Source: an uncultured Pseudomonadales bacterium (GTDB taxonomy: Bacteria > Pseudomonadota > Gammaproteobacteria > Pseudomonadales > Azotimanducaceae). From it: DNA of 64,000 nt. This document shows, piece by piece, positions 1 through 64,000 of the stretch (within the stretch, counting starts at the first letter, position 1; each line of letters starts with the position of its first letter). The notes beneath the pieces are model-generated. The model was not told the origin of the DNA. It saw nothing but the letters and a program-made list of their open reading frames with translations, and did no database searches. The stretch lies in NCBI GenBank assembly GCA_958296195.1, contig OY282455.1, positions 2,914,001 through 2,978,000 of the forward strand, given 5' to 3'. Made by a program: the position numbers and the translations under genes.

Positions 1-540
1 TTCTTCGGCGAAATGCGCACCGAACCGCACGAGCGCAGTGGGCTGAACATGTGGCTGCCCTTGGTGGTGTTGGCGGCGCTGGCTGTCGGTGGCGGCTGGT
101 TTGGCTTGGCGCCGGTGGCCTCGGTGCTGCCGGACGGCGGCGTCGATGCCGCCCACCACGAAGGCGCCCTAGTTTGGGTGACCATGCTGGTGCCCATTCT
201 TGGCTTGGCGGCCGGCTACATGGTCTTTGGCGGGAAGCAACTGTCCTTCGATGGCTTGGTCAACTCCGGCTTCGGACAGGGCTTGGCCCGCTTTTGGGCC
301 GGCGGCTGGGGCTTTGACACCTTTTATGACCGACTGATCGTGCGTCCCTTCCTGTTCTTGGCGCGAATCAACAAGAGCGATGCAGTGGACCTGATTTACA
401 AGCTGATCGTGGAGGTTGCCCGTCGCCTGAACGCCGTCGTGGTGCAAAGCCAAACCGGGGCGCTGCGCTGGTATGCGGCCAGCATGGCCTTGGGGCTGGC
501 CTTAGCCCTGCTGATCCTGCTGTTGGCGCCGTCGCCATGA
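1..540 (+). CDS. nuoL: NADH-quinone oxidoreductase subunit L, C-terminal fragment (partial at left edge)
   Basis: This is the last 179 codons of a frame already open at base 1. The product is highly hydrophobic, with at least three membrane segments including a final one rich in Leu and Ala at the C-terminus. It begins FFGEMRTEPHE, which is typical of the end of NuoL just before its last helices. NuoL is the distal antiporter-like proton-pumping subunit of respiratory complex I. The identification rests mainly on context: the stop codon overlaps the nuoM start (ATGA) and nuoM and nuoN follow in the conserved nuoLMN order. The rest of the gene, and presumably the rest of the nuo operon, lies to the left of the window. 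Confidence 0.9.
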   Translation, partial: FFGEMRTEPHERSGLNMWLPLVVLAALAVGGGWFGLAPVASVLPDGGVDAAHHEGALVWVTMLVPILGLAAGYMVFGGKQLSFDGLVNSGFGQGLARFWAGGWGFDTFYDRLIVRPFLFLARINKSDAVDLIYKLIVEVARRLNAVVVQSQTGALRWYAASMALGLALALLILLLAPSP

Positions 541-1988
541 TGCTGCTCGGCCTCATCGGCGTTTTGCTGGGCGGCGGGTTGCTGGCCGCCTTCGCTGAGC
601 GCCTGCATCCGAACGCACCCCGCTGGGTGTCCTTGGGCGTTCTCGCCACCGCCGGGCTGTATCTGCTGGCCGTTCCCGTCGGAACTGCGGAAACCTTGGC
701 CTGGATTCCCAGATTCGGCATCAACGTCATTCTGGCCATGGACGGGCTCAGCTTTGCCTTGGTGGCCCTGACCCTGTTTCTCGGCTTGGTTGCAGTGGTC
801 TCCTCCTGGTCGGAAATAGAGCACAATCCGGGCTTCTTCCAGTTCAACCTGCTGTGGACCCTGGCCGGAGTGGTGGGAGTGTTCACCGCCTTGGACCTGT
901 TCCTGTTCTTCGTGTTCTGGGAAGTGATGCTGGTGCCCATGTACTTCCTCATCGCCATTTGGGGCCATGAGGATCGAGCCTACGCGGCGATGAAGTTCTT
1001 CCTGTTCACCCAGGTCAGCGGTCTGCTGATGCTGGTGGCCATCTTGACCCTGGTTTATCTGCACTACGCCACCAGCGGGGTCGTCACCTTCGCTTACGCG
1101 GACCTATTGGGCGCGGACTTGGACCCGACCATCGCCTTCTACCTGATGCTGGGCTTTTTCGTCGCCTTTGTGGTCAAGCTGCCGGGGGTCCCTTTCCACA
1201 CTTGGCTGCCGGACGCCCACACCCAAGCGCCCACCGCCGGCAGCGTCATTCTGGCCGGCATCCTGCTGAAGACGGGCGCCTACGGCTTGCTGCGCTTCGT
1301 GGTGCCCCTGTTCCCCGAAGCGGCCCTGGACTTCCGCTGGCCGGCCATGCTGCTCGGTGCCGCCAGCGTCATCTACGGCGGCTATCTGGCCTACAGCCAA
1401 AGCGACTTCAAGCGGCTGGTGGCCTACAGCAGCATCAGCCACATGGGCTTCGTGCTGCTCGGCGCCTTCGCTTGGAACGTCGTGGCGGTGCAGGGGGCCA
1501 TCGTGCAGATGGTGGCGCATGGCTTCTCCACGGCGGCCCTGTTCATGATGGCCGGCGCCCTGCAGCAGCGGCTGCACACCCGGGAGATGGGGCGCATGGG
1601 CGGCCTCTGGCAGCGGGCGCCGCGCATGGGGGCGGTGGGGTTGTTCTTCGTCGTCGCCTCCTTGGGCATGCCGGGGCTGGGCAACTTCGTCGGCGAGTTC
1701 ATGGTGCTGCTGGGCGCCTTTCAGGTGGATGCGGTTTTGGCCATCGCCGCCGCCGTCGGCATCATCGTCGCTGCGGTTTACGCCTTGTCGCTGATGCAGC
1801 GCTCCTTCCAAGGGGCGCTTCCGGAAGGTGCGGACGGCCAAGCCGCCGCAAGGATGGCGGACTTCGGCTTCCGGGAGATGAGCGTCATGGTGCTAATGAT
1901 GCTGGCGCTGCTCTGGCTGGGGGTCTATCCCAACACCCTGCTTGATCTGTGCGCACCGGTGGTGGCCGAATTGGGGGTTGCGCCTTGA
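537..1988 (+). CDS. nuoM: NADH-quinone oxidoreductase subunit M
   Basis: This 483-aa, 13-14 helix membrane protein is one of the three antiporter-like proton-translocating subunits of complex I in the cytoplasmic membrane. Family landmarks are visible: FWEVMLVPMYFLI near residue 125, the lysine-bearing helix VKLPGVPFHTWLPDAHTQAP near residue 213, and YSSISHMGF near residue 297. Length is normal for NuoM. The ATG overlaps the nuoL stop and the stop overlaps the proposed TTG start of nuoN, so the three genes are translationally coupled in one operon. Confidence 0.96.
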   Translation: MMLLGLIGVLLGGGLLAAFAERLHPNAPRWVSLGVLATAGLYLLAVPVGTAETLAWIPRFGINVILAMDGLSFALVALTLFLGLVAVVSSWSEIEHNPGFFQFNLLWTLAGVVGVFTALDLFLFFVFWEVMLVPMYFLIAIWGHEDRAYAAMKFFLFTQVSGLLMLVAILTLVYLHYATSGVVTFAYADLLGADLDPTIAFYLMLGFFVAFVVKLPGVPFHTWLPDAHTQAPTAGSVILAGILLKTGAYGLLRFVVPLFPEAALDFRWPAMLLGAASVIYGGYLAYSQSDFKRLVAYSSISHMGFVLLGAFAWNVVAVQGAIVQMVAHGFSTAALFMMAGALQQRLHTREMGRMGGLWQRAPRMGAVGLFFVVASLGMPGLGNFVGEFMVLLGAFQVDAVLAIAAAVGIIVAAVYALSLMQRSFQGALPEGADGQAAARMADFGFREMSVMVLMMLALLWLGVYPNTLLDLCAPVVAELGVAP

Positions 1989-3439
1989 CCGCCTTGGACT
2001 TTCAAGCCTTGGCGCCGCATCTGACCTTGACGGGGGCGCTGCTGCTAATTTTGCTGGTGGTGTCCTTCCGGCGCAGCCATCGGTTGACCGCGGCGCTCAC
2101 TCTGCTGGCCTTGGTCGCCGCCTTCGCCACCTTGCCCTTTGGGCTCTCGGCCGGCACCAAGGAGGTGACGCCGCTGCTGCTGCTGGATTCCTACGCCGCC
2201 TTCTTCAACGGTTTGTTCATCATCATCGCTGCGGTCACGGCCCTCTTGTCCCATCGCTATTTGAAGGGCAGCGCCGGCAGCCAGGATGAGTTCTATCTTC
2301 TGCTGCTGATCGCCACTCTGGGCGCCATGACTTTGGCGAGCGCCCAGCACTTCGCCGCGGTGCTGCTGGGCTTGGAGGTGCTGTCCATATCACTCTACAC
2401 CCTGGTGGCTTATCCCGAAGAAGACAACCCGCCCTTGGAGGCGGCGCTCAAGTATTTGGTGCTCTCCGGCGTCGGCTCCACCACCATGCTGTTCGGCATG
2501 GCGCTGATCTACCACGCGGTCGGCGGCATGGGCTTCGCCGAGATCGGCGCCTTCGCCGCCTCTGGGGAGCGCTCTGACGTTTGGTTGGCGGCGGGCCTGC
2601 TCATGTTCATCGCCGGAGCAGCGTTCAAGCTGTCCCTGATCCCCTTCCACATGTGGACGCCGGATGTTTATCAAGGTGCTCCGGCACCGGTGACCGGCTA
2701 CTTGGCCACCGTCTCCAAGGCGGCGGTTTTCGCCATGCTGCTGCGCTTCACTTTGCAGGCGGACTTGCTTGACAAGGGCGTGGCCTTCACCTTGCTGGCG
2801 GTCATGGCGGTGCTGTCCATGGTGGTCGGCAACCTGTTGGCGTTGCTGCAGGAGAGCATCAAGCGCCTGCTCGCCTACTCCTCCATCGCCCACATGGGGT
2901 ATTTGATGATCGGCCTGCTGGTGCTCGCCACCTTGAGCGACCCAGCCATGGCGGTGGAGACCGCCTTGGTTTTTCTGGCCGGCTACCTAGCCATGACCTT
3001 GGCCGCGTTCGCCGTGGTCAGCGAGATCAGTTCCGCCGCAGCCGGCGACCGGGAGCGGATTGATGAGTACACCGGGCTGTTCTGGCGCCGCCCCGCGCTG
3101 GCTTTCGTGTTGACCTTGACGTTGCTTTCCTTGGCCGGTATTCCCTTGACGGCCGGGTTCATCGCCAAGTTCTATCTGTTCATGGCCGGCATCGAAGGTG
3201 CTTTGTGGGGCTTGGTGTGGGCCATGATCCTCGGCAGCGCCATAGCCATCTACTACTATCTGAAGATCGTCTTCGCCATGACCCAGCGGCAACCGGAAGG
3301 GGGCGCGCCGCCAACCTCCGTCTTGGGCATGGCCGTCTTGGTTGTGCTTGGCGTGATCGTGTTGGCGCTGGGCGTCTATCCGACGCCGTTGATTGAACTC
3401 AGCGGCGCAATCGCACAGAGCTTGATTGGCGGGCTCTAG
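1985..3439 (+). CDS. nuoN: NADH-quinone oxidoreductase subunit N
   Basis: This is the third antiporter-like complex I subunit, about 484 aa and polytopic. Motifs include LIPFHMWTPDVYQGAPAPVT near residue 220 and KRLLAYSSIAHMGY near residue 295, both standard in NuoN. An upstream GTG-class start at 1949 is possible. I prefer the TTG at 1985 because it overlaps the nuoM stop as TTGA and gives an N-terminus (MTALDFQAL) of normal NuoN length. It is the last gene of the nuo operon: a 50-base gap and a new Shine-Dalgarno sequence follow. Confidence 0.95.
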   Translation: MTALDFQALAPHLTLTGALLLILLVVSFRRSHRLTAALTLLALVAAFATLPFGLSAGTKEVTPLLLLDSYAAFFNGLFIIIAAVTALLSHRYLKGSAGSQDEFYLLLLIATLGAMTLASAQHFAAVLLGLEVLSISLYTLVAYPEEDNPPLEAALKYLVLSGVGSTTMLFGMALIYHAVGGMGFAEIGAFAASGERSDVWLAAGLLMFIAGAAFKLSLIPFHMWTPDVYQGAPAPVTGYLATVSKAAVFAMLLRFTLQADLLDKGVAFTLLAVMAVLSMVVGNLLALLQESIKRLLAYSSIAHMGYLMIGLLVLATLSDPAMAVETALVFLAGYLAMTLAAFAVVSEISSAAAGDRERIDEYTGLFWRRPALAFVLTLTLLSLAGIPLTAGFIAKFYLFMAGIEGALWGLVWAMILGSAIAIYYYLKIVFAMTQRQPEGGAPPTSVLGMAVLVVLGVIVLALGVYPTPLIELSGAIAQSLIGGL

Positions 3440-3489
3440 CCGTCTCGGCATGACATCCGCCGGCAATCGATTCAATTGGGAGGGAGCAA

Positions 3490-4761
3490 ATGGACTTTGA
3501 GATTTCAGCAGAACTAGCCGCCTACCTCAGGGAGCTTGACGACTTCATCGAACGGGAGATCAAGCCCCTGGAACAGCAGGACGACAACATCCGCTTTTTC
3601 GACCACCGACGGGAGGACGCCCGCACCGATTGGGAGCGGGGCGGCCTGCCCAACGAGGGCTGGGAAGCGCTGATGATGGAGGCCCGCCGTCGGGCGGACG
3701 CCGCCGGGCATTACCGCTACGCCTCCCCCAAGGAACACGGCGGCCAGGACGGCACCAACCTGGGCATGGCCATCATCCGCGAGCACTTGGCCGTCAAGGG
3801 TTTGGGCCTGCACAACGACCTGCAAACCGAGCACTCCATCGTCGGCAACAACGTCGGCCTGCTGCTGATGATCCGGTACGGCACCGAGCAGCAAAAGGCC
3901 GAATGGATCGACGATTTGGCGGAAGGGCGGCGCGGCTTCGCCTTCGGCATCACCGAGCCGGAGCACGGCTCCGACGCCACCCACATGGAGACCAACGCCC
4001 ATCGGGACGGCGACGAGTGGATCATCAACGGCGCCAAGACCTGGAACACCGGCATCCACCGGGCCAAGTACGACATGATCATGGCCCGCACCAGCGGCAA
4101 GGCCGGGGACGGGGAGGGCATCACCGCCTTCCTGACTCCTACGGATTCCGAGGGCTTCAAGATCGAGGAGATGCTCTGGACCTTCAACATGCCCACGGAT
4201 CATGGCCGCATCTCCCTGACCAATGTGCGGGTGCCGCACGGCGCCATCTTCGGCGGCGAGGGGCGCGGCCTGCAGATCGTGCAGCACTTCTTCAATGAGA
4301 ATCGCATCCGTCAGGCCGCCTCCAGCCTAGGGGCGGCGCAGTTCTGCATCAACGAGTCGGTCCGCTACGCGAAGGAGCGCAAGCCCTTCGGCAAGGCGCT
4401 GGCCACCAACCAAGGCATTCAGTTCCCCTTGGTGGAGCTGCAAACCCAGTGCGAGATGCTGCGGGCGCTGATCCACAAGACCGCTTGGTTGATGGACAAG
4501 CAGGGCGCCTTCTCGCAGTCCGACAAAGTGTCCATGTGCAACTACTGGTCCAACCGACTGTGCTGTGAAGCCGCGGACCGGGCCATGCAGGTGCATGGCG
4601 GCCTCGGCTACTCCCGGCACAAGCCCTTCGAGCACATCTACCGCCACCACCGCCGCTACCGCATCACCGAAGGCGCGGAGGAAATCCAAATGCGCCGTGT
4701 GGCCGGCTACATGTTCGGCTACATGAAGCAGCGGGCGCCCAAGGGTGTGCGTGAGGGGTAG
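3490..4761 (+). CDS. Acyl-CoA dehydrogenase family protein (ACAD10/11- or LvaC-like)
   Basis: This 423-aa flavoprotein has the three-part acyl-CoA dehydrogenase fold. Visible signatures are FAFGITEPEHGSDATHMET (FAD/substrate loop, near residue 155), YAKERKPFGKAL (near residue 293) and the C-terminal MQVHGGLGYSRHKPFEHIYR, followed by the RITEGAEEIQ block that holds the catalytic-base glutamate region. A strong GGGAGGGAG Shine-Dalgarno lies just upstream of the ATG. It normally oxidises an acyl-CoA with electron transfer to ETF. The APH-fold kinase 264 bases downstream suggests instead a role in hydroxyacyl-CoA metabolism, as in ACAD11 or the levulinate enzyme LvaC, where a phosphorylated 4-hydroxyacyl-CoA is processed. 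That substrate is an inference. Confidence 0.9.
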   Translation: MDFEISAELAAYLRELDDFIEREIKPLEQQDDNIRFFDHRREDARTDWERGGLPNEGWEALMMEARRRADAAGHYRYASPKEHGGQDGTNLGMAIIREHLAVKGLGLHNDLQTEHSIVGNNVGLLLMIRYGTEQQKAEWIDDLAEGRRGFAFGITEPEHGSDATHMETNAHRDGDEWIINGAKTWNTGIHRAKYDMIMARTSGKAGDGEGITAFLTPTDSEGFKIEEMLWTFNMPTDHGRISLTNVRVPHGAIFGGEGRGLQIVQHFFNENRIRQAASSLGAAQFCINESVRYAKERKPFGKALATNQGIQFPLVELQTQCEMLRALIHKTAWLMDKQGAFSQSDKVSMCNYWSNRLCCEAADRAMQVHGGLGYSRHKPFEHIYRHHRRYRITEGAEEIQMRRVAGYMFGYMKQRAPKGVREG

Positions 4762-4946
4762 TGCAGCGCATGGCCGTGCGGATGTGGGCAAGGCCGCGGC
4801 AAACAGGCCGGAGGTTGCGTGATAAGTAGATACTGATGGCTATCTATTCGGCCTCCCAATCGGTGAAAAACCAAGATCGGTTCAAGCGTTTTATCCCGCC
4901 ATTGATTGGCGCATACGACTTTGTGATGCTCCAGATTAGGGTGGCA

Positions 4947-4979
4947 CTGAAGCCCATTTTCGGACGGGGCGGGCTTCAG
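4947..4979. repeat. 9-bp perfect inverted repeat between the ACAD and APH genes
   Basis: CTGAAGCCC (4947-4955) and GGGCTTCAG (4971-4979) form a perfect 9-bp stem with a 15-base loop. No T-run follows on either side, so it is not a classical intrinsic terminator. It lies 46 bases upstream of the chosen APH start and could be an operator or an RNA hairpin in the leader. The remainder of the 4762-5025 gap is comparatively AT-rich and shows no gene. Confidence 0.4.
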
Positions 4980-5025
4980 CAGCTAGGTGCTACCTAGGGG
5001 TTTGCAATACGCTAGGCGCAAGTTC

Positions 5026-6441
5026 ATGTTGGATGCCGACTTCAAAGCCAAGCTGAATGCAGTCCTTGCTGCCCGGCTGCCTGGCTGTGACGGACTTGCC
5101 TTTGTGGAGCGCCTATCTGGCGGCGCCAGCCAAGAGACCTACCGTATCTACGCTCGGATAGACGGCGAAAAGCGGCCCTTGGCGTTGCGCCGCTCCGCCG
5201 GCGGGCTGAAGCGGAACGACACCGCCAGCAACGCTCCTGGTTTGCCGGCGGAAGCGCAGCTGATGCGGGTGGCCTTGGCAGCCGGAGTGCCTGAGCCGGA
5301 GGTTTTCCATGTGCTGGAGGATGCGGACGGCTTGGGTGAGGGCTTCCTGATGGAGTGGCTGGACGGCGAAACCCTGGGCGCCCGCATCGTCCGGCTGCCG
5401 GAACTGGCCGCGGCGCGGCCCAAGCTCGCCTTCGAATGCGGGAGGATTCTCGCCCGCATCCACGGCATTGACGTGCGGGCGGCGGGGCTGGATCAGGTTC
5501 TTGAAACCACCACGCCAGTGGAGTTCATTGGGCATACTTGGGAACGCTACCAGCAGTTTCCCACGCCGCAGCCGATGATCGACTACGCCGGGCGCTGGCT
5601 CTTGGATCACTTACCCGACGCTCCTGACCTGAAGCTGGTGCATAACGACTTCCGCAACGGCAACCTCATGGTCAACGCCGATGGCGTCATCGCCGTGCTC
5701 GACTGGGAGGGCGCCCACATCGGCGACCCCATGCGCGACCTCGGCTGGATCTGCACCAACTCCTGGCGGTTCGGCAAAACCGACCTGCCGGTGGGTGGCT
5801 TCGGCCACTACGAGGATCTGTTCGCCGGCTACGAATCAGAGTCCGGCGTTCAGGTGGACCCGGAGCAGGTGAAGTTTTGGGAGGTGTTCGGCTCCTTCTG
5901 GTGGGCCATCGGTTGCCTTAGCATGGCGGAGCACTACCGCAGCGGGCCGGACGCCAGCGTGGAGCGCCCGGCCATCGGGCGGCGCACCTCCGAATGCCAA
6001 GTGGATTTGGTGAACCTGCTGATTCCCGGTCCGGCAACGTTGGTAAAGGCCGAGGACCTAACCGCCGCCACCGACATGCCGCGCCTAGACGAACTCCTAA
6101 TCAGCGTCCGCGATTACTTACGCGGCGAAGTCATGAACGAAACCCAAGGCCGCACCAGCTTCCTGGCCCGGGTGGCCGGCAACTCCCTGGACATCGTGCT
6201 GCGCGACCTAGCCAGCGGCCCGGCCCACCGTGAGGCCGAACACCAACGCCTGCAGGCGTTGTTAGGGGAGGATGCGGACCTTGATGCGCTGCGCCGGCGC
6301 TTGACCCAAGGTCTGCGCGACGGGTCAATTCCCCTAGATCATCCCAGCCTACCCGAACACCTGCGCAACACCGTCGTCAATCAAGTCGCCATAGACCAAC
6401 CCAAGTACTCCGGGTTCAAGACGGCTATGGAGATGGCTTGA
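5026..6441 (+). CDS. APH-fold phosphotransferase with C-terminal DUF6285-like domain (LvaA/LvaB-like fusion)
   Basis: From the ATG at 5026 this is 471 aa; a GTG at 4987 would add 13 residues. The N-terminal two thirds is an aminoglycoside-phosphotransferase/choline-kinase fold: LVHNDFRNGNLMV carries the catalytic HxDxxxxN and IAVLDWEGAHIGDPMRDLGW the metal-binding Asp. The last 110 residues are a separate helical domain starting near MPRLDELLISVRDYL, resembling DUF6285, which often occurs as a small protein next to such kinases. Bacterial relatives beside acyl-CoA dehydrogenases phosphorylate hydroxyacyl-CoA (LvaA with small partner LvaB), and eukaryotic ACAD10/11 fuse kinase and dehydrogenase. 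Drug resistance is therefore unlikely. The fold is clear; the substrate and the DUF6285 match are inferred. Confidence 0.8.
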   Translation: MLDADFKAKLNAVLAARLPGCDGLAFVERLSGGASQETYRIYARIDGEKRPLALRRSAGGLKRNDTASNAPGLPAEAQLMRVALAAGVPEPEVFHVLEDADGLGEGFLMEWLDGETLGARIVRLPELAAARPKLAFECGRILARIHGIDVRAAGLDQVLETTTPVEFIGHTWERYQQFPTPQPMIDYAGRWLLDHLPDAPDLKLVHNDFRNGNLMVNADGVIAVLDWEGAHIGDPMRDLGWICTNSWRFGKTDLPVGGFGHYEDLFAGYESESGVQVDPEQVKFWEVFGSFWWAIGCLSMAEHYRSGPDASVERPAIGRRTSECQVDLVNLLIPGPATLVKAEDLTAATDMPRLDELLISVRDYLRGEVMNETQGRTSFLARVAGNSLDIVLRDLASGPAHREAEHQRLQALLGEDADLDALRRRLTQGLRDGSIPLDHPSLPEHLRNTVVNQVAIDQPKYSGFKTAMEMA

Positions 6442-6483
6442 TAGCTGCTCGTGGGTCAACATTATGGTCCAGCAACACCCGAC

Positions 6484-6780
6484 TCAAGTGTTCATTCCCA
6501 TTCTGTTCGGCGGCCTCACTCGCAGTGCGGGACTCATGGCGCGTCGCCTTCTTAAGACAGCCCACTCCGGGGGCGAGTCACGCAAGGATTCGCCCGCCAG
6601 CCTAATGGCCGCCAACGCCTGCTCACGGGGGATGTCGAAGGCCGATGAAAAACAGTCCAGCGACTCGCCTGCCGCCAGATAGTCGAACAGCATCTCAACA
6701 GGCACTCGCGTGCCGGTGAAAACCACGGCACCGCTCACCACGCCAGGCGTTTGGCTCAATATGGGTTGTGACTCGTCCAT
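6484..6780 (-). CDS. DUF433 domain protein (VapB45-like antitoxin family)
   Basis: The protein is 98 aa from the ATG at 6780. The core PGVVSGAVVFTGTRVPVEML, then an Asp-Tyr-Leu helix and an EQALAAIRLA helix, is the DUF433 signature, a small winged-helix fold often acting as antitoxin to a DUF5615/PIN-like toxin. No such toxin follows, since the next gene downstream is on the other strand. The C-terminal 25 residues (Arg- and Pro-rich) go past the normal family end. The gene lies 28 bases behind the D12 methyltransferase on the same strand, so the two are probably co-transcribed. Function here is unknown. Confidence 0.72.
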   Translation of the reverse strand: MDESQPILSQTPGVVSGAVVFTGTRVPVEMLFDYLAAGESLDCFSSAFDIPREQALAAIRLAGESLRDSPPEWAVLRRRRAMSPALRVRPPNRMGMNT

Positions 6781-6808
6781 GCAGGCAATGCCCCCGGAAC
6801 CATTAGTG

Positions 6809-7783
6809 CTAAAAGGTGGGGACAGTATATCCAAAGTGATCCCAAAATCTGGAACGGCTATGGCGGAGAGTATTGGCATCGCCAACGCCCTTGGACGGCG
6901 CAAAGTTCATCCACAGCGACTCCTGTCTTTTGCCCTTTGAGGAGTTGCACAGTTTTTCGTCGGCGTCAACGCGGTGCCAATCGGCGAACAGGTGATCGTA
7001 CAGGGGTGAGCGATAACCGGAAAGCACGGCGCGCCCTTGGATGCCGTGCAGCAGCGAGGCCAGTTCGCAGTGATCCTTGTCCGTCATTTCATGCCCGTAG
7101 GCGGCAGCGTCCCCTCGGCTGCTATGGACGTAGGGAGGGTCGAGATAGAACAGGGTTTGGGCCTTGTCGTAACGCTTGATGACCTCCAGCGCCGGCGCAT
7201 TCTCAATCTGCACGCGCTGCAGGCGTTGTGCGATTTCAGGCAGCCCTTCGACAGCGCCCAGCCAGCGGGACACGGCACCAGCCATGCCCGCCCGGGATGT
7301 CAGGACGCAGTGCGCCCAGCGTCCTTCGCTGCTGCTTTGCGCCAACCCCGTACGAGTCTGGCGAGCGCGAATATAGAACCTTCTTGCTCGTTCCAAGGGC
7401 GACAGATCGGGTTCTGGTTGGCAAGCATGAACCAGTTCCTCCCGCGAAAACGGCGTTAGCCCAATCTGGCGGACGAGATCGTCTTGTTGGCTGCGCAGCA
7501 CCGAAAAGAAGTTGACCAACTCGGAATCCAGATCGTTGTAGGTCTCCACTTTTGCTGGCGGGCGGTTGATGAGAACCGCCGCGGAGCCGCCATAGACATC
7601 GCAGAAGTGTTCAGCGTCGTTGGGCAGGTGGGGCAAGATGAAGCCTAAGTGGATGTATTTGCCGCCGTACCACCCGAAGGCAATCATCTTGCGGCGACGG
7701 CGGCTGGCGTTCCCAACCAAGCGGCGGACTCCACTGGTCTTGGCCTCTTCCCTTGGAATTGGCGCCAAAAGGCTGTCGGACAT
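6809..7783 (-). CDS. D12-class N6-adenine DNA methyltransferase
   Basis: This is a 324-aa Dam-like (D12 class, alpha arrangement) methyltransferase. Seen in order: FGWYGGKY (residues 36-43, SAM-binding motif X), DVYGGSAAVL (62-71, motif I), YNDLD (82-86), and the catalytic DPPY (215-218, motif IV). It should transfer a methyl group from SAM to adenine N6. The ATG is supported by GGAGG seven bases upstream. A good promoter (TTGATA, 17 bp, TATTTT) lies further up. There is no adjacent restriction endonuclease, so it is an orphan, or part of a mobile or defence locus, paired only with the DUF433 gene downstream. The C-terminal 28 residues after SLWMNF are unusual. Confidence 0.9.
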   Translation of the reverse strand: MSDSLLAPIPREEAKTSGVRRLVGNASRRRRKMIAFGWYGGKYIHLGFILPHLPNDAEHFCDVYGGSAAVLINRPPAKVETYNDLDSELVNFFSVLRSQQDDLVRQIGLTPFSREELVHACQPEPDLSPLERARRFYIRARQTRTGLAQSSSEGRWAHCVLTSRAGMAGAVSRWLGAVEGLPEIAQRLQRVQIENAPALEVIKRYDKAQTLFYLDPPYVHSSRGDAAAYGHEMTDKDHCELASLLHGIQGRAVLSGYRSPLYDHLFADWHRVDADEKLCNSSKGKRQESLWMNFAPSKGVGDANTLRHSRSRFWDHFGYTVPTF

Positions 7784-7800
7784 CGCAAAGCCTCCGAATG

Positions 7801-7829
7801 CGTCAGTTCTTTGACGGGCTCAATGCCCG
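7801..7829 (-). repeat. Two small abutting inverted repeats in the methyltransferase leader
   Basis: CGTCA (7801-7805) pairs with TGACG (7812-7816), and CGGGC (7815-7819) pairs with GCCCG (7825-7829). Both are perfect 5-bp stems, placed between the predicted promoter and the Shine-Dalgarno of the methyltransferase. They could be an operator or mutually exclusive RNA hairpins. They are short enough that chance cannot be excluded. Confidence 0.3.
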
Positions 7830-7841
7830 CCCCTGATGTGA

Positions 7842-7870
7842 AAAATACTGGCTTTGAATACAGTTATCAA
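7842..7870 (-). promoter_or_regulatory. Predicted sigma-70 promoter for the methyltransferase-DUF433 operon
   Basis: Read on the minus strand, TTGATA (7870-7865) is followed by a 17-bp spacer and TATTTT (7847-7842). An A7 run lies just upstream of the -35, like a short UP element. The start codon is about 60 bases downstream. Spacing is optimal and each box deviates from consensus by one or two bases. Confidence 0.55.
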
Positions 7871-7965
7871 CAGTTTTTTTGGAAGCGGCATCGTAGTTGC
7901 TTGCGCTGCCTTCGCAGTGCAGCAGCATCAAACTTGCGCCGGATGGACACAGTTACGTCCAGCGC

Positions 7966-10080
7966 TCATGCGAGAGCCTCCACTTCCACTGGGAGGCCGG
8001 TCATGTGCGCTTGGTTGCTTAGCGGCTCGAAGCTGCCGGGGCCTCTGGGCAAGAGCGCGTTGACGTTCACACCCGGATGGCCGTTCGCCACCTTGAGTTC
8101 GGGGTTCGCGCCGTGGCCCCAGCCGTGGGTCATCGCCACTACGCCAGGCCGCAACGTCTCGTCAATGGCGAGCCTTGCGGTGAGGGCGCCGTGCCCGTTG
8201 CGGACCCGCACGGCTTGGTCTGCGGAGAGCTTCAGCCGAGCGGCGTCCTGCGGATGCATGGACAGCGGGTTGTCGAGAGCATGGCTGCGCTTCAGGAAGG
8301 CGGCGTTGGCGAACCAACTGTTGACCATGGTGTTGGTGCGGCGGGTGATGAGCTTGAGCAGCCCGTCCGGCTCGGCAGCCAATTCCTCGAATAGGGCCTC
8401 CGCCCGAACAAGGGCGTCTTGGAACAGGGGCGGGCAGCAGTCGATGCGCCCGCCGGGCCGCTGCACACCCACTTCAAACAGCGCTTCCGGCTCGGGAGGC
8501 GGCAGCATTTGAGTGCGGGACGGGCTTTGCTTGAGTTGCTCCAGAGAGAGGTCGGCGGCGGCTAGCTGCCGGTCGTCCCGGACATGCAGGCCAGTGCCGT
8601 CGGGCTGCACCGGCAGGGGCAGGGCCAAGCGCTCGGCCAAGTTCGCCAGAATCCACCACTCGGGCTTGCGCTCGAACTTGGGCGGCGTCACGGCCTCCGT
8701 GTGCTGCACATAGGGCTGCGGTTGGAAGCCTAGGGAGAGGCTGTTGAGGTCGGCGCGCTCCAGCCAGTCCGTAGCGGGCAAGGCGAAGTCGGCCAATTGC
8801 GCAGTGGCGTTCGGATAGAGGTCGATCACTACGCACAGCTCCAGTCGCGCCAGTGCCTTGCGCAGCCGGGACTCGCCGCCCACGGAGAGCAGGGGATTGC
8901 CGGCGATGACGATGAGCGCCTTCACTTTGCCCGATTCGATGTGCTCCGCTAGAAGATTGGCCGGCAGGTTGCCGGCGACGGTGCGCAAGGGGCCGAACTC
9001 GCTGTCGAAGAACGGGTTCTCCCGCCGCGCCTTGCCCACGGTCGCCGCCGGAAAGTAGCCGGGGGAATAGATGTTGCCGCCGCGTCGTCCCAAGTTGCCG
9101 GTGGCCAGGCTCAACATCTGCGCCAGCCAGTAGGCGAGGGTGCCTTGGCGGCCCATGTTGACGCCAGTGGACATGTGGATGCTGGCCGATTCGGCGCTGG
9201 CGAACTCTTGGGCCAATTGCCTAATGAGGTCGGCGGAAACACCGACTACGGGCGCCGCCCGCTGCGGCGGGAATTGGCCGACGAAGGCGAGCATGGCATC
9301 GCTGCGCTCGCCGTAGTGCGCTAGCGCCTCTTGGTCCAGCCAGCCTTGGCGGCGCATCTCATCGAGCATGGCGGCAAGCAGGTACAGGTCCGTATCGGGC
9401 TTGATCTGCACTAGATCACCAGTGGCCGGCGTTACCGATTCGGTGCGCCTCGGGTTGACATGGCGCACCCGGCCGCCCCGTTTGACGATGCTGCGCAGCG
9501 CCTGCATGGGATCCGTCATGTGGACGAAGCTCATGTGCGAGATGCGCGGATTGCTGCCGATGTCCAGCAGATAGTGGGTGTGCTCAAAATCTGGAATGGG
9601 GTGCAGGTTGACCGTGCCGAAGACGGCTTCGGCGGCGGCGAACTTGTTGGCGCAGTCCTGGGTGCCGGAGCCGAAGGCGTAACGCACGCCAAGCGCTCGG
9701 GCGAACTTGCGGGCGGTGTCCCGGCCGGTGCTGTTGAAGCCCAAGGGGTTGCCGAAATAGACGCCCACGGCCTCCGGCCCGTAAACGGCGCACAGGTCGG
9801 ACAGGCGGCTGGCGATCTCGTCAAGGGCTTCGCCCCAGCCGATGTTGGCAAAGGCGGCGGCGGCCTGCTTAGGGGTTGTGCGCCGACGGGGATAGTTCAG
9901 CCGGTCCGGGTCGTTGTGAATCTCCGTGAACCCCAGACCCTTGTGGCAGGCGAAGCCCTTGTGTACTGGATGCTCCGCATCCGGGCGCAGGCGAATGCCG
10001 CCCTCCACTGCCGCCCCAACCTCGGCGACGAGGGCGCAATGCGGCTCGCAGACGCGGCAGAACGTATGCACTTGGCGCAT
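7966..10080 (-). CDS. Molybdopterin-dependent oxidoreductase (DMSO reductase / formate dehydrogenase family)
   Basis: This is a 704-aa single-subunit bis-MGD enzyme. The N-terminal CRVCEPHC with a fourth Cys in GFACHKG (C8, C11, C15, C45) is a [4Fe-4S] site. The molybdopterin core follows (IGWGEALDEIASRL near residue 80, GSGTQDCANKFAAAEA near 135, with a Cys that could ligate Mo). The C-terminal region, from about 560, is the molydop-binding barrel (LITRRTNTMVNSWFAN). No Tat signal is visible, so it is likely cytoplasmic. AAAGGG lies five bases before the ATG. No electron-transfer subunit is adjacent. Substrate is unknown; it could be formate or another small oxo-substrate. It sits between two defence-type loci without obvious link to them. 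Confidence 0.85.
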   Translation of the reverse strand: MRQVHTFCRVCEPHCALVAEVGAAVEGGIRLRPDAEHPVHKGFACHKGLGFTEIHNDPDRLNYPRRRTTPKQAAAAFANIGWGEALDEIASRLSDLCAVYGPEAVGVYFGNPLGFNSTGRDTARKFARALGVRYAFGSGTQDCANKFAAAEAVFGTVNLHPIPDFEHTHYLLDIGSNPRISHMSFVHMTDPMQALRSIVKRGGRVRHVNPRRTESVTPATGDLVQIKPDTDLYLLAAMLDEMRRQGWLDQEALAHYGERSDAMLAFVGQFPPQRAAPVVGVSADLIRQLAQEFASAESASIHMSTGVNMGRQGTLAYWLAQMLSLATGNLGRRGGNIYSPGYFPAATVGKARRENPFFDSEFGPLRTVAGNLPANLLAEHIESGKVKALIVIAGNPLLSVGGESRLRKALARLELCVVIDLYPNATAQLADFALPATDWLERADLNSLSLGFQPQPYVQHTEAVTPPKFERKPEWWILANLAERLALPLPVQPDGTGLHVRDDRQLAAADLSLEQLKQSPSRTQMLPPPEPEALFEVGVQRPGGRIDCCPPLFQDALVRAEALFEELAAEPDGLLKLITRRTNTMVNSWFANAAFLKRSHALDNPLSMHPQDAARLKLSADQAVRVRNGHGALTARLAIDETLRPGVVAMTHGWGHGANPELKVANGHPGVNVNALLPRGPGSFEPLSNQAHMTGLPVEVEALA

Positions 10081-10291
10081 GTTTTCCCTTTGGGTTTACA
10101 GGGGATTATGCGGGCTGGCCGATGCCGCAGGCAACCGCCTGTTGAGAGTGTGCTAGTTGTCCGGTCGCCCACCTGCCAAGATATGGGTCTTTTCACCGCT
10201 GAAGGATAAGCCCGATCGGTCGAAGTTCAGTGAACGAGGAGCCATCGAGCATGTTTTTTTGCCCTCGCCGAGTCCTCGGGTTGAGGATGCG

Positions 10292-10316
10292 CATGACTTT
10301 TGGCTTGGGGGTCATG
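10292..10316 (-). repeat. Inverted repeat immediately after druE
   Basis: Directly downstream of the druE stop codon, CATGAC and GTCATG form a 6-bp perfect inverted repeat around a 13-base loop. On the minus strand no U-run follows, so termination activity is uncertain. The rest of the gap 10081-10291 shows another short palindrome (CCGAGTCCTCGG, 10268-10279) and a T7 run at 10253-10259, but no gene. Confidence 0.25.
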
Positions 10317-13300
10317 TCACGGGAGTCCGAGTCGGCGGATGACGTTGCCTGTCGCGGCCGGCAGATTGGCGCGAACGATCAGTTCGTTCTCCACGATTAC
10401 GGGGATTGCTCCGTTGGCGAGAGCCTCGGCAACCGATGGGTCGGCGGGACGCCCTGGGGTCAAGGGGGCCGAAAGAGCAATGACGAACTGATCGCCACCA
10501 GTGCCTTCGGCGAGTATTGGCGCAGTCAATGTAGTCCCACTGACGGACACCGGAGCGTCCATGGAGAACTGTGCACCTGATGTAGCTTGGCGGCGGAGAT
10601 CGTTGCAAAGGAGGGCGGTCGAGGATTGCAGGCGGTCCCTACTGAATTCGGTCAATTCGCCGGCGATCAGGTACTCCAATAGCTGCGCCCCGATATGTCG
10701 GTCCAGAAGGCTGTGTTCGATCTTGTTCTTGAAGCTGCGCAGACAGCGGTAGCAGGACGAATCACAGTTCTCAGGGCAATCCCTCAGGAGGGAGAGTGCT
10801 GCTTCGAACAAATCGACGCCAGAGTCGGCGAGTTCGGCGGAAAATCCAGCACCGCCCGGCAACGTGTCGTAGAGGAAAATCTCGGCTTCAAGCCCGATCT
10901 TTCCCTCAGGGGTAAGGGCAGGGCGATACTCCGCCATCAGTTCGCCGGGCTCAAGTTCTAGCAACTGGCAGGCAGCTTTCGCTAGGGCCTCACTCAAAGT
11001 CCTGAGAGCTACCGCTGTTGACGTGTGACCGGGCCTCAGACTGGTGGGCGGCGCCACGCGCATTGAAAAGAGAGCGATGTCGGTGATGAAGTCTGTTCCT
11101 AGCACGATGTGGCGGGAGGGGTGCGTGCCGTCGCAATCGCGTCTGTCGTCGTCGTCGGGGTAGGGCTTCAGGTGCGAACCTGTGACCTTAGGGGATCTCT
11201 CTGTGTTCGCTTCAATGCGACCACATTTCGTGCAATAGGTGTACCCGCCCTTCCGCGGCCCGGTGTTGGACACGAGAAGATGTTGGCGGGACCGTAGGAC
11301 GCGGGCTCGGTCGTTGATCGCCAGCCATGCGGCCTCGTCGCCCGGCGTGTCCATAGTGAGTTTCGCACGGGTGGCGTAGCTTATCTCCGGCATGTCATCG
11401 GGAGAGATAAGTTCCTCCGCATCAACGGGATGAGCGAATCCAGGAGGGCGTAGCCAATAACGACCCGGACCGAAAGTCTGTTCTCCGCCGCATGCCTGGC
11501 AGTCCTGCGTCTCGTCTCTCGACGCTTGGTCGATGGAGTATGTGCTCGCAAAGCCGCATTCTCGGCACTCCATGTAGATGCGTTTGGACTCCCAAGAGGC
11601 GTACCGTTCGTTGGGATTAGCCGAATAGACGGCACCAGAGGTGTAGCACTTGCCGGAAATCCACACCTGCTTGCCCGGGGCGTACTGAGTAAGGGCGGTG
11701 GGAAGACCCTGTTGGGGGGCAAATCGCATTATTGGCCGAAACCGGGAAGACCGGTCCAAGTCGAACACGTGGAAGGTGGCGACATCGGTTGGGAAGGCAT
11801 AGCGGGGCAGCTTGCCGCAATAGAGAAGGCGGTCAAGGAGCCCCTCGGTGCCGGCGTGCTGCCGAGGACGTTCCTCGCCCTCTTCGGCGGATACTTCCGG
11901 TTGTGGGTTAACGTCGGCGTCACTGGACTTCTCTTGGCCTTCCGATCCACGTCCGATAGCGGCGTCAATGGCGCTGATGCAGTCATCCGCCAGTTCAGTC
12001 AATAGCACGCAACGGTCGTCACCACCGAGTTCCTCCGGAATCCACGAAGACACGAGGTCCCGGAGGCGTTCGCAATGCTCCATCAGCCAGGCCGCGAAGT
12101 CGTCCCGATTGAGTATGGACGCGCTGTCACGGAAGCTTGAAACGGTACCCAGCACCGAAAAGAGGTCATGCGGATGGCTGGGGTCAATCCTCGGTATTCT
12201 GTCCTGATGATAGCTCTGCAGAAGATATGCGCGGATGTGTCGGCGCACGATCTCGCGGTTGTCGAGCGTAAGTCTCGGATCAACCACATCACCTCGGATC
12301 ATTCCATCCGGTTTGGTGAAGTAATGCTCATCATGACTGTCGGCACTTCCGAAGGCAACGACTGTGGCGACAGCGTTGCCGCGGCGGCCGGCTCGACCGG
12401 ACCGCTGCTGGTAGTTCGCGCGACTGGGCGGCATGTTGCGTAGAGCGACCCCCGACAACGCACCAATATCGATGCCCACCTCCATAGTAGTGGTGCTGGA
12501 CAGAACATCGATGGCGGTGGGTCTTGAACTGAGGCGATCGAAGGCGATGTCTTGGAACAGGAGTTCGTTTTCTTCGGCTTTGGAGAAAACGTCTTCACTC
12601 TGCGGAGCGTTCAACTGCGCGGTATGTTCGGCAGCGACAAGCGCGATGGGCTGGCGGGGGGATACACCGAGGGCTGCGGTGACAGGGTTGCGATAGAAGC
12701 CTTTGCGGGCGAGGAAGATGGGATCGTGGTCCGGATCTAGCGGCCTTGTGGCGTCGCTGCCGCAATCGAGGCAATGACCGATGCCTGATACCGGTCTATG
12801 GACTGACTTGCAGCCGGTGCAGTGGATCCATCGTCCATCGAAGAGGAGCGTCAGTTCGTTGCCTCGCAGTCGCCTGAAGCCGTCGCCCATGTCCTCAGTG
12901 AACAGAGAGAGCAGCGTTGGGAGCCACTGCTCCCGAAAAGCCTTACGCACCGACCTTTCTAGAAGGACGGTGTCCATGGCCTGGAACCAACCCCTTTGGC
13001 CGCGGACGCTTCGCCTCCACCAGACAGGAGGCATCGAACTCAGCCAGAAACCCCTATTCTGCCAGCAGCGCAACCAAGCTCGCACGAGGTCGACTTTGGC
13101 GACGGGCGTTTCTGCGATGCCCGAAATGGGCGGTAGTTGTTGCAGGGTGATTGTGTGCCTGCCCCGTTCGGCGATGGAGGCAAGCGCCAATGCTTCGAGT
13201 CCGAGAAAACGATCCTGGACGGTGGTTACGATTTGGTCGAGAAGCGCTTCAGGGGGGCGCTCGCCTCGGATGTCCATGCAGAGGGCAAGTAGATCCGTGT

Positions 13301-15842
13301 CGTCCTCGGCGGCCCCCCTCGCAATGGCATCCAGAACGGTCTGCTCCGCTTCGAAAGTCTCGCCGGATTTGACTTCGGGACGCAGACGGACGTTGAGCTT
13401 CTTTGAGGCGAGTAGGACCGCCAGATAGAGGTCCTGAAGATTCAGGGGATCGTGAAGGACGGGTACGTCTTGGAGGCGTCGGTAGCCCCACGCGATAAGA
13501 GGTCGAAGTGAATCGCGTGTCGAGTACATTTGAAGATTCGGTGCAAGCCGTGCGGCAACTTGTCGCGAGTCGGAGAAGGTGAGCACCTTTCGGCCTTGAA
13601 GCGGGGCGAAGGGCGTCGCTTTGACAGCGGAGGGGGGCTGCACCTGCAATTGTCGGGCTACAAGGGCCTGGAATGGCTGATCGCCTTTCGTCTGGTGATC
13701 CTGGACATAGGAACGGCCAAAACGAGCCGTCTTGCCGCAAACGGCGCAGGGAGCGAACTGGCCGTGCGACTCGATCGCCGTAGGGGAGTCGTCGTCTTCG
13801 TCCGTTGGGTCGGACACCCGGTCGTTGCGAATGTGGACTCTGCGCATGCGCGGGCCCAACGACTCCGGGTTTAGACGCCCAGTTTCAAGGTCATAATCGG
13901 CAGGTTCGGCGAGATCATTAAACGCGGGGGTTCCAAGAAGGAGGTCGAGAGCGAGCAGTGGGCCGGTCTCGCCTTCCGCCATGCGCAGACTCTCCCCAGG
14001 CTCAGACCACAGAGCTTGGGGAACGTCGATGTCGTCGGTGTAGGCCCGTGCGTACGCGGTGCCGCAATTCCGGCAGGTGTAAAGTTCGAGAACGCGGGCC
14101 CCACACTCGCAGGAGTCGCGTGGCTGGCTGTACATCTTGCCACAGATTCCGTCCCTCTCCCCGTCCCCAAGCCTGATGCACTCGCCATCCATGCATACCC
14201 AAAGACCCGGCAGTCCCCGAAAGAAGCTGTGGATACGGCAGGGGAGCAAGCCCGGGGTCGATTGATCTTGTCGTGCGGCGCTCCCAAGGGCCATTAGCGT
14301 GTTGGCCGCAGTGTCGGCTTTGCTGCGGGGGGCAGTGGGGAAGAGCATGCGACTGAGATCTGCGACCGGGACTGCCTGTTTCATTGTTGCGTTGATCAGC
14401 CGGCCCATGGGTGGGAAATCGGCAAGGGCACGGTAGAGGGCCACTGCCGGCGAGTCATCGTCTTGCGCCTGTCGATGATTCAGTAGGGGTTTGACGACAG
14501 AGAGGCGCTCCTCGTCGGTCGCAGCCGCGTAGTATCGCGGCAAGTCGACGTCAGCTAGGACCTCGGCGTCTTGGTCGGACCCGGTAGCATCGTGCGGTCG
14601 CAACGCAAGATTTCCGGAGATGGGTAGGAAGCTCTCCGCCCGCAGGCCCGATAGTTGAGCACCGAAAAGCGGGGCGTACGCATGGTCGTTGAAGCTCGCT
14701 GTAGCGCAGATAACTTGGAGTCGCGATGGCGGAATTCCGAGGCGGTCGCGGAGGCGGCGCAGGAGAAGCCCCACCTCTGCTCCAGCGGCTCCCCGGTAGA
14801 GATGCGCTTCGTCAAGGACGACGAGAAAGGTCTCGTCGGGATTGGCTGCAAGGAATGCGCGGGTCATATCGAAGATGGACCGCTCGATCGGGCGCATCAT
14901 CATGTACTCAAGCATGGAGTAGTTAGTGACGAGGAGGTCGGGTGGTGCCGCCTGCACTTCGTGGCGGGTGATGAGTTCGGTGTCGTCCGGCAGTGTGACG
15001 GCTCTCACGAATTCCTTTGTCCTTGGGTTCTGCCACCTGCTTCCTTTCTGGCCTAGCCACGCAGTCAGATCCGGCTTCGCGGGCCACTTACCCCGCTCCT
15101 TGAGGGCCTGCAAGAGGCGTTGCGCTTCGGCTTGCTTCAATGGATCCGTTTCCCGAGCATCGCGCTCAATGTCGACGTAGAACTCATTGAACGACTTGAG
15201 CCTGGTGGAGTCCTTTTGGGCGGTTCGTACGCCCGCGTATGGCGTACGACTGGTATAGCGCGCAAAGCGGGGAGGCCGACCCGCCCACCCCTTGAAAAGC
15301 GAGACGAGACGAGGATCGCCGAAAAGAGTCCTCAAGCGCCCCAACTGGTCGTTAACCAAGGCGTTCATGGGATACAGGACAAGCGCCCGCATGGCAGACC
15401 GCTGGCCGAAGGTATCGGGGCTATTGCTTGCCTCGTGGGCCAGTTTTCCTAGGATCGGCAATAGGAACGACTCGGTCTTGCCCGACCCGGTGCCGGTCAT
15501 GATAATGAGATTACGACCTTCAATCAGGCTGCCACGAATGGCCTCCGACTGATGCCTGTAAGGTGGGTCGTAGATCAGCTTGGGAAGGTCTCCCTGCTGA
15601 CTTGAGACGGCGAGATAGGCCTGCAAGGCGGCTGGATTTAGTCCGACCATGTCCGAGAAGGGCTCGCCCGTTTCGTAGCGTGGCGTGGATTCGAGGTACG
15701 GAACTTGGTGGATCACGCCAGGGCGGTCCAAAAGGATCTTGCGTCGTGCGATCAGCGACTTGGCGCTAATGTGATACGTCGCCTCGATGTAGTCGCGCAG
15801 TGCGCCGTGAAGTTGCTCTATTGATTGCTGGATCGTTGACAT
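10317..15842 (-). CDS. druE: Druantia-like DruE: large DEAH helicase with DUF1998 C-terminal domain
   Basis: This 1841-aa helicase is the hallmark subunit of Druantia anti-phage systems. The Q-motif-like region YRHQSEAIRG (95-104) precedes Walker A TGTGSGKT (116-123) and the DEAH box (344-347). Helicase motif VI, SGRAGRRGN, lies near residue 1170. Many CxxC pairs suggest several zinc ribbons (for example CECGARVLELYTCRNCG near 610 and YCTKCGRIEAN near 1540). The C-terminus has the DUF1998 signature, TLPGGAGFSAEL then DCPENCDSSCYRCL near 1685 and EHSLLDRH. It is the last gene of a four-gene minus-strand operon, starting 11 bases after the preceding stop. DISARM DrmB and other DUF1998 helicases are relatives, but the DruA gene in the same operon argues for Druantia. 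Confidence 0.85.
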   Translation of the reverse strand: MSTIQQSIEQLHGALRDYIEATYHISAKSLIARRKILLDRPGVIHQVPYLESTPRYETGEPFSDMVGLNPAALQAYLAVSSQQGDLPKLIYDPPYRHQSEAIRGSLIEGRNLIIMTGTGSGKTESFLLPILGKLAHEASNSPDTFGQRSAMRALVLYPMNALVNDQLGRLRTLFGDPRLVSLFKGWAGRPPRFARYTSRTPYAGVRTAQKDSTRLKSFNEFYVDIERDARETDPLKQAEAQRLLQALKERGKWPAKPDLTAWLGQKGSRWQNPRTKEFVRAVTLPDDTELITRHEVQAAPPDLLVTNYSMLEYMMMRPIERSIFDMTRAFLAANPDETFLVVLDEAHLYRGAAGAEVGLLLRRLRDRLGIPPSRLQVICATASFNDHAYAPLFGAQLSGLRAESFLPISGNLALRPHDATGSDQDAEVLADVDLPRYYAAATDEERLSVVKPLLNHRQAQDDDSPAVALYRALADFPPMGRLINATMKQAVPVADLSRMLFPTAPRSKADTAANTLMALGSAARQDQSTPGLLPCRIHSFFRGLPGLWVCMDGECIRLGDGERDGICGKMYSQPRDSCECGARVLELYTCRNCGTAYARAYTDDIDVPQALWSEPGESLRMAEGETGPLLALDLLLGTPAFNDLAEPADYDLETGRLNPESLGPRMRRVHIRNDRVSDPTDEDDDSPTAIESHGQFAPCAVCGKTARFGRSYVQDHQTKGDQPFQALVARQLQVQPPSAVKATPFAPLQGRKVLTFSDSRQVAARLAPNLQMYSTRDSLRPLIAWGYRRLQDVPVLHDPLNLQDLYLAVLLASKKLNVRLRPEVKSGETFEAEQTVLDAIARGAAEDDTDLLALCMDIRGERPPEALLDQIVTTVQDRFLGLEALALASIAERGRHTITLQQLPPISGIAETPVAKVDLVRAWLRCWQNRGFWLSSMPPVWWRRSVRGQRGWFQAMDTVLLERSVRKAFREQWLPTLLSLFTEDMGDGFRRLRGNELTLLFDGRWIHCTGCKSVHRPVSGIGHCLDCGSDATRPLDPDHDPIFLARKGFYRNPVTAALGVSPRQPIALVAAEHTAQLNAPQSEDVFSKAEENELLFQDIAFDRLSSRPTAIDVLSSTTTMEVGIDIGALSGVALRNMPPSRANYQQRSGRAGRRGNAVATVVAFGSADSHDEHYFTKPDGMIRGDVVDPRLTLDNREIVRRHIRAYLLQSYHQDRIPRIDPSHPHDLFSVLGTVSSFRDSASILNRDDFAAWLMEHCERLRDLVSSWIPEELGGDDRCVLLTELADDCISAIDAAIGRGSEGQEKSSDADVNPQPEVSAEEGEERPRQHAGTEGLLDRLLYCGKLPRYAFPTDVATFHVFDLDRSSRFRPIMRFAPQQGLPTALTQYAPGKQVWISGKCYTSGAVYSANPNERYASWESKRIYMECRECGFASTYSIDQASRDETQDCQACGGEQTFGPGRYWLRPPGFAHPVDAEELISPDDMPEISYATRAKLTMDTPGDEAAWLAINDRARVLRSRQHLLVSNTGPRKGGYTYCTKCGRIEANTERSPKVTGSHLKPYPDDDDRRDCDGTHPSRHIVLGTDFITDIALFSMRVAPPTSLRPGHTSTAVALRTLSEALAKAACQLLELEPGELMAEYRPALTPEGKIGLEAEIFLYDTLPGGAGFSAELADSGVDLFEAALSLLRDCPENCDSSCYRCLRSFKNKIEHSLLDRHIGAQLLEYLIAGELTEFSRDRLQSSTALLCNDLRRQATSGAQFSMDAPVSVSGTTLTAPILAEGTGGDQFVIALSAPLTPGRPADPSVAEALANGAIPVIVENELIVRANLPAATGNVIRRLGLP

Positions 15843-15853
15843 GGGGTGTGTCC

Positions 15854-16936
15854 CTATTCTGAGTCCTTTGTGCGCGACAGCCAGAGTCTATCTTGGAGGA
15901 ACTCCTCCTCCGTTTCGGCTTGGGCGTTTGGTACGAGGTAGGAGAGAAGACTCTTTTCCGGTGGCATGGAGTTGCCGAAAACCATAAGACGGCGTTGCGA
16001 CCACTGTGGCAGCGGCGAAAAGAAGTCGAATCGGACACCGCGAGTCTCAGGGCGGCGACGATATTGCTGCGGGTTGTGGCGGCAATGGTCAATGGCCATT
16101 TGGAGGTGCCAAGCTGTGTCGCAGGCCCGCCACCGAGTTTTCTCGAACGGGAGGTCGAGAAGGCGTACCGCCACGCCGTCCTCCAGCCGGACCAAGCACC
16201 ACATCGGTGCGCCGAACTCCTGAGGCCGCCTCGCGACGAACCTACCTGTTTGGTTCGTGGGGGTGACCCAACGATCCGGGTAGTAGTTGATCGGGCGTAC
16301 GGAGTCGAGGATCTTGAAGTTTTCTATGTTGGTGATGGGGGATTGGTGCGCAAGACGTTGATCGACTCGCGTCAGCATGTCATCCGGCGATTCGCCTTTC
16401 GGGCTCCTAAGCCAAACGCCTTCGGACAGCTGCTGTAGGCCCTGCTCCCGGAGTTCGTGCGCGAGATCTTCGCTTGGCTGCAATTCGATGGAACGCGTGA
16501 ATCCGTCGTGGTGGACACGGTTCCCGAGAAAAGCTGGCAGGAAGGTGTCCTGATCCGGAACTACGCCGAAAATGAACGCGGTGCCGTTAGGCCGGATGAC
16601 GAAGCCCGGAGGTGCAGCGAACACCCAAGTTTGGCGGACATCGGAGTCTTCGGTTACAACATCGTCTAGTTCGAGAAGGTCGCCGCGTACCGTGAGGGCC
16701 TCAATGGCCTCGTCGATGCGTTGTGAGCGACTGGCGTCATTGGTAGCCAAGCCTTGAGTGCATTCAAGCACCGAAGTGCGCAGCGTAGCCCGGGAACACG
16801 GGCAATGTATGCCTGCGCTACGTCTGAGGAGAGCAGCGAGCAGGGCGTCGTCGATCGACCCGTCGCCTTGATCTGGTAGGCCAAGGGTACGGCGGCAGCC
16901 GGCGAGTACTTCACTTGCCGTAACGCGTTCGATCAC
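15854..16936 (-). CDS. Unassigned Druantia-like cassette protein, 360 aa (possible DruC/DruD equivalent)
   Basis: This 360-aa protein, probably cytoplasmic, has no motif I can assign to a known enzyme. The N-terminal ERVTASEVLAGCRRTLGLP and following helical region, with a Cys-rich patch (HCPCSRATLRTSVLEC near residue 45), look like a winged-helix or helical adaptor. The middle (WVFAAPPGFVIRPNGTAFIFG, near 125) is a beta-rich segment, and the C-terminal half is rich in Trp and Arg. Its start codon overlaps the stop of the 960-aa gene (four bases) and its stop is 11 bases before druE, so it is translationally coupled within the cassette. By position it could correspond to DruD or DruC of canonical Druantia type I; that is inference only. 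Confidence 0.6.
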   Translation of the reverse strand: MIERVTASEVLAGCRRTLGLPDQGDGSIDDALLAALLRRSAGIHCPCSRATLRTSVLECTQGLATNDASRSQRIDEAIEALTVRGDLLELDDVVTEDSDVRQTWVFAAPPGFVIRPNGTAFIFGVVPDQDTFLPAFLGNRVHHDGFTRSIELQPSEDLAHELREQGLQQLSEGVWLRSPKGESPDDMLTRVDQRLAHQSPITNIENFKILDSVRPINYYPDRWVTPTNQTGRFVARRPQEFGAPMWCLVRLEDGVAVRLLDLPFEKTRWRACDTAWHLQMAIDHCRHNPQQYRRRPETRGVRFDFFSPLPQWSQRRLMVFGNSMPPEKSLLSYLVPNAQAETEEEFLQDRLWLSRTKDSE

Positions 16937-19815
16937 TTCGAGTACCTGCTGGGTGGAGTTGCATTCGCAGCGTCTCTAGACGGGGAGTTCCGTAGAAGTG
17001 TCAGCAGACGTGCAGCGCGAAGTATGGCTGGGTTATCGGTTAACTTCGCCAGCAGGCGCTCAAGGTTGGGATGGTCGGCAACTTCCGCAGCAGCTAGCGG
17101 TTCGTCGTTCGCTAGACGGAATGCGAATTCCGAGAGATCGCGGTCTTGGCAGACGTTGTGCCGCGCCGCCGCGTCCACGAACCAAGCGGCGGTCTCGCCC
17201 ACCGCCCCTTCTTCCACTAACCGGCTGCGCAGCACTCGTCCAAAGCCAGTGCCCGTGTCCACCGATGCAACCAGAGATTCGATCGAGGTGCGCAATCCCG
17301 GATGCTCCCTGAAGCGCGTCTCCGCTTTCGCCCAGTTTTCTCCGCATAGCGTTGCCCGAAGGGCGTCTACACCGCTGCCCAACACCTTGCGATGGCGCAG
17401 GGGAGCGAGAAAACCGGTCAATCGGGCGGCGCGCCAGAACGCAAGGTGGCGGAAGTAGGTGCAGAGTATGTGCGCACTCCTTTGTAGTGCGGGGAAGCTG
17501 GACTCCACCCCAAGTCCCTGTAAGCCCTGTTGCGCCGGTCCCGCGCTGACCAAAACAATGTCGCGATGCCGGCCATGGGTTACCACGAACAGTCCGCCTG
17601 GCGGTTCAACGACGTAGCCTGACCGGGCGGTATCAAGGCTAGGCGGCGCGGACTCGAAGGGGCTCTCCATGCGGAATAAGCTGATCTTTGGATCGGTTTC
17701 GTCTTGGCCACTATCGTCGACAAGTATGATGACAACTTCGCCGTGGCGGGAGCGTGTGATCCACCTTACTGGTACGGGCTCGTGTTCGAACCGGAGCGAG
17801 CAGGTACCCAAAGTATCTGCGCGGATCGCAAGCGTGCATATTGCCGCTTCCAGGTATCGCGAAGCGCGAGTTTCATTGTGCAGAAAACGGTCGAATCTGT
17901 CGCGCCACGCTTGCGGCGCTATTGGAATGTCCATAGGTGCGCCGACCTGCTCTGACAAGATTTTCTCGCCGGCTGCGGATTGCAAGGTTGCGTGGAATGT
18001 AGCGGCAAAGCCTTCGGGTCCATTGACAGATAGGCTGACGCTATTTCTCCAGAACATGTCGAGGTCGGCGTTATCAGGGTCGACTTGGACGATCATGCCT
18101 GAATGCGATGTGATGCCCGGCATCCACGGCTGAGGATCGCGCACTGCGAGCCGCGCAAATCCCTCAGCAGCGGGGGTGGGCGCGACGCTCTCAAGTTCCG
18201 GGCTTCGCTTGGCCGTAACTGTCATCTTGTGTGTGCCAGCCAACAAAGGCGGCAGACGTACGAACAGGGGATGTTCCGTGCCGTCCGCACGGATGAGCGT
18301 TTCAGGTTCGTCATTGAGACGGAACGACAGAGACTCGATCGGATGGTCGTGGTCGATGCCGAAGCAGGGCGACTCCGTGGTAAGCCACTCGCTGCTCCCT
18401 TCGCCGTCCCAGCCGCGGCCCGGTAGGCCAGCGGGCCAAACGCGGATGGTCCGTGTGACGTGCAGTCCCATCTCCTTCAATCGAGCTGTCATCTCTGCCG
18501 AGACAGAAGACGGCATCGAAAGTCGATAGCCGCTGACATTCTTGCAGGCGAGATTGCATGGCGTGACCCCTTCAAGGGTGTCTGGTGGTAGCGCCGTAGT
18601 AACGACGATATAGTCGAGGCTTGGCCGCACGATGCGCGATGCAATGTGGCGTGCGATGCCATCTGGACCTATTCGGAACAGCCAGAGCGGACCGGAATCG
18701 AGGCGACACTCCGACTCGAGAAGATGGTTTATCGTCGGATTGGGCTGCTGCTCGAAGTGGATGAGTGGTGAACCGGGACTAGGCCAAGATCGCAAGGCAC
18801 CCTTCCGGTCGCCGGACAGGAGCCATCCGGTGGGCTTGAAGTCGTGAGCGCCGTTGAGGCGGCATCGCGTTTGGTCCAAGAAGGATCGAATCTCGGCGCT
18901 CAGGGCAGCTACCGGGCGGAAGGACTTGACCTCCAGGAAGACCGACCATGTGCCCGCACCGGCATGCCGCAGCGAAAGGCTCGGTCGGATGGCCAAGTGC
19001 GAAGTGTCGGGGCGAGGGGGAACATTTGGGCCGGCAGGAGGACGGGATAAAGGCGGACCGGTTCCTCGTCCGATCCCCTTGAAACGGTCGGAGACCGCCC
19101 GCCTTGTCTCCTTGAGCCACTCGCGGGCGGCGCGGACTTCTTCTAGGTCGGCGACGATACGCTCCAAGGTATGTGGGTGGATGAGCTTGCCCTCGACAGA
19201 CTCCCCGCCAAGCAGTGCGGCGACGATCTGTCCAGTCAACTCTTCCTGCTCAAGAAACGCCTTGAAGCGCTTACGGGCATGATACGCGTGGAAAGCGAGT
19301 AGCCGACCGACTGTGCGCACATCAAGCGTTCTAGACGCGAGTAGAAAGCGAAGGTCGTAGAGGAGTTCGGCGAACTGGCGCTGGAGGTAGCGCGGAAGGA
19401 TCGCGTGGGTGATCGGCCAAGCGATGATGCTGAAGTGCTCTGCCCATGTGCCGGATGGAGTCACACCATCAAAGGCTCTTTGGAACTGGCGAAACCAAGA
19501 CTTCATCCGGTCACGGTGGTGATACTCCCATCCTGGCGTTTGGTCTTCAAAGGAGTTCCAGTACTCGTCCCCTTCGTAGCGGTAGCCCAGTTCGGTTGCG
19601 TAGATTACCCAAAGCAGCCAGTACCGCGATGACAGTGAGCCTTCACTCAACGCACGGCGAAGCATCGATTGCAACTGCTGCAGCTCCGTCTCGTTCAGGT
19701 CGTGCTCAAAGGCGAAGATGGGGAAGGTCGAAGTATCCCGCGTTCTCTTCAACGCTTCGAAGTGTTCTTTCACACGTTGTTGCAACTGTACAAGCGGTAG
19801 GTCCACCGTGCTCAC
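16933..19815 (-). CDS. Unassigned Druantia-like cassette protein, 960 aa (possible DruB/DruC equivalent)
   Basis: This 960-aa protein has no recognisable catalytic motif. The N-terminal 250 residues are helical with a Trp/Tyr-rich stretch (SSRYWLLWVIYATELGYRYE, near residue 62), followed by a basic helix, a Pro-rich linker (near 255) and a long beta-rich region (about 290-700) with several segments resembling immunoglobulin-like or lectin-like strands (RLNDEPETLIRADGTEHPLF; GTHKMTVTAK). The C-terminus is helical again. It overlaps druA upstream and the 360-aa gene downstream by four bases each, so all are made from one mRNA. Canonical Druantia type I has three uncharacterised proteins between DruA and DruE. 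Here there are only two, and this long one may be a fusion or a distinct solution. Confidence 0.6.
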   Translation of the reverse strand: MSTVDLPLVQLQQRVKEHFEALKRTRDTSTFPIFAFEHDLNETELQQLQSMLRRALSEGSLSSRYWLLWVIYATELGYRYEGDEYWNSFEDQTPGWEYHHRDRMKSWFRQFQRAFDGVTPSGTWAEHFSIIAWPITHAILPRYLQRQFAELLYDLRFLLASRTLDVRTVGRLLAFHAYHARKRFKAFLEQEELTGQIVAALLGGESVEGKLIHPHTLERIVADLEEVRAAREWLKETRRAVSDRFKGIGRGTGPPLSRPPAGPNVPPRPDTSHLAIRPSLSLRHAGAGTWSVFLEVKSFRPVAALSAEIRSFLDQTRCRLNGAHDFKPTGWLLSGDRKGALRSWPSPGSPLIHFEQQPNPTINHLLESECRLDSGPLWLFRIGPDGIARHIASRIVRPSLDYIVVTTALPPDTLEGVTPCNLACKNVSGYRLSMPSSVSAEMTARLKEMGLHVTRTIRVWPAGLPGRGWDGEGSSEWLTTESPCFGIDHDHPIESLSFRLNDEPETLIRADGTEHPLFVRLPPLLAGTHKMTVTAKRSPELESVAPTPAAEGFARLAVRDPQPWMPGITSHSGMIVQVDPDNADLDMFWRNSVSLSVNGPEGFAATFHATLQSAAGEKILSEQVGAPMDIPIAPQAWRDRFDRFLHNETRASRYLEAAICTLAIRADTLGTCSLRFEHEPVPVRWITRSRHGEVVIILVDDSGQDETDPKISLFRMESPFESAPPSLDTARSGYVVEPPGGLFVVTHGRHRDIVLVSAGPAQQGLQGLGVESSFPALQRSAHILCTYFRHLAFWRAARLTGFLAPLRHRKVLGSGVDALRATLCGENWAKAETRFREHPGLRTSIESLVASVDTGTGFGRVLRSRLVEEGAVGETAAWFVDAAARHNVCQDRDLSEFAFRLANDEPLAAAEVADHPNLERLLAKLTDNPAILRAARLLTLLRNSPSRDAANATPPSRYSK

Positions 19816-21071
19816 CTCGACAGGTGGACTACTGTTGGGTCAAGACTGTGCGGGTTGCGGAGAACTTGGCTGGTTGTCCCGCGGCCAGTGAGCAGCGGCT
19901 GCAAGTCGTCGCTCGTCCAGGCTCGAAACTCGGGTCGTCGCCGCGACCGCGGCACTATCCAACGCTCCATGGCCAGTTCAGCAACTTTCCGGGCGCTCAG
20001 TAGCGATGAGAGGTCGGGCCTGCCCTTCCCGGTCTGCAGCAGACTCGTCGCGTTGTTGGCAAGACTGCAGAAGAAGACCTCTCTTTGAATGCCATGGCGA
20101 AGCAGATCGTTCCTGAAGCCTAGTGCTGTGAGGGCCGCTCGGGTGGTGCGCAGCCGCCAGTTCGGGCCTTGTCCGAACTGGTGCTGATCGGCATAGGGAT
20201 GGTCGATAGTGCGGAGGTACTCGCGCAATTCGAGGAAAAGCGAGTCGGGGATGTGGAAATGCCCCCAGCCACGGGTATATCCGATGGACTCGAAATAGGG
20301 ACGGCCGTCCAGTTTCAGGCGGTTGTAGACGGAGGATCGACCCATTGAGGAAGAGGTCGTGACGGCAAGCAGGTGCGCCTTCTTCTTCTTACCCGAAATG
20401 ATCCCCGTCGTACCGCCGTAGGATTCGGCGAAGGCGTCATAGAACTCGCGGCTTCGGACTAGGCACGCCACCATCTTTCCACCCAAGAGCGCGTTGTACG
20501 GGGGTAGAGCACCAAGGACATAGGCGTCCATTATGTTGACCAAGCGGGCTGCACGATCGTGAACATCCCAACCGACGAGTTTGTCCCGGACAGCGAGATT
20601 GAACACCGGGTCGCCGATTGCAATCAGGCCGATGAGCTTGTCGTTGTGGGCATCCCATACGAGATACCGGAGCCTGCGGCCAAATCCGTTGGATACCGGT
20701 ATGGACCAAGTGAGCGACGCGAGCCTGAATAACTCCGCCTCCCAAGTGCCCGCGGTGACCCGCTCCAACACGGGTTCAATTGACTCGGGGTCGACTTCGC
20801 GCCCGGAAGCAAAGTACTTGAGCAGTGTCGGTGTCGTCCGCGAAAGAAATTTCGCGCTAGCTAATAGTCGATCTTGTCTCTGCGAGCCATGCATGGCGCG
20901 AATCAGGTCTTTGTCGCTGCCCGCGATTTCGAGGGTACCTTGGCCAGACTTGCGGAAGCCAAGGGTGCGTAGATGGCGTCTGATCTTCCGTTTCAGGGAC
21001 GCCTCCCGTGCAGGCACCCGAATAACTGTATGCTGCCTAATTTTCACGTTATGCACTTCTGCAGGATCCAT
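19812..21071 (-). CDS. druA: Druantia-like DruA (DUF4338 protein)
   Basis: This 419-aa protein matches the DUF4338/DruA family. It has an N-terminal basic helix (LKRKIRRHLRTLGF, near residue 26), a central RYLVWDAHNDKLIGLIAIGD with VRDKLVGWD (about 145-175), NIMDAYVLGALPPYNALLGGK (near 185), and TTSSSMGRSSVYNRLKLDG (about 245-265), which are the conserved blocks of this family. The catalytic activity of DruA is not something I can state from sequence. It is the first gene of the four-gene defence cassette. The ATG has only a weak Shine-Dalgarno. It begins 36 bases after the yafQ stop on the same strand, so it may be read from the toxin-antitoxin promoter. Confidence 0.82.
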   Translation of the reverse strand: MDPAEVHNVKIRQHTVIRVPAREASLKRKIRRHLRTLGFRKSGQGTLEIAGSDKDLIRAMHGSQRQDRLLASAKFLSRTTPTLLKYFASGREVDPESIEPVLERVTAGTWEAELFRLASLTWSIPVSNGFGRRLRYLVWDAHNDKLIGLIAIGDPVFNLAVRDKLVGWDVHDRAARLVNIMDAYVLGALPPYNALLGGKMVACLVRSREFYDAFAESYGGTTGIISGKKKKAHLLAVTTSSSMGRSSVYNRLKLDGRPYFESIGYTRGWGHFHIPDSLFLELREYLRTIDHPYADQHQFGQGPNWRLRTTRAALTALGFRNDLLRHGIQREVFFCSLANNATSLLQTGKGRPDLSSLLSARKVAELAMERWIVPRSRRRPEFRAWTSDDLQPLLTGRGTTSQVLRNPHSLDPTVVHLSR

Positions 21072-21107
21072 GGGCCCACGCTCGAATTTTGGACTTCAGT
21101 CCTTACC

Positions 21108-21389
21108 TCAGAGTCCCAGTTCAGTGTGCGACCCGATGCGGACGAGCCGGAGTGTGCGGGCATCCGGCTTCTGGTAGATAAGCACCAGATCCGGTCTGAC
21201 GTGGCAGTCACGGAAGTCTGTCCACGGGCCGCTGAGCGCATGGTCATGGTGGAGAGGCTCCAGCGGGATATCGGTGGCAAGGGCGTGTACGATCGTCGCC
21301 AGACGTTTATCGAGGTCGGCTCGGTGACGGCCGCGGGATTCACGTCTATAATCGCGCTTGAACCGATGTGTCCGCTCAATCGTCCGCAT
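21108..21389 (-). CDS. yafQ: YafQ-family mRNA interferase toxin
   Basis: This 93-aa RelE-superfamily toxin is of the YafQ type. The N-terminal basic helix RFKRDYRRE is followed by LEPLHHDHALSGPWTDFRDC and the strand HVRPDLVLIYQ, the usual YafQ/RelE core with catalytic His and Asp candidates. It would cleave mRNA on the ribosome when free of antitoxin. The start lies inside the end of the dinJ-like gene (14-base overlap), typical antitoxin-first order. Downstream, druA starts after only 36 bases. Confidence 0.88.
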   Translation of the reverse strand: MRTIERTHRFKRDYRRESRGRHRADLDKRLATIVHALATDIPLEPLHHDHALSGPWTDFRDCHVRPDLVLIYQKPDARTLRLVRIGSHTELGL

Positions 21390-21639
21390 GCAGGTCGTCG
21401 AACAAGCCTTGGACGTCCTCGAACTGCGGGAGACTGCCGGTTCGTGCCTCCTTCATGGCCGCGATGGTGGCGGCGTTGGGAACGAGCGGAGCGAACGGTA
21501 GCGCCTTTTCATGCGCAACCCGAGTGAGCAGGAGGCGAACCGCGTCGGAGACTGTCAGGCCCATTGCGGCCAAGACCACTGCGGCCTCCTCCTTGACCTC
21601 CCTGTTGACGCGCGCTTGGACGAGCTGGCTGTGCGGCAT
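21376..21639 (-). CDS. dinJ: DinJ/RelB-family antitoxin
   Basis: The protein is 87 aa from the ATG at 21639, which has an AGGGG Shine-Dalgarno seven bases upstream. The N-terminal ribbon-helix-helix segment (QLVQARVNREVKEEAAVVLA, then MGLTVSDAVRLLLTRVAHE) is typical of DinJ, followed by an unstructured tail that would wrap the toxin. It is expected to neutralise YafQ and to autorepress the operon. The frame stays open upstream to 21702, but that extension is not family-like. The SDR gene starts divergently at 21777, leaving about 137 bases for both promoters. Confidence 0.87.
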   Translation of the reverse strand: MPHSQLVQARVNREVKEEAAVVLAAMGLTVSDAVRLLLTRVAHEKALPFAPLVPNAATIAAMKEARTGSLPQFEDVQGLFDDLHADD

Positions 21640-21776
21640 GGCGGTCGCCCCTGCTGGAATGAAGCTGCATGGTATTGTCGTGCAAGAGCAGCCGCTCTGC
21701 AAGGCCCTTCGCGCTTACCGATGCTCGGCCTGTCTCGGTGGGTTATCATGTCCTCTTCGGGGTTAGCGGCAAGGCT

Positions 21777-22448
21777 ATGGAGCTCACTGGCAAAACCGCC
21801 CTGGTGACCGGCGCCGCCGGGGCCTTGGGCAGCGCTGTTGCGAGGAAGTGCGCGGAGCAGGGCGCAAGAACCATCTTGCTTGACGTAGTGGCGGGCTTCG
21901 CCGAGGGTCCGGGCGAACGCTTGCGGGTGGACCTCACCGATGCGGCGGCGGTGGAGCAAGCCGTGGCGTCCATTGGCGACTTCGACGTGGTCTGCAACAT
22001 CGCCGGCGGCTTTGACATGGGGCCGAAGGTGCATGAGATCACGGACGGCCATTGGGACGCCATATTCGACATCAACGTTGCCACGCTGCGCAACATGCTG
22101 CGGGCCACGCTGCCGCCCTTGGTGGTGCGGGGGCGGGGCAGCGTCATCAATGTCGGCGCTCTAGGGGCCTTGCAGGGCTTGCCGGCTATGGGCGCTTATA
22201 CAGCCGCCAAGTCCGTGGTGATGCGCTTGACCGAAGCGGCGGCGGCGGAAGTGCGGCATCAGGGCGTCAACGTCAACGCCGTGCTGCCCAGCCTGATCGA
22301 CACGCCGCGCAATCGGGCAGACATGCCGAAGGCGGACCACAGCACTTGGGTGCGCCCGGACAGCATCGCCAACCTAGTGTGCTTTCTGGCCTCCGATGCG
22401 GCGGCGGACATCCACGGCGCACTGATTCCCGTGCGGGGCCGGGTGTAA
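21777..22448 (+). CDS. SDR-family NAD(P)-dependent oxidoreductase
   Basis: The protein is 223 aa from the ATG at 21777 (AAGG upstream). It has a classical Rossmann fold: TGAAGALGSAVA (residues 10-21, the TGxxxGxG cofactor loop), NIAGG (NAG-like motif, near 78) and the catalytic YTAAK (near 140). The position that normally holds the catalytic Ser (the ISS motif before the YxxxK) reads NVGALGAL here, so the usual Ser of the tetrad appears to be missing. The enzyme may be altered or use a different residue. It is short for the family. It is followed 31 bases later by an HpaH-type hydratase, so both may act in an aromatic or dicarboxylic acid pathway; the substrate is unknown. Confidence 0.85.
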   Translation: MELTGKTALVTGAAGALGSAVARKCAEQGARTILLDVVAGFAEGPGERLRVDLTDAAAVEQAVASIGDFDVVCNIAGGFDMGPKVHEITDGHWDAIFDINVATLRNMLRATLPPLVVRGRGSVINVGALGALQGLPAMGAYTAAKSVVMRLTEAAAAEVRHQGVNVNAVLPSLIDTPRNRADMPKADHSTWVRPDSIANLVCFLASDAAADIHGALIPVRGRV

Positions 22449-22479
22449 CCCCACCGCCGTCAAGCTGACGCCTACGGCC

Positions 22480-23283
22480 ATGTTGAGCCAACAGGAAATA
22501 GAGCAAGCCGCCCGGGACCTGCACGAGGCGGAGCGTCAACGCCGGCAGATCCGCCCGCTGACCATCCGCCACCCAGACATGGACTTGGCAGACGCCTACG
22601 CCGTTCAAGACGCCTGGATGGCCATCAAACTGGCGGAGGGGCGCAGCGCCAAGGGGCGTAAAATCGGCCTGACCTCCCGCGCCATGCAGCAAGCCATGCA
22701 GATAGATCAGCCGGACACTGGGCTGCTGCTCGACGACATGTTCTTTGACAGCGGCGCGCCCATTGAAGCGAGTCAGTTCACGGACCCCCGCCTGGAGGTT
22801 GAACTGGCCTTCATTCTCGGCCAACCCCTTAGCGGGCCGGACGTGACCCTAACCGATGTGCTGAACGCCACCAGCCATGTTATGCCGGCGGTGGAGATCA
22901 TCGCCGCCCGCAGTTTCCGCATCGACCCGGAGACCGGCAAGCCGCGCACCGTGCGCGACACCATCGCCGACAACGCCGCCAACGCCGGGCTGGTGCTGGG
23001 CGGCAGACCCATGCGCCCCATGGACCTGGACTTACGTTGGGCCAGCGCCCTGCTGTTCAAGAACGGCGTGATCGAAGAAAGCGGGGTCGCCGCCTCGGTG
23101 CTAAACCATCCCGCCAATGGCTTGGTCTGGCTGGTGCGCCGCCTGGCCGGCCAAGGCTTGGGCTTGGCCTCTGGCGAAATAGTGCTCTCCGGCTCCTTTA
23201 CTCGCCCAGTGCTCATCACCGCCGGGGACAGCTTTCATGCGGACTTCGGTGCCCTAGGCAGCTTCGCCGTTGAGTTCGCCTAG
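22480..23283 (+). CDS. hpaH: 2-oxo-hept-3-ene-1,7-dioate hydratase family protein (HpaH-like)
   Basis: This 267-aa protein is of the fumarylacetoacetase-like hydratase/decarboxylase family. Signatures: [20 protein letters not shown] (residues 60-80), [13 protein letters not shown] (about 105-117, with the ExE metal-binding acidic residues) and [13 protein letters not shown] (about 133-146). The overall match is to HpaH/HpcG, which hydrates 2-oxohept-3-enedioate in the homoprotocatechuate meta-cleavage pathway. The next enzyme, an HpaI-type aldolase, is encoded 24 kb away at 47002. MhpD-type 2-keto-4-pentenoate hydratases are an alternative. It probably shares an operon with the SDR gene. Confidence 0.85.
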
Positions 23284-23407
23284 ACGTTCACGTTAGGCGC
23301 CGTCCAACAAGACTGGTCAAGCGCAAGTCCGGCACGGGCGAAGTGGTCAGCCATTGAAGCCGCATGCAAGTCCCCCAAAGTGGAGATGTGGTTTGCAGTC
23401 GTTTAGT

Positions 23408-23427
23408 GGGGCTCCCGAAGGAGCCCC
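23408..23427 (-). terminator. 8-bp perfect hairpin with UUCG loop, 21 bases after the microcin-like gene
   Basis: On the minus strand GGGGCTCC-TTCG-GGAGCCCC is a perfect 8-bp GC-rich stem closed by the exceptionally stable C(UUCG)G tetraloop. It sits just downstream of the double-glycine peptide gene. No U-run follows on the minus strand, and on the plus strand only TTGTCC follows, so it is a candidate terminator or mRNA 3'-end stabiliser. It could serve both this gene and the convergent hpaH-like gene. Confidence 0.5.
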
Positions 23428-23447
23428 TTGTCCTGACGCAAAGGCGA

Positions 23448-23630
23448 TCAGGGCACCCACACACAAGCCGTGCTGGTGACGACCATGCGACCACCTTGGG
23501 GCGAGCTGGGGGTGCTCGCCAGCTTGTAGCTGCCGTAAACCAAGCTGGCCGAACTGATCGCCCAACCGACAGCGGCGCCCAAAAGGCCGCCGCTGACTTC
23601 CGCCTTTTCCTGCAAGTTCAATTCACGCAT
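23448..23630 (-). CDS. Double-glycine leader peptide, putative microcin/class II bacteriocin precursor
   Basis: From the ATG at 23630 the product is 60 aa; GGAG lies nine bases upstream, and an alternative TTG at 23645 has no better support. Residues 1-15 (MRELNLQEKAEVSGG) are an almost ideal bacteriocin-type leader ending in Gly-Gly, the site cut by C39-peptidase ABC exporters. The predicted 45-residue core starts LLGAAVGWAISSASLVYG, a small, Gly/Ala-rich amphipathic or membrane-inserting segment, and ends in a Thr/Val-rich tail with one Cys. This matches class II microcins and two-peptide bacteriocins. No exporter, immunity gene or second peptide is recognisable within several kb; the upstream neighbour on the same strand is thioredoxin reductase. 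Confidence 0.72.
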   Translation of the reverse strand: MRELNLQEKAEVSGGLLGAAVGWAISSASLVYGSYKLASTPSSPQGGRMVVTSTACVWVP

Positions 23631-23870
23631 TTCACGCGTCTCCAAAAGTTGAGTGGACGGCTACGATTGCAGACGGACCGCCGGGAATGCAACGTCAAGG
23701 TGAAGACTTCACCAGTACTTTCACATTGCGATATCAAGAAAAAGCGACTTTGGGGTGTTGGCTGGCGGCGTGTGCGATTTCTCCCCATGTTGGCGGACGG
23801 GTGGATGGCTGGCGATGAGGAGCAATCCGCTGGACAGCAGGATCGATCTGGTGCCGTCCGCGCCGATTGA

Positions 23871-24970
<1,100 letters not shown>

Positions 24971-24974
24971 TTAG

Positions 24975-26138
24975 CTAGCCGTTTCGACCAGACCAACCAG
25001 CAAGTTCTCCACCCCAAAGCCCGTCCAAAAACACATTCCAAGGCAGCACCCGGATGCCGTCCACTTCTCTCGGCATGGGCTCCATGCACACCAGCAGATG
25101 CCGGGCGAACAGGTTTTCCTCGCGCAGCGCCCGCAGGCCGCGCAGGTCCCTTGCGCTGACGATGCGCTTCGCCTTCACCTCCACGGCGACGCCCGCAAAC
25201 AGGAAGTCCACCTCAAACCCGGACTTGGACCGCCAGTAGCGGGGCGTGTCGATGCGGTGGTGGTCGCAGAACGCCTTGATTTCCTGGAAGATGAAGCTCT
25301 CGAAGGCGCTGCCGTATTCCGGCGTGCCTTGGGCCAAGCCTCGCCGCCCTTGCAGATGGCGGGCTAGGCCGATGTCGAACAGGTAGTATTTCGCTGTGCT
25401 CACGGCCTTGCGCTTAGCGGTGCCGGAGAAGGCCGGCACTTCATGGGCGATGAAGGTGTCCTTGAGGATGGCGTAGTATTCCCGGACGGTGGAAACGGGC
25501 ACTTGGGCGTCGCTGGCCAAGTTGCTGAAGTTGATCATCTCGCCGTGGCCTAGAGCCGCCACCTCCAAGAAGCGGCTGAAGGCGCCGATGTTGCGCACGA
25601 TGGCTTCGGCGGCCACTTCCTCCTTCAGGTAGTCTCCAGCGTAGGCGGCCAAATCCTCCCGGGGCGCATCGGAAAAGTAAATCGACGGCAGCAGGCCGTG
25701 TTCCAGCGCCCTAGCCAAGTCAAATTGCTCGCCCAACTCCGTCCGAACGAAGGGGTGCAGGGTGAGGGAGCGGGCCCGCCCGCCCAAGAGGTTGACGCCC
25801 TTGCGCCGCAAGCTGCGGGCGCTGGAGCCGGTGAGCAGGAAGCGAACGCCGTGCTCCTCGATCATGAGTTGCACTTCGTTCAGCAGCGCCGGCATCTTCT
25901 GGATTTCATCGATGACCACCACCGTCGTGTCCGGCGCCAACGCCTCCCGGATCAACCCCGGATTCCGGGAAAGCCGCACAAACAGGGCTTGGTCGAGCAG
26001 GTTGTATGTTGGAAAGTCGCTCAATTGCTGGCGGATCAGCGTTGACTTGCCCGTCTGCCTCGGCCCGAACAGGAAGCAGGAGCGCCGTTCGAGCATGTTT
26101 CTGACATTGAGGAGGCGGGCGATGAGCGGTGGCGGCAT
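24975..26138 (-). CDS. AAA_14 ATPase with DUF4143 domain
   Basis: This 387-aa protein has Walker A GPRQTGKST (about residues 25-33), Walker B VVVIDEIQ (near 73), sensor-1 FLLTGSSAR (near 99), then a winged-helix segment and the C-terminal DUF4143 nuclease-like domain. The latter includes YWRSKSGFEVDFLFAGVAVEVKA, with the D-x(n)-ExK pattern of PD-(D/E)XK enzymes. Such proteins are common and mobile in genomes; their function is not established and they are sometimes linked to toxin-antitoxin or defence loci. A second member (61445-62680) is in this window. The start lies in an AT-rich region with palindromes shared with the paaA upstream region. Confidence 0.85.
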   Translation of the reverse strand: MPPPLIARLLNVRNMLERRSCFLFGPRQTGKSTLIRQQLSDFPTYNLLDQALFVRLSRNPGLIREALAPDTTVVVIDEIQKMPALLNEVQLMIEEHGVRFLLTGSSARSLRRKGVNLLGGRARSLTLHPFVRTELGEQFDLARALEHGLLPSIYFSDAPREDLAAYAGDYLKEEVAAEAIVRNIGAFSRFLEVAALGHGEMINFSNLASDAQVPVSTVREYYAILKDTFIAHEVPAFSGTAKRKAVSTAKYYLFDIGLARHLQGRRGLAQGTPEYGSAFESFIFQEIKAFCDHHRIDTPRYWRSKSGFEVDFLFAGVAVEVKAKRIVSARDLRGLRALREENLFARHLLVCMEPMPREVDGIRVLPWNVFLDGLWGGELAGWSGRNG

Positions 26139-26142
26139 TAAT

Positions 26143-26203
26143 GCTAATTGATATTGGAGTTGTCAATTATCATGACAATTAGCGGCAAAGGTGTCAATTT
26201 GAC
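26143..26203. promoter_or_regulatory. Nested palindromes in the intergenic region between the DUF4143 ATPase and paaA
   Basis: In this AT-rich stretch GCTAATTG (26143-26150) pairs with CAATTAGC (26176-26183), TTGTCA (26160-26165) pairs with TGACAA (26173-26178), and GTCAATTTGAC (26193-26203) is a perfect odd palindrome. TGTCAAT occurs twice, at 26161 and 26192. The cluster sits between divergent genes, immediately upstream of the ATPase start, and is a good operator candidate. It does not obviously match a PaaX site. The rest of the gap to 26420 is AT-rich (26340-26400) and presumably holds the paa promoter. Confidence 0.45.
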
Positions 26204-26420
26204 GCAAAATCACCCATGGACTTGCCCCACATGGAAACCCATCGGCGGGCGGGACGAGCAGCTAGGTTCACGACTACGCCAACAACCGCGAAGATTCCGG
26301 CGCTCCGTGCGCCTGCCGCCAAGCCACCCAACAAACCGATACAAAATTCCCCCAAAGTCCGAAAATTTGTATTGCTTTGTGTTAGCCTTGCTTAAACGTC
26401 GGCAACCTTGAGGTGTTTGC

Positions 26421-27413
26421 ATGGCCGCAGCGTCGGATGAGTTTCAAGCCCGCATCGACCGGGAGGAGCGCATCGAGCCGCAGGATTGGATGCCGGAAGG
26501 CTACCGCCGCACCCTGGTCCGGCAGATTTCCCAGCACGCCCACTCCGAAGTGATCGGCATGCAGCCGGAGGGCGGTTGGATCAGCCGGGCGCCGTCCCTG
26601 GAGCGCAAGGTGATCCTGCTGGCCAAGGTGCAGGACGAAGGCGGCCACGGCCTGTATCTCTACGGCGCGGCGGAAACCTTGGGCGTCAGCCGTGACGAGC
26701 TGATCGACGCCATGCACACCGGCAAGGCCAAGTACTCCTCCATCTTCAACTATCCAGCGCTGACCTGGGCGGATGTGGGCGCCATCGGCTGGCTGGTCGA
26801 TAGCGCCGCCATCGTCAACCAAGTTCCCTTGCAGCGCTGCTCCTACGGTCCCTACGCACGCGCCATGATGCGCATCTGCAAGGAGGAGAGCTTCCACCAG
26901 CGGCAAGGCTACGACATCATGCTCGCCTTGGCCCGGGGCAGCGCCGCGCAGCGGGAAATGGCCCAGGACGCCCTGAACCGCTGGTGGTGGCCAACCTTGA
27001 TGATGTTTGGGCCGTCGGACGCCGACTCCATCCATTCCTCCCAATCCTTCGCATGGAAAATCAAGCGCTACGGCAATGACGAGCTGCGCCAGAAGTTCAT
27101 CGACCAAGCCGTGCCCCAAGCCGAAGTGCTGGGCCTGAAGATTCCCGATGACGACTTGCAGTGGGACGCCGCCACCGGCCACTACCGCATCGGCGCCATC
27201 GATTGGGATGAGTTTCAACAGGTGGTCTCCGGCAACGGCCCGTGCAGCCGCCAGCGCTTGGCCCATCATCGGCAAGTGCAGGAGGATGGCGCTTGGGTGC
27301 GGGAGGCGGTGGCCGTCCACGCCGCCAAGCATCGGGCCGGCAGCGACGGACCGAAAGCGGCTGCACGGAATTCAGATACCGCTCAGGAGGGTAGGGCGGA
27401 TGCCGCTGTTTGA
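26421..27413 (+). CDS. paaA: 1,2-phenylacetyl-CoA epoxidase, catalytic subunit A
   Basis: This 330-aa ferritin-like di-iron monooxygenase subunit epoxidises phenylacetyl-CoA with O2. The two ExxH iron motifs are visible in [17 protein letters not shown] (near residue 73) and [16 protein letters not shown] (near 155). The C-terminal [19 protein letters not shown] (near 240) is also typical. It is the first gene of a plus-strand paaA-paaB-paaC-paaE-paaX operon, with paaB starting inside its 3' end. An AT-rich region upstream should hold the promoter, probably repressed by the PaaX encoded in the same operon. Confidence 0.96.
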
Positions 27414-27672
27414 GGTTTTCGTTCGCTCCCGGCGCGGGCTGGACCACCAGCACGTCGGCAGCCTGCGAGCGGACGATGCGGAGATGGCCCTGCAGTACGC
27501 CCGGGAGATCTACACCCGGCGCCGCGAGGGCATCAGCATTTGGGTGGTGCGCTCCGCCGACATCACCGCCAGCCAGGAGGAGGATGCGCCGGCCTTCTTT
27601 GAACCGGCCGCAGACAAGCCCTACCGGGACGCCACCTACTACGAACTGCCCAAGGAGGTGAAGAACCTATGA
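27400..27672 (+). CDS. paaB: 1,2-phenylacetyl-CoA epoxidase, subunit B
   Basis: This 90-aa protein starts [20 protein letters not shown], the standard N-terminus of PaaB, and continues with the conserved [20 protein letters not shown] block. PaaB is a small structural bridge in the multicomponent epoxidase. The ATG at 27400 overlaps the end of paaA by 14 bases and is preceded by GGAGG at 27386-27390. Its stop overlaps the paaC start as ATGA, indicating tight translational coupling. Confidence 0.95.
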
Positions 27673-28409
27673 GCCTGCTGCCGGCGGTGGTGGCCTTGGG
27701 CGACGACGCCTTGGTGCTCGGCCAAAGGCTCTCCGAATGGTGCGGCAAGGCGCCCCTGCTGGAGGAGGAGATGGCCATGGCCAACACGGCCTTGGATTTC
27801 CTAGGCCGGGCGCGGCTCTACTACGGCTACGCCAACACCTTGGGCGGGCGGGACGAGGACGGCTACACCTTCCACCGGGACGCTCGGGAGTACACCAACC
27901 TTTTGCTCTTTGAACTGCCCGGCGCGGACTTCGCCGCCGCCACCGCCCGGCAATTCCTAGTCGATGCCTTTGACGAACTGCACAGCGCCGAACTGGCCAA
28001 CAGCGCTGACGCCACCCTTGCGGACATCGGCGCCAAGGTACACAAGGAGGCGACCTACCATCGGTGCCACTCCGCCGCCTGGATGGTGCGCCTCGGCGAC
28101 GGCACCGACGAGAGCCGCCGCCGAATGCAGCAAGCCTTGGAGGATGTTTGGGGCTACCGGCAGGAGCTGTTCGTCAATGCGCCGGCGGAGCAGCCCTTGG
28201 TGGAGCAGGGCATCCTGCCGGACCGCGCCGAGTTGCGGGCGGCTTGGCAGGAGGCAGTGGCCACAACCCTCGCGGAAGCCACCCTGACCGTGCCGGCGGC
28301 TAGCTGGGCCGTCAAAGGCGGGCGTCAAGGCATCCACACCGAGCATCTCGGCGTGATGCTGGCGGAGCTGCAGCACCTGTCGCGCAGCCATCCGGGGGCC
28401 AAGTGGTGA
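27669..28409 (+). CDS. paaC: 1,2-phenylacetyl-CoA epoxidase, subunit C
   Basis: This 246-aa ferritin-like protein is the structural partner of PaaA in the epoxidase core. Characteristic stretches are LGDDALVLGQRLSEWCGKAP (about residues 10-29), EEMAMANTALDFLGRARLYY (about 34-53) and KEATYHRCHSAAWMVRLGDG (near 122). It is preceded by paaB with an ATGA overlap and followed by paaE four bases later. The gene normally between paaC and paaE (paaD, an Fe-S maturation factor) is absent at this locus. Confidence 0.94.
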   Translation: MSLLPAVVALGDDALVLGQRLSEWCGKAPLLEEEMAMANTALDFLGRARLYYGYANTLGGRDEDGYTFHRDAREYTNLLLFELPGADFAAATARQFLVDAFDELHSAELANSADATLADIGAKVHKEATYHRCHSAAWMVRLGDGTDESRRRMQQALEDVWGYRQELFVNAPAEQPLVEQGILPDRAELRAAWQEAVATTLAEATLTVPAASWAVKGGRQGIHTEHLGVMLAELQHLSRSHPGAKW

Positions 28410-28413
28410 GTCC

Positions 28414-29490
28414 GTGAAGATTCACGAACTCGAAGTTGCGGAGGTGGCGCCGGAAACGGACGAGTCGGTGCGGGTGACGTTCAGCGTACCGTCGGCGCTG
28501 GCGCCGCAGTACGCCTTTACGCCTGGGCAATACCTGACGCTGGAAAGGGAATTCGAGGGCATCCCCCTGCGCCGCGCCTATTCCCTTTGCAGCGTACCGG
28601 GAGAGCCGCTGCAGGTGGGCGTCAAGCTGGCGCCGGACGGCCGCTTCAGCACCTACGCCAATCAAGGCTTAGCGGCGGGGGAACGGCTGCGGGTGGGGGT
28701 TCCCAACGGCGCCTTCACCGCCGACGCCAAGCGCCCGCCGCCGGTGCATGACCTCTGCATCGCCGCCGGCAGCGGCATCACGCCGGTGCTCTCCATCCTG
28801 CGCACCACCTTGGCGCAGCATCCGCAAAACCGCATCACCTTGCTCTACGGCAATAAAACCACCGCTTCAATGATGTTCCGTAACGATTTGATGTTCCTGA
28901 AAAATCGCTATTTGAACCGCTTCCAGCTAATCCCGGTTTTCAGCCAGGAGAAGCAAGACAACGAGCTGTTCAACGGACGCATCAATAACGCCAAGGGCGC
29001 GGAGCTCATCAGACGCCTGCTGCCCCTCAACAGCTTTAGTGACTTCTTTCTTTGCGGGCCGGAGTCCATGATCTCCGAGGTCACCCGCGGCCTGTGGGCC
29101 TCGGGGGTGGCGCCGGGGCGCATCCATTGTGAACTCTTTTCCGCATCCGCCGAGGACGCGGCGCAACGGGTCCACAAGCACGAGCAGCGGGCGCAGCGCT
29201 ACGGCAGCCGGAAGTCCCAGGTCAGGGTGCGCTTCAAGGGTCGGGAGCACCACTTTGAGCTGGAGTCCGACGGGGAGAACCTGCTGGATCGCGGCCGGGC
29301 CATTGGCTTGGACCTGCCGTTCTCCTGCAAGGACGGCGTCTGCGCCACCTGCAAGGCGCGGCTGCTGGAGGGGCAGGTGGACATGGACGTCAACCACGCC
29401 TTGGCGGCGGAGGAGGTGGCGGCTGGATTCATCCTGAGTTGCCAAAGCCATCCGCTGTCGGAAAGGGTATCGCTGGACTTTGACGTATGA
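28414..29490 (+). CDS. paaE: 1,2-phenylacetyl-CoA epoxidase reductase subunit E
   Basis: This 358-aa oxidoreductase has, in order, an FAD-binding barrel (RAYSLCS near residue 55, the RxYS motif), an NAD(P)H-binding domain (AAGSGITPVLSILRT near 118; FLCGPESM near 210) and a C-terminal plant-type [2Fe-2S] ferredoxin domain with CKDGVCATC and a fourth Cys in ILSCQSHP. It passes electrons from NADPH to the PaaAC core. Start is GTG with GGTGAG just upstream. The stop overlaps the paaX start (ATGA). Confidence 0.95.
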   Translation: MKIHELEVAEVAPETDESVRVTFSVPSALAPQYAFTPGQYLTLEREFEGIPLRRAYSLCSVPGEPLQVGVKLAPDGRFSTYANQGLAAGERLRVGVPNGAFTADAKRPPPVHDLCIAAGSGITPVLSILRTTLAQHPQNRITLLYGNKTTASMMFRNDLMFLKNRYLNRFQLIPVFSQEKQDNELFNGRINNAKGAELIRRLLPLNSFSDFFLCGPESMISEVTRGLWASGVAPGRIHCELFSASAEDAAQRVHKHEQRAQRYGSRKSQVRVRFKGREHHFELESDGENLLDRGRAIGLDLPFSCKDGVCATCKARLLEGQVDMDVNHALAAEEVAAGFILSCQSHPLSERVSLDFDV

Positions 29491-30473
29491 ATCCCCACAC
29501 CGAAACCCACTTGGGAAGGCACGGCAATCTGTCGCACGGGACAACGGGAGAGAGGGCGCCCTCCTGGGACATTGAGGCCCTGCTTAGGTCAGCGCTTGGC
29601 GGCGTCAAGGCCCGCTCGTTGATCGTCACCTTCATGGGCGATGTGGTCTCGGTGCAGCCGCAGCCTGTTTGGTTGGGCAGCATCATTGCCGCCTTGAACT
29701 GCATCGGCTTAAGCGAGCCATTGGTGCGCACCACCTGCAACCGGCTTACAAAGGAGGGCTGGCTGGTGACCCGTCGCCAAGGCCGGCGCAGCTACAGCCA
29801 ATTCAGCCCCTTCGGCGCCAGGCAGTACCGTCGCGCCGCAGCCCGCATCTACGCCCCGGCCAAACCGGAGTGGGACGGCTGCTGGACCATCGTGCTGGCC
29901 GGGGGGTTGCCGTCACCGCAGCGCGAACGGTTGGCGGAGCAACTTGGCTGGCTGGGCTTCGGCCGGCTGCGGGGAGACGTTTTCATCCGCGCCGGCTATG
30001 GCGACGACCACCGCGGCCTGCTGGCGGAACTAGGCGTCGATGCGCCAGTGTTCCGCGCCGAAGGCGCCGCCTTGGGCGACAGCCTGCCGCGCCTCTGCCG
30101 GGAAACTTGGGCGGTGGAAAGCCTGAACCAAGCCTACCGCCGCTTCTTGGAGCGCTTCGCGCCCTTGGCCCGCATCGCTGCCAAACCCTTGCCGTGCACG
30201 GCCTTGCAACTGCGCCTTTGCCTCATCCACGAATATCGGCGCATCGTCCTCACCGACCCGGAGCTTCCCGCCAGCCTGCTGCCGAAGGATTGGCAAGGGG
30301 ATGCGGCCCGCCAACTCACCGCAGCCCTCTACCATCGCTGGCTGGAGACTTCGGAGGCTTGGTTGGCGGCGGTTCTGCAGCCGGAAAGCGGCGAGTGGCC
30401 GGCCAACACCGCCGCCCTGGGCGCGCGCTTCCGGGACGCCACCTGGACTGGGCAGCTAGTGGCGCTCGCCTGA
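29487..30473 (+). CDS. paaX: PaaX-family phenylacetic acid degradation repressor
   Basis: This 328-aa protein matches PaaX. It has an N-terminal winged-helix domain (KARSLIVTFMGDVV, then LSEPLVRTTCNRLTKEGWLV, about residues 42-95), a central Cas2-like domain (WDGCWTIVLAGGLPSPQR, near 128) and a helical C-terminal domain. PaaX represses paa genes and is released by phenylacetyl-CoA. The N-terminal 30 residues extend beyond the usual start. Being the last gene of the paaABCE operon, it would give negative feedback on its own transcription. Confidence 0.92.
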   Translation: MNPHTETHLGRHGNLSHGTTGERAPSWDIEALLRSALGGVKARSLIVTFMGDVVSVQPQPVWLGSIIAALNCIGLSEPLVRTTCNRLTKEGWLVTRRQGRRSYSQFSPFGARQYRRAAARIYAPAKPEWDGCWTIVLAGGLPSPQRERLAEQLGWLGFGRLRGDVFIRAGYGDDHRGLLAELGVDAPVFRAEGAALGDSLPRLCRETWAVESLNQAYRRFLERFAPLARIAAKPLPCTALQLRLCLIHEYRRIVLTDPELPASLLPKDWQGDAARQLTAALYHRWLETSEAWLAAVLQPESGEWPANTAALGARFRDATWTGQLVALA

Positions 30474-30555
30474 ACGGCCAACGTCTCCACTGCGGCCGGC
30501 GCGAACGCCTTGCTCGGCTATACTGCAAGCAACTCAGCAAGTCTGGAACGCGGCC

Positions 30556-31602
30556 TTGGAGCAATCCCCAGTTAGCCCCATCGCCCTTAAGGGGGCGCCT
30601 GGTTCGCCGTACACCCGCAAGATGCTGGCGCTGCTGCGCTATCGGCGCATTCCACACCGCTTCCTGCAAGGCATGGTGGGCGAGGAGGCTGGCGCCGGCT
30701 TGCCGCAGCCCAAGGTGGCGCTGCTGCCCACCTTCTATTTCCCGACAACTTCCGGCGAAGTGGAAGCGGTGGTGGACTCCACGCCCATCATCCGCCGCCT
30801 GGAGGGGATGGCCCTGGGTCGCTCCGTCCTGCCGCCGGATCCGACCTTGGCTTTCATCGACGCCTTGCTTGAGGACTACGGCGACGAATGGCTCACCAAG
30901 GCCATGTTCCACTACCGCTGGAGCTACGCCGCCGACATTGAGCGCGGCGGTGAGATACTGCCTCGGTGGGGCAACCTGACCGGCAGCGACGCCGCAATCG
31001 TCCCCCTGTCCGCCTACATCCGCGAACGGCAGATCGACCGCCTGCATGTGGTGGGCAGCAACGACATCACGGCGCTGACCATTGAGGCCAGCTACCGGCG
31101 CTTCCTCAAGCTCTTTGACGCACAGATCCGCAACGGCCCCTTCTTGTTCGGGCGACGCCCTTCGGCGGGGGATTTCGCGCTGTTTGGGCAGCTCACCCAG
31201 CTCACCGGCTTTGACCCGACGCCAATGGAAATCGCCTTTCGCACCGCACCCCGAGTCTGCGCTTGGGTGGCGGTGGCGGAGGACCTGTCCGGCTTGGCGC
31301 CGACCGATGCACATTGGTGCGAGCGGGACGCCTTGCCGGACAGCCTGCACGGCCTGCTCGCCGAAGTCGGCCGGGTTTACGCCCCGGCGCTGCTTGCCAA
31401 CGCTGCTGCCATCAACGCCGGCGCCGACGAGGTGCGCACCGAAATCGACGGCCGGCCTTGGGCGCAGAAGCCCTTCCCCTACCAAGCCAAGTGCCTGCAG
31501 TGGCTGCGCACCGAACATGCGCGACTAGAATCGGAGGACCGCGCCTTTGTCGATTCCCTGCTCGAAGGCACGGGCTGCGCGGCGCTGTTCCGGAAGAGCT
31601 GA
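30556..31602 (+). CDS. Glutathione S-transferase-like protein
   Basis: This 348-aa protein starts at TTG; no better in-frame start is seen. The N-terminal KGAPGSPYTRKMLALLRYRR is a thioredoxin-fold GST domain (the Ser-Pro-Tyr in the place of the usual active-site Ser/Cys), with STPIIRRLE as the glutathione-gamma-Glu site (near residue 73). The C-terminal helical domain includes GPFLFGRRPSAGDFALFGQL (near 196). It is longer than a normal GST (about 210-230 aa) because of an insertion near residues 90-160 and an 80-residue C-terminal tail. It may belong to the paa operon but its substrate is unknown. Confidence 0.8.
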   Translation: MEQSPVSPIALKGAPGSPYTRKMLALLRYRRIPHRFLQGMVGEEAGAGLPQPKVALLPTFYFPTTSGEVEAVVDSTPIIRRLEGMALGRSVLPPDPTLAFIDALLEDYGDEWLTKAMFHYRWSYAADIERGGEILPRWGNLTGSDAAIVPLSAYIRERQIDRLHVVGSNDITALTIEASYRRFLKLFDAQIRNGPFLFGRRPSAGDFALFGQLTQLTGFDPTPMEIAFRTAPRVCAWVAVAEDLSGLAPTDAHWCERDALPDSLHGLLAEVGRVYAPALLANAAAINAGADEVRTEIDGRPWAQKPFPYQAKCLQWLRTEHARLESEDRAFVDSLLEGTGCAALFRKS

Positions 31603-31606
31603 TTCG

Positions 31607-32035
31607 CTAAGCCAAACCCTGGGCAATCAGGGCGAGGGGCAGAGCTATGACCGCGAATAGAAACAGCACAAGAAATGCGGTGAAGATGCCCACCAGCACG
31701 GCTCGGAACATGCTGTGGAGTTGGCCGCCGGCCTGCTGATGCCAGTCAATGCTCGGACCTTGCAGCCTGCTGGCCAGAAACCAAGTGAGGCCGCCCTGCA
31801 AAACCATGAAGATCAACGCCCATCCAACCGCCGCTGGCGCCAGCAGCCCGCCCAGCATCAGTGCGCCGTAAAGGATGAGGCCGTCGCGCAGAGTGCGTCT
31901 CGCCAACACCGGCTTGCCGAGGGCCATGTAGTTGTGCGCCGCCATGTAAAGCGCTGCCGCCAACGAGCCTAGAACCGCGCCGAGCACCATGCCGTTGACG
32001 GAGTACAGGCGCTTCTTCGGGGGTGTTGCGCTCAC
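31607..32035 (-). CDS. Small integral membrane protein of unknown function
   Basis: This 142-aa protein has four likely membrane helices: SVNGMVLGAVLGSLAAALYM, LILYGALMLGGLLAPAAVGW, IFMVLQGGLTWFLA (partly continuous with the second) and VGIFTAFLVLFLFAVIALPL. A short basic N-terminus precedes the first. The predicted GTG start overlaps a GGAGG sequence, so the true start could be internal. It is convergent with the GST-like gene (four bases between stops). I recognise no family, and the neighbours suggest no role. Confidence 0.55.
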   Translation of the reverse strand: MSATPPKKRLYSVNGMVLGAVLGSLAAALYMAAHNYMALGKPVLARRTLRDGLILYGALMLGGLLAPAAVGWALIFMVLQGGLTWFLASRLQGPSIDWHQQAGGQLHSMFRAVLVGIFTAFLVLFLFAVIALPLALIAQGLA

Positions 32036-32376
32036 CTCCGCGGGTCCGCCAGCATTTTGACCTCCGCGGGGTGCGTGGCCGGCCGTGCGAACGCTGCGCC
32101 CGGTTGCCCAAGGCCCAGCGTGCTAGAGTGCGGGAGAGAACAGCGCGATCGGCCATCGGCCGCCAGCACCTCGGCGACCGCAAATTTCTCATGCGCATGG
32201 GCAGTGGAGGCACTCAAGGAAATTTCCTGGGCCCGTCCTCGGGACTTGAGTTTCTAGCGATATAGCACAGAGACATGCCTTCCTCAAGGCCATTTGGAAG
32301 CGATTCGTGAAGGTGCGGAGACGGCGCAAGGCGGCTCGGCGACTCTTGGGAGCAGCCATGACAAGAGGTTGTGAAC
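32036..32376. other. Intergenic region without recognisable gene
   Basis: This 341-base divergent gap lies between the small membrane protein and the FrnE-like gene. The short open frames in it have no family-like composition. I see no tRNA, no strong promoter boxes and no stem-loop beyond a short CGGCC repeat near 32152-32163. An AGAGG Shine-Dalgarno for the next gene is at 32364-32368. Confidence 0.5.
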
Positions 32377-33021
32377 ATGGAAATTGAAATCTTCTCAGAC
32401 GTCGTCTGCCCTTGGTGCTACATCGGCAAGAAACGACTGGACCGTACACTGCAAACCCCGGCGGGGCAGGGGGTGACCCTGCGCTGGCGGCCTTACCAGC
32501 TCTATCCCGGCCTGCCGCCGGAAGGCGTTGACCGCGCCGCGCACCTGAAGGCGCGTTACGGCGCCAATGCTAATCCGGGCCATGTGCCCGAGCGCCTGCA
32601 AGCCGAAGCCCAGGATGCGGGGCTTAGGTTCGATTTCGCCGCCATCAAGCGGTTGCCCAACACCTTTCAGGCGCATCGCCTGCTGGAATTCGCCGAACCC
32701 CGAGGCGTTCAGCATGAGTTAGCCGAGGTGCTGTTCAATTTTCACTTTTGCGCCGGCGAGGATGTGGGCCGTGCGGACACGCTTGCCAAGGCCGCCGAGC
32801 AGGCGGGGCTGGACAAGGACGAAGCCGCAGCCCACCTAAATGGAGACGGCGGCGCGGAAGCGGTGCGGGAGCAGTTGGGCCGTGCCGCTGCAGTCGGAGT
32901 GGCGGGGGTACCCTGTTATCTGCTGGCCGGCGGGTTCACCCTGCCCGGCGCCCAAACCGCGGAAGTGATGGCCCAGTTCATTCAACGCGCCCGCAACATC
33001 ACTAAGGAGGAGAACGGCTAA
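32377..33021 (+). CDS. DsbA/FrnE-family thiol oxidoreductase
   Basis: The protein is 214 aa from ATG 32377, which has AGAGG eight bases upstream; a GTG six bases earlier is less well spaced. The thioredoxin-fold active site is CPWC (C11-C14) in FSDVVCPWCYIGKKRL, and the cis-Pro region is VAGVPCYLLAG (near 182), which holds an extra Cys. There is no signal peptide, so it is cytoplasmic, as in FrnE and 2-hydroxychromene-2-carboxylate isomerase relatives. Likely role is disulfide or oxidative-stress chemistry; the exact substrate cannot be read from the sequence. Confidence 0.88.
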   Translation: MEIEIFSDVVCPWCYIGKKRLDRTLQTPAGQGVTLRWRPYQLYPGLPPEGVDRAAHLKARYGANANPGHVPERLQAEAQDAGLRFDFAAIKRLPNTFQAHRLLEFAEPRGVQHELAEVLFNFHFCAGEDVGRADTLAKAAEQAGLDKDEAAAHLNGDGGAEAVREQLGRAAAVGVAGVPCYLLAGGFTLPGAQTAEVMAQFIQRARNITKEENG

Positions 33022-33246
33022 GCCGCCCCCCATTGGCTAGCTAACCCGCAAGTGGCAGCAAGCCGCTTGCCGAATGAAACGCTTTGGCCCTCAGTCTGTC
33101 GAACGCGGAATTCAAGGACTTTCGTGGGTGCCAAGTGCGCTGGTGCGCTAGTCTCGTTCATCGGGGCAGGCGCCTTGCGGGGCCACTGCACGAATGCAAA
33201 GCGGCTTGGTGCAATATGCGGGCCGGGCTGGCTGGAAATCAGGCGC

Positions 33247-34074
33247 TCAGCCTAGCTGTTGGTCCATGGCATGGGCTGGCAGGCCCTTGGTGGCGCCGAC
33301 GATCTTGGCGGGGATGCCGGCTACGGTGACTTGGCTGGGCACGTCCTGCAGGACCACGCTGCCGGCGCCCACCTTGGCCCCCGCGCCGACCTCCACGTTG
33401 CCGATGACCTTGCAGCCGGCCGCCAGCAGCACACCGCGCCGGATTTTGGGGTGGCGGTCCCCGGTCTCCTTGCCGGTGCCGCCCAAGGTGACGGAGTGCA
33501 GGATGGAGACGTCATCCTCCACCACGGCGGTCTCCCCAGCCACCAAGCCTGTCGCGTGGTCGAGCATGATGCCGGCGCCGAAGCGGGCGGCGGGATGAAT
33601 GTCAACGCCCAAGGTCACGCTGATTTGGTTCTGAAAGAACTGCGCCAAGGTCTTGCGCTTCTGCCCCCACAGCCAATGGGCGATGCGGTGCGCCTGCAGG
33701 GCGTGGAAACCCTTGAAGAAGAGAAAGGGGGTCAGCAGGTCTTCGCAGGCTGGGTCGCGGCTGAAGGTGGCCAGCATGTCGGTGGCGGCGGCCTGCAGGA
33801 TATTGGCGTCCGCTTCAATGGCCTCTTGGATGACGTCCCGAATGAGCATGGTGGGCAGCATCGGATTGTCCAGTTTGCTGGCTAGGCGAAAGCTCAGCGC
33901 CGCTCCGAAGCTGTGGTGGTTGAGCACCGTCGCGTGGAAATAGCTGCCGAGAATGGGCTCCTCACCGGCCTTCAGCCGCGCCTCCCGGCGCATGATCGGC
34001 CAAAGATCCGCGGGGCTTTGCAATGCCCCGGCACCACTTTCCGACTGCACGGCGTGGACGGGGGATTCCGTCAT
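33247..34074 (-). CDS. cysE: Serine O-acetyltransferase
   Basis: This 275-aa protein has an N-terminal helical SAT domain (EPILGSYFHATVLNHHSFGA near residue 40) and a C-terminal left-handed hexapeptide-repeat helix (DIHPAARFGAGIMLDHATGL near 158, VTLGGTGKETGDRHPKI near 193). The catalytic His/Asp pair lies in LDHATG. It makes O-acetylserine from serine and acetyl-CoA, the first step of cysteine synthesis. It is convergent with the FrnE-like gene; the 225-base gap between them shows nothing clear. Confidence 0.96.
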   Translation of the reverse strand: MTESPVHAVQSESGAGALQSPADLWPIMRREARLKAGEEPILGSYFHATVLNHHSFGAALSFRLASKLDNPMLPTMLIRDVIQEAIEADANILQAAATDMLATFSRDPACEDLLTPFLFFKGFHALQAHRIAHWLWGQKRKTLAQFFQNQISVTLGVDIHPAARFGAGIMLDHATGLVAGETAVVEDDVSILHSVTLGGTGKETGDRHPKIRRGVLLAAGCKVIGNVEVGAGAKVGAGSVVLQDVPSQVTVAGIPAKIVGATKGLPAHAMDQQLG

Positions 34075-34130
34075 TCAAGCCGCTCCGCTTCCATGTTGGC
34101 CAAGCAGTGTGTTGGCCGGGGATGCGCAAG

Positions 34131-35414
34131 TCAAGCCGCCGCAGTGCGCCGAACCAGCCACGCCATGCCGCTGAAGCTCAGCGTTGCGCTCACCAGCGTC
34201 GCCCAGCCGGCGCTGGCTAAGCCGGTGGCAGGCGCGGCAGCGTAGAGGACGGCGAAGAACAGCAGAGCGGCGGCGATTTGCAGGCGGAACACCCATCCCG
34301 CCCGGTCCATGGCGTAGCTGGCTGGGCGTAAGGCGGCGCCTCCTAGGTCGAGGACGCCGGCGGCGAAGAGAAGAGCCAGCAACAGCGCTCCGGCACGGAA
34401 GGGCTCTCCCGCTAGAGCAGCCAACAGATCACCTCCAAAGGCAGCGGCGATGAGGAACAGTGCGCCGCCAAAGGTGGCTAGGAACAGCCCGACCCGCCAA
34501 GTCAGCCTGACAAATTGGCGGCGGTCGTCCCCCCAGAGGCGGCTTTGATCGGGAAAGATGGCCTGACGCAGCATAAGCACGGGGCGGTCCACGGCTTCGG
34601 CCAGATCCTTTGCCAAACGATAGATGCCGGCGCCTTCCGCACCGAACAGGCCGCCCACCGCAAGCACCGCGGCTCTCCTTGGGAACTGGTCCAGGTTGGA
34701 TTGCCAATACAGGGTGTTGAGAAAAGCGCCAATGCCGGGATGGGCGGCCAAAGTTGGGCGAATGGCGGCGCCCAGGCTCGCCATGCTCAGAGTTCGGGCG
34801 ACCACGACTTGCAGCAGCAGGTGCCCGGCCAGCAGGCCCCCGGCCCAAGCGGCCAAGTAGCCGGCGGCCGGCGCCTGCAACACCAAGCAGAGGCCGACAC
34901 CGGCTAGGCGCACACTAGGCGCCGCCAAGGTCAGGGCACCGAGCACAGGGTATCGATCGAGGCAGCGCAAGGCGCCCTTGGCCGTGCTGGTGCCGCAGCA
35001 GAGCAGGGCGGCCACATAGAGCCAAGCGGCATCCGTTAAGGGCGGCGGCAAGCCCAGGGGCGCGGCGGCGAACAGCAGCAGCAAAGCGCCGACCGAGGCG
35101 GCCAGCAACGCCGCCAGCAAATCCATTCGATACAGGGCGCCCAGCAAGCGCCGCCAAGCCGGATTCACCGTTTCGCTCGGGGTGCCTCCTTGCAGCAGCG
35201 GTACGCCGAAGCGCACCGCGGCGTCGGCGGCCTTGACGCTGCATAGCTGCCTGAGGATCAGCGCCGCGGTATGCACCAGAACGACTAGGCCGAAGGCTTC
35301 CGCTCCCAGGGCGCGGGCGGCCAAAGCCGTTGCCGCCAAGGACAGCACCGCGCCCGCGCCGCGCCCGCTAAGCAGCCAGCCGAAGTTCCGGGCAACCCGC
35401 CGCAGGGCGCTCAA
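34131..35414 (-). CDS. Polysaccharide/lipid flippase-like membrane protein (MOP superfamily)
   Basis: The frame is open up to 35531. The TTG at 35414 overlaps the stop of the upstream gene as TTGA and gives a 427-aa protein beginning SALRRVARNFGWLLSGRGAG, the usual Wzx-like N-terminus, so I chose it. About 12 membrane segments are evident. Residues ALAARALGAEAFGLVVLVHT, just after the first helix, are typical of the polysaccharide transporter (Wzx/RfbX) branch. It probably flips a lipid-linked product across the inner membrane. It is last in a three-gene minus-strand operon with a nucleotidyltransferase-fold protein and a CDP-alcohol phosphatidyltransferase. Confidence 0.75.
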   Translation of the reverse strand: MSALRRVARNFGWLLSGRGAGAVLSLAATALAARALGAEAFGLVVLVHTAALILRQLCSVKAADAAVRFGVPLLQGGTPSETVNPAWRRLLGALYRMDLLAALLAASVGALLLLFAAAPLGLPPPLTDAAWLYVAALLCCGTSTAKGALRCLDRYPVLGALTLAAPSVRLAGVGLCLVLQAPAAGYLAAWAGGLLAGHLLLQVVVARTLSMASLGAAIRPTLAAHPGIGAFLNTLYWQSNLDQFPRRAAVLAVGGLFGAEGAGIYRLAKDLAEAVDRPVLMLRQAIFPDQSRLWGDDRRQFVRLTWRVGLFLATFGGALFLIAAAFGGDLLAALAGEPFRAGALLLALLFAAGVLDLGGAALRPASYAMDRAGWVFRLQIAAALLFFAVLYAAAPATGLASAGWATLVSATLSFSGMAWLVRRTAAA

Positions 35415-36253
35415 CGAAACGCGCCCAAGCGATAGAGACGCCAGACCAACGGCCAAGCAAACAGCAGCGGATAGCGGCGCTGCCGCTCGGTGGCCGACAA
35501 GCGCACCCCGGAGTGCCGCTCCAGTTTCCACAGCATGTAGTCCACCGGCGCCGCAAAGGTCAGCGCCGATTTAAGGATGCGCAGAATGGAAAAGGTTTTG
35601 CCGATGGCCTGAACCACTGGCCAAGGCAGGCGAGGACCGCGGCAGTCAATTTGGGCGGAGCGGCCTAGGCCGAGGAACAGTTTGTCGTAATAGGCTTGGT
35701 TGGCGGCGTAGAGGGCCTCCCGCTTGTCGGCGTGCTCGGAGCGAACTTCGGCGGCGTAGGTGCGGGCGAAAACTCGCCGCCAATGCTCGGCTGGCGTGTT
35801 CTGCGGCTTGGCTGAACAGATCTCGTTCAGCAGCCGCTCGGCGCAGTGGGCGGCGATGGTCCGCAGTTGGCGCCGCACCGCTGGGTTGCGGCAGAACAGG
35901 ATTCGGCTGGGCTGGGCGAAGCGGGCCCAAAAGTACGGGTGCAGGTCCAGGGCCACGGCTCTTTGCAATTGCCGCGTACGGAGTGTACTCACCTTGGCTC
36001 GCCCCCCGTCAGCGGCCAGATGATAAACATTCGGCGGCAGCAGGTTACCCAGCCAGCGGTGCCGGCGGGGCGCCGGCGGATACCAGCGAAGCAGCACATA
36101 CAGGTCCGGCATGGCGTCGGCGGCGCCGCGCAGATAGGAACCGTAGAGGATGATGGCGTCCAGGCTTTCGCCGTAGCGCTCGATGAGCTGACCAACGCAG
36201 CCGGCGAGCAGCGCATCTGCGCGGCCGTCCTCCATGGGGGCGCCAGCCGGCAT
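35411..36253 (-). CDS. Nucleotidyltransferase-fold protein of unknown substrate
   Basis: I use the ATG at 36253 (280 aa). A TTG at 36436 would add 61 low-complexity residues and overlap the previous gene by 29 bases, and an ATG at 36235 is also possible. The core ESLDAIILYGSYLRGAADAM then PDLYVLL is a pol-beta-like nucleotidyltransferase pattern (GS followed by an acidic strand). Only one of the two usual Asp residues of the DxD pair is present, so activity is uncertain; the arrangement recalls Tam41-type cytidylyltransferases. The rest is helical and Arg/Tyr-rich, ending in a hydrophobic segment (YPLLFAWPLVWRLYRLG). It is coupled to the flippase by a TTGA overlap. Confidence 0.6.
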   Translation of the reverse strand: MPAGAPMEDGRADALLAGCVGQLIERYGESLDAIILYGSYLRGAADAMPDLYVLLRWYPPAPRRHRWLGNLLPPNVYHLAADGGRAKVSTLRTRQLQRAVALDLHPYFWARFAQPSRILFCRNPAVRRQLRTIAAHCAERLLNEICSAKPQNTPAEHWRRVFARTYAAEVRSEHADKREALYAANQAYYDKLFLGLGRSAQIDCRGPRLPWPVVQAIGKTFSILRILKSALTFAAPVDYMLWKLERHSGVRLSATERQRRYPLLFAWPLVWRLYRLGAFR

Positions 36254-36407
36254 GACCAACGGCGTCGTTCCGGCCAATGCGCTCAAGGCGCCGGCCGCTG
36301 TGGGCGGGCGCTCAACAAGGCGGTTAGCCCAAGGCTGGGAAGTGTGCTGGAACGCCCGCAAAAACAGCTGAGCAGGAAGGCGGCTTGGCGCATCCGCAAA
36401 CCGCCGG

Positions 36408-37565
36408 TTAGCCGTAGGCCCTTTGGGTGGAGGCAAAGGTGCGATACGCTCGGGGATGGCGCTGCGCTGCGTCTGGTTGGGCCAGCCAAGAGGTCAAAGG
36501 CCCCTGCGATGCCCTGACCCAGCCGGCCGCGGCCAAGCGCAGCAGCAGCACCAGGGTGGAGGCAAGGGTCCAGAGCGCCACCAAACGAAAGCCCCAAGCG
36601 GGCGAACCGACCAGCCAACCGGCCGTCAGCAGCACTAGGCAGGGGTTGCGGCGGGCGGTGAAGAGGCGGAAGTAGGCGTCGAACGGGCGCCAAGCGAACA
36701 GGCTTGCGTCGCCCAAGGCGTGGAACGCGGCTTCGATCAGGCGTCCGCCCAGATAGCCGACGATGACGCAGCCCATAAGCCAGTTGAAGTCCAAGCCCAG
36801 CCAGGGTTCAAGGGGCGTCAACGCTAGGCCCCAAAACCAATACCAAAACGGCGGATGCACAATGTCCATGCCGTGGTCCAGCAGATGCCCGACCTTGCTC
36901 GACTGCACGGTGACCCGCGCCAGCTTGCCGTCCACCGTGTCCAGAAAAGTCATGATCCAGGCTAGGAAAAGCCCGGCGGCGAACCAGCCGATGAAGAACA
37001 GCCAGCAGGCGGCGAGCATCAACACCAACCCGGCGACGGTGACGCTGTTCGGTGAGATGCGCCAATTCGCGCACAGGCGCACCGCCCGCTTGGCCGGCGC
37101 CGGCCACCACCACTTGGTCACGAAGTCGGTGACGCCCTTGTAGGATGCGCCGTAGAGGCGGTTTTCCAGCTCCTCCGCCTGCGCCGGGGCGATGCGTTCA
37201 AGTAGGGGCGGGGCGGACTTGCGCAGGTCGCCCTCAAACGAACTCAAGTCCTTGACGCCAAGGCGGGGCAACGCCGCTCCGCCTTGGCTTGGCGCCTCGG
37301 TCAGCAAGGCCTTGGCGGCCGCCGCATCTGCGGCGGCCACCGCCGCGGCGGCGGGGACGGCGCCGTCCATGAGCACGCCGCCGCGCTGCAGCAAGCCGCT
37401 CAGGGTGCGTGGTTCGTACAGATAGTCCGCACGCACCAGCAGCGCTTTGCCGGGCGGTTCTTCATCACTTCCTTGGGCAATGCCGAGGCTGGCCGCTTGT
37501 CGGGCCAGACGCTCGTGGCTGCTCAGGCCCCACAAGCACACTTGACAGCCGCCGAGAATTTGCAT
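36408..37565 (-). CDS. CDP-alcohol phosphatidyltransferase family membrane protein
   Basis: From the ATG at 37565 the protein is 385 aa; the frame stays open upstream but would overlap the divergent phosphoesterase gene. The C-terminal half is polytopic and carries the full family motif DTVDGKLAR...GHLLDHGMD (D-x2-DG-x2-AR-x8-G-x3-D-x3-D). The N-terminal 170 residues (QVCLWGLSSHERLARQAA; LLVRADYLYEPRTLSGLL) look like a reduced nucleotidyltransferase-type domain, an arrangement similar to archaeal IPCT/DIPP synthase proteins. It would transfer a phospho-alcohol from a CDP-alcohol to an acceptor in the membrane. The product is unknown, and the adjacent flippase suggests it is moved across the membrane. 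Confidence 0.82.
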   Translation of the reverse strand: MQILGGCQVCLWGLSSHERLARQAASLGIAQGSDEEPPGKALLVRADYLYEPRTLSGLLQRGGVLMDGAVPAAAAVAAADAAAAKALLTEAPSQGGAALPRLGVKDLSSFEGDLRKSAPPLLERIAPAQAEELENRLYGASYKGVTDFVTKWWWPAPAKRAVRLCANWRISPNSVTVAGLVLMLAACWLFFIGWFAAGLFLAWIMTFLDTVDGKLARVTVQSSKVGHLLDHGMDIVHPPFWYWFWGLALTPLEPWLGLDFNWLMGCVIVGYLGGRLIEAAFHALGDASLFAWRPFDAYFRLFTARRNPCLVLLTAGWLVGSPAWGFRLVALWTLASTLVLLLRLAAAGWVRASQGPLTSWLAQPDAAQRHPRAYRTFASTQRAYG

Positions 37566-37698
37566 GTGGTAGCCGCTCACAGGCGTCTCCCACGGAAATC
37601 CTGCATCCCGATTACGCCATCGAATGGCGCAGGTGATTTCGGAATGGCCTTGGGGGACATGCAGCAACCATTGCAACTCGTCAAGGGAAAAGGCGATT

Positions 37699-38595
37699 AT
37701 GTGCGACACCATGCGCTTTATCCACATTTCGGACCCGCATTTGACGGATCTCACGGGCGTTCCCAGCAAGGCCATCAGGGGCAAGCGGCGTTTGGGGCAC
37801 CTTTCATGGCGCCGTCGCCGCCATCGTCACTTGCGGGCGAATCTTGACGCTCTGTGTGCAGCTTTTTCGGAATTGCGGCCGGACCTGATTTTGGTGACCG
37901 GCGACCTCGTCCACATCGGCTTGCCGGAGGAGCTGGCGGCGGCGGCGGAATGGCTGCGGGATTTGCGGTCCTCGGCCCAAATTTTGGTGACGCCGGGCAA
38001 CCACGACCTCTACGGACGCGACTCCTGGAGCGCCTGTCGGTCCCGCTGGGGGGACTACCTGCATCTACCGCGGAACTCGGCGGCCAACGCCGACGCTGGT
38101 GAACCGGCTTGGTGGGCCGGCTTCCCGTCCCACCTGCGCTTTGACGACATCCATGTTTACGGCTTGAACAGCGGGCTGCCGACGCCAGTCGGCTTTGCCG
38201 CCGGGGAGCTTGGCGCACCGCAACGGCGGCGCTTGGCCGACCTGTTGGCGGCAGCTCCGGCTCAGGCGCTGAACCTCCTAGCCCTGCACCATCCTCCCTT
38301 GCCCGGCGTCATGGGCAAGCGCCGGGCGCTTAGGGACGCCGCCGCCCTGCAACCCCTGTTGGGCGGCGTGCATTTGGCGCTGCACGGCCACGGCCACTGG
38401 AACCGGAGCTACGGCCTTGGCGGCGTCCGCATCTTCGCCACCGGCTCGGCCTCCACCAAGCATGCGCCGTTTCGTCTGTTCGACATCCAACGCGCCGCCA
38501 AGGGTTTTGCGGTGCGCATGGAGCTGCGCACCAAGGACGGAGCTCAATTCAACCTAGCGCAAGCGGAGGAGTTCATCGTCTCGCCAGCAGGATAG
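37699..38595 (+). CDS. Calcineurin-like metallophosphoesterase
   Basis: The protein is 298 aa from ATG 37699 (AAAAGG six bases upstream); a second ATG at 37711 is possible. All metal-binding motifs are present: HISDPHLTD (DxH), LILVTGDLVHIG (GD), VTPGNHDLYG (GNHD), LALHHPPLPG and ALHGHGHWN (GHxH). It is a cytoplasmic binuclear-metal phosphatase or phosphodiesterase of the CpdA-like type. It is divergent from the CDP-alcohol phosphatidyltransferase and could act on a related phosphodiester, which is inference. Its 3' end overlaps lptG by 23 bases on the opposite strand. Confidence 0.88.
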   Translation: MCDTMRFIHISDPHLTDLTGVPSKAIRGKRRLGHLSWRRRRHRHLRANLDALCAAFSELRPDLILVTGDLVHIGLPEELAAAAEWLRDLRSSAQILVTPGNHDLYGRDSWSACRSRWGDYLHLPRNSAANADAGEPAWWAGFPSHLRFDDIHVYGLNSGLPTPVGFAAGELGAPQRRRLADLLAAAPAQALNLLALHHPPLPGVMGKRRALRDAAALQPLLGGVHLALHGHGHWNRSYGLGGVRIFATGSASTKHAPFRLFDIQRAAKGFAVRMELRTKDGAQFNLAQAEEFIVSPAG

Positions 38596-39634
38596 CCACA
38601 GCCGCCGCCAGCACCGTCAAGTCCGGCGCAAGGCCGGTCAGCGCGGGGGGAAGCCGATAGAGCAGGCCCACTTGCATGGCGGCTTGCTCCAGCAAATGGA
38701 AGCCAAGGCCGAGCAGGGCGCAAAGGCTCACTCTTGCGCCCATCGACGTCGCCCGCATGATGCCGAACGCGAAGGGGACGCCGAGCAACCCCATGCCGAC
38801 CAGTCCCACCACAAGGCCGAGCTTCTGCCACAGGAGGACTCGATAGCGGTGCGCATCCAAGCCGTTGTCGTCAAGGTGGGCGATGTAGCGCAACAGGTTC
38901 GTCGGCGCCAAGGCGTGGTCTGCGCGCACTAGGGCGGCCACCTGCTCCGGGGCGATGTCGCTTTGCCAGCGCAGAGTTTCGTGGGCGCTCTGCTCAATGC
39001 CGGTGGCGCGGAAGCGGCTGCGGCGCACGTCGCGCAGCAGCCACTCGCCAGGCGCAAGCACGTCCGCTGCCGCTGCTTGGGTGATTTGTGCGACTCGGCC
39101 CTCCGAGTCCAGTTCATAGATCTCCAGGTCTTGAGGCATCGCCCCGTATTCGATGCCCCCAATCCGCACCAGGCTTGACTTGCTGCGGGTCCAAAAGGCG
39201 TCCCCGGACTTGGCCGTGCTGGCGAAGCTGTGGGCGCGCAGATAGGACGCCTGGCCCTCAAAGTTGGGAATGACCGTTTGCTGGGCAATGAGCGCCGCAG
39301 CCGCCACGCCGAGCAGCAGCAACAGCAACGGACGGGACAAACGGAGAACGCTTAGGCCGCCGGTGCGCATGGCGGTCAATTCCGCGTGGTTGCCCAGCAT
39401 TCCCAAGCCGACAACCGCGCCGAGCAGGCAGGTGACGGGCAGCAGTTCCAAGGCGATTCGCGGCAACTGAAAACCCACCACCCGGACCGCCTCCAAGGTG
39501 CCGAAGGCCCCCTTGCCGACATCCTCCAGTTGCTCCGCCAGCGCCACGAAGCCGAACAGGCCCAGAAGCAGCAGGAAAACCGGCGCGCCGCCCTGCAGCA
39601 AAGCCCACAGCAGGTAGCGGTCCAGCAGGGTCAA
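38573..39634 (-). CDS. lptG: LPS export ABC transporter permease LptG
   Basis: The protein is 353 aa from a TTG that overlaps the lptF stop as TTGA, giving MTLLDRYLLWALLQGG, which aligns with normal LptG N-termini. The frame continues upstream but there it only mirrors lptF. It has three N-terminal and three C-terminal membrane helices flanking a periplasmic beta-jellyroll domain (about residues 120-265). Stretches such as LLGAVVGLGMLGNHAELTAM (about 70-89, cytoplasmic coupling helix) are family hallmarks. With LptF and the LptB ATPase (not in this window) it extracts LPS from the inner membrane and passes it to LptA. Confidence 0.93.
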   Translation of the reverse strand: MTLLDRYLLWALLQGGAPVFLLLLGLFGFVALAEQLEDVGKGAFGTLEAVRVVGFQLPRIALELLPVTCLLGAVVGLGMLGNHAELTAMRTGGLSVLRLSRPLLLLLLGVAAAALIAQQTVIPNFEGQASYLRAHSFASTAKSGDAFWTRSKSSLVRIGGIEYGAMPQDLEIYELDSEGRVAQITQAAAADVLAPGEWLLRDVRRSRFRATGIEQSAHETLRWQSDIAPEQVAALVRADHALAPTNLLRYIAHLDDNGLDAHRYRVLLWQKLGLVVGLVGMGLLGVPFAFGIMRATSMGARVSLCALLGLGFHLLEQAAMQVGLLYRLPPALTGLAPDLTVLAAAVAILLARR

Positions 39635-40683
39635 GGCGCCGCTCGCTGGGATGCCAGCCAAGCAACGCCGATGCCGGCCGCCAAGCCGCCCGGCACCCAC
39701 CACAGGTGCGCCAAGGCGCCTTGCTCGACTTCCGAGCGGGCGATGCCGATGGAGTTGAAATAGAGCGCATAGAGCGCCACGGCCAACAGCACCCGGGCGT
39801 AGCGCCCGCTGCGGGGCCTCGCACGGCTCAGGGGCGCCGCCGCCAGAGCCAGAAGCAGGGTGGAGAAGGCCGTTGCCATCCGCCATTGCGCCTCGGCGCG
39901 GTCCTCGTTGCGCATGGAGGCCCAAAGTTCCTTGGTGGAAGCCGACTTGGGCTTGTGCCCCAAGGGTTCAACGACGACGGCCGGCACACGGACTTCCAAG
40001 GCGTCAAAGCGGCCGACCAATGCTTCGCCGGTTGCCGCCTGCCGGTAAACAAAGGCCTGCAGCAGCTTCAGCAAGCCGGGGTCTTGCCCGGCGAAGGAGT
40101 CCAGGCTGCCGCGGCCGGCGGAAATGACCTCAAGCGCGTCGCCTTGCCGGCTGCGCACGAAAATTCCCTCGACTTCGCCGGTTCCGCCATTGCGCGCGTT
40201 CAGAAAGACGGTGCGCTCCGCATCGCCGTGGATGTGGAACTGTCCTGGGGAGAGTTCATCGAGTTCCGCGTCAACCTTCGCCTGTGCTTCAAGTCGATAG
40301 AGCTGGTCGTAGGCCCAAGGCCGCACCCACAGGGAAAGCAGTGCAACCAGCACGGCGACCATGGTCGCCATGCTCAGAACAGGTGCCAGAATGCGATTTT
40401 CGCTGACGCCGCCGGCCCGCAGCGCGATCACTTCCCAATCGGAGTGCAGGCGGCCCAGGGTGACGATCAAACCGATGTAAAGGGCGATGGGAAGCAGCAC
40501 CTCCAAGGCGATCAACGCCTTAAGCCCGGTGAGCGAGACGACCGCCGAAGCGGCCAGAAACCCCTGATTGGCCTCGGTCAGAAAGCGCGTTAGGCTATAG
40601 GCGACGAACAGTCCGACCAGAAACAACGCAATGATGAAGAACGGCTTCACCGTTTCCCTAACGAGGTACCTGTCCACAACCAT
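39631..40683 (-). CDS. lptF: LPS export ABC transporter permease LptF
   Basis: This 350-aa protein begins MVVDRYLVRETVKPFF, the standard LptF N-terminus, and has six membrane helices around a periplasmic domain. The coupling segment LIVTLGRLHSDWEVIALRAG (about residues 72-91) is conserved, and the central GQFHIHGDAERTVFLN belongs to the jellyroll. It is the first gene of lptFG. Its ATG overlaps the start codon of the divergent lptA (shared CATG), so its promoter and ribosome-binding site must lie within the lptA coding region. Confidence 0.93.
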   Translation of the reverse strand: MVVDRYLVRETVKPFFIIALFLVGLFVAYSLTRFLTEANQGFLAASAVVSLTGLKALIALEVLLPIALYIGLIVTLGRLHSDWEVIALRAGGVSENRILAPVLSMATMVAVLVALLSLWVRPWAYDQLYRLEAQAKVDAELDELSPGQFHIHGDAERTVFLNARNGGTGEVEGIFVRSRQGDALEVISAGRGSLDSFAGQDPGLLKLLQAFVYRQAATGEALVGRFDALEVRVPAVVVEPLGHKPKSASTKELWASMRNEDRAEAQWRMATAFSTLLLALAAAPLSRARPRSGRYARVLLAVALYALYFNSIGIARSEVEQGALAHLWWVPGGLAAGIGVAWLASQRAAP

Positions 40684-40684
40684 G
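40681..40684. promoter_or_regulatory. Overlapping divergent start codons of lptF and lptA
   Basis: The palindrome CATG contains the ATG of lptA (40682-40684, plus) and the ATG of lptF (40683-40681, minus). There is no intergenic space, so each gene's Shine-Dalgarno and promoter must lie inside the other's coding region, unless lptA starts further downstream. A GAGG at 40659-40662 is poorly spaced for lptA. Confidence 0.6.
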
Positions 40685-41206
40685 TTGGCGCTCGCTCAGA
40701 TCCTTTTGTTCGCTGCTGCCGTGCCGGCTGCCGTGGGCGCAGCGGAACGGACCCCTCCAGACCTTGATGGCGAGCCCATACTAATTCGCGCAGACCGGGC
40801 CTGGGAAGCGGCGGCCGACGCAACGACTGGGGGCACCGGCGACCAGGTGCTGCATCTCCAAGGCAACTTCGAGATGCGCGGCCCGGATTGGCGGGTGACC
40901 GCGGATTCCGCGCAAGTGCGCGGTCCGGTGGAGGACCCTGAACAACTCACCCTCTTGGGGACGCCGGCCAAGATCGCCTTCACGGACGACGACGGGGAAG
41001 TCACTACCGGACAGGGCGGGCGCATCGTTTATTGGCGGCGGCGCGAAGTGGTCGAACTGCATGACAGCGCCAAGATTCAGGCCAAGGACATCGCCATAGT
41101 CAGCTCCAAGATCGTCTATGACCTGAAGGAGGAGCGGTTGCGCTCCAGCGGCGGCGACGGCATCAAGTTCGTATTGTCTGGGGATGCCGCCAAGGACCTG
41201 CACTGA
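40682..41206 (+). CDS. lptA: LPS transport periplasmic protein LptA
   Basis: From ATG 40682 this is a 174-aa protein with a clean signal peptide (MLALAQILLFAAAVPAAVGA, cleavage after about residue 20) and one OstA/LptA beta-jellyroll domain. Repeats such as VLHLQGNFEMRGPDWRVTAD and KDIAIVSSKIVYDLKEERL are typical. It forms the periplasmic bridge that carries LPS to the outer membrane. ATGs at 40631 and 40634 would spoil the signal peptide. No lptC, lptB or kds genes are adjacent; finding lptA head-to-head with lptF is unusual. Confidence 0.88.
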   Translation: MLALAQILLFAAAVPAAVGAAERTPPDLDGEPILIRADRAWEAAADATTGGTGDQVLHLQGNFEMRGPDWRVTADSAQVRGPVEDPEQLTLLGTPAKIAFTDDDGEVTTGQGGRIVYWRRREVVELHDSAKIQAKDIAIVSSKIVYDLKEERLRSSGGDGIKFVLSGDAAKDLH

Positions 41207-41238
41207 GCTTGGCGCGGCCAAGCGCCGGCGCCGCCGGG

Positions 41239-42060
41239 CTATTGGCCGGCGCGGAAGCTGCACCAGACGGGGCAATGGTCCGAGGGTCTCTCGCCGCCGC
41301 GAATGCGGTAGTCGATGCCGCAGTTCTCAACAGCCTCCGCCAACGTGGCGGTGGTGAGCACCAAGTCTATGCGCAGGCCGCGTTTGGGCTCCCGTTCAAA
41401 GCCCCGGCTGCGGTAGTCGAACCAGCTGTAGAGGCGTTCGCCCTGGCCCACTTGGCGCGGATACACGTCCGTCAGCCCCCACTCCATGACGGCCGCCAGC
41501 CATTCCCGCTCTTCCGGCAGAAAGCTGGTCTTGCCGGTCCTGAGCCAGCGTTTGCGGTTGTCCTCGCCAATGCCGATGTCCGCATCCTCCGGCGCCACGT
41601 TCATGTCGCCGGCGAGGATCAGGGCCTGGGCCGGATCGCAACGTTCGTTCAGATAGCGCAGCAGGTCGCTGTAGAACTGGGCCTTGGCGGGAAACTTAAG
41701 CGGATGGTCGCGGCTCTCGCCCTGTGGAAAGTAGCCGTTGATGACTCGCACCGAGCGCTGGCCGACCTCGTAGCGGGCGGAGATGAAGCGCCGCTGCTGG
41801 TCCTCTTCGCGCCACGGGAATCCAAGTTGCACGTCCGTGGGCGCCGTGCGCGAGAACAGAGCGACGCCATAGTGGCCCTTCTGCCCGTAGATCACCGAAT
41901 GCTCGTAACCGATGGCGCGCACCGCGTCCAAGGGAAACACGCCGTCCTCCACCTTAGTCTCCTGCATGGCGAGCACATCCGGGCGATGTTGCTGGGCGAC
42001 CGCTTCGACTTGGTGCAAACGGGCGCGGACGCCGTTGACGTTGAACGTGACAAACCGCAT
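41239..42060 (-). CDS. xthA: Exodeoxyribonuclease III
   Basis: This 273-aa protein is of the AP endonuclease/exonuclease III family. It starts MRFVTFNVNGVRARL (catalytic Asn), with MQETKVEDG (metal-binding Glu near residue 34), RVINGYFPQGE (near 106), LAGDMNVAPEDADIG (catalytic D-x-N near 150), LRIDLVL (near 230) and the terminal RPSDHCPVW catalytic Asp-His. It cuts DNA at abasic sites and removes 3'-blocking groups. It is convergent with lptA and divergent from the gacA-like regulator. Confidence 0.95.
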   Translation of the reverse strand: MRFVTFNVNGVRARLHQVEAVAQQHRPDVLAMQETKVEDGVFPLDAVRAIGYEHSVIYGQKGHYGVALFSRTAPTDVQLGFPWREEDQQRRFISARYEVGQRSVRVINGYFPQGESRDHPLKFPAKAQFYSDLLRYLNERCDPAQALILAGDMNVAPEDADIGIGEDNRKRWLRTGKTSFLPEEREWLAAVMEWGLTDVYPRQVGQGERLYSWFDYRSRGFEREPKRGLRIDLVLTTATLAEAVENCGIDYRIRGGERPSDHCPVWCSFRAGQ

Positions 42061-42283
42061 GTCTTGCTCCGCCTGTTTGCGGCCATTATCGCCTTGACCG
42101 GCTTGGACGCAAGCCGCGTTGACCAGCTCGGCGCAAAGGCCGGCTGGGGCAAGCGGACGGCTTGGCGACGGCGCTTTGGACTGCGCATTCGATGCGGGGT
42201 GATATCACCGGCATATTGACAAGCCGACATTGCTGGAATGCTCTTGCGACTTTGACCATACGGCATTGCCTGCCCAACGCACC

Positions 42284-42311
42284 TTGATAGGGTTACGCGC
42301 ATCAATAACAA
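42284..42311 (+). promoter_or_regulatory. Possible promoter of the gacA/uvrY-uvrC operon
   Basis: TTGATA (42284-42289) and TAACAA (42306-42311) are separated by 16 bases, ending 20 bases before the regulator ATG. The boxes are imperfect. A TTGACA at 42218 is another candidate -35 but lacks a good partner. The remainder of the 42061-42331 gap shows no gene. Confidence 0.3.
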
Positions 42312-42331
42312 CGACTGGGTAAGGGGGACGC

Positions 42332-42994
42332 ATGATTCGGATTCTCGTCGTGGACAGCCATCGACTGTTCCGAATGGGCCTCAGGAAGATGCTTCCGGAA
42401 GCCAACGGGTTCAACATCGTCGCGGAGGCTGAAAGCGGTGAACAGGCCGTTGATCTGGCTCGGGAACTGATGCCCCATGTGGTGTTGATGGACATCCTCA
42501 TGCCGGGGATTGGCGGCCTTGAAGCAACCGTCCGCATACGCCGCATGAACCCTGACGTGAGGGTGATTGCGCTGACCGCCTGTGAAACCAATCCTTTTCC
42601 CGTGCAAATGCTGCGCGCCGGCGCCATCGGCTACCTCACCAAGGGAGTGCATCAGGACGAACTGCATCTGGCCATTCGCAAAGTCTATGCCGGTCGCCGC
42701 TACGTCTGTTCCGAGATCGCGCAGCAGCTTGCCATCGAGGCTTTCGACACGGAGCAGGGCTCTCCCTTCAACCGCCTGTCGGGCCGAGAAATGCAAATCA
42801 TGCTGATGGTCATCAACTGCCACAAAGTCAACGACATATCCGAGAATCTGCATCTTTCGCCGAAGACCGTGAACAGCTACAGATATCGGATTTTTGAAAA
42901 ACTGAGCGTCTCCAGCGATGTGGAGCTGACCCTCCTAGCGGTGCGCTACGGCTTGATTCGACCAGAGGCCAGCGGCTTCGCCGAGGTCGGCTGA
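42332..42994 (+). CDS. gacA: GacA/UvrY-type LuxR-family response regulator
   Basis: This 220-aa protein has an N-terminal receiver domain (phosphoacceptor Asp54 in VLMDILMPGIGG, conserved Lys in YLTKGVH) and a C-terminal LuxR helix-turn-helix (LSGREMQIMLMV, then LHLSPKTVNSYRYRIFEKL). One residue of the usual acidic pair near the N-terminus is Ser (VVDSH), but D8 is kept. GacA/UvrY works with a BarA/GacS kinase to switch on small RNAs of the Csr/Rsm system. Identity is supported by the conserved gacA-uvrC-pgsA order. AAGGGGGA precedes the ATG. Confidence 0.9.
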   Translation: MIRILVVDSHRLFRMGLRKMLPEANGFNIVAEAESGEQAVDLARELMPHVVLMDILMPGIGGLEATVRIRRMNPDVRVIALTACETNPFPVQMLRAGAIGYLTKGVHQDELHLAIRKVYAGRRYVCSEIAQQLAIEAFDTEQGSPFNRLSGREMQIMLMVINCHKVNDISENLHLSPKTVNSYRYRIFEKLSVSSDVELTLLAVRYGLIRPEASGFAEVG

Positions 42995-43081
42995 AGCGGT
43001 TGGCGCTCCGCAGCTCCGCCCCCCTCGCAACGGCTCTTAATTGTGCCCTAGGAGGGGGGATTCGGGTTATATTGGGCAGCC

Positions 43082-44908
43082 ATGACGGCTGCCGAGCATC
43101 CCATCGATCCCCGCTCCCATCTTGCCGGCCTCAGCCAAAAGCCCGGTGTTTACCGCCTGCTCGACGACGCCGGCAAGGTGCTCTACATCGGCAAGGCGCG
43201 CAATCTGCGGCGGCGCGTCACCAGCTATTTCCGCGCCCGCGGCTTGGACAACAAGACCTTGGCCTTGACCGCCAAGGTCGCCGGCATCGACGTCACGGTC
43301 ACCAACAGCGAAACCGAAGCGCTGCTGCTCGAGCAAAGCCTAATTAAGAAGGAGCGCCCTCCCTACAACATAGTGCTGCGCGACGACAAGTCCTATCCCT
43401 ACATCCGCTTGGCGGCGGCGGATGATTTTCCGCGCCTGAGCTTCCACCGCGGCGCCCGGCGCAAGACGGCCCGCTACTTCGGCCCCTATCCGTCGGCGAG
43501 CGCGGTGCGCGAAAGCCTCAACATCCTGCAGAAGCTTTTCCGCCTGCGCCAATGCGACGACGCCTTCTTCAAGAACCGCTCCCGGCCCTGCCTGCAGCAT
43601 CAGATTCAACGCTGCAGCGCCCCCTGCGTGGGCCGCATTGACCGGGAGGACTACCAACGTGACGTGGCCCTTGGCGTCCTGTTTCTGGAAGGTCGCAGCA
43701 GCCAAGTGCTGGAGACCTTCAAGGGGAACATGCAGGAGGCCGCGGCGCGGCTTGACTTCGAGCGCGCCGCTCGCTACCGGGACCAGATCGCGCAACTGCG
43801 CAGAGTGCAGGAGCAGCAATACGTGCATGCCGCCGATGGGAACGTGGACGTGTTCGCCGTGGTGGATGGCGGTGCGCAAGCCTGCATTCAGGCTTTGTTC
43901 ATCCGCGACGGCAGGATGATTGGGCAGCGGGCTTGGTTTCCCCGCAACGAGCTTGGCGTGGGCGAGGCGCAGCTGTTGGGTGCCTTCCTTTCGCAGTTTT
44001 ATCTGGGCGGCGACCGGGACCTTCCCAACAGCGTCATCCCTTCCGCACCCATCGACGATGCGGACATTCTGGCGGCGGCGCTGCGGGAGCGCGCCGGCCG
44101 CCGCATCGAAGTGGCTGCCGAGGTGCGCGGCCAACGCGCTCGTTGGCGGCAGCTTGCGCTGGACAACGCCGACCTCAGCCTGAACGCCTACCTGGGGGAC
44201 AAGCGCAATGTCTTCTCCCGTTTCATTGCCCTGCAGGAGGCTCTTGGCTTGGAGGACGCCCCGAACCGTCTGGAGTGCTTCGATGTCAGCCACACCTTCG
44301 GCGAAGCCACGGTGGCGTCCTGCGTGGTGTTCAACAGGGATGGGCCGCTGAAGTCGGACTATCGCCGGTTCAACATCAAGGGTGTTGTTCGAGGCGACGA
44401 CTACGGCGCCATGGAACAGGCGCTGCGGCGCCGCTACACGCGCCTGCGTCAAGGCGAAGGGGCGCTGCCGGACGTTCTGGTGGTGGATGGCGGCAAGGGC
44501 CAGGCCGGCCGCGCCGCCGCGGTGCTGAACGAACTTCAGGTGCAGGGCGTGGCGGTGTTGGGCGTCGCCAAGGGGCCGGGCCGCAAACCCGGCTTGGAAC
44601 GCTTTTTCGTGGACGGGGAAGAGCTGCGCCTGCCGCCGCATTCCGACGCCTTTCACCTGTTGCAGCACATTCGTGACGAGGCGCATCGCTTCGCCGTCGC
44701 CGGCCATCGGCAAAAGCGCCTGAAGCGACGCCGACGCTCGGAACTCGATGGCGTGCCCGGCGTTGGTGCGAAGCGGCGCAGGGGTCTCCTGACCCACTTT
44801 GGCGGGCTGGCCGCTCTCAAGGGCGCAAGCGTTGAGGAAATCGCCAAGGCGCCAGGCATCAGCCGCCGTCTCGCCGAGGAAGTGTTCGGCGTCCTGCACA
44901 CGGAGTAG
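43082..44908 (+). CDS. uvrC: Excinuclease ABC subunit C
   Basis: This 608-aa protein is of normal length. It has the GIY-YIG nuclease domain (GVYRLLDDAGKVLYIGKARN, about residues 20-39), a Cys-bearing linker (CLQHQIQRCSAPCVGRI near 175), the UVR domain, the RNase H-like C-terminal nuclease (ECFDVSHTFGEATVASCVVF near 400; VLVVDGGKGQ near 467) and terminal helix-hairpin-helix repeats. UvrC makes both incisions in nucleotide excision repair. It follows the gacA-like gene by 87 bases and is followed by pgsA after five. Confidence 0.97.
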   Translation: MTAAEHPIDPRSHLAGLSQKPGVYRLLDDAGKVLYIGKARNLRRRVTSYFRARGLDNKTLALTAKVAGIDVTVTNSETEALLLEQSLIKKERPPYNIVLRDDKSYPYIRLAAADDFPRLSFHRGARRKTARYFGPYPSASAVRESLNILQKLFRLRQCDDAFFKNRSRPCLQHQIQRCSAPCVGRIDREDYQRDVALGVLFLEGRSSQVLETFKGNMQEAAARLDFERAARYRDQIAQLRRVQEQQYVHAADGNVDVFAVVDGGAQACIQALFIRDGRMIGQRAWFPRNELGVGEAQLLGAFLSQFYLGGDRDLPNSVIPSAPIDDADILAAALRERAGRRIEVAAEVRGQRARWRQLALDNADLSLNAYLGDKRNVFSRFIALQEALGLEDAPNRLECFDVSHTFGEATVASCVVFNRDGPLKSDYRRFNIKGVVRGDDYGAMEQALRRRYTRLRQGEGALPDVLVVDGGKGQAGRAAAVLNELQVQGVAVLGVAKGPGRKPGLERFFVDGEELRLPPHSDAFHLLQHIRDEAHRFAVAGHRQKRLKRRRRSELDGVPGVGAKRRRGLLTHFGGLAALKGASVEEIAKAPGISRRLAEEVFGVLHTE

Positions 44909-44913
44909 TTGCG

Positions 44914-45486
44914 ATGCGAGGCGTCAATTTGCCAAATTGGGTGACCCTGGGGCGAATCATTCTGGTTCCGGTGTTCGCTCTCGCCTATCTCCTGCCTGGT
45001 GCTGAAACCTATCTTCTGGCCAGCGCCCTGTTCGCCTTGGCGGCCTTTTCCGACTGGCTGGACGGCTACTTGGCGCGCCGCCTTGGGCAAACCACCCGCT
45101 TCGGCGCCTTCATCGACCCCGTGGCCGACAAACTTATCGTCGTGACTGCGCTCACCCTGCTGGTGGGTCGGCACGCCAATCCCTGGATAACCATCGCCGG
45201 CATCGTCATCATCAGCCGCGAAGTCTTCATCAGCGCCCTGCGCGAGTGGATGGCGGAGATGAGTCGGCGGGGGCGGGTGGCCGTCGTCCGCTTGGCCAAG
45301 GTCAAAACGACTCTGCAAATGACCGCCATCGCCATGCTGCTGGCGCAGCCGCCGGACCTAACCCTTTGGGTATTGGCCGGCTATGTCCTCCTGTACGCCG
45401 CCACCGTCCTGACGCTCTGGTCCATGACAGTTTACCTCGTGGCCGCCTGGCCCACCTTGGAGCTTGGCCTAAGGCGGCGTCGCTAA
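44914..45486 (+). CDS. pgsA: CDP-diacylglycerol-glycerol-3-phosphate 3-phosphatidyltransferase
   Basis: This 190-aa polytopic membrane enzyme starts MRGVNLPNWVTLGRIILVPV, the usual PgsA N-terminus. It carries the CDP-alcohol phosphatidyltransferase motif FSDWLDGYLARRLGQ, then GAFIDPVADK. It makes phosphatidylglycerophosphate for phosphatidylglycerol and cardiolipin. It is coupled to uvrC (five-base gap), as in many gammaproteobacteria. Confidence 0.95.
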   Translation: MRGVNLPNWVTLGRIILVPVFALAYLLPGAETYLLASALFALAAFSDWLDGYLARRLGQTTRFGAFIDPVADKLIVVTALTLLVGRHANPWITIAGIVIISREVFISALREWMAEMSRRGRVAVVRLAKVKTTLQMTAIAMLLAQPPDLTLWVLAGYVLLYAATVLTLWSMTVYLVAAWPTLELGLRRRR

Positions 45487-45500
45487 GGAGAAGTGCATCA

Positions 45501-46454
45501 ATGCCGTTGCCCGAAATGCTCATGCTCGTCGGCTTCGCCTTGGCGGCCTATTCAGTGGTGTCCAACGACTCCATTCAAACGCTGGGCACTTTTCTCGCGT
45601 CCAACGCCCACCGGCCTTGGTGGCTGCTGTGGATTTTCAGCAGCGGCATTCTCGTCGTCGTTCTGGTGTTTGGTTGGATCACTCGAGATGGCGACCCAGC
45701 GTACGGCCGTCTAGCCGCCTTCCCGCCGCCGGAGGGTGGGGTGAGCTGGCTGCATGTACTGGCGCCCTTTACGCTGCTGGTTCTGACCCGCTTTGGTGCC
45801 CCTGTCAGCACCACCTTCCTAGTGCTGAGCGTCTTTGCGCCAGGCAACATCGAAGCCATGCTGGTGAAGTCGCTGTCCGGCTATTTGGTGGCTTTCGTGC
45901 TCGCCATCCTGCTGTACTTCGCGGTGCGCCGACTCAACGACTATCTGCGCACCAAGGCCGGCACCCCAGAGGCGGGAGCGATGCGTTGGGTCGCCCTGCA
46001 GTGGGCCGCGACCGCCTTTCTTTGGAGCCAATGGCTGATTCAGGACTTGGCCAACATCTTCGTGTTCCTGCCCCGCGTCATCGACATTTGGCAACTGCTG
46101 GGCACCATCGCCATGCTGCTGATCATGCAGGGCGTCATCTACTACCAACGCGGTGGACGCATCCAGCACATCGTCACCACCAAGTCGCTGACCGAGGACA
46201 CCCGCTCGGCCACCATCATCGACTTCATATACGGCCTCATCCTGCTGGTCTTCAAGGAGTTGAGCAACATGCCCATGAGCACCACCTGGGTGTTTTTGGG
46301 ACTGCTGGCCGGCCGGGAGATCGCCATGACCATTCAGGTGGGTGGGTCGCGCATGGCCACCGCTAAACTGATCGGCAAGGACGCCCTCAAGGCATTTGCC
46401 GGCTTGGTGATCAGCGTGCTTTTGGCCTTGGCCGGCATCTACATGGCGCAATAG
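45501..46454 (+). CDS. PiT-like inorganic phosphate transporter family membrane protein
   Basis: The protein is 317 aa from ATG 45501 (AAGGAG ten bases upstream), with about eight membrane segments. It shows an internal two-fold repeat resembling PiT transporters: SNDSIQTLGT (21-30) with PVSTT (101-105) in the first half, and IQDLANIFVF (180-189) with PMSTT (258-262) in the second. Classical PiT proteins have GANDxANxxGT and PxSTTH at these places, so the signature is divergent and the ion transported is uncertain. It follows pgsA by 14 bases and may be co-transcribed. Confidence 0.65.
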   Translation: MPLPEMLMLVGFALAAYSVVSNDSIQTLGTFLASNAHRPWWLLWIFSSGILVVVLVFGWITRDGDPAYGRLAAFPPPEGGVSWLHVLAPFTLLVLTRFGAPVSTTFLVLSVFAPGNIEAMLVKSLSGYLVAFVLAILLYFAVRRLNDYLRTKAGTPEAGAMRWVALQWAATAFLWSQWLIQDLANIFVFLPRVIDIWQLLGTIAMLLIMQGVIYYQRGGRIQHIVTTKSLTEDTRSATIIDFIYGLILLVFKELSNMPMSTTWVFLGLLAGREIAMTIQVGGSRMATAKLIGKDALKAFAGLVISVLLALAGIYMAQ

Positions 46455-46622
46455 CCTCCGCTCTGCAAATCACCTCCTCATAGGCAGCTATATTGGGGAC
46501 TTATTGGAAGAGTTTTAGATAGCTTTTTGAAATTAGAAAGTATTTTGTTCCAGAAAGACATTGAATGAAGCCCGCGATCTGAGGCTGGCGCATAAACAAT
46601 GGATGCATTCCGGGCCAGCTTT

Positions 46623-46670
46623 GGCGTGGCTTTTGGATGCTGTTATGGCATGGCTTTAGGATGCTGTTGT
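46623..46670. repeat. Two-copy 24-bp tandem repeat upstream of a small HTH gene
   Basis: GGCGTGGCTTTTGGATGCTG plus TTAT (46623-46646) is followed directly by GGCATGGCTTTAGGATGCTG plus TTGT (46647-46670): 20 of 24 positions match. It lies 34 bases before the ATG of the small HTH protein and downstream of an AT-rich stretch (46495-46555). This could be a pair of operator sites for that protein. The frame through the repeat is open but encodes only Cys/Gly-rich sequence. Confidence 0.5.
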
Positions 46671-46703
46671 AGCATCACCGCAGCAGCTTGGCGCACCCGC
46701 CGC

Positions 46704-46895
46704 ATGAAGAAATATCCGCCCACTCCGGAAGAGTTGCGCGACTGGATGAACCGCAAGGGCCTCTCCAATAAGGAGGTGGCCAAGGCGTTGCGCTTGTCCG
46801 ACGGGCGCGTGGTGCGCTTTTGGACCTCGAAGAAGGACCCTCGGCCCATTCCCTACCCAAGCTGGTACACCTTGCGCCACAAATTCGGCAAATAG
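46704..46895 (+). CDS. Small Xre-like helix-turn-helix protein
   Basis: The protein is 63 aa from ATG 46704; an upstream ATG at 46599 gives a Cys-rich extension across the tandem repeat, which I consider non-coding. The sequence KYPPTPEELRDWMNRKGLSN followed by EVAKALRLSDGRVVRFW is a lambda-repressor-like HTH in which the recognition helix is SDGRVVRFW. The tail is basic with a WYTLRHKFGK end. It is probably a DNA-binding regulator of phage or toxin-antitoxin type, but no partner gene is adjacent. Confidence 0.65.
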   Translation: MKKYPPTPEELRDWMNRKGLSNKEVAKALRLSDGRVVRFWTSKKDPRPIPYPSWYTLRHKFGK

Positions 46896-47001
46896 GCTTG
46901 GCGCCCGCCGGCGCCGCCGCATCATTGCCGACTGCACTGCTGCAAGTGGGGGGACTTGCGCATGTTATGGTTGCGGCATCCAAGCGGCTTGAGGGGGCTT
47001 G

Positions 47002-47781
47002 ATGCATCCAAACCAGGCACTGGCGGCATGGCGCCAGGGGAAGCGGACCATCGGCGTCTGGCTGTCCCTCGCCAATGTCCACACCGCCGAGACCTTGGCG
47101 AACCTAGGCTTTGACTGGCTCTGCATTGACTTGCAGCACGGTCTGTTGGACTACAAGGACTTGACCGGGATGCTGCCGGCCATTTCCACCACGGACGCCA
47201 CGCCATTGGTGCGGGTGCCTTGGAACGAACCTTACGAGATCATGAAGGCCCTTGACGCGGGGGCTTACGGCGTCATTGTGCCCATGGTGAACAATCGGGC
47301 GGAGGCCGAGCAGGCGGTTGCCGCCTGCCGCTATCCGCCGGCCGGCATCCGCTCCTTCGGCCCGGTGCGCGCGGCGCTGCGCGGCGGCCGCGATGACTAC
47401 GCTCGGCGGGCTAATGAGGAGGTCGCCTGCATCGCCATGATCGAGACTGCGGAAGGAGTGGACAACGTGGACGAGATCGCCGCCACCCCAGGCTTGGACG
47501 GCATCTACATCGGCCCCAGCGACCTAGCCTTGGCCATTGGTTTGGCGCCCCGAGGCGACAACGACGATCCGGCCCATGTCAAGACCGTGCGCTTGATTCA
47601 CGCAGCCTGCCACAAGCAGGGCGTGGCCATCGGCATCCAAGCCTTCAGCCTCGGGTTCGCCCGGCGCTACCTTGAACTCGGCTTCCACTTCGTCACCTTG
47701 GGTTCGGATATAGGCTTCCTGTCCAAGAGCGCCTCCGAAGAGTTGGCCGCGGCACGGAGTGTCGTCACGGGGAAAGATTAA
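47002..47781 (+). CDS. hpaI: HpcH/HpaI-family class II aldolase
   Basis: The protein is 259 aa from ATG 47002, with GAGG at 46991; a TTG three bases earlier is less likely. It is of the pyruvate-dependent aldolase family: LGFDWLCIDLQHGLLDYKDL (about residues 34-53), GAYGVIVPMVNNRAEAEQAV (about 91-110), the metal-binding Glu in IETAEGVDNVDEIA and the Asp in YIGPSDLALAIG. It cleaves 4-hydroxy-2-oxo acids to pyruvate and an aldehyde, for example 4-hydroxy-2-oxoheptanedioate in homoprotocatechuate breakdown. The HpaH-like hydratase at 22480 would make that substrate. Confidence 0.88.
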   Translation: MHPNQALAAWRQGKRTIGVWLSLANVHTAETLANLGFDWLCIDLQHGLLDYKDLTGMLPAISTTDATPLVRVPWNEPYEIMKALDAGAYGVIVPMVNNRAEAEQAVAACRYPPAGIRSFGPVRAALRGGRDDYARRANEEVACIAMIETAEGVDNVDEIAATPGLDGIYIGPSDLALAIGLAPRGDNDDPAHVKTVRLIHAACHKQGVAIGIQAFSLGFARRYLELGFHFVTLGSDIGFLSKSASEELAAARSVVTGKD

Positions 47782-47863
47782 TTTCAAATAATTCAGTACG
47801 ATAACCAGTGAGCTACGAACAAATTCCGCATTCCGCAGGGAGTCGAGGCAGCGTGGCGGGGCC

Positions 47864-49615
47864 TTGCAGCGATTGAATCCCTCCGCCGTTCCCCTGCGCC
47901 CCGGGGCGCCGCCCCCACCAGACTACTATCGAAACAATCTGCTGCGCGTTCTGCGCTTCGTGCGGACTAGGCATGTTGACCTGCTCAGGCCCGTTGACCT
48001 CGGCTTCATGTTCGCTGTTGAGGGACTGAGCGCCGCGGCCCAACGTCTGTTCGCCCGACTGACTGGCCGCAAGGGCGCCTTGCTGCGGCTGGACAGGATC
48101 GACTACGCCGAAGTGTCCGACTTGCCGGCCGCCATGGACGAACTGAGCCGCGCCGGCCTTGTGGAGCTGGACGCGGAGGCGCCGGTCGAAGCCCTCCTCG
48201 GCCTGCTGACCCGGGCCGAACTGCTGTCTCAGTTCAAGGCGCCGGACGGAGCAGGTTGCGCGGCGCCGCTCTTGAAGCGGCAATCGAATGCGACCAAGCC
48301 GGCGCTCATCGCCGGTATTGCGGAGCGCTGCGCCGCACCCTGCATCCGCGCTCGGGTGCCGGCGGTCTCCCGTTGGCTGGCGGTGCGCGGCCGCCCCAGT
48401 TTGCAGTTGGCCCAATTGCTGTTCTTTGGTGACAGCCGCCGGGATCTCAGCGTCTTCGTGCTGGAGGACTTGGGCTGGATGCGCTACGAAGACTACTCCG
48501 TGGATAGGAATGGGCGCCTGTTCAAGAACCGCGGCGAGTTGGACGCCTATCTGCGGGCGCGGCTGCTGCGCGAACTGGCGCATGGGCTGGACGATCACCC
48601 GGGCCTCGCCCAAGCCTTGGCCAAGGCGCTTAGGCAGCGTCCCGCCGCGCCGTCCCGCTTGGAGGAAAAGACCCTGGGCCGCGCCCTCAATCGGCTTGGC
48701 CGCTGGTTTGAGCGGCAGGGGGAACTGGGCGAAGCCTTGGCCTGCTACAGCGCCTCCAGCATTCCGCCGGCCGGCGAGCGGAGGGTGCGGACACTCCACA
48801 AAATGGGCAATCGAGCGGCGGCGGAGGTCCAACTTCGCCTGCTGCGCGGCAACCCCGCGAATCCGCAGGAAGCCGACTTCGCCGCCCGCTTCAGCTTGGT
48901 GACGGGCAGAGTGTCGGGATGCGCCCAGTCCGCGAACGTCCCTCGTTCGGCGGCGGCGGGCGGCGCCAAGCGGCCCCTGCGCACCGGGCCTGCGGAGACC
49001 GTCTTGGCCTTGGCGCCGCCTCCCGGTGAGAAAATTGAACGCTTCGCCATGCGCGTCCTGGCGGAGGATGGCGGCGAGGCTTGGCATCTGGAGAACCGCC
49101 TGCCCCAAGGGCTGGCGGCGCTGGCCTTTTGGGACGTGGTCTTTGCGCCCGTGGCGGGGGCCTTCCTGAACCCCTATCAGGACGGGCCGCTGGATCTGTA
49201 TTGGGACGACTTCGCCGCACAGCGCCGAGGCGCCATTGCCGCCCAGCAGTCACGCTTGGCGGACCCGGCCGAATTCGGGCGCATCCTGCGCACCACCTTC
49301 AAGGCCAAGGCCGGCGTCGCCAACGCCCTGATGAGTTGGCGGCACATCGACGGCCGGCTCGTTGCAAGGCTGCTTGAAGCGGTTCCCCACGCCAAGCTGT
49401 TCCGCTTGGCCTGCGACGTCATCAAGAATCCAAGCGCCGCTCGGACGGGGTTTCCCGACCTCGTGGTGCTCTATGGCCGCTCCGGCTATGAATTCGTTGA
49501 GGTCAAGGGGCCGGGGGACAGTCTCAGGCCGGCGCAGCGTCTTTGGCTTAGCTACCTGGAGCGCAACGGCTGCAACGCTCGGGTGCTCAGGTTCAAATGC
49601 CCGCAGAGGTCCTGA
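47864..49615 (+). CDS. VRR-NUC domain nuclease (FAN1-like)
   Basis: This 583-aa protein starts at TTG. The N-terminal PPPDYYRNNLLRVLRFVRTR and following helical region resemble the FAN1 SAP/helical module. The C-terminal 90 residues form a VRR-NUC PD-(D/E)XK nuclease: TGFPDLVVLYGRSGYEFVEV (metal-binding Asp and ExK) then GPGDSLRPAQRLWLSYLERN. FAN1 proteins cut branched or cross-linked DNA near 5' flaps. The next gene, a DinG/XPD-like helicase, overlaps its end by 19 bases, a bacterial pairing that suggests a repair machine for crosslinks or replication blocks. Confidence 0.88.
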   Translation: MQRLNPSAVPLRPGAPPPPDYYRNNLLRVLRFVRTRHVDLLRPVDLGFMFAVEGLSAAAQRLFARLTGRKGALLRLDRIDYAEVSDLPAAMDELSRAGLVELDAEAPVEALLGLLTRAELLSQFKAPDGAGCAAPLLKRQSNATKPALIAGIAERCAAPCIRARVPAVSRWLAVRGRPSLQLAQLLFFGDSRRDLSVFVLEDLGWMRYEDYSVDRNGRLFKNRGELDAYLRARLLRELAHGLDDHPGLAQALAKALRQRPAAPSRLEEKTLGRALNRLGRWFERQGELGEALACYSASSIPPAGERRVRTLHKMGNRAAAEVQLRLLRGNPANPQEADFAARFSLVTGRVSGCAQSANVPRSAAAGGAKRPLRTGPAETVLALAPPPGEKIERFAMRVLAEDGGEAWHLENRLPQGLAALAFWDVVFAPVAGAFLNPYQDGPLDLYWDDFAAQRRGAIAAQQSRLADPAEFGRILRTTFKAKAGVANALMSWRHIDGRLVARLLEAVPHAKLFRLACDVIKNPSAARTGFPDLVVLYGRSGYEFVEVKGPGDSLRPAQRLWLSYLERNGCNARVLRFKCPQRS

Positions 49616-51963
49616 GGCGCAGCCTGTCCGTGCGGCGACTGGCCGAGTTGGCCTACCGCGCCGGCGACCTCTACGCCTACCGGGGCGGCATGACCAAGGC
49701 CGGAGAAGGCGTCGCCACCCAGCAACGGCTGCAGCGCCGCCGCCCGCCCAGCTACCAAAGGGAGGTGGCGGTGGCAATGGACTTTGACGTTGACAGTGCC
49801 GCCTACCGGTTGCGGGGGCGCGTTGATGGCTTGGACTTGGCGGCAACACCGCCGGTTGTGGAGGAGTTCAAGACCACCCGCGCGGACCCCGCCTTGGTGG
49901 TTCGCCACGATGGTCCGGTGCATCGCGCTCAAGCCAAGCTCTATGCGGCCATGCTGGCCGCCGACCATCCCGCAGTGCGGGAGTGGCTGCTGCGCCTGCT
50001 GTACTGCCATCCCGATACCGGGCGGGTGGAGGTCTTTGAGGAGCGCGCGAGCGCCTCGGCCTTAGGCGCCTTCCTCAAGGAGGCTTTGAGCCGTTTCGCC
50101 GCCCAGGTTCGCCCGCAACGGGCGCATCAGGCGCAACGCAACGCCTGGTTGGCGCAGCGCCCATTCCCCTTCGCCAGTTTTCGACCGCACCAGCGGGCGA
50201 CGGCCCGGCGCTGCTACAGAGCTTCGGTGCAGGGAGAGAACCTATTGCTCGAAGCACCCACCGGCAGCGGCAAGACCATCACTCTGCTGTATGCGGCGCT
50301 CAAGAGCCTGCCGGTGACCGGCGCTGCCCAAATAATGTTCCTAACCAGCCGCGGCACCGGAGCCGAAGCCGCGCAGCAAGCCCTCAAGCGCCTTGACGAC
50401 GGGGCCGGAAACGTTCGCCGCATCACCTTGGCGGCCAAGGAGAAGCAGTGCTTGGTGCCGGGCATGCCGTGCGCGGCGGACGAATGCCCGTATGCGCGGG
50501 GCTACTTTGACAAGCGGGAGGCCGCCCTGCGGGAACTGGCTGCTTGGCCGGCGGTCCATCCCGAACTGGTGCGCACCGTTGGGCGAACCCATGCAGTTTG
50601 CCCGTATGAACTGTCCTTGGACGCCGCCCTTGCGGCGGACGTGGTGATCGGCGACTACAACTACGTCTTTGATCCCGTCGTGCATCTGCAGCGTTTCGCC
50701 GACGGCGATGACATCGACCTTTTGGTGGACGAGGCGCACCAACTCAGCAGCCGCGCCCAGGAGATGCTTTCCACGAGCTTGAACCGCGCCGCCTTCAGAA
50801 CCGCCCGCAAGGAGCAGCCGCCGGCGCCCGTCGCCAAGCGGCTGCGCTCGGTGGAGCGGGCGCTGGTCGAATTGAGGCGCCTCCACAAGCCAGCGAAGGA
50901 AACGGTCATCGCAGCGCCGCTGGCCCTCACCCGCGCCATCGAACGCTTCAGCAACGCCTTGCACAGCGACGACATTCAGCTTGATCGCTTCCCCGCCGTG
51001 CGCTCCGCTTACCTGATCGCCCACCGCTGGCTGCGCGGCGAGTCCTGGCGCACCCAGCCGGGGCGGGCGGGAAGCGAGCCCACGGCAGGGGAACCCGCAG
51101 CCTTCATCCATCTGCTGCGCAGCGCGGGACGGGACATTGAGGTCATTCTGCAATGCCTGGACCCCAGCGAACATCTCCGGGAGGCGTTCGGACGCTACCG
51201 AAGCAGCATCCGCTTTTCCGGGACCCTGTCGCCGTTGCCCCTTTACAGTGCGCTGCACGGCCTTGGGGATGCGCCGGCGGAAAGGGCCGGCAGCCCCTTT
51301 CGAGAGGAGCAACTCGCCGTCCTGGTCGTTTCGGACATCAACACCTACTTCCATGCCCGGGCGAATTCGATCCATCAGGTGGTCGGCTTGGCTCGGGACC
51401 TGGCCAGCGCCCATCCCGGTCGCTACCTGCTGGCCTTTCCTTCCTACGAGTATCTGCATGGCTTTGCGCAGGCGGCAAGCGAACGCCTGGGGCCGGCGAC
51501 GCTGCTGGCGCAGTCGCGGGACATGGCGGACCAGGCGCGGGCGGATTTTCTGGACGCCTTCGCCGCGGCTGCTCCGCCGGCCTATGCGGCCGTCGTCCTC
51601 GGCGGCGTCTTCGCGGAATCCGTTGACTTCTTCCAAGCCGGCCTGTCCGGGGTTCTGGTGATTGGGGCCGGCCTGCCGCCGCCCACCTTGGCGCGAGCCG
51701 CCCAAAAACGCTATTTTGACGTCCGCTCCGGCAACGGCGCGGAAGTCGCCTACCTGCAGCCGGCCATGACCAAGGTGCTGCAGGTGGCCGGACGGCTGCT
51801 GCGGTCGCCGCAGGACCGAGGCGTAATCTGCTTGGTTGACCCACGCTTCAAGTACACCGAACAGCGGCGTTTCTTTCCCGGCCACTGGCGTGCGCAAGCA
51901 GTGCGCGGCGCAGAGGTGGGGGAGGCAGTGGCAAAATTCTGGCGAACGCCTATGCTTGGCTAA
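49597..51963 (+). CDS. DinG/XPD-like Fe-S helicase with N-terminal Cas4-like nuclease domain
   Basis: This is a 788-aa protein. Residues 1-180 look like a PD-(D/E)XK domain of the Cas4/RecB type: GRVDG with D77, VEEFKTT with E90 and K92, and HRAQAKLY with Q112. The helicase core follows: Walker A APTGSGKT (220-227), four Cys suited to a [4Fe-4S] cluster (C285, C292, C297, C335) and the DEAH box (378-381). The C-terminal arginine-finger region lies near 720-745 (VAGRLLRSPQDRG). It would unwind forked DNA 5'-3'. Coupling to the VRR-NUC gene indicates a nuclease-helicase repair pair. Confidence 0.87.
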   Translation: MPAEVLRRSLSVRRLAELAYRAGDLYAYRGGMTKAGEGVATQQRLQRRRPPSYQREVAVAMDFDVDSAAYRLRGRVDGLDLAATPPVVEEFKTTRADPALVVRHDGPVHRAQAKLYAAMLAADHPAVREWLLRLLYCHPDTGRVEVFEERASASALGAFLKEALSRFAAQVRPQRAHQAQRNAWLAQRPFPFASFRPHQRATARRCYRASVQGENLLLEAPTGSGKTITLLYAALKSLPVTGAAQIMFLTSRGTGAEAAQQALKRLDDGAGNVRRITLAAKEKQCLVPGMPCAADECPYARGYFDKREAALRELAAWPAVHPELVRTVGRTHAVCPYELSLDAALAADVVIGDYNYVFDPVVHLQRFADGDDIDLLVDEAHQLSSRAQEMLSTSLNRAAFRTARKEQPPAPVAKRLRSVERALVELRRLHKPAKETVIAAPLALTRAIERFSNALHSDDIQLDRFPAVRSAYLIAHRWLRGESWRTQPGRAGSEPTAGEPAAFIHLLRSAGRDIEVILQCLDPSEHLREAFGRYRSSIRFSGTLSPLPLYSALHGLGDAPAERAGSPFREEQLAVLVVSDINTYFHARANSIHQVVGLARDLASAHPGRYLLAFPSYEYLHGFAQAASERLGPATLLAQSRDMADQARADFLDAFAAAAPPAYAAVVLGGVFAESVDFFQAGLSGVLVIGAGLPPPTLARAAQKRYFDVRSGNGAEVAYLQPAMTKVLQVAGRLLRSPQDRGVICLVDPRFKYTEQRRFFPGHWRAQAVRGAEVGEAVAKFWRTPMLG

Positions 51964-52009
51964 CGCATTGCGCCAAGGCGCGATTGGCGCTCTTGTTGGA
52001 CATTCGCCC

Positions 52010-53416
52010 ATGACCTTTCGCCGCACCAAGATCATCTGCACCATCGGCCCGGCCACGGCCAAGTACCCGGTGCTCAAGCAGATGGCGGAGGCGGGCATGA
52101 ACCTAGTGCGCCTGAACATGTCCCATGCCGACCATGCCGGCGCCGCCCAGATCATTCAATGGATCAAGACATTGAACCGGCAAGCCCAGGACCCCGTTTC
52201 AGTGATGCTGGACACCCAAGGGCCGGAAATCCGCACGGGTGACGTGGCCGAACCCATGGACCTCAAGACCGGCCAAGTAGTGTCCCTTTCGGTGCGTGGC
52301 GACGACGACGTGGAAACCTCCTCCATTCAGATCAACTATCAGGAGTTGGTTGACATCGTCGAGCCCGGCAACCGCATCACGGTTGACAACGGCCTGATCA
52401 ACTTTGAAGTGCTCGAAAACCGGGGCAAGCGGCTGCTTTGCCGGGTCATCGACGGCGGTTGGCTGGGCAGCAAGCGGCACGTCAACCTGCCCGGCGTACG
52501 CATCGACCTGCCCTCCATCACCGCCAAGGACCGTGCGGACATCGGCTTCGGTCTGGAGCACGAGGTGGACTACATCGCGGTTTCCTTTGTTCGCACTGCG
52601 GAGGACGTCGAGTTGGCCCGCTCCATCATTCGAGAGCGGGGGGCGCGCACCTTGGTGGTGGCCAAGATCGAGGACTGGGAGGGCGTTTCCAACATCGACG
52701 CCATCACTCAGGCGGCGGACGGGGTGATGGTGGCCAGGGGCGATCTGGGCATCGAGACGAACATCGCCGACCTGCCCAACGTCCAGCGGCGCATCGTCCA
52801 CGCCTGCGCCCGTTGGGGCCGGCGCTGCATCGTTGCGACGCATCTGCTGGAGTCCATGATCCACAAGCCCATCCCCACCCGAGCCGAGGTCACCGATGTG
52901 GCCAATGCGGTCTATGAAGGCGCTGATGCGGTGATGCTGTCCGGGGAGACCAGCATCGGGCAGCACCCGGTGCGCTGCGTCGAGCAATTGGTGCAAATCA
53001 CCGAAGCGGCGGAACGGTATCCCGGCTTGGGCTATGAACGCTCCTTGGAGGCGCCGACGGACAAGCAGCAACTGGCCATCCATGCCGTGGCCTTGGCTGA
53101 ATCCATCAAGGCCGACGGCATCGTCGTCATCACCCGCCGCGGCATTACTGCGGATCTGGTGACCAACGCCCGCCCGCCGACAGTGCCGATCTACGCCTTC
53201 ACCAACGACAGCCGCACTCGTCGGCGTCTGTATTTGAACCGAGCTGTAGCCAGTTTCCGTACGGAGTTCAGCAAAGAGCCGGAAAAGACCCTGCAACGGG
53301 CGTTCGCACTGTTGCGTGAACGTGGTGTGCTCGGCGATGGCGCCAAGGTGGTGGTCATCTCCGACGTGCTGGCCGGTGCCCAAACAGACGCCATTCAGAT
53401 CCGCCGGATCGCCTGA
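52010..53416 (+). CDS. pyk: Pyruvate kinase
   Basis: The protein is 468 aa from ATG 52010, which gives the canonical MTFRRTKIICTIGPATA; the frame is open upstream into the helicase end but is not family-like there. Signatures: GMNLVRLNMSHADH (near residue 29), ITAKDRADIGFGLEHEVDYI (near 170), AKIEDWEGVSNIDAI (near 218), DGVMVARGDLGIE (near 238) and EGADAVMLSGETSIG (near 302). It catalyses the last glycolytic step. It is slightly short, with the C-terminal allosteric domain intact. Confidence 0.95.
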   Translation: MTFRRTKIICTIGPATAKYPVLKQMAEAGMNLVRLNMSHADHAGAAQIIQWIKTLNRQAQDPVSVMLDTQGPEIRTGDVAEPMDLKTGQVVSLSVRGDDDVETSSIQINYQELVDIVEPGNRITVDNGLINFEVLENRGKRLLCRVIDGGWLGSKRHVNLPGVRIDLPSITAKDRADIGFGLEHEVDYIAVSFVRTAEDVELARSIIRERGARTLVVAKIEDWEGVSNIDAITQAADGVMVARGDLGIETNIADLPNVQRRIVHACARWGRRCIVATHLLESMIHKPIPTRAEVTDVANAVYEGADAVMLSGETSIGQHPVRCVEQLVQITEAAERYPGLGYERSLEAPTDKQQLAIHAVALAESIKADGIVVITRRGITADLVTNARPPTVPIYAFTNDSRTRRRLYLNRAVASFRTEFSKEPEKTLQRAFALLRERGVLGDGAKVVVISDVLAGAQTDAIQIRRIA

Positions 53417-53444
53417 ACTTGCCTCGAAATTAGGTCTCAGCGCG

Positions 53445-54260
53445 CTAGAGGGCGCTCCAAGCTGACTGAAGCATCCGCGCTGCTGCGGCGATGAGCAGGG
53501 CGCCGAACAGGCGGCGCAAGGCCAAGGCATTGACCCTATGGGAGGCCCAAACCCCTAGGGGCGCCGCGGCCATGGCGCCGGCCGTGACGGCCAAGCCGCT
53601 CGGCAGATGCAGGTAGCCCAGCATGAAGTCCGGCGCCGAGGGGATGGCCGGCGCGAACAGAACGTAGCCCAAGGCGCCGGCCGCCGCCAGGGGAACCCCC
53701 AAGCTGCTCGACGTGGCGATGGCCCGATGCATCGGCGTGTTGAAGTAAACCATGGTGGGCACCATGAGGTTGCCGCCGCCGATGCCGGCGACGCCGGACA
53801 CCAGGCCGGCGGCAAAGCCAATGCCGCCCGCCGGCGCGGAGCTGGGAAAGCTCCGCTGCGGACTGGGCGTCCAGTGCGTCAGCATCACGATGGAGACGGA
53901 GCCCAGAAACAGCCCGATGAAGCACCGGAAGGCCGCCGCCGGCAGCAAGGGCGCCAAGTACCCGGCCAAAGCCGCGCCCAACACCACCGGAACCGCCCAG
54001 CGCCGCACGATGCGCCATTCAACCTGCCGCGCCCTGACCTGGGCCGCCGCCGCGGACAGCGAAGTGAAGACGATGCAGGCGAGGGAGGTGGCCACCGCCG
54101 CGGCGGTGCTGTGCGCCAACGGCAACAGCCCGCTCCAGTCAAAGAGAATGATTAGGGCCGGAACGATGACGATGCCGCCGCCGATGCCCAGCAGACCGCC
54201 GAGAAAGCCGCTGACGCAGCCGACGCCGACGCATAGGGAGGCGAAGAAAATCTGGCTCAA
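53445..54260 (-). CDS. TauE/SafE-family (TSUP) membrane exporter
   Basis: This 271-aa protein starts at TTG and has about eight membrane helices. It has the internal repeat of the TSUP family: FLGGLLGIGGGIVIVPALII (residues 19-38) and GLVSGVAGIGGGNLMVPTMV (near 150). Members export sulfite, sulfoacetate or other organic anions, but the substrate cannot be inferred. It is convergent with pyruvate kinase and divergent from the MORN gene (42 bases between starts). Confidence 0.88.
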   Translation of the reverse strand: MSQIFFASLCVGVGCVSGFLGGLLGIGGGIVIVPALIILFDWSGLLPLAHSTAAAVATSLACIVFTSLSAAAAQVRARQVEWRIVRRWAVPVVLGAALAGYLAPLLPAAAFRCFIGLFLGSVSIVMLTHWTPSPQRSFPSSAPAGGIGFAAGLVSGVAGIGGGNLMVPTMVYFNTPMHRAIATSSSLGVPLAAAGALGYVLFAPAIPSAPDFMLGYLHLPSGLAVTAGAMAAAPLGVWASHRVNALALRRLFGALLIAAAARMLQSAWSAL

Positions 54261-54302
54261 TTCGAGTAAGGTATGCGGCTTTAGCCCGCCAGTTTACCGA
54301 AG

Positions 54303-55265
54303 ATGCCGCTACGCCGCCAAGCCGCCTGTTTACTAGCCCTGCTGCTGGCCGGCGCGGCGGTTCAGGGCCGCGTCCAGAAGCTGGACAACGGCGACGTTTA
54401 CGAAGGCGAGGTAGTGGATGGCCAGCGCACCGGCAAGGGCGCCTACGTCTGGGCCAACGGCAACCGCTATGAGGGCGACTTTCTAGCCGGTCGGATGCAT
54501 GGCCAAGGCGCTTACTTCTGGAGCGATGGGCGCACCTACGTCGGTGGTTTTCGGAACGACCAGCGCGATGGCGTCGGCACCCTCTCCTGGGCCAGCGGCG
54601 ACCGCTACGAAGGCGGTTTCGCCAACGACCAGATGCATGGCCGCGGCCTTTACCTCTGGGCCAACGGAGACCGTTACGAAGGCGAGTACGCCAATGGTCA
54701 GCGCAACGGCCAAGGACGGTTCGAGTGGCGTTCCGGCGCAGTTTACGTCGGCGAGTTCAGCGCCGGTGAGCTGCACGGCCAGGGAGTTTCCACCTACCCG
54801 AACGGCAGCCGCTACGAAGGCCGCTTCAGGGAGGGCGCCCGTTCCGGCCAAGGCGTCCTGGACTGGCCCAACGGCAACCGCTACTTCGGGGACTTCGAGA
54901 ATGGACGGAGGCACGGCCTGGGCGTCCTGCATTGGCGGGACGGCACCGTTTACCGCGGCCAGTTCCGCAACGGCAAGATGTACGGCTACGGCGTCAAGGC
55001 CCAACCGGACGGGGTAATGACGCTGCAGCGCTGGGAGGACGGCCTGTTGCTCTCCGATGCGCCGCTTGTCGAGAACGAACGCTGTCGGTTGCGGCTGCGT
55101 GATCGATCCTGGATGTTCAGCAGCGACTCCTGCGTTAACGGCCTTGCCCACGGCCGCGGCCTTGCCACCAGCCTGGATGGGGAACTCATCATTGCCGATG
55201 GCCACTTCGTTCTGGGCAATCTCGTTGCCGGTGAACTGAAGACCATTTGGTTCGAAATACTATAG
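54303..55265 (+). CDS. Secreted MORN-repeat protein
   Basis: This 320-aa protein has a signal peptide (QAACLLALLLAGAAVQG, cleavage after about residue 22). About nine to ten MORN repeats of 23 residues follow, with pattern Y/F-x-G-x-x-x-x-G-x-x-x-G-x-G-x-x-x-W-x-x-G (for example GNRYEGDFLAGRMHGQGAYF). The last 80 residues are non-repetitive with two Cys (NERCRLRL; SDSCVNG) that could pair. MORN repeats form extended beta sheets that bind partners or membranes. The downstream membrane pseudokinase starts five bases later, so the two proteins likely work together; no function is established. Confidence 0.82.
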   Translation: MPLRRQAACLLALLLAGAAVQGRVQKLDNGDVYEGEVVDGQRTGKGAYVWANGNRYEGDFLAGRMHGQGAYFWSDGRTYVGGFRNDQRDGVGTLSWASGDRYEGGFANDQMHGRGLYLWANGDRYEGEYANGQRNGQGRFEWRSGAVYVGEFSAGELHGQGVSTYPNGSRYEGRFREGARSGQGVLDWPNGNRYFGDFENGRRHGLGVLHWRDGTVYRGQFRNGKMYGYGVKAQPDGVMTLQRWEDGLLLSDAPLVENERCRLRLRDRSWMFSSDSCVNGLAHGRGLATSLDGELIIADGHFVLGNLVAGELKTIWFEIL

Positions 55266-55269
55266 GTCT

Positions 55270-57489
55270 GTGGAAATCCCCGGCTTTCAAATCGAACGGG
55301 AGCTCAGCCGCTCCCAATGCACCCGCGTTTACCTGGCGTCGCGGCTGCACCCCTATCGCCGCGTCGCCATAAAGGTTGCGCACTGCGCGGACGGCAACGC
55401 CGCCAACCGCCTGCATCGGCTGCGCAGCCACCGGGCCCTGCAACCGGGCTTCCGCCATCCGCACATCGTCCACCTCGAAAGCGCCGGCGCCGCGGGGCCG
55501 TCACTGTATTTGGTGATGGAGTATTTGGAAGGCGGCACACTGGACCAGAACTTGGTTTGGGGCCTGGGCGTACCCAAATTGCTGGCGGCGGTAAGCGGCA
55601 TCTGCGATGCGCTCGACTACACCCACGGAGAGGAGCTGGTCCATGGGCGGATCAGGCCGGCCAACATCCTGTTCCGCTCTGAAGCGGAGGCGGTGCTTGC
55701 GGAACTCTGTCCTCTGGAGACGATTGCTGTTGATCAGGCGCCTCTCGACGCCCGCCAATGCAACTTCTCGAGCCCGGAGCAGGAGGCCGGCGCTCCTTTG
55801 GACCTTCGGTCCGACCTGTTTAGCTTGGGCGCCGTGCTGCATCACGCTCTGACTGGGGAGGTGCTGCGGGGGCCGGGCGCCAACTTGGGGCGGAGCGGCG
55901 ACCTCTTGGCGCTAACGCCGCGGTTGCCGGCGCACTTGAATTCGCTGCAGCCGATTTTGGACCAGGCCCTGGCAACGGAGCCGGAGCGTCGATTTCAATC
56001 CGGCGCGGCGTTCAAAAGCGCTCTGGATGCGGTTTGCCGCAACGATTCCTTGAAGCCATTCACCGTCAAAACCGAGGCCGTAACCGCCCAGGAAATCAAG
56101 CGTACCGACAATGCTCCCGGCTTCGTCCATCGGGAGTTCCTGGACGGCGCCGAGCATAGGCCAAGCCGGCGGCCCTCCCGCCGGCTGTGGTGGGCGGCCG
56201 GCCTCGGGTTGGTGCTGGCCGCCGGCGCCTTCTACGCGGTGCAGGAACCGTCGCGCTGGATGCCGACGTTGCTGGCTTGGACCGGCTTGGCGGAAGACCC
56301 CGCCCTGCGCAGCGCTTGGGCGGAGGCGCAATCCTTGCGTGAGGATCCAAACGCGAAGTTGCCCGCCATCGTTGCCGGCTACCGACAAGTTCTAGCGCTG
56401 GACGCCGGCTCCGAGGCGGCGTTGCAGGCGATTGCAGAGCTGTCGGAACAGTGGCGTCAGGGCATCTCAGCGTCACTTGAGCGCAACGACCTAGAGAGCG
56501 CGGCAGCCAACCTTGCGGAAATGGAAGTGGCGTTTCCGAACGACGAACGGTTGGTGGACCTGGAGCGCGAACTGATCAACAGGCAGGCGGCCAACACCCT
56601 GCTGGGCACCACCCAGGCGTTGCTGCGCAACCAGGGCCTATCGCAGATTCCCGCCGCCACGGTGGCCATACAAACCTACCAGGAGGTCCTGCGTCTAGCC
56701 CCCGGCCATGCAGGCGCCTTGGCGGAGCTTGCCGCCCTGGCCGAGCACTACGCCAGCCTGGCTGAGCAGGCCGCGGAGCGAGGCGATGTCGATGCAGCCA
56801 TCATCTACTTGGAGAGGGCGACGACCGCCAACGACGAACTGCCCGTTCTGGCGCTGGTGCGAGAGCGGATTCAGCAAGCCACCACCGCTTTGACGACCAT
56901 TGAAGAGCTGCTGCAGCGCGCCAGCGTTTATCGCGCCGAAGGCCTGTTGGTGCATCCGCCCGGAGAGAATGCGGCGCAGCTGTACAACCGGGTTCTGGCC
57001 ACGGCGCCGGACAACGTCATCGCCTTGCAGGGCCTTGACGAAATCACCTCGCGCCTGCTCACGGATGCGGCGCGGATGTTCGAGGACGGGAATCTCAACG
57101 GAGTCGAAGCCTTGCTCGACCAAGCCAGCGCGACCGGCATCGACGCCGGCGCCTTGGATGAAATCAAGGCCAATCTCGACGAGAAGGTGCAGGCCCTAAG
57201 CACCATCAACGAGAAACTGCTGGAGGCGGAGGCTTTGCTGGGGCAGGGATTCATCACGGAGCCGCAGGATGCCAACGCGGTGTCGCTGTTGCGGGATATC
57301 CAGAGGTTGGACCCAGACAACGCCCGGGCCGCTGAACTGCTTGAGCAGGCCGCGCTGCGCCTTGCCGAGGTGGCGCAGGAGGCGTTCGACGCCGGACTGC
57401 ACGGCGAAGCTCGGCATTACCTCGACTTGGCTCTCACCGTGCAGCCGGACGAGGCGCAATGGCGGGTGCTGCGCCAATCTTGGCAGTAA
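55270..57489 (+). CDS. Membrane-anchored Ser/Thr pseudokinase with helical repeats
   Basis: This is a 739-aa protein starting at GTG. Residues 1-265 are a Hanks-type kinase fold: RVAIKVAH keeps the ATP-binding Lys, and LYLVMEYLEGGTLDQN (hinge) and FSSPEQEAG (APE-like) are present. The catalytic loop reads HGRIRPANIL instead of HRDxKxxN, so the catalytic Asp is lost, and the DFG position reads LAELCP, so the Mg-binding Asp is lost too. It should not phosphorylate by the normal mechanism. One membrane helix follows (about 303-320, WWAAGLGLVLAAGAFYAV), then about 400 residues of TPR-like helices outside, with repeats around NAAQLYNRVLATAPDNVIAL and NAVSLLRDIQRLDPDNARAA. It likely scaffolds with the MORN protein. 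Confidence 0.8.
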   Translation: MEIPGFQIERELSRSQCTRVYLASRLHPYRRVAIKVAHCADGNAANRLHRLRSHRALQPGFRHPHIVHLESAGAAGPSLYLVMEYLEGGTLDQNLVWGLGVPKLLAAVSGICDALDYTHGEELVHGRIRPANILFRSEAEAVLAELCPLETIAVDQAPLDARQCNFSSPEQEAGAPLDLRSDLFSLGAVLHHALTGEVLRGPGANLGRSGDLLALTPRLPAHLNSLQPILDQALATEPERRFQSGAAFKSALDAVCRNDSLKPFTVKTEAVTAQEIKRTDNAPGFVHREFLDGAEHRPSRRPSRRLWWAAGLGLVLAAGAFYAVQEPSRWMPTLLAWTGLAEDPALRSAWAEAQSLREDPNAKLPAIVAGYRQVLALDAGSEAALQAIAELSEQWRQGISASLERNDLESAAANLAEMEVAFPNDERLVDLERELINRQAANTLLGTTQALLRNQGLSQIPAATVAIQTYQEVLRLAPGHAGALAELAALAEHYASLAEQAAERGDVDAAIIYLERATTANDELPVLALVRERIQQATTALTTIEELLQRASVYRAEGLLVHPPGENAAQLYNRVLATAPDNVIALQGLDEITSRLLTDAARMFEDGNLNGVEALLDQASATGIDAGALDEIKANLDEKVQALSTINEKLLEAEALLGQGFITEPQDANAVSLLRDIQRLDPDNARAAELLEQAALRLAEVAQEAFDAGLHGEARHYLDLALTVQPDEAQWRVLRQSWQ

Positions 57490-57613
57490 TGGACGTCACG
57501 CCAACGGGGTTGTATCCTCGCGTCTTTCCCGCAGTTGGGGCGCACTTTGCAGCGGGCGGATGCCTGCTTCAGTGTACCCGTCAATGGAATTCAGTGTTGG
57601 GCGGCTGTTGTCC

Positions 57614-58516
57614 ATGGCAATGAACATCCCGTTTCGTCGCGAATTGAACTTCATCTATGGCGCAGTCGCCGAGGTTGCGCCTGGAATTCGGCGCATCGTC
57701 GCTGAAAATCCCAGCCCCTTCACCCTCTACGGCACCGGAACCTACATCGTTGGGCGGGGCGACGTGGCAGTCATCGACCCCGGGCCGGCGGACAGTGCGC
57801 ACATCGCCATGCTGCTTGAAGGGCTCGAGGGTGAATCCATCAGCCACATTTTGGTGACCCATACGCACACGGATCATTCGCCGGGCTGCCGCCTGCTGCA
57901 GGAGCACACCGACGCCAAGACCTACGCCTACGGCCCGCATGGCAGCGGCAAGCTGGAGCAGGGCGTACCGGTGGAGGAGGGCGGCGACATGGACTTTCAA
58001 CCGGACCAACTGGTGCGCGACGGCGACGTCCTGGACGGTGGCGACTGGTCCATCAAGTGCGTGTACACGCCCGGCCATACCTCCAACCACATGTGCTACC
58101 AACTGCGGGAGCACAAGGCGCTGTTCACCGGCGACCACGTCATGGGCTGGTCCACCAGCATCATTTCGCCGCCCGATGGCGACATGGGCGCCTACATCGC
58201 CAGCTTGGAGAAGCTGCTTGAACACGACGACGAGGTGTATTGGCCCACTCACGGGCCGAGCATTGCAGATCCCAAACCGCATGTGCGGGCCTTCATCGCC
58301 CATCGCCGCCGGCGGGAGGAGCAAATTCTGGCCTGCGTCGGCCAAGGCGTTCATCACATCCAGGACATGGTGCCGCTGATGTACACGGAGCTGCCGGAGT
58401 TCATGTATCCAGCCGCGGCCCGCAGCGTGCTCGCCGCAGTGGTGTACTTGGTGGGCAAGGGCAAGCTGCGGACGGAAGGGGAGGTTCAGCTCGCCGCTCG
58501 GTACCGACTGGCTTGA
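57614..58516 (+). CDS. Metallo-beta-lactamase-fold hydrolase (glyoxalase II/LACTB2-like)
   Basis: I take ATG 57614 (300 aa), which gives MAMNIPFRRELNFIYGAVAE; earlier ATGs are possible. The metal-binding HxHxDH is in LVTHTHTDHSPGC (near residue 80), with further ligands in YTPGHTSNHMCY (near 157), LFTGDHVMGW (near 174) and WPTHGPSI (near 215). The C-terminal winged-helix-like part (HRRRREEQILACVGQGVHHI) is typical of the LACTB2 branch, which includes ribonucleases and thioesterases. The activity is unknown. It is convergent with the sensor kinase gene, overlapping its end by 31 bases. Confidence 0.86.
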   Translation: MAMNIPFRRELNFIYGAVAEVAPGIRRIVAENPSPFTLYGTGTYIVGRGDVAVIDPGPADSAHIAMLLEGLEGESISHILVTHTHTDHSPGCRLLQEHTDAKTYAYGPHGSGKLEQGVPVEEGGDMDFQPDQLVRDGDVLDGGDWSIKCVYTPGHTSNHMCYQLREHKALFTGDHVMGWSTSIISPPDGDMGAYIASLEKLLEHDDEVYWPTHGPSIADPKPHVRAFIAHRRRREEQILACVGQGVHHIQDMVPLMYTELPEFMYPAAARSVLAAVVYLVGKGKLRTEGEVQLAARYRLA

Positions 58517-60711
58517 CCGGCCCTGATCAAAGGGAGGGTCTCCTGCTTCCTCAGCACCGCCTGCAAGGCCTGCGGGGTGGCAAGGGGCAACTCCACCATC
58601 ACTGCCACGCCGCTGCCGTCGGCTAGGTTCAACGCCCGTGCGTAGCCGCCGTGGTGTTCGGCGATGACTCGCACCACATACAGGCCTAAACCAAAGTGCA
58701 GCCGATTGTGCGGCCCGCGGTGGCTGACCATTGAGTCAAACAACGACTTGCCGGAATCGTCCGGCAACACCGGCCCGCGGTTGGCCACAACGATGCGCAG
58801 GGAATTCCTCCGCCCGTCCAACTGAACGGTGATGGGACTGCCTGGACGATGGAAGTCGATGGCGTTGTCGATGACTTTGTCGAGCAACTGCTCTATTCGG
58901 TAATCCGACACCTTTGCGTACGCCGCTCCTTTAACGCCAATGTAGATGAATTTGCAGTTCGGGTTGCTTGATGAGCAATTGGCGACGTAGCTTTCGAGCA
59001 GCTTCTGTATATCGACCACTTCGAGCTCCTCGGCCTTCAATGACTCCTCCAAGTTCGCCGCGTCAGCCAAATTCTGCACGATGGAGCCGATTCTGATGAC
59101 GCCGCTCTTGGCGCTGGCTAGGTACTTGCTGTCCTGCACCGCGGGGTTCTCCTCCGCTAGGTTCTGCAGAGATGTGCTCAAGGTGTTGAGGGGATTGTTG
59201 ATCTCGTGGCGCAGGGTGCGCGGCATGCTCTCCAGAAAGTGGTTGTGCTGGTGCAGTTTGGAAAGCATGTTGGAGATGCTGCGCGCCAAGTCGCCAATTT
59301 CGTCGCCGCTGTTGATTTCGCTGCGCAAGGCGGCGGCCTGCAGGCGGCCGTAGCTGTCGATGGCGGTGCTCGCCTCTTGGCGCAGATGGCGAATGCGCCA
59401 AGCCAAGCGCCCGGCGAAAGCCAGCAAGGCAACCAGCACCGCCAGCAGGCTGAAGATGGAGAACAGGATGACTTGCTCCAGTGCCGCTCTGCGGAAACTC
59501 AAGATGTCATCGATGTTTTGCTCCACCACCACCGCGCCGATGACCGCATCCTTGGATACGATGGGGTGGGCGGCCATGATGATTTCGAGCTGCTCGTCAA
59601 TGGCGCGGCGCACCCAGCGGGGCTGGCCGTCCAAGGAGGCGCTGATGACCTCATCGGCGGTTGGGGAGCGCGGAGCGCCGCCATAGGGTTCCCAAGCCGT
59701 CCAGGTGCTGACCCGATGCACCCAAGGCCGTATCGCCTCAAAGCCTCGGTGAATGGCGTCGGAAAAGAAGTCGTCGGGTTCCGCGAACGCGGTCGAGACG
59801 ATGACGGCGCCGGATTCCGCGCGCACCCGTTGCTGCGCGTCGATGACCATGATGCGCGCCCCGGAGTAGTCCAGCCCCTGAATGATGTTCAGGACCTCCG
59901 GGGACCGCAGCACCACCAAGTTGAAGCTCTCGCTGTCGGCGGTTGGCAAGGTTTGGGTCAGATGCACCAGTTGCCGGGTTTGCCCGTCATCCACATCGGC
60001 AAGGGACACGGCGAAATGGCGGCGTGAGCCCAGCATCTCCAAGGGCAGGCGGAACTCAAGATTCCAGCCGGAGGCGGTCAGCGTCATGGCGCCGGGCACG
60101 CTGGTTTCCGGCTTGCCCGTGGTGGCGAAGCGCCAGTCCGCGTCCATGCTGTAGGCGGTGACCAAGTCCGGTTCGGTCAACACCAAGCTGATGCGGCCGT
60201 CGCCGCCGTCCGAACGGATGAACGAAACACGCAGGTGATCGGCGTTGTCCAAGCGCAGGTAGCCGGGGTTGCGGTAAACGATGTTCGGGTCAGTCACCTC
60301 CACGAATACGTGCAGCTGCCCAGCGCGTTCGCCTAGGGCAAGCCGAAAAGCGCCGTCCTCCGCGGCGGCCGGGCCGGCCGGACCAAAGACCAGCAGCCGC
60401 TCGCCGTCTTCATCGCCCCAGTCCTCGTAGCTGCCGTCCAGGCGAATGCCATTCTCCAGGGGACGGGCGAACAGGGACTCATAGTCCTCGATCTTGACGG
60501 GCAGGTCGTTGAAGAGGTCCTCCCGTCCGTTGAACAGGGTGGAAATGCCCTCCGCGGTCAGCAGTTGCGCTTGCGACTGCCCCTGCACCAGCAGCCGCTC
60601 CATCTCCAGCAACTGCCGATAACTGAACCAAGGCACCACCAGCAGGGTCAGGCTCAGCAACATGAGCTTGGTGCCGATGCGGGGACCGCGCAAGCGCTTG
60701 AACAGCTTCAT
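58486..60711 (-). CDS. Sensor histidine kinase resembling the dedicated sortase-system kinase
   Basis: From the ATG at 60711, overlapping the regulator stop as ATGA, the protein is 741 aa. It has a short N-terminal cytoplasmic part and membrane helix (TKLMLLSLTLLVVPWFSYRQ, about residues 14-33), a long periplasmic region (to about 410) with a carbohydrate-binding-like beta domain (IRLDGSYEDWGDEDGE), and a second helix (about 420-440). A HAMP segment, the H-box RTLRHEINNPLNTL (His near 502), an N-box VIDNAIDFHRPGSP and a GLGLYVVRVIAEHHGG G-box follow. The architecture recalls the kinase of the proteobacterial dedicated sortase system, but no sortase gene is next to it. Confidence 0.85.
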   Translation of the reverse strand: MKLFKRLRGPRIGTKLMLLSLTLLVVPWFSYRQLLEMERLLVQGQSQAQLLTAEGISTLFNGREDLFNDLPVKIEDYESLFARPLENGIRLDGSYEDWGDEDGERLLVFGPAGPAAAEDGAFRLALGERAGQLHVFVEVTDPNIVYRNPGYLRLDNADHLRVSFIRSDGGDGRISLVLTEPDLVTAYSMDADWRFATTGKPETSVPGAMTLTASGWNLEFRLPLEMLGSRRHFAVSLADVDDGQTRQLVHLTQTLPTADSESFNLVVLRSPEVLNIIQGLDYSGARIMVIDAQQRVRAESGAVIVSTAFAEPDDFFSDAIHRGFEAIRPWVHRVSTWTAWEPYGGAPRSPTADEVISASLDGQPRWVRRAIDEQLEIIMAAHPIVSKDAVIGAVVVEQNIDDILSFRRAALEQVILFSIFSLLAVLVALLAFAGRLAWRIRHLRQEASTAIDSYGRLQAAALRSEINSGDEIGDLARSISNMLSKLHQHNHFLESMPRTLRHEINNPLNTLSTSLQNLAEENPAVQDSKYLASAKSGVIRIGSIVQNLADAANLEESLKAEELEVVDIQKLLESYVANCSSSNPNCKFIYIGVKGAAYAKVSDYRIEQLLDKVIDNAIDFHRPGSPITVQLDGRRNSLRIVVANRGPVLPDDSGKSLFDSMVSHRGPHNRLHFGLGLYVVRVIAEHHGGYARALNLADGSGVAVMVELPLATPQALQAVLRKQETLPLIRAGQASRYRAAS

Positions 60712-61409
60712 TGCAGCGTCCACCGATAGCCAAAGCCGTATTCGCTCTTGATGCAGGCGAAGTCGGCGTCAACCCGTTCGAACTTCTTGCGGATGTTGCG
60801 CATATGGGTGTTGATGGTGTTGTTGGTCACCAAGCTCTGCATGGTGGCGTTCATCAACGTCGCGTAGCTGACGGCGTGGCCGGGGGCCCGCACCAGTTTG
60901 GCGAGCATGCGGAATTCGGTGCCGGAAAGGTCTATTCGATGGCCCCGCCATGAGGCGAGCAGGGCTTCTTCGTCCAGGGTGAGGCGGCCGATGCGCCGGG
61001 CGCTGGAGCTTTCCTGTTCGGCGTTCTCCAAGCGCACCTCATTGATGCGCAGCAGGGACGAGATGCGCTCCGCCAGGTAGTCCAGGGAAATCGGCTTGGG
61101 CAGGTAGTCCCAGGCGCCGAGACGCAGACCGGAAATCTTGTCGATCTCGTTGATGCGCTCGGTGAGGAAGATCACCGGCAGGGAAGGGGACTTGGACAGC
61201 AACTCCCGGCACAGCTGGAAGCCGGCGTCCACCTCCTCGCCGAGGATGATGTCCAGAATCACCAGGTCGGGCAGCTCCTCCGCCATGCAGTCCCGAGCCT
61301 CTTGGCGGCTGCCGTAGGAAACCACCTCATAGCCCTTCTTGATGATGGCGTCGGCGTAGTTGGCCCTTTGGTCGGGATCGTCCTCAACTATGGCGATGCG
61401 CTTGGCCAA
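60708..61409 (-). CDS. OmpR-family response regulator, partner of the sortase-type kinase
   Basis: The protein is 233 aa from the TTG at 61409, which has a perfect AGGAGG four bases upstream and gives the normal receiver start AKRIAIVEDDPDQRANYADA; the longer upstream frame is not family-like. The phosphoacceptor is Asp53 in DLVILDIILGEEVDAGFQLC, and the conserved Lys is in AWDYLPKPISLDYLAERISS. The C-terminal winged helix (ALLASWRGHRIDLSGTEFRM, then THMRNIRKKFERV) ends GYGFGYRW-like. Cotranscribed with the kinase. It resembles the regulator of the dedicated sortase system; targets unknown. Confidence 0.88.
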   Translation of the reverse strand: MAKRIAIVEDDPDQRANYADAIIKKGYEVVSYGSRQEARDCMAEELPDLVILDIILGEEVDAGFQLCRELLSKSPSLPVIFLTERINEIDKISGLRLGAWDYLPKPISLDYLAERISSLLRINEVRLENAEQESSSARRIGRLTLDEEALLASWRGHRIDLSGTEFRMLAKLVRAPGHAVSYATLMNATMQSLVTNNTINTHMRNIRKKFERVDADFACIKSEYGFGYRWTLQ

Positions 61410-61444
61410 GCGGCCTCCTGTTGCTGATGCGGCAAGCGCCGCCG

Positions 61445-62680
61445 TCAAGCGGTGAATTTTGCCACAGGGCAGGGCGGAACGCTCAGGTGCCAAGGCACCG
61501 CCCGAATGCCGTGGCCGAGCCCCTGGCTGCGGTCGATTTGGCAGGCAAGAAGACCCTTGGCGCCGGCCAACCCGCACCACTTGCGCAGATGCTCCGCATG
61601 GCGGGGCGTTGGGGTGCGCGTTGCCTTGACCTCAATGCCGTATAGCTGGCCGTCAACCTCAGCCACGATGTCCACTTCCGCCGACGAACTTCGCCAATGG
61701 AAGAATTGCGGACGGCTGCCTGTTTGCCCGGCCGCTTTCACCAACTCCGCAACCACGGCGGACTCGGCGAGGGCGCCCAAGGCTGGGCCCTGCATCAGCG
61801 AAGCACGGCTTTGGTAGCCCAGCATCCAGCCCGCAAGGCCCGGGTCCATGACATGGACTTTGGGGCTTTTGCGGATGCGTTTGCCGAAATTCCGATGGTG
61901 GGGCGGCAGCAAATGGACGAGCCGGCTGGCCACTAGGACGTTAAGCCACCGGCGGACGGTAGGCGCGCTGATCCCCACATCCCTACCCAAACGAGCGAAA
62001 TTCAGTTCCTGGCCGGTCGAAGCGCAAACAAGCGAGAAGAACGCCCGAAACGTCTCCAAATCGCCGACCTGCTCCATGGCTCGCAGGTCGCGCTCCAAAT
62101 ACGTTTGCAGATAGCTTTCCATCCACAGGCCGCGGTCAACATCGGGGTTGATTCGGGGTTCAGGATAGCCGCCGCGAAACAGCCAGTCGCCAAGGTCGAA
62201 CTGCAGGGCGCCGTCGCTGTTGAGATTCGCATTCAGCAGCGCATCAAGGCTGGGCACTGTCCCCGTGCGAAGCACTTCCGACACCGACAGTGGATGCAAG
62301 GGCAGAACGGCCATCCTTCCCGCCAAGGTCTGGCTGACTCCCTTCATCAAGGCGAAGTCTTGGGAACCACTCAGGAGCCAGCGGCCTGGATGCCGGTTGC
62401 CGTCAACCTCCTCCTTTAAGTAGTGCAGAAGTTGCGGCGCATACTGAATCTCGTCAAGGATGGCCCGCGGCCCCACTTCGGCGAGAAAGCTCTTGGCGTC
62501 TTCGCGCACGATGTCGCGCACGCTCGGCAACTCCAAGGAAACGTACGGATGCGATCCCTCAAACTCCTCGCGCAGCAGGGTGGTCTTGCCGGTTTGGCGC
62601 GGGCCGGTAATCAGCACGACGGGAAAAGTGCGCATGGCGCGGCGCACGGTGGTGGCAAGGGATCGGGGAAGGTAGGGCAT
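61445..62680 (-). CDS. AAA_14 ATPase with DUF4143 domain (second copy)
   Basis: The protein is 411 aa from ATG 62680; TTG 62692 is possible. Walker A is GPRQTGKTT (about residues 24-32), Walker B ILDEIQYAPQ (near 74) and sensor GSQDFALMKG (near 104). A winged-helix segment (LARDVGISAPTVRRWL-like, near 235) precedes the DUF4143 nuclease-like domain FFHWRSSSAEVDIVAEVDGQ then YGIEVKAT. It is only distantly similar to the copy at 24975-26138. It lies between the two-component genes and an insertion sequence, an exchange-prone position. Function is not established. Confidence 0.85.
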   Translation of the reverse strand: MPYLPRSLATTVRRAMRTFPVVLITGPRQTGKTTLLREEFEGSHPYVSLELPSVRDIVREDAKSFLAEVGPRAILDEIQYAPQLLHYLKEEVDGNRHPGRWLLSGSQDFALMKGVSQTLAGRMAVLPLHPLSVSEVLRTGTVPSLDALLNANLNSDGALQFDLGDWLFRGGYPEPRINPDVDRGLWMESYLQTYLERDLRAMEQVGDLETFRAFFSLVCASTGQELNFARLGRDVGISAPTVRRWLNVLVASRLVHLLPPHHRNFGKRIRKSPKVHVMDPGLAGWMLGYQSRASLMQGPALGALAESAVVAELVKAAGQTGSRPQFFHWRSSSAEVDIVAEVDGQLYGIEVKATRTPTPRHAEHLRKWCGLAGAKGLLACQIDRSQGLGHGIRAVPWHLSVPPCPVAKFTA

Positions 62681-62790
62681 GGGTGCGGCCAAACTCCGCG
62701 CAAATCGAACATGCGCTATTCTATTTGCACGATGTAGAATGAAGCAAGGGTGAGTTCCACTCGGATCCTGAATCTGTTAAGAACAAATAA

Positions 62791-62826
62791 AGTGTCCGGT
62801 TTTAGAACACAAGAAGTGTCCGGTTT
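62791..62826 (+). mobile_element. Left-end repeats of an ISNCY-like insertion sequence
   Basis: AGTGTCCGGTTT occurs at 62791-62802 and again at 62815-62826, exactly 24 bases apart, just upstream of a transposase gene. Such repeated TGTCCGGTTT sequences are what I would expect at the terminus of this kind of element, where the transposase binds. The AT-rich TTAAGAACAAATAA before them could be the flank or the outer tip. The right end is beyond the window. Confidence 0.6.
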
Positions 62827-62862
62827 CACTGTCGCCCGGTTTTGCGACTGGAGCGCATCGGC

Positions 62863-64000
62863 ATGGGCAAGGCGAACTTGGCTCAGGAGAAGCGGGACAT
62901 GGTGTTCGAGGAGGTTTACGGGGTTTGGACGGAGCGCCGTCTGACGCAGGAGGATGCGGCGGAGCTGTTGGGGGTTTGCCCCCGGACGTTCCGGCGTTGG
63001 ACCGAGCGCTACGAGGGGGACGGGATCGACGGGCTTCGTGACCGTCGGCTGTCGGGTGCGTCGCACCGTGCGGCGCCGGTGGACGAGGTGATGCGGATGG
63101 CGGATCGGTACCGGACGCGGCATGAGGGCTGGAGCGTTCGGCACTTTTACTCCTGGTACCGCCGCGACGGCGGGGAGCGCAGCCATGGCTGGGTGAAGGA
63201 CAAGCTTCAGCAGGCGGGCGCCGTGCCCAGGTCGAAGGGCCGGGGGAGGCACCGCAAGCGGCGGGAGCGGTCGCCCTGGCCGGGGATGCTGCTGCACCAG
63301 GACGGCAGCAGCCACGAGTGGGTCGAGGGCCGGCGTTGGGACCTGATCGTGACGATGGACGACGCGACGAGCGAGCATTGCTCGATGTTCCTGTGCGGGG
63401 AGGAGGGGCTGTGGAGCAGCTTCCGGGGCGTTCGGGAGACGATCGAGGCCAAGGGCCTGTTCTGCTCGCTTTACACGGACCGGGGCTCGCACTACTGGAC
63501 GACGCCGGAGGCGGGCGGGAAGGTGGACCGGGGGAACCCGACGCAGTTCGGCCGGGCGATGGCCCGTCTGGGGATCGAGATGATCCCGGCCTATTCGCCG
63601 GAGGCGCGGGGGCGCTCGGAGCGGGCGTTCGGCACCCACCAGGGCCGGCTGCCGAAGGAGTTGGCGCTGGCCGGGGCGACGGACCTGGACTCGGCCAACC
63701 GTTACTTGGCGGAGGTGTGCATGCCGGCCTTCAACGCGGAGTTCGCGCAGCCGGCGCGGGAGTCGGGTTCGGGGTTCGTGCCCTGCCGGGACCCGGCGGC
63801 GCTGGACGACGTCCTGTGCGAGGTTCACGAGCGCACCGTGGGGCGGGACAACTGCGTGGGGTTCGAGGGGCTGGCCCTGCAGTTGCCGGCGGACCGGCAT
63901 CGGCCCCACTACGCGAAGGTCAGGGTGAAGGTCCGCCGCCACGCCGACGGTACGCTGTCGGTCTGGCACGGCCCCCGCCGACTGGCCAAGTACGGTCCCA
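62863..64000 (+). CDS. ISNCY-like DDE transposase (partial at right edge)
   Basis: The frame is open from ATG 62863 to the end of the window (379 codons seen). The N-terminus MGKANLAQEKRDMVFEEVYG is followed by a helix-turn-helix (LTQEDAAELLGVCPRTFRRW) and a second one (GWSVRHFYSWYRR). The DDE catalytic core has Asp in LLHQDGSSHEW, Asp in LYTDRGSHYW and Glu in AYSPEARGRSERAFGTHQ, in the order typical of the integrase-like transposases of the IS1202/ISNCY group. The C-terminus is cut off. Base composition is very GC-rich with GGG codon endings, and a 417-codon antisense frame here is a by-product of that. Confidence 0.85.
   Translation, partial: MGKANLAQEKRDMVFEEVYGVWTERRLTQEDAAELLGVCPRTFRRWTERYEGDGIDGLRDRRLSGASHRAAPVDEVMRMADRYRTRHEGWSVRHFYSWYRRDGGERSHGWVKDKLQQAGAVPRSKGRGRHRKRRERSPWPGMLLHQDGSSHEWVEGRRWDLIVTMDDATSEHCSMFLCGEEGLWSSFRGVRETIEAKGLFCSLYTDRGSHYWTTPEAGGKVDRGNPTQFGRAMARLGIEMIPAYSPEARGRSERAFGTHQGRLPKELALAGATDLDSANRYLAEVCMPAFNAEFAQPARESGSGFVPCRDPAALDDVLCEVHERTVGRDNCVGFEGLALQLPADRHRPHYAKVRVKVRRHADGTLSVWHGPRRLAKYGP

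What the first reader, a model, noticed from the sequence alone, without database searches (positions are those of the whole stretch)
10317..21071. Druantia-like defence cassette with a non-standard four-gene composition
Seen: four same-strand genes with 4-base overlaps or an 11-base gap, encoding a DUF4338/DruA protein, a 960-aa protein, a 360-aa protein and an 1841-aa DEAH-DUF1998 helicase. Known: Druantia systems are defined by DruE, and type I begins with DruA and has three uncharacterised proteins in between. Inferred: here two proteins take that place, one much longer and with a beta-rich, Ig-like central region. This may be a distinct Druantia subtype or a fusion of DruB and DruC.
Basis: partly seen in the sequence, partly recalled or inferred. 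Interest (0 to 1): 0.82.

Follow-up and report, generated by a model that had tools for sequence, protein, structure and literature searches.

The report
Druantia variant with Ig-like middle protein
This is a four-gene bacterial anti-virus cassette of the Druantia kind in which two of the standard proteins are missing and a different large protein, with antibody-like folds predicted in its middle, stands in their place; the same set recurs in other bacteria, so it looks like a genuine variant of a known system.

Summary
In detail: druA, a 960-aa gene, a 360-aa gene and druE lie on the minus strand at 10317-21071 with 4-base overlaps and an 11-base gap. DruA and DruE match PADLOC DruA1 and DruE1 strongly; the 360-aa protein matches two PADLOC DruD1 models over its whole length but E. 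coli DruD only weakly. The 960-aa protein matches no Pfam, NCBIfam or PHROGs family, no PADLOC DruB/DruC model and neither DruB nor DruC directly, so a DruB-DruC fusion is not supported. Of 25 genome-contig relatives, 15 carry the four-gene order, 7 keep 960-DruD-DruE without the adjacent DruA, and 0 show E. coli DruB or DruC. Its predicted layout is helical, Ig-like, helical. Distant relatives sit beside DISARM DrmAB, or with an SNF2 helicase beside DruE. Best reading: a recurrent Druantia variant closest to type I whose Ig-like protein probably senses infection and gates DruE, as proposed for DruH in type III. Sensing is inference; kinship with DruH was not established.

The parts
19812..21071 (-). 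DruA (DUF4338), 419 aa, first gene
   Evidence: PADLOC DruA1 682.5 bits; Pfam PF14236 DruA 275.5 bits; 68% identical to E. coli DruA over 375 residues
16933..19815 (-). 960-aa protein: N-helical about 1-245, beta-rich Ig-like 279-757, C-helical 781-943; in the position of DruB+DruC but without detectable similarity to them
   Evidence: no Pfam or NCBIfam family at E<=1, no PHROGs family at E<=0.01, only a weak local DpdF hit in PADLOC; model mean pLDDT 75.9, pTM 0.44; 23 Foldseek PDB hits at E<=1e-3; family alignment of 18 rows
15854..16936 (-). 360-aa DruD-position protein; helical N-terminal part, alpha/beta C-terminal part
   Evidence: PADLOC DruD1 PDLC00010 441.8 bits and PDLC00012 403 bits; weak colinear profile alignment with E. 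coli/P. putida DruD; model pLDDT 85.1, pTM 0.79; no PDB fold match at E<=1e-3
10317..15842 (-). DruE, YprA-family SF2 helicase with MrfA zinc-binding domain, 1841 aa
   Evidence: PADLOC DruE1 1998.4 bits; Pfam DEAD, Helicase_C, MZB; in 23 variant rows Walker A (TGTGSGKTES) and DEAH are invariant, one residue of motif VI varies, and the 8 CxxC pairs listed are invariant
21108..21389 (-). YafQ-type toxin gene just upstream of druA; probably not part of the system
   Evidence: Pfam YafQ_toxin 94.8 bits
21376..21639 (-). RelB-type antitoxin gene, presumed partner of the YafQ toxin
   Evidence: Pfam RelB 64.6 bits

Best explanation
It is a complete cassette of the Druantia kind, closest to type I, in which DruB and DruC are absent and a single ~950-aa helical / Ig-like / helical protein stands in their place (label used only in this report: Druantia I-variant). 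Most likely working: the Ig-like protein recognises a sign of infection (a phage protein, or phage DNA with a protein) and, with the DruD-like protein as adaptor, licenses DruE, an ATP-driven SF2 translocase, to load on phage replication DNA and block it; DruA is an accessory and exchangeable part. Shown here: gene set, conservation, purifying selection on the 960 gene, Ig-like fold prediction, absence of DruB/C, recurrence, absence of the short DruA in one branch. Inferred: phage defence itself, the sensing role (by analogy with DruH/DruE in Druantia III), the adaptor role, and the lack of an own nuclease.
For: Profile identities of DruA, the DruD-position protein and DruE. Same order in 15 of 25 scanned loci, in N. 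watsonii and in L067; no E. coli DruB, DruC or DruD tblastn hit at E<=1e-5 in any of the 25. 960 vs DruB/DruC unrelated by BLASTP and hhalign. Helix/Ig/helix model; the 23 Foldseek hits at E<=1e-3 are 10 chains of complement C3/C5, CD109 and alpha2-macroglobulin, 8 of a beta-glucuronidase, 3 Ig/FN3 receptors and 2 S-layer proteins. The 960 has the lowest identity to the window of {960, DruD, DruE} in 24 of 24 loci that have the three; DruH is likewise reported as more divergent than its DruE (PMC13192584, section 13 read). In 8 close pairs (not independent) dN/dS is 0.02-0.32 in all three regions, lowest in the N-helical part in 8 of 8. Helicase motifs conserved. Seven loci have 960-DruD-DruE without the short DruA. 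Horizontal gain is suggested: of 58 genomes (own plus 57 relatives) only the own has the 960 gene; the two genes that flank the cassette lie 1.4-1.9 kb apart in 3 of the 8 other genus genomes; cassette GC is 0.59-0.60 against 0.63 and 0.65 in the flanks.
Against: No experiment. The 960 is not demonstrably homologous to DruH: hmmsearch with the family's N-terminal profile did not report any of 4 DruH at E<=100, and hhalign gave one collinear N-terminal hit at P 0.018, a score reached by 1 of 200 column-shuffled controls. Ig-like folds have many roles, and the Foldseek TM-scores are low (0.09-0.14 over the query); the model is multi-domain and partly below pLDDT 50 (for example 120-142 and 226-272). 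No sign of positive selection; the most variable large region in the 18-row alignment is the C-helical part, not the Ig part (mean identity 0.31 vs 0.43, N-helical 0.55). No recognised nuclease domain was found in the four proteins.
Confidence: 0.6

Rival explanations
1. Fusion or strongly diverged form of DruB and DruC: the 960-aa protein is homologous to both but beyond sequence detection, and the system is ordinary type I.
For: Same operon position between DruA and DruD; DruB plus DruC in E. coli total 1175 aa (548 and 627) against 960; PADLOC DruE1 covers both groups. DruB/DruC profiles had only two rows each, so sensitivity was limited.
Against: BLASTP E 1.6 and 0.29, hhalign probability 0.2% and 0.1%, while the DruD-position pair in the same kind of test at least aligned colinearly over 212 columns. 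Sequence relatives of the 960 exist in DISARM and other loci, which a DruB-DruC fusion would not predict.
Confidence: 0.12
2. The 960-aa protein is a scaffold or DNA-loading factor for the helicase rather than a sensor of phage proteins: the conserved helical ends bind helicases and the Ig-like part is a spacer or oligomerisation surface.
For: Its distant relatives L005, L008 and L006 keep recognisable similarity in the N-helical module and a short C-terminal stretch (near 780-838) and almost none in the middle. They lie beside SNF2 helicases or DISARM DrmA/DrmB, which points to a helicase partner.
Against: A variable middle between conserved ends is also what a receptor would look like; nothing here separates the two.
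Confidence: 0.3
3. Not a working system: a decayed or fortuitous cluster carried along with a toxin-antitoxin pair.
For: The same-genus genome G001 lacks the segment, with a junction inside the neighbouring oxidoreductase gene and inside the toxin gene; decayed copies exist elsewhere (S. medicae with IS elements; L033).
Against: All four frames are intact in the window, gene order is kept in 15 of 25 loci, close pairs show purifying selection on the 960 gene and helicase motifs are conserved.
Confidence: 0.05

Closest known systems
Druantia type I (DruABCDE; E. coli locus L004, P. putida pKF715A locus L007)
   Same: DruA first (68% identical to E. coli), DruE last (38% and 31% in two segments; PADLOC DruE1), DruD-position protein before it (PADLOC DruD1 models); same orientation and tight spacing
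   Different: No DruB, no DruC; a 960-aa Ig-like protein instead; variant DruE rows form one group of 23 apart from the two canonical rows; DruD-position protein only weakly similar to E. coli DruD
Druantia type III (DruH-DruE)
   Same: A ~1000-aa partner beside DruE; DruH is described as N-helical, with three Ig-like domains and a C-helical part (PMC13192584, section 13 read)
   Different: No DruH match from the 960 (PADLOC; hmmsearch); weak collinear N-terminal hit only; type III has no DruA or DruD
DISARM loci (DrmA/DrmB) of Rhizobium L008 and Azospirillum L075
   Same: They carry distant relatives of the 960 of 988 and 1259 aa next to DrmA/DrmB, in L008 followed by an SNF2-type helicase scoring best to DpdE, BrxHI and DrmD models
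   Different: The window cassette has no DrmA, DrmB or SNF2 helicase; its helicase is DruE
Druantia-like loci of Leisingera L005 and Paracoccus L006
   Same: DruE-like helicase and a DUF4338 protein, plus a distant 960 relative nearby
   Different: Long DUF4338 protein, NERD gene, and the 960 relative is paired with an SNF2 helicase on the opposite strand

Membership tests
Druantia (any type) | DruE helicase, YprA-like SF2 with DUF1998/MZB | tested here: met
   PADLOC DruE1 1998.4 bits, Pfam DEAD/Helicase_C/MZB, conserved motifs
Druantia (any type) | Phage protection | not testable with these tools
   needs plaque assays
Druantia type I | DruA | tested here: met
   DruA1 682.5 bits, 68% to E. 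coli DruA
Druantia type I | DruB | tested here: not met
   no PADLOC DruB hit at E<=1, BLASTP E 1.6, hhalign 0.2%
Druantia type I | DruC | tested here: not met
   no PADLOC DruC hit at E<=1, BLASTP E 0.29, hhalign 0.1%
Druantia type I | DruD | tested here: inconclusive
   PADLOC DruD1 PDLC00010/12 over full length, but against E. coli DruD BLASTP E 0.022 and hhalign 1.4%; E. coli DruD hits PDLC00011 at 7.5e-5 and PDLC00010 at 1.4e-3
Druantia type I | DruE of the type I model | tested here: met
   DruE1 is the best model in the window and in the two canonical loci
Druantia type II / IV | DruF with DruM and DruG, or DruF with DruL | tested here: not met
   none among the PADLOC hits shown for the four proteins (for the DruE protein the best 25 of 42 families were shown); the definition of type IV is from PMC8565338, passages read
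Druantia type III | DruH next to DruE | tested here: not met
   no PADLOC DruH hit for the 960 or 360 protein; hmmsearch negative; marginal N-terminal profile hit leaves remote kinship open
DISARM | separate DrmA helicase and DrmB DUF1998 protein | tested here: not met
   single DruE with both parts; DrmA models score at most 45 bits, at the helicase core

The most novel reading that the evidence does not exclude
The 960-aa protein belongs to an undescribed family of swappable infection sensors for YprA-type helicase defences: conserved helical ends that dock on the helicase machinery and a fast-diverging Ig-like middle that reads the phage, used with DruE here, with DrmAB and/or SNF2 helicases in DISARM-like loci, and remotely related to DruH of Druantia III.
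Probability: 0.25. Interest if true: 0.75.

Novelty: new variant of a known kind. Interest (0 to 1): 0.5.

Why it matters
I found no published mechanism for type I Druantia: a whole-word search for papers with at least three of DruA, DruD, DruE and Druantia returned one paper, which lists the genes without a mechanism in the passages I read. A variant that keeps DruA, a DruD-like protein and DruE but has one unrelated Ig-like protein instead of DruB and DruC is a natural swap experiment: it says which parts are fixed and which are exchangeable, and it gives a target (Ig-like protein plus DruE) that can be compared with DruH-DruE. Relatives of the same protein in DISARM loci would link the two systems through a shared partner protein as well as through the helicase. 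Apart from a weak DpdF fragment no PADLOC model matched this protein at E<=1, so such loci are probably scored as incomplete type I (inference; the PADLOC rule files were not seen).

Tried and rejected
DruB-DruC fusion: rejected on sequence and profile comparison, with the caveat that only two rows of each were at hand. DruH homolog: tested by BLASTP against one DruH (best E 3.1), hhalign and hmmsearch; left inconclusive. DpdF relation: one PADLOC hit at E 4e-4 over 59 residues; the N. watsonii ortholog and two distant relatives gave no PADLOC hit, so I treat it as chance. Positive selection in the Ig-like part: none seen. A nuclease in the 360-aa protein: the sheet of the model looked suggestive by eye, but Foldseek gave no PDB match at E<=1e-3 and I saw no conserved nuclease motif, so not claimed. 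GNAT-like fold for DruA: a thought from the sequence by eye (recalled); the best PDB profile hit was E 0.079, to a vitamin D receptor, so not claimed. Viral contigs: the 960 gave no confirmed relative. The PADLOC DruC model over 369 class genomes matched 204, but the best score was 33.7 bits, to part of the model, and 9 of 14 control genomes rang too; I read this as coiled-coil cross-matching and did not use it. DruA exchange: canonical DruA rows fall among variant rows next to L002 (97/96), but 6 of 21 inner branches of that tree are open, so it is a suggestion only. Rows dropped: the DruE tree left out partial or split rows (L003, L010, L019), the DruA tree left out the long-type DUF4338 rows (L005, L006, L021-L024). 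The Foldseek viral library was not searched.
Full report
What is there. Four minus-strand genes at 10317-21071 with 4-base overlaps and an 11-base gap. DruA: PADLOC DruA1 682.5 bits, Pfam DruA 275.5 bits, 68% identical to E. coli DruA. DruE: PADLOC DruE1 1998.4 bits, with DEAD, Helicase_C and MZB domains. The 360-aa protein matches PADLOC DruD1 models PDLC00010 and PDLC00012 over its whole length (441.8 and 403 bits). The 960-aa protein has no family in Pfam or NCBIfam at E<=1 or in PHROGs at E<=0.01, and one weak local hit in PADLOC (DpdF, E 4e-4).

Against canonical type I. An E. coli druABCDE locus (L004) and a P. putida plasmid locus (L007) served as references. DruE is 38% and 31% identical to E. 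coli DruE in two segments. The 960 is not similar to DruB or DruC (profiles, two rows each). The 360-aa protein against E. coli DruD gives BLASTP E 0.022 and a colinear but weak profile alignment (probability 1.4%, P 0.038, 212 columns); E. coli DruD in turn hits PDLC00011 at 7.5e-5 and PDLC00010 at 1.4e-3. I therefore call it DruD-like, with membership inconclusive. PADLOC's DruE1 model covers the two canonical rows (2465 and 2332 bits) and the window (1998 bits).

Recurrence. N. watsonii plasmid pNWAT01 has the same four genes in order. Among 72,556 plasmid records 9 have a tblastn match to the 960 (5 over at least 80% of it) and 1 has one to E. coli DruB. A scan of genome contigs with a three-row alignment found 25 loci (311 stretches matched a pattern). 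By tblastn (recounted): 15 have all four genes with the short DruA directly upstream (in L019 DruE lies in two frames, in L010 it is cut by the contig end); 2 (L029, L031) end inside the 960 gene; 7 (L020-L025, L030) have 960-DruD-DruE without that DruA; 1 (L033) has only pieces of the 960. E. coli DruB, DruC and DruD had no tblastn hit at 1e-5 in any of the 25. By their titles 20 of the 25 are alphaproteobacterial and 2 gammaproteobacterial, and three metagenome-assembled genomes are labelled Sphingobacteriales, Terriglobia and Deltaproteobacteria (the first two with all four genes; binning errors cannot be excluded). In a search of 398 phylum genomes for DruA, 3 had a match at E<=1e-60: the own genome, one with the same four-gene set (L067) and one at 39% whose 11-kb contig showed no other gene of the set.

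The branch without short DruA. In four of the seven loci (L021-L024) a DUF4338 gene of the longer kind lies downstream of DruE on the other strand (PADLOC PDLC00001 695 bits for the L022 fragment, the only one tested). In L020, L025 and L030 none was seen within the 1.8-3.3 kb held after DruE. Next to DruE in L022 and L025 is a ~660-aa protein with AAA/helicase Pfam hits below the curated cut-offs for L022. This suggests that 960-DruD-DruE is the core and DruA is exchangeable. The DruE tree (quick method, 29 rows, long-branch warnings that include L004 and L026) puts the 23 variant rows on one branch with full support, apart from the two canonical rows. The DruA tree (24 rows) places the two canonical DruA rows with N. 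watsonii among variant rows (97/96), though its backbone is weak.

The 960-aa protein. The AlphaFold model from an 18-row alignment has mean pLDDT 75.9 and pTM 0.44, with helices to about residue 245, mainly strands at 279-757 and helices at 781-943. Foldseek against the PDB gives 23 matches at E<=1e-3: 10 chains of complement C3/C5, CD109 and alpha2-macroglobulin, 8 beta-glucuronidase chains, NCAM2 Ig1-3, an IL-23 receptor complex chain, IFNAR1 and 2 S-layer proteins; that these share Ig- or FN3-like domains is recalled. TM-scores over the query are 0.09-0.14. Mean pairwise identity is 0.55 in the N-helical part, 0.43 in the Ig part and 0.31 in the C-helical part; dN/dS in 8 close pairs is 0.02-0.32 everywhere and lowest in the N-helical part in 8 of 8 (the pairs are not independent). 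The 960 is the least conserved of {960, DruD, DruE} against the window in 24 of 24 loci. A profile search over open frames of the loci then held found distant relatives in L005, L008 and L006 (E 4e-33, 7e-32, 2e-16) that match at the N-terminal part (profile 4-254, 6-246 and 59-151) and a short C-terminal part near 780-838. With L075 these are similar to one another over most of their length, and L075 matches the N. watsonii ortholog at its N-terminal part (E 8e-16).

Where the relatives live. L008 and L075 contain DISARM DrmA (682 and 702 bits) and DrmB (282 and 291 bits). In L008 the 960 relative is followed by an SNF2-type helicase that scores best to DpdE, BrxHI and DrmD models. In L005 and L006 the relative plus an SNF2 helicase gene lies beside a DruE-like gene (1430 bits to DruE1 for L006), a NERD gene and a long DUF4338 gene.

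Comparison with DruH. DruH of Druantia III is described as N-helical, with three Ig-like domains and a C-helical part, and as a likely phage sensor (PMC13192584, a preprint; passages and section 13 read). A second paper reports activation of a type III system by a phage minor tail protein (PMC13316683, passages read). Four DruH genes, each next to a large helicase gene similar to DruE, were fetched (in L097 the helicase gene is cut by the contig end); PADLOC confirmed DruH for the two tested. BLASTP against one of them finds nothing significant. Profile comparison gives one collinear N-terminal hit, P 0.052 in the first test and 0.018 with more rows; 1 of 200 column-shuffled controls reached its score, and the reversed profile scored 16.3 against 24.9. 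hmmsearch with the family's N-terminal profile reported none of the four at E<=100. So the likeness is of layout; common descent is possible but not shown.

How it most likely works. Shown: gene set, order, conservation, fold prediction. From published work (PMC12458937, a preprint; abstract, sections 5, 7 and 26 and further passages read): DruE belongs to the YprA helicase family, and in types I and II its C-terminal nuclease is predicted inactive. Inferred: the Ig-like protein senses infection, the DruD-like protein couples it to DruE, DruE acts on phage DNA, DruA assists. I found no nuclease domain in the four proteins; cleavage, if any, may come from the host. The sensor step is the weakest link and the scaffold rival is close behind.

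Setting in the genome. Of 9 genus genomes 5 have the flanking oxidoreductase gene at E<=1e-100 and 9 have the flanking SDR gene. In 3 besides the own (G006, G007, G008) the two are divergent and 1.4-1.9 kb apart; in G002 they are on different contigs; in the window they are 11.7 kb apart with the cassette and a YafQ/RelB pair between. In G001, which lacks a full oxidoreductase gene, the two flanks meet inside the end of that gene and inside the toxin gene, which reads as a later deletion; what was deleted there is not known. Of 58 genomes (own plus 57 relatives) only the own has the 960 gene.

Literature. Searches for Druantia with DruB/DruC/DruD, subtype, type I structure, YjiT, new variants, Ig-like and DISARM terms (capped lists) showed, in titles, abstract starts and the passages I read, no description of this arrangement. 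PADLOC's Druantia type IV (PMC8565338, passages read) is a different set; PMC11090510 (passages read) and PMC7251935 (passages read) do not describe it in those passages. The original Druantia paper is not held and is recalled only, and supplements could not be opened, so earlier mention there cannot be excluded.

Noticed in passing
window 21108-21389 (-) and 21376-21639 (-): YafQ toxin and RelB antitoxin genes directly upstream of druA; N. watsonii also has an annotated RelE/ParE-family toxin gene upstream of its DruA, on the opposite strand.
   Followed up: partly
window 6809-7783 (-): D12-class adenine DNA methyltransferase (Pfam PF02086) two genes downstream of druE, beyond the oxidoreductase gene; whether it belongs to a defence island was not examined.
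   Followed up: no
L087 (same-genus genome G001) around 12257-12267: Junction joining the end of the oxidoreductase gene to the middle of the YafQ toxin gene, consistent with deletion of the segment that holds the cassette in the window.
   Followed up: yes
L005 1-17890 and L006 5257-21933: Composite loci: DruE-like helicase, NERD gene and long DUF4338 gene converging on an SNF2 helicase plus a distant 960 relative; they look like a further Druantia-like arrangement.
   Followed up: partly
L008 7501-20888 and L075 3127-15033: DISARM DrmA/DrmB with a UvrD-type helicase gene, divergent from a distant relative of the 960-aa protein.
   Followed up: partly
L104, L105, L106, L107: The N-terminal part of DruH also matches other open frames (306 to 1120 aa) in further genomes, so it may be a wider domain family; their neighbours were not examined.
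   Followed up: no
L003 (S. medicae pMl2): Copy of 960-DruD-DruE broken up by IS21 and IS3 elements.
   Followed up: no
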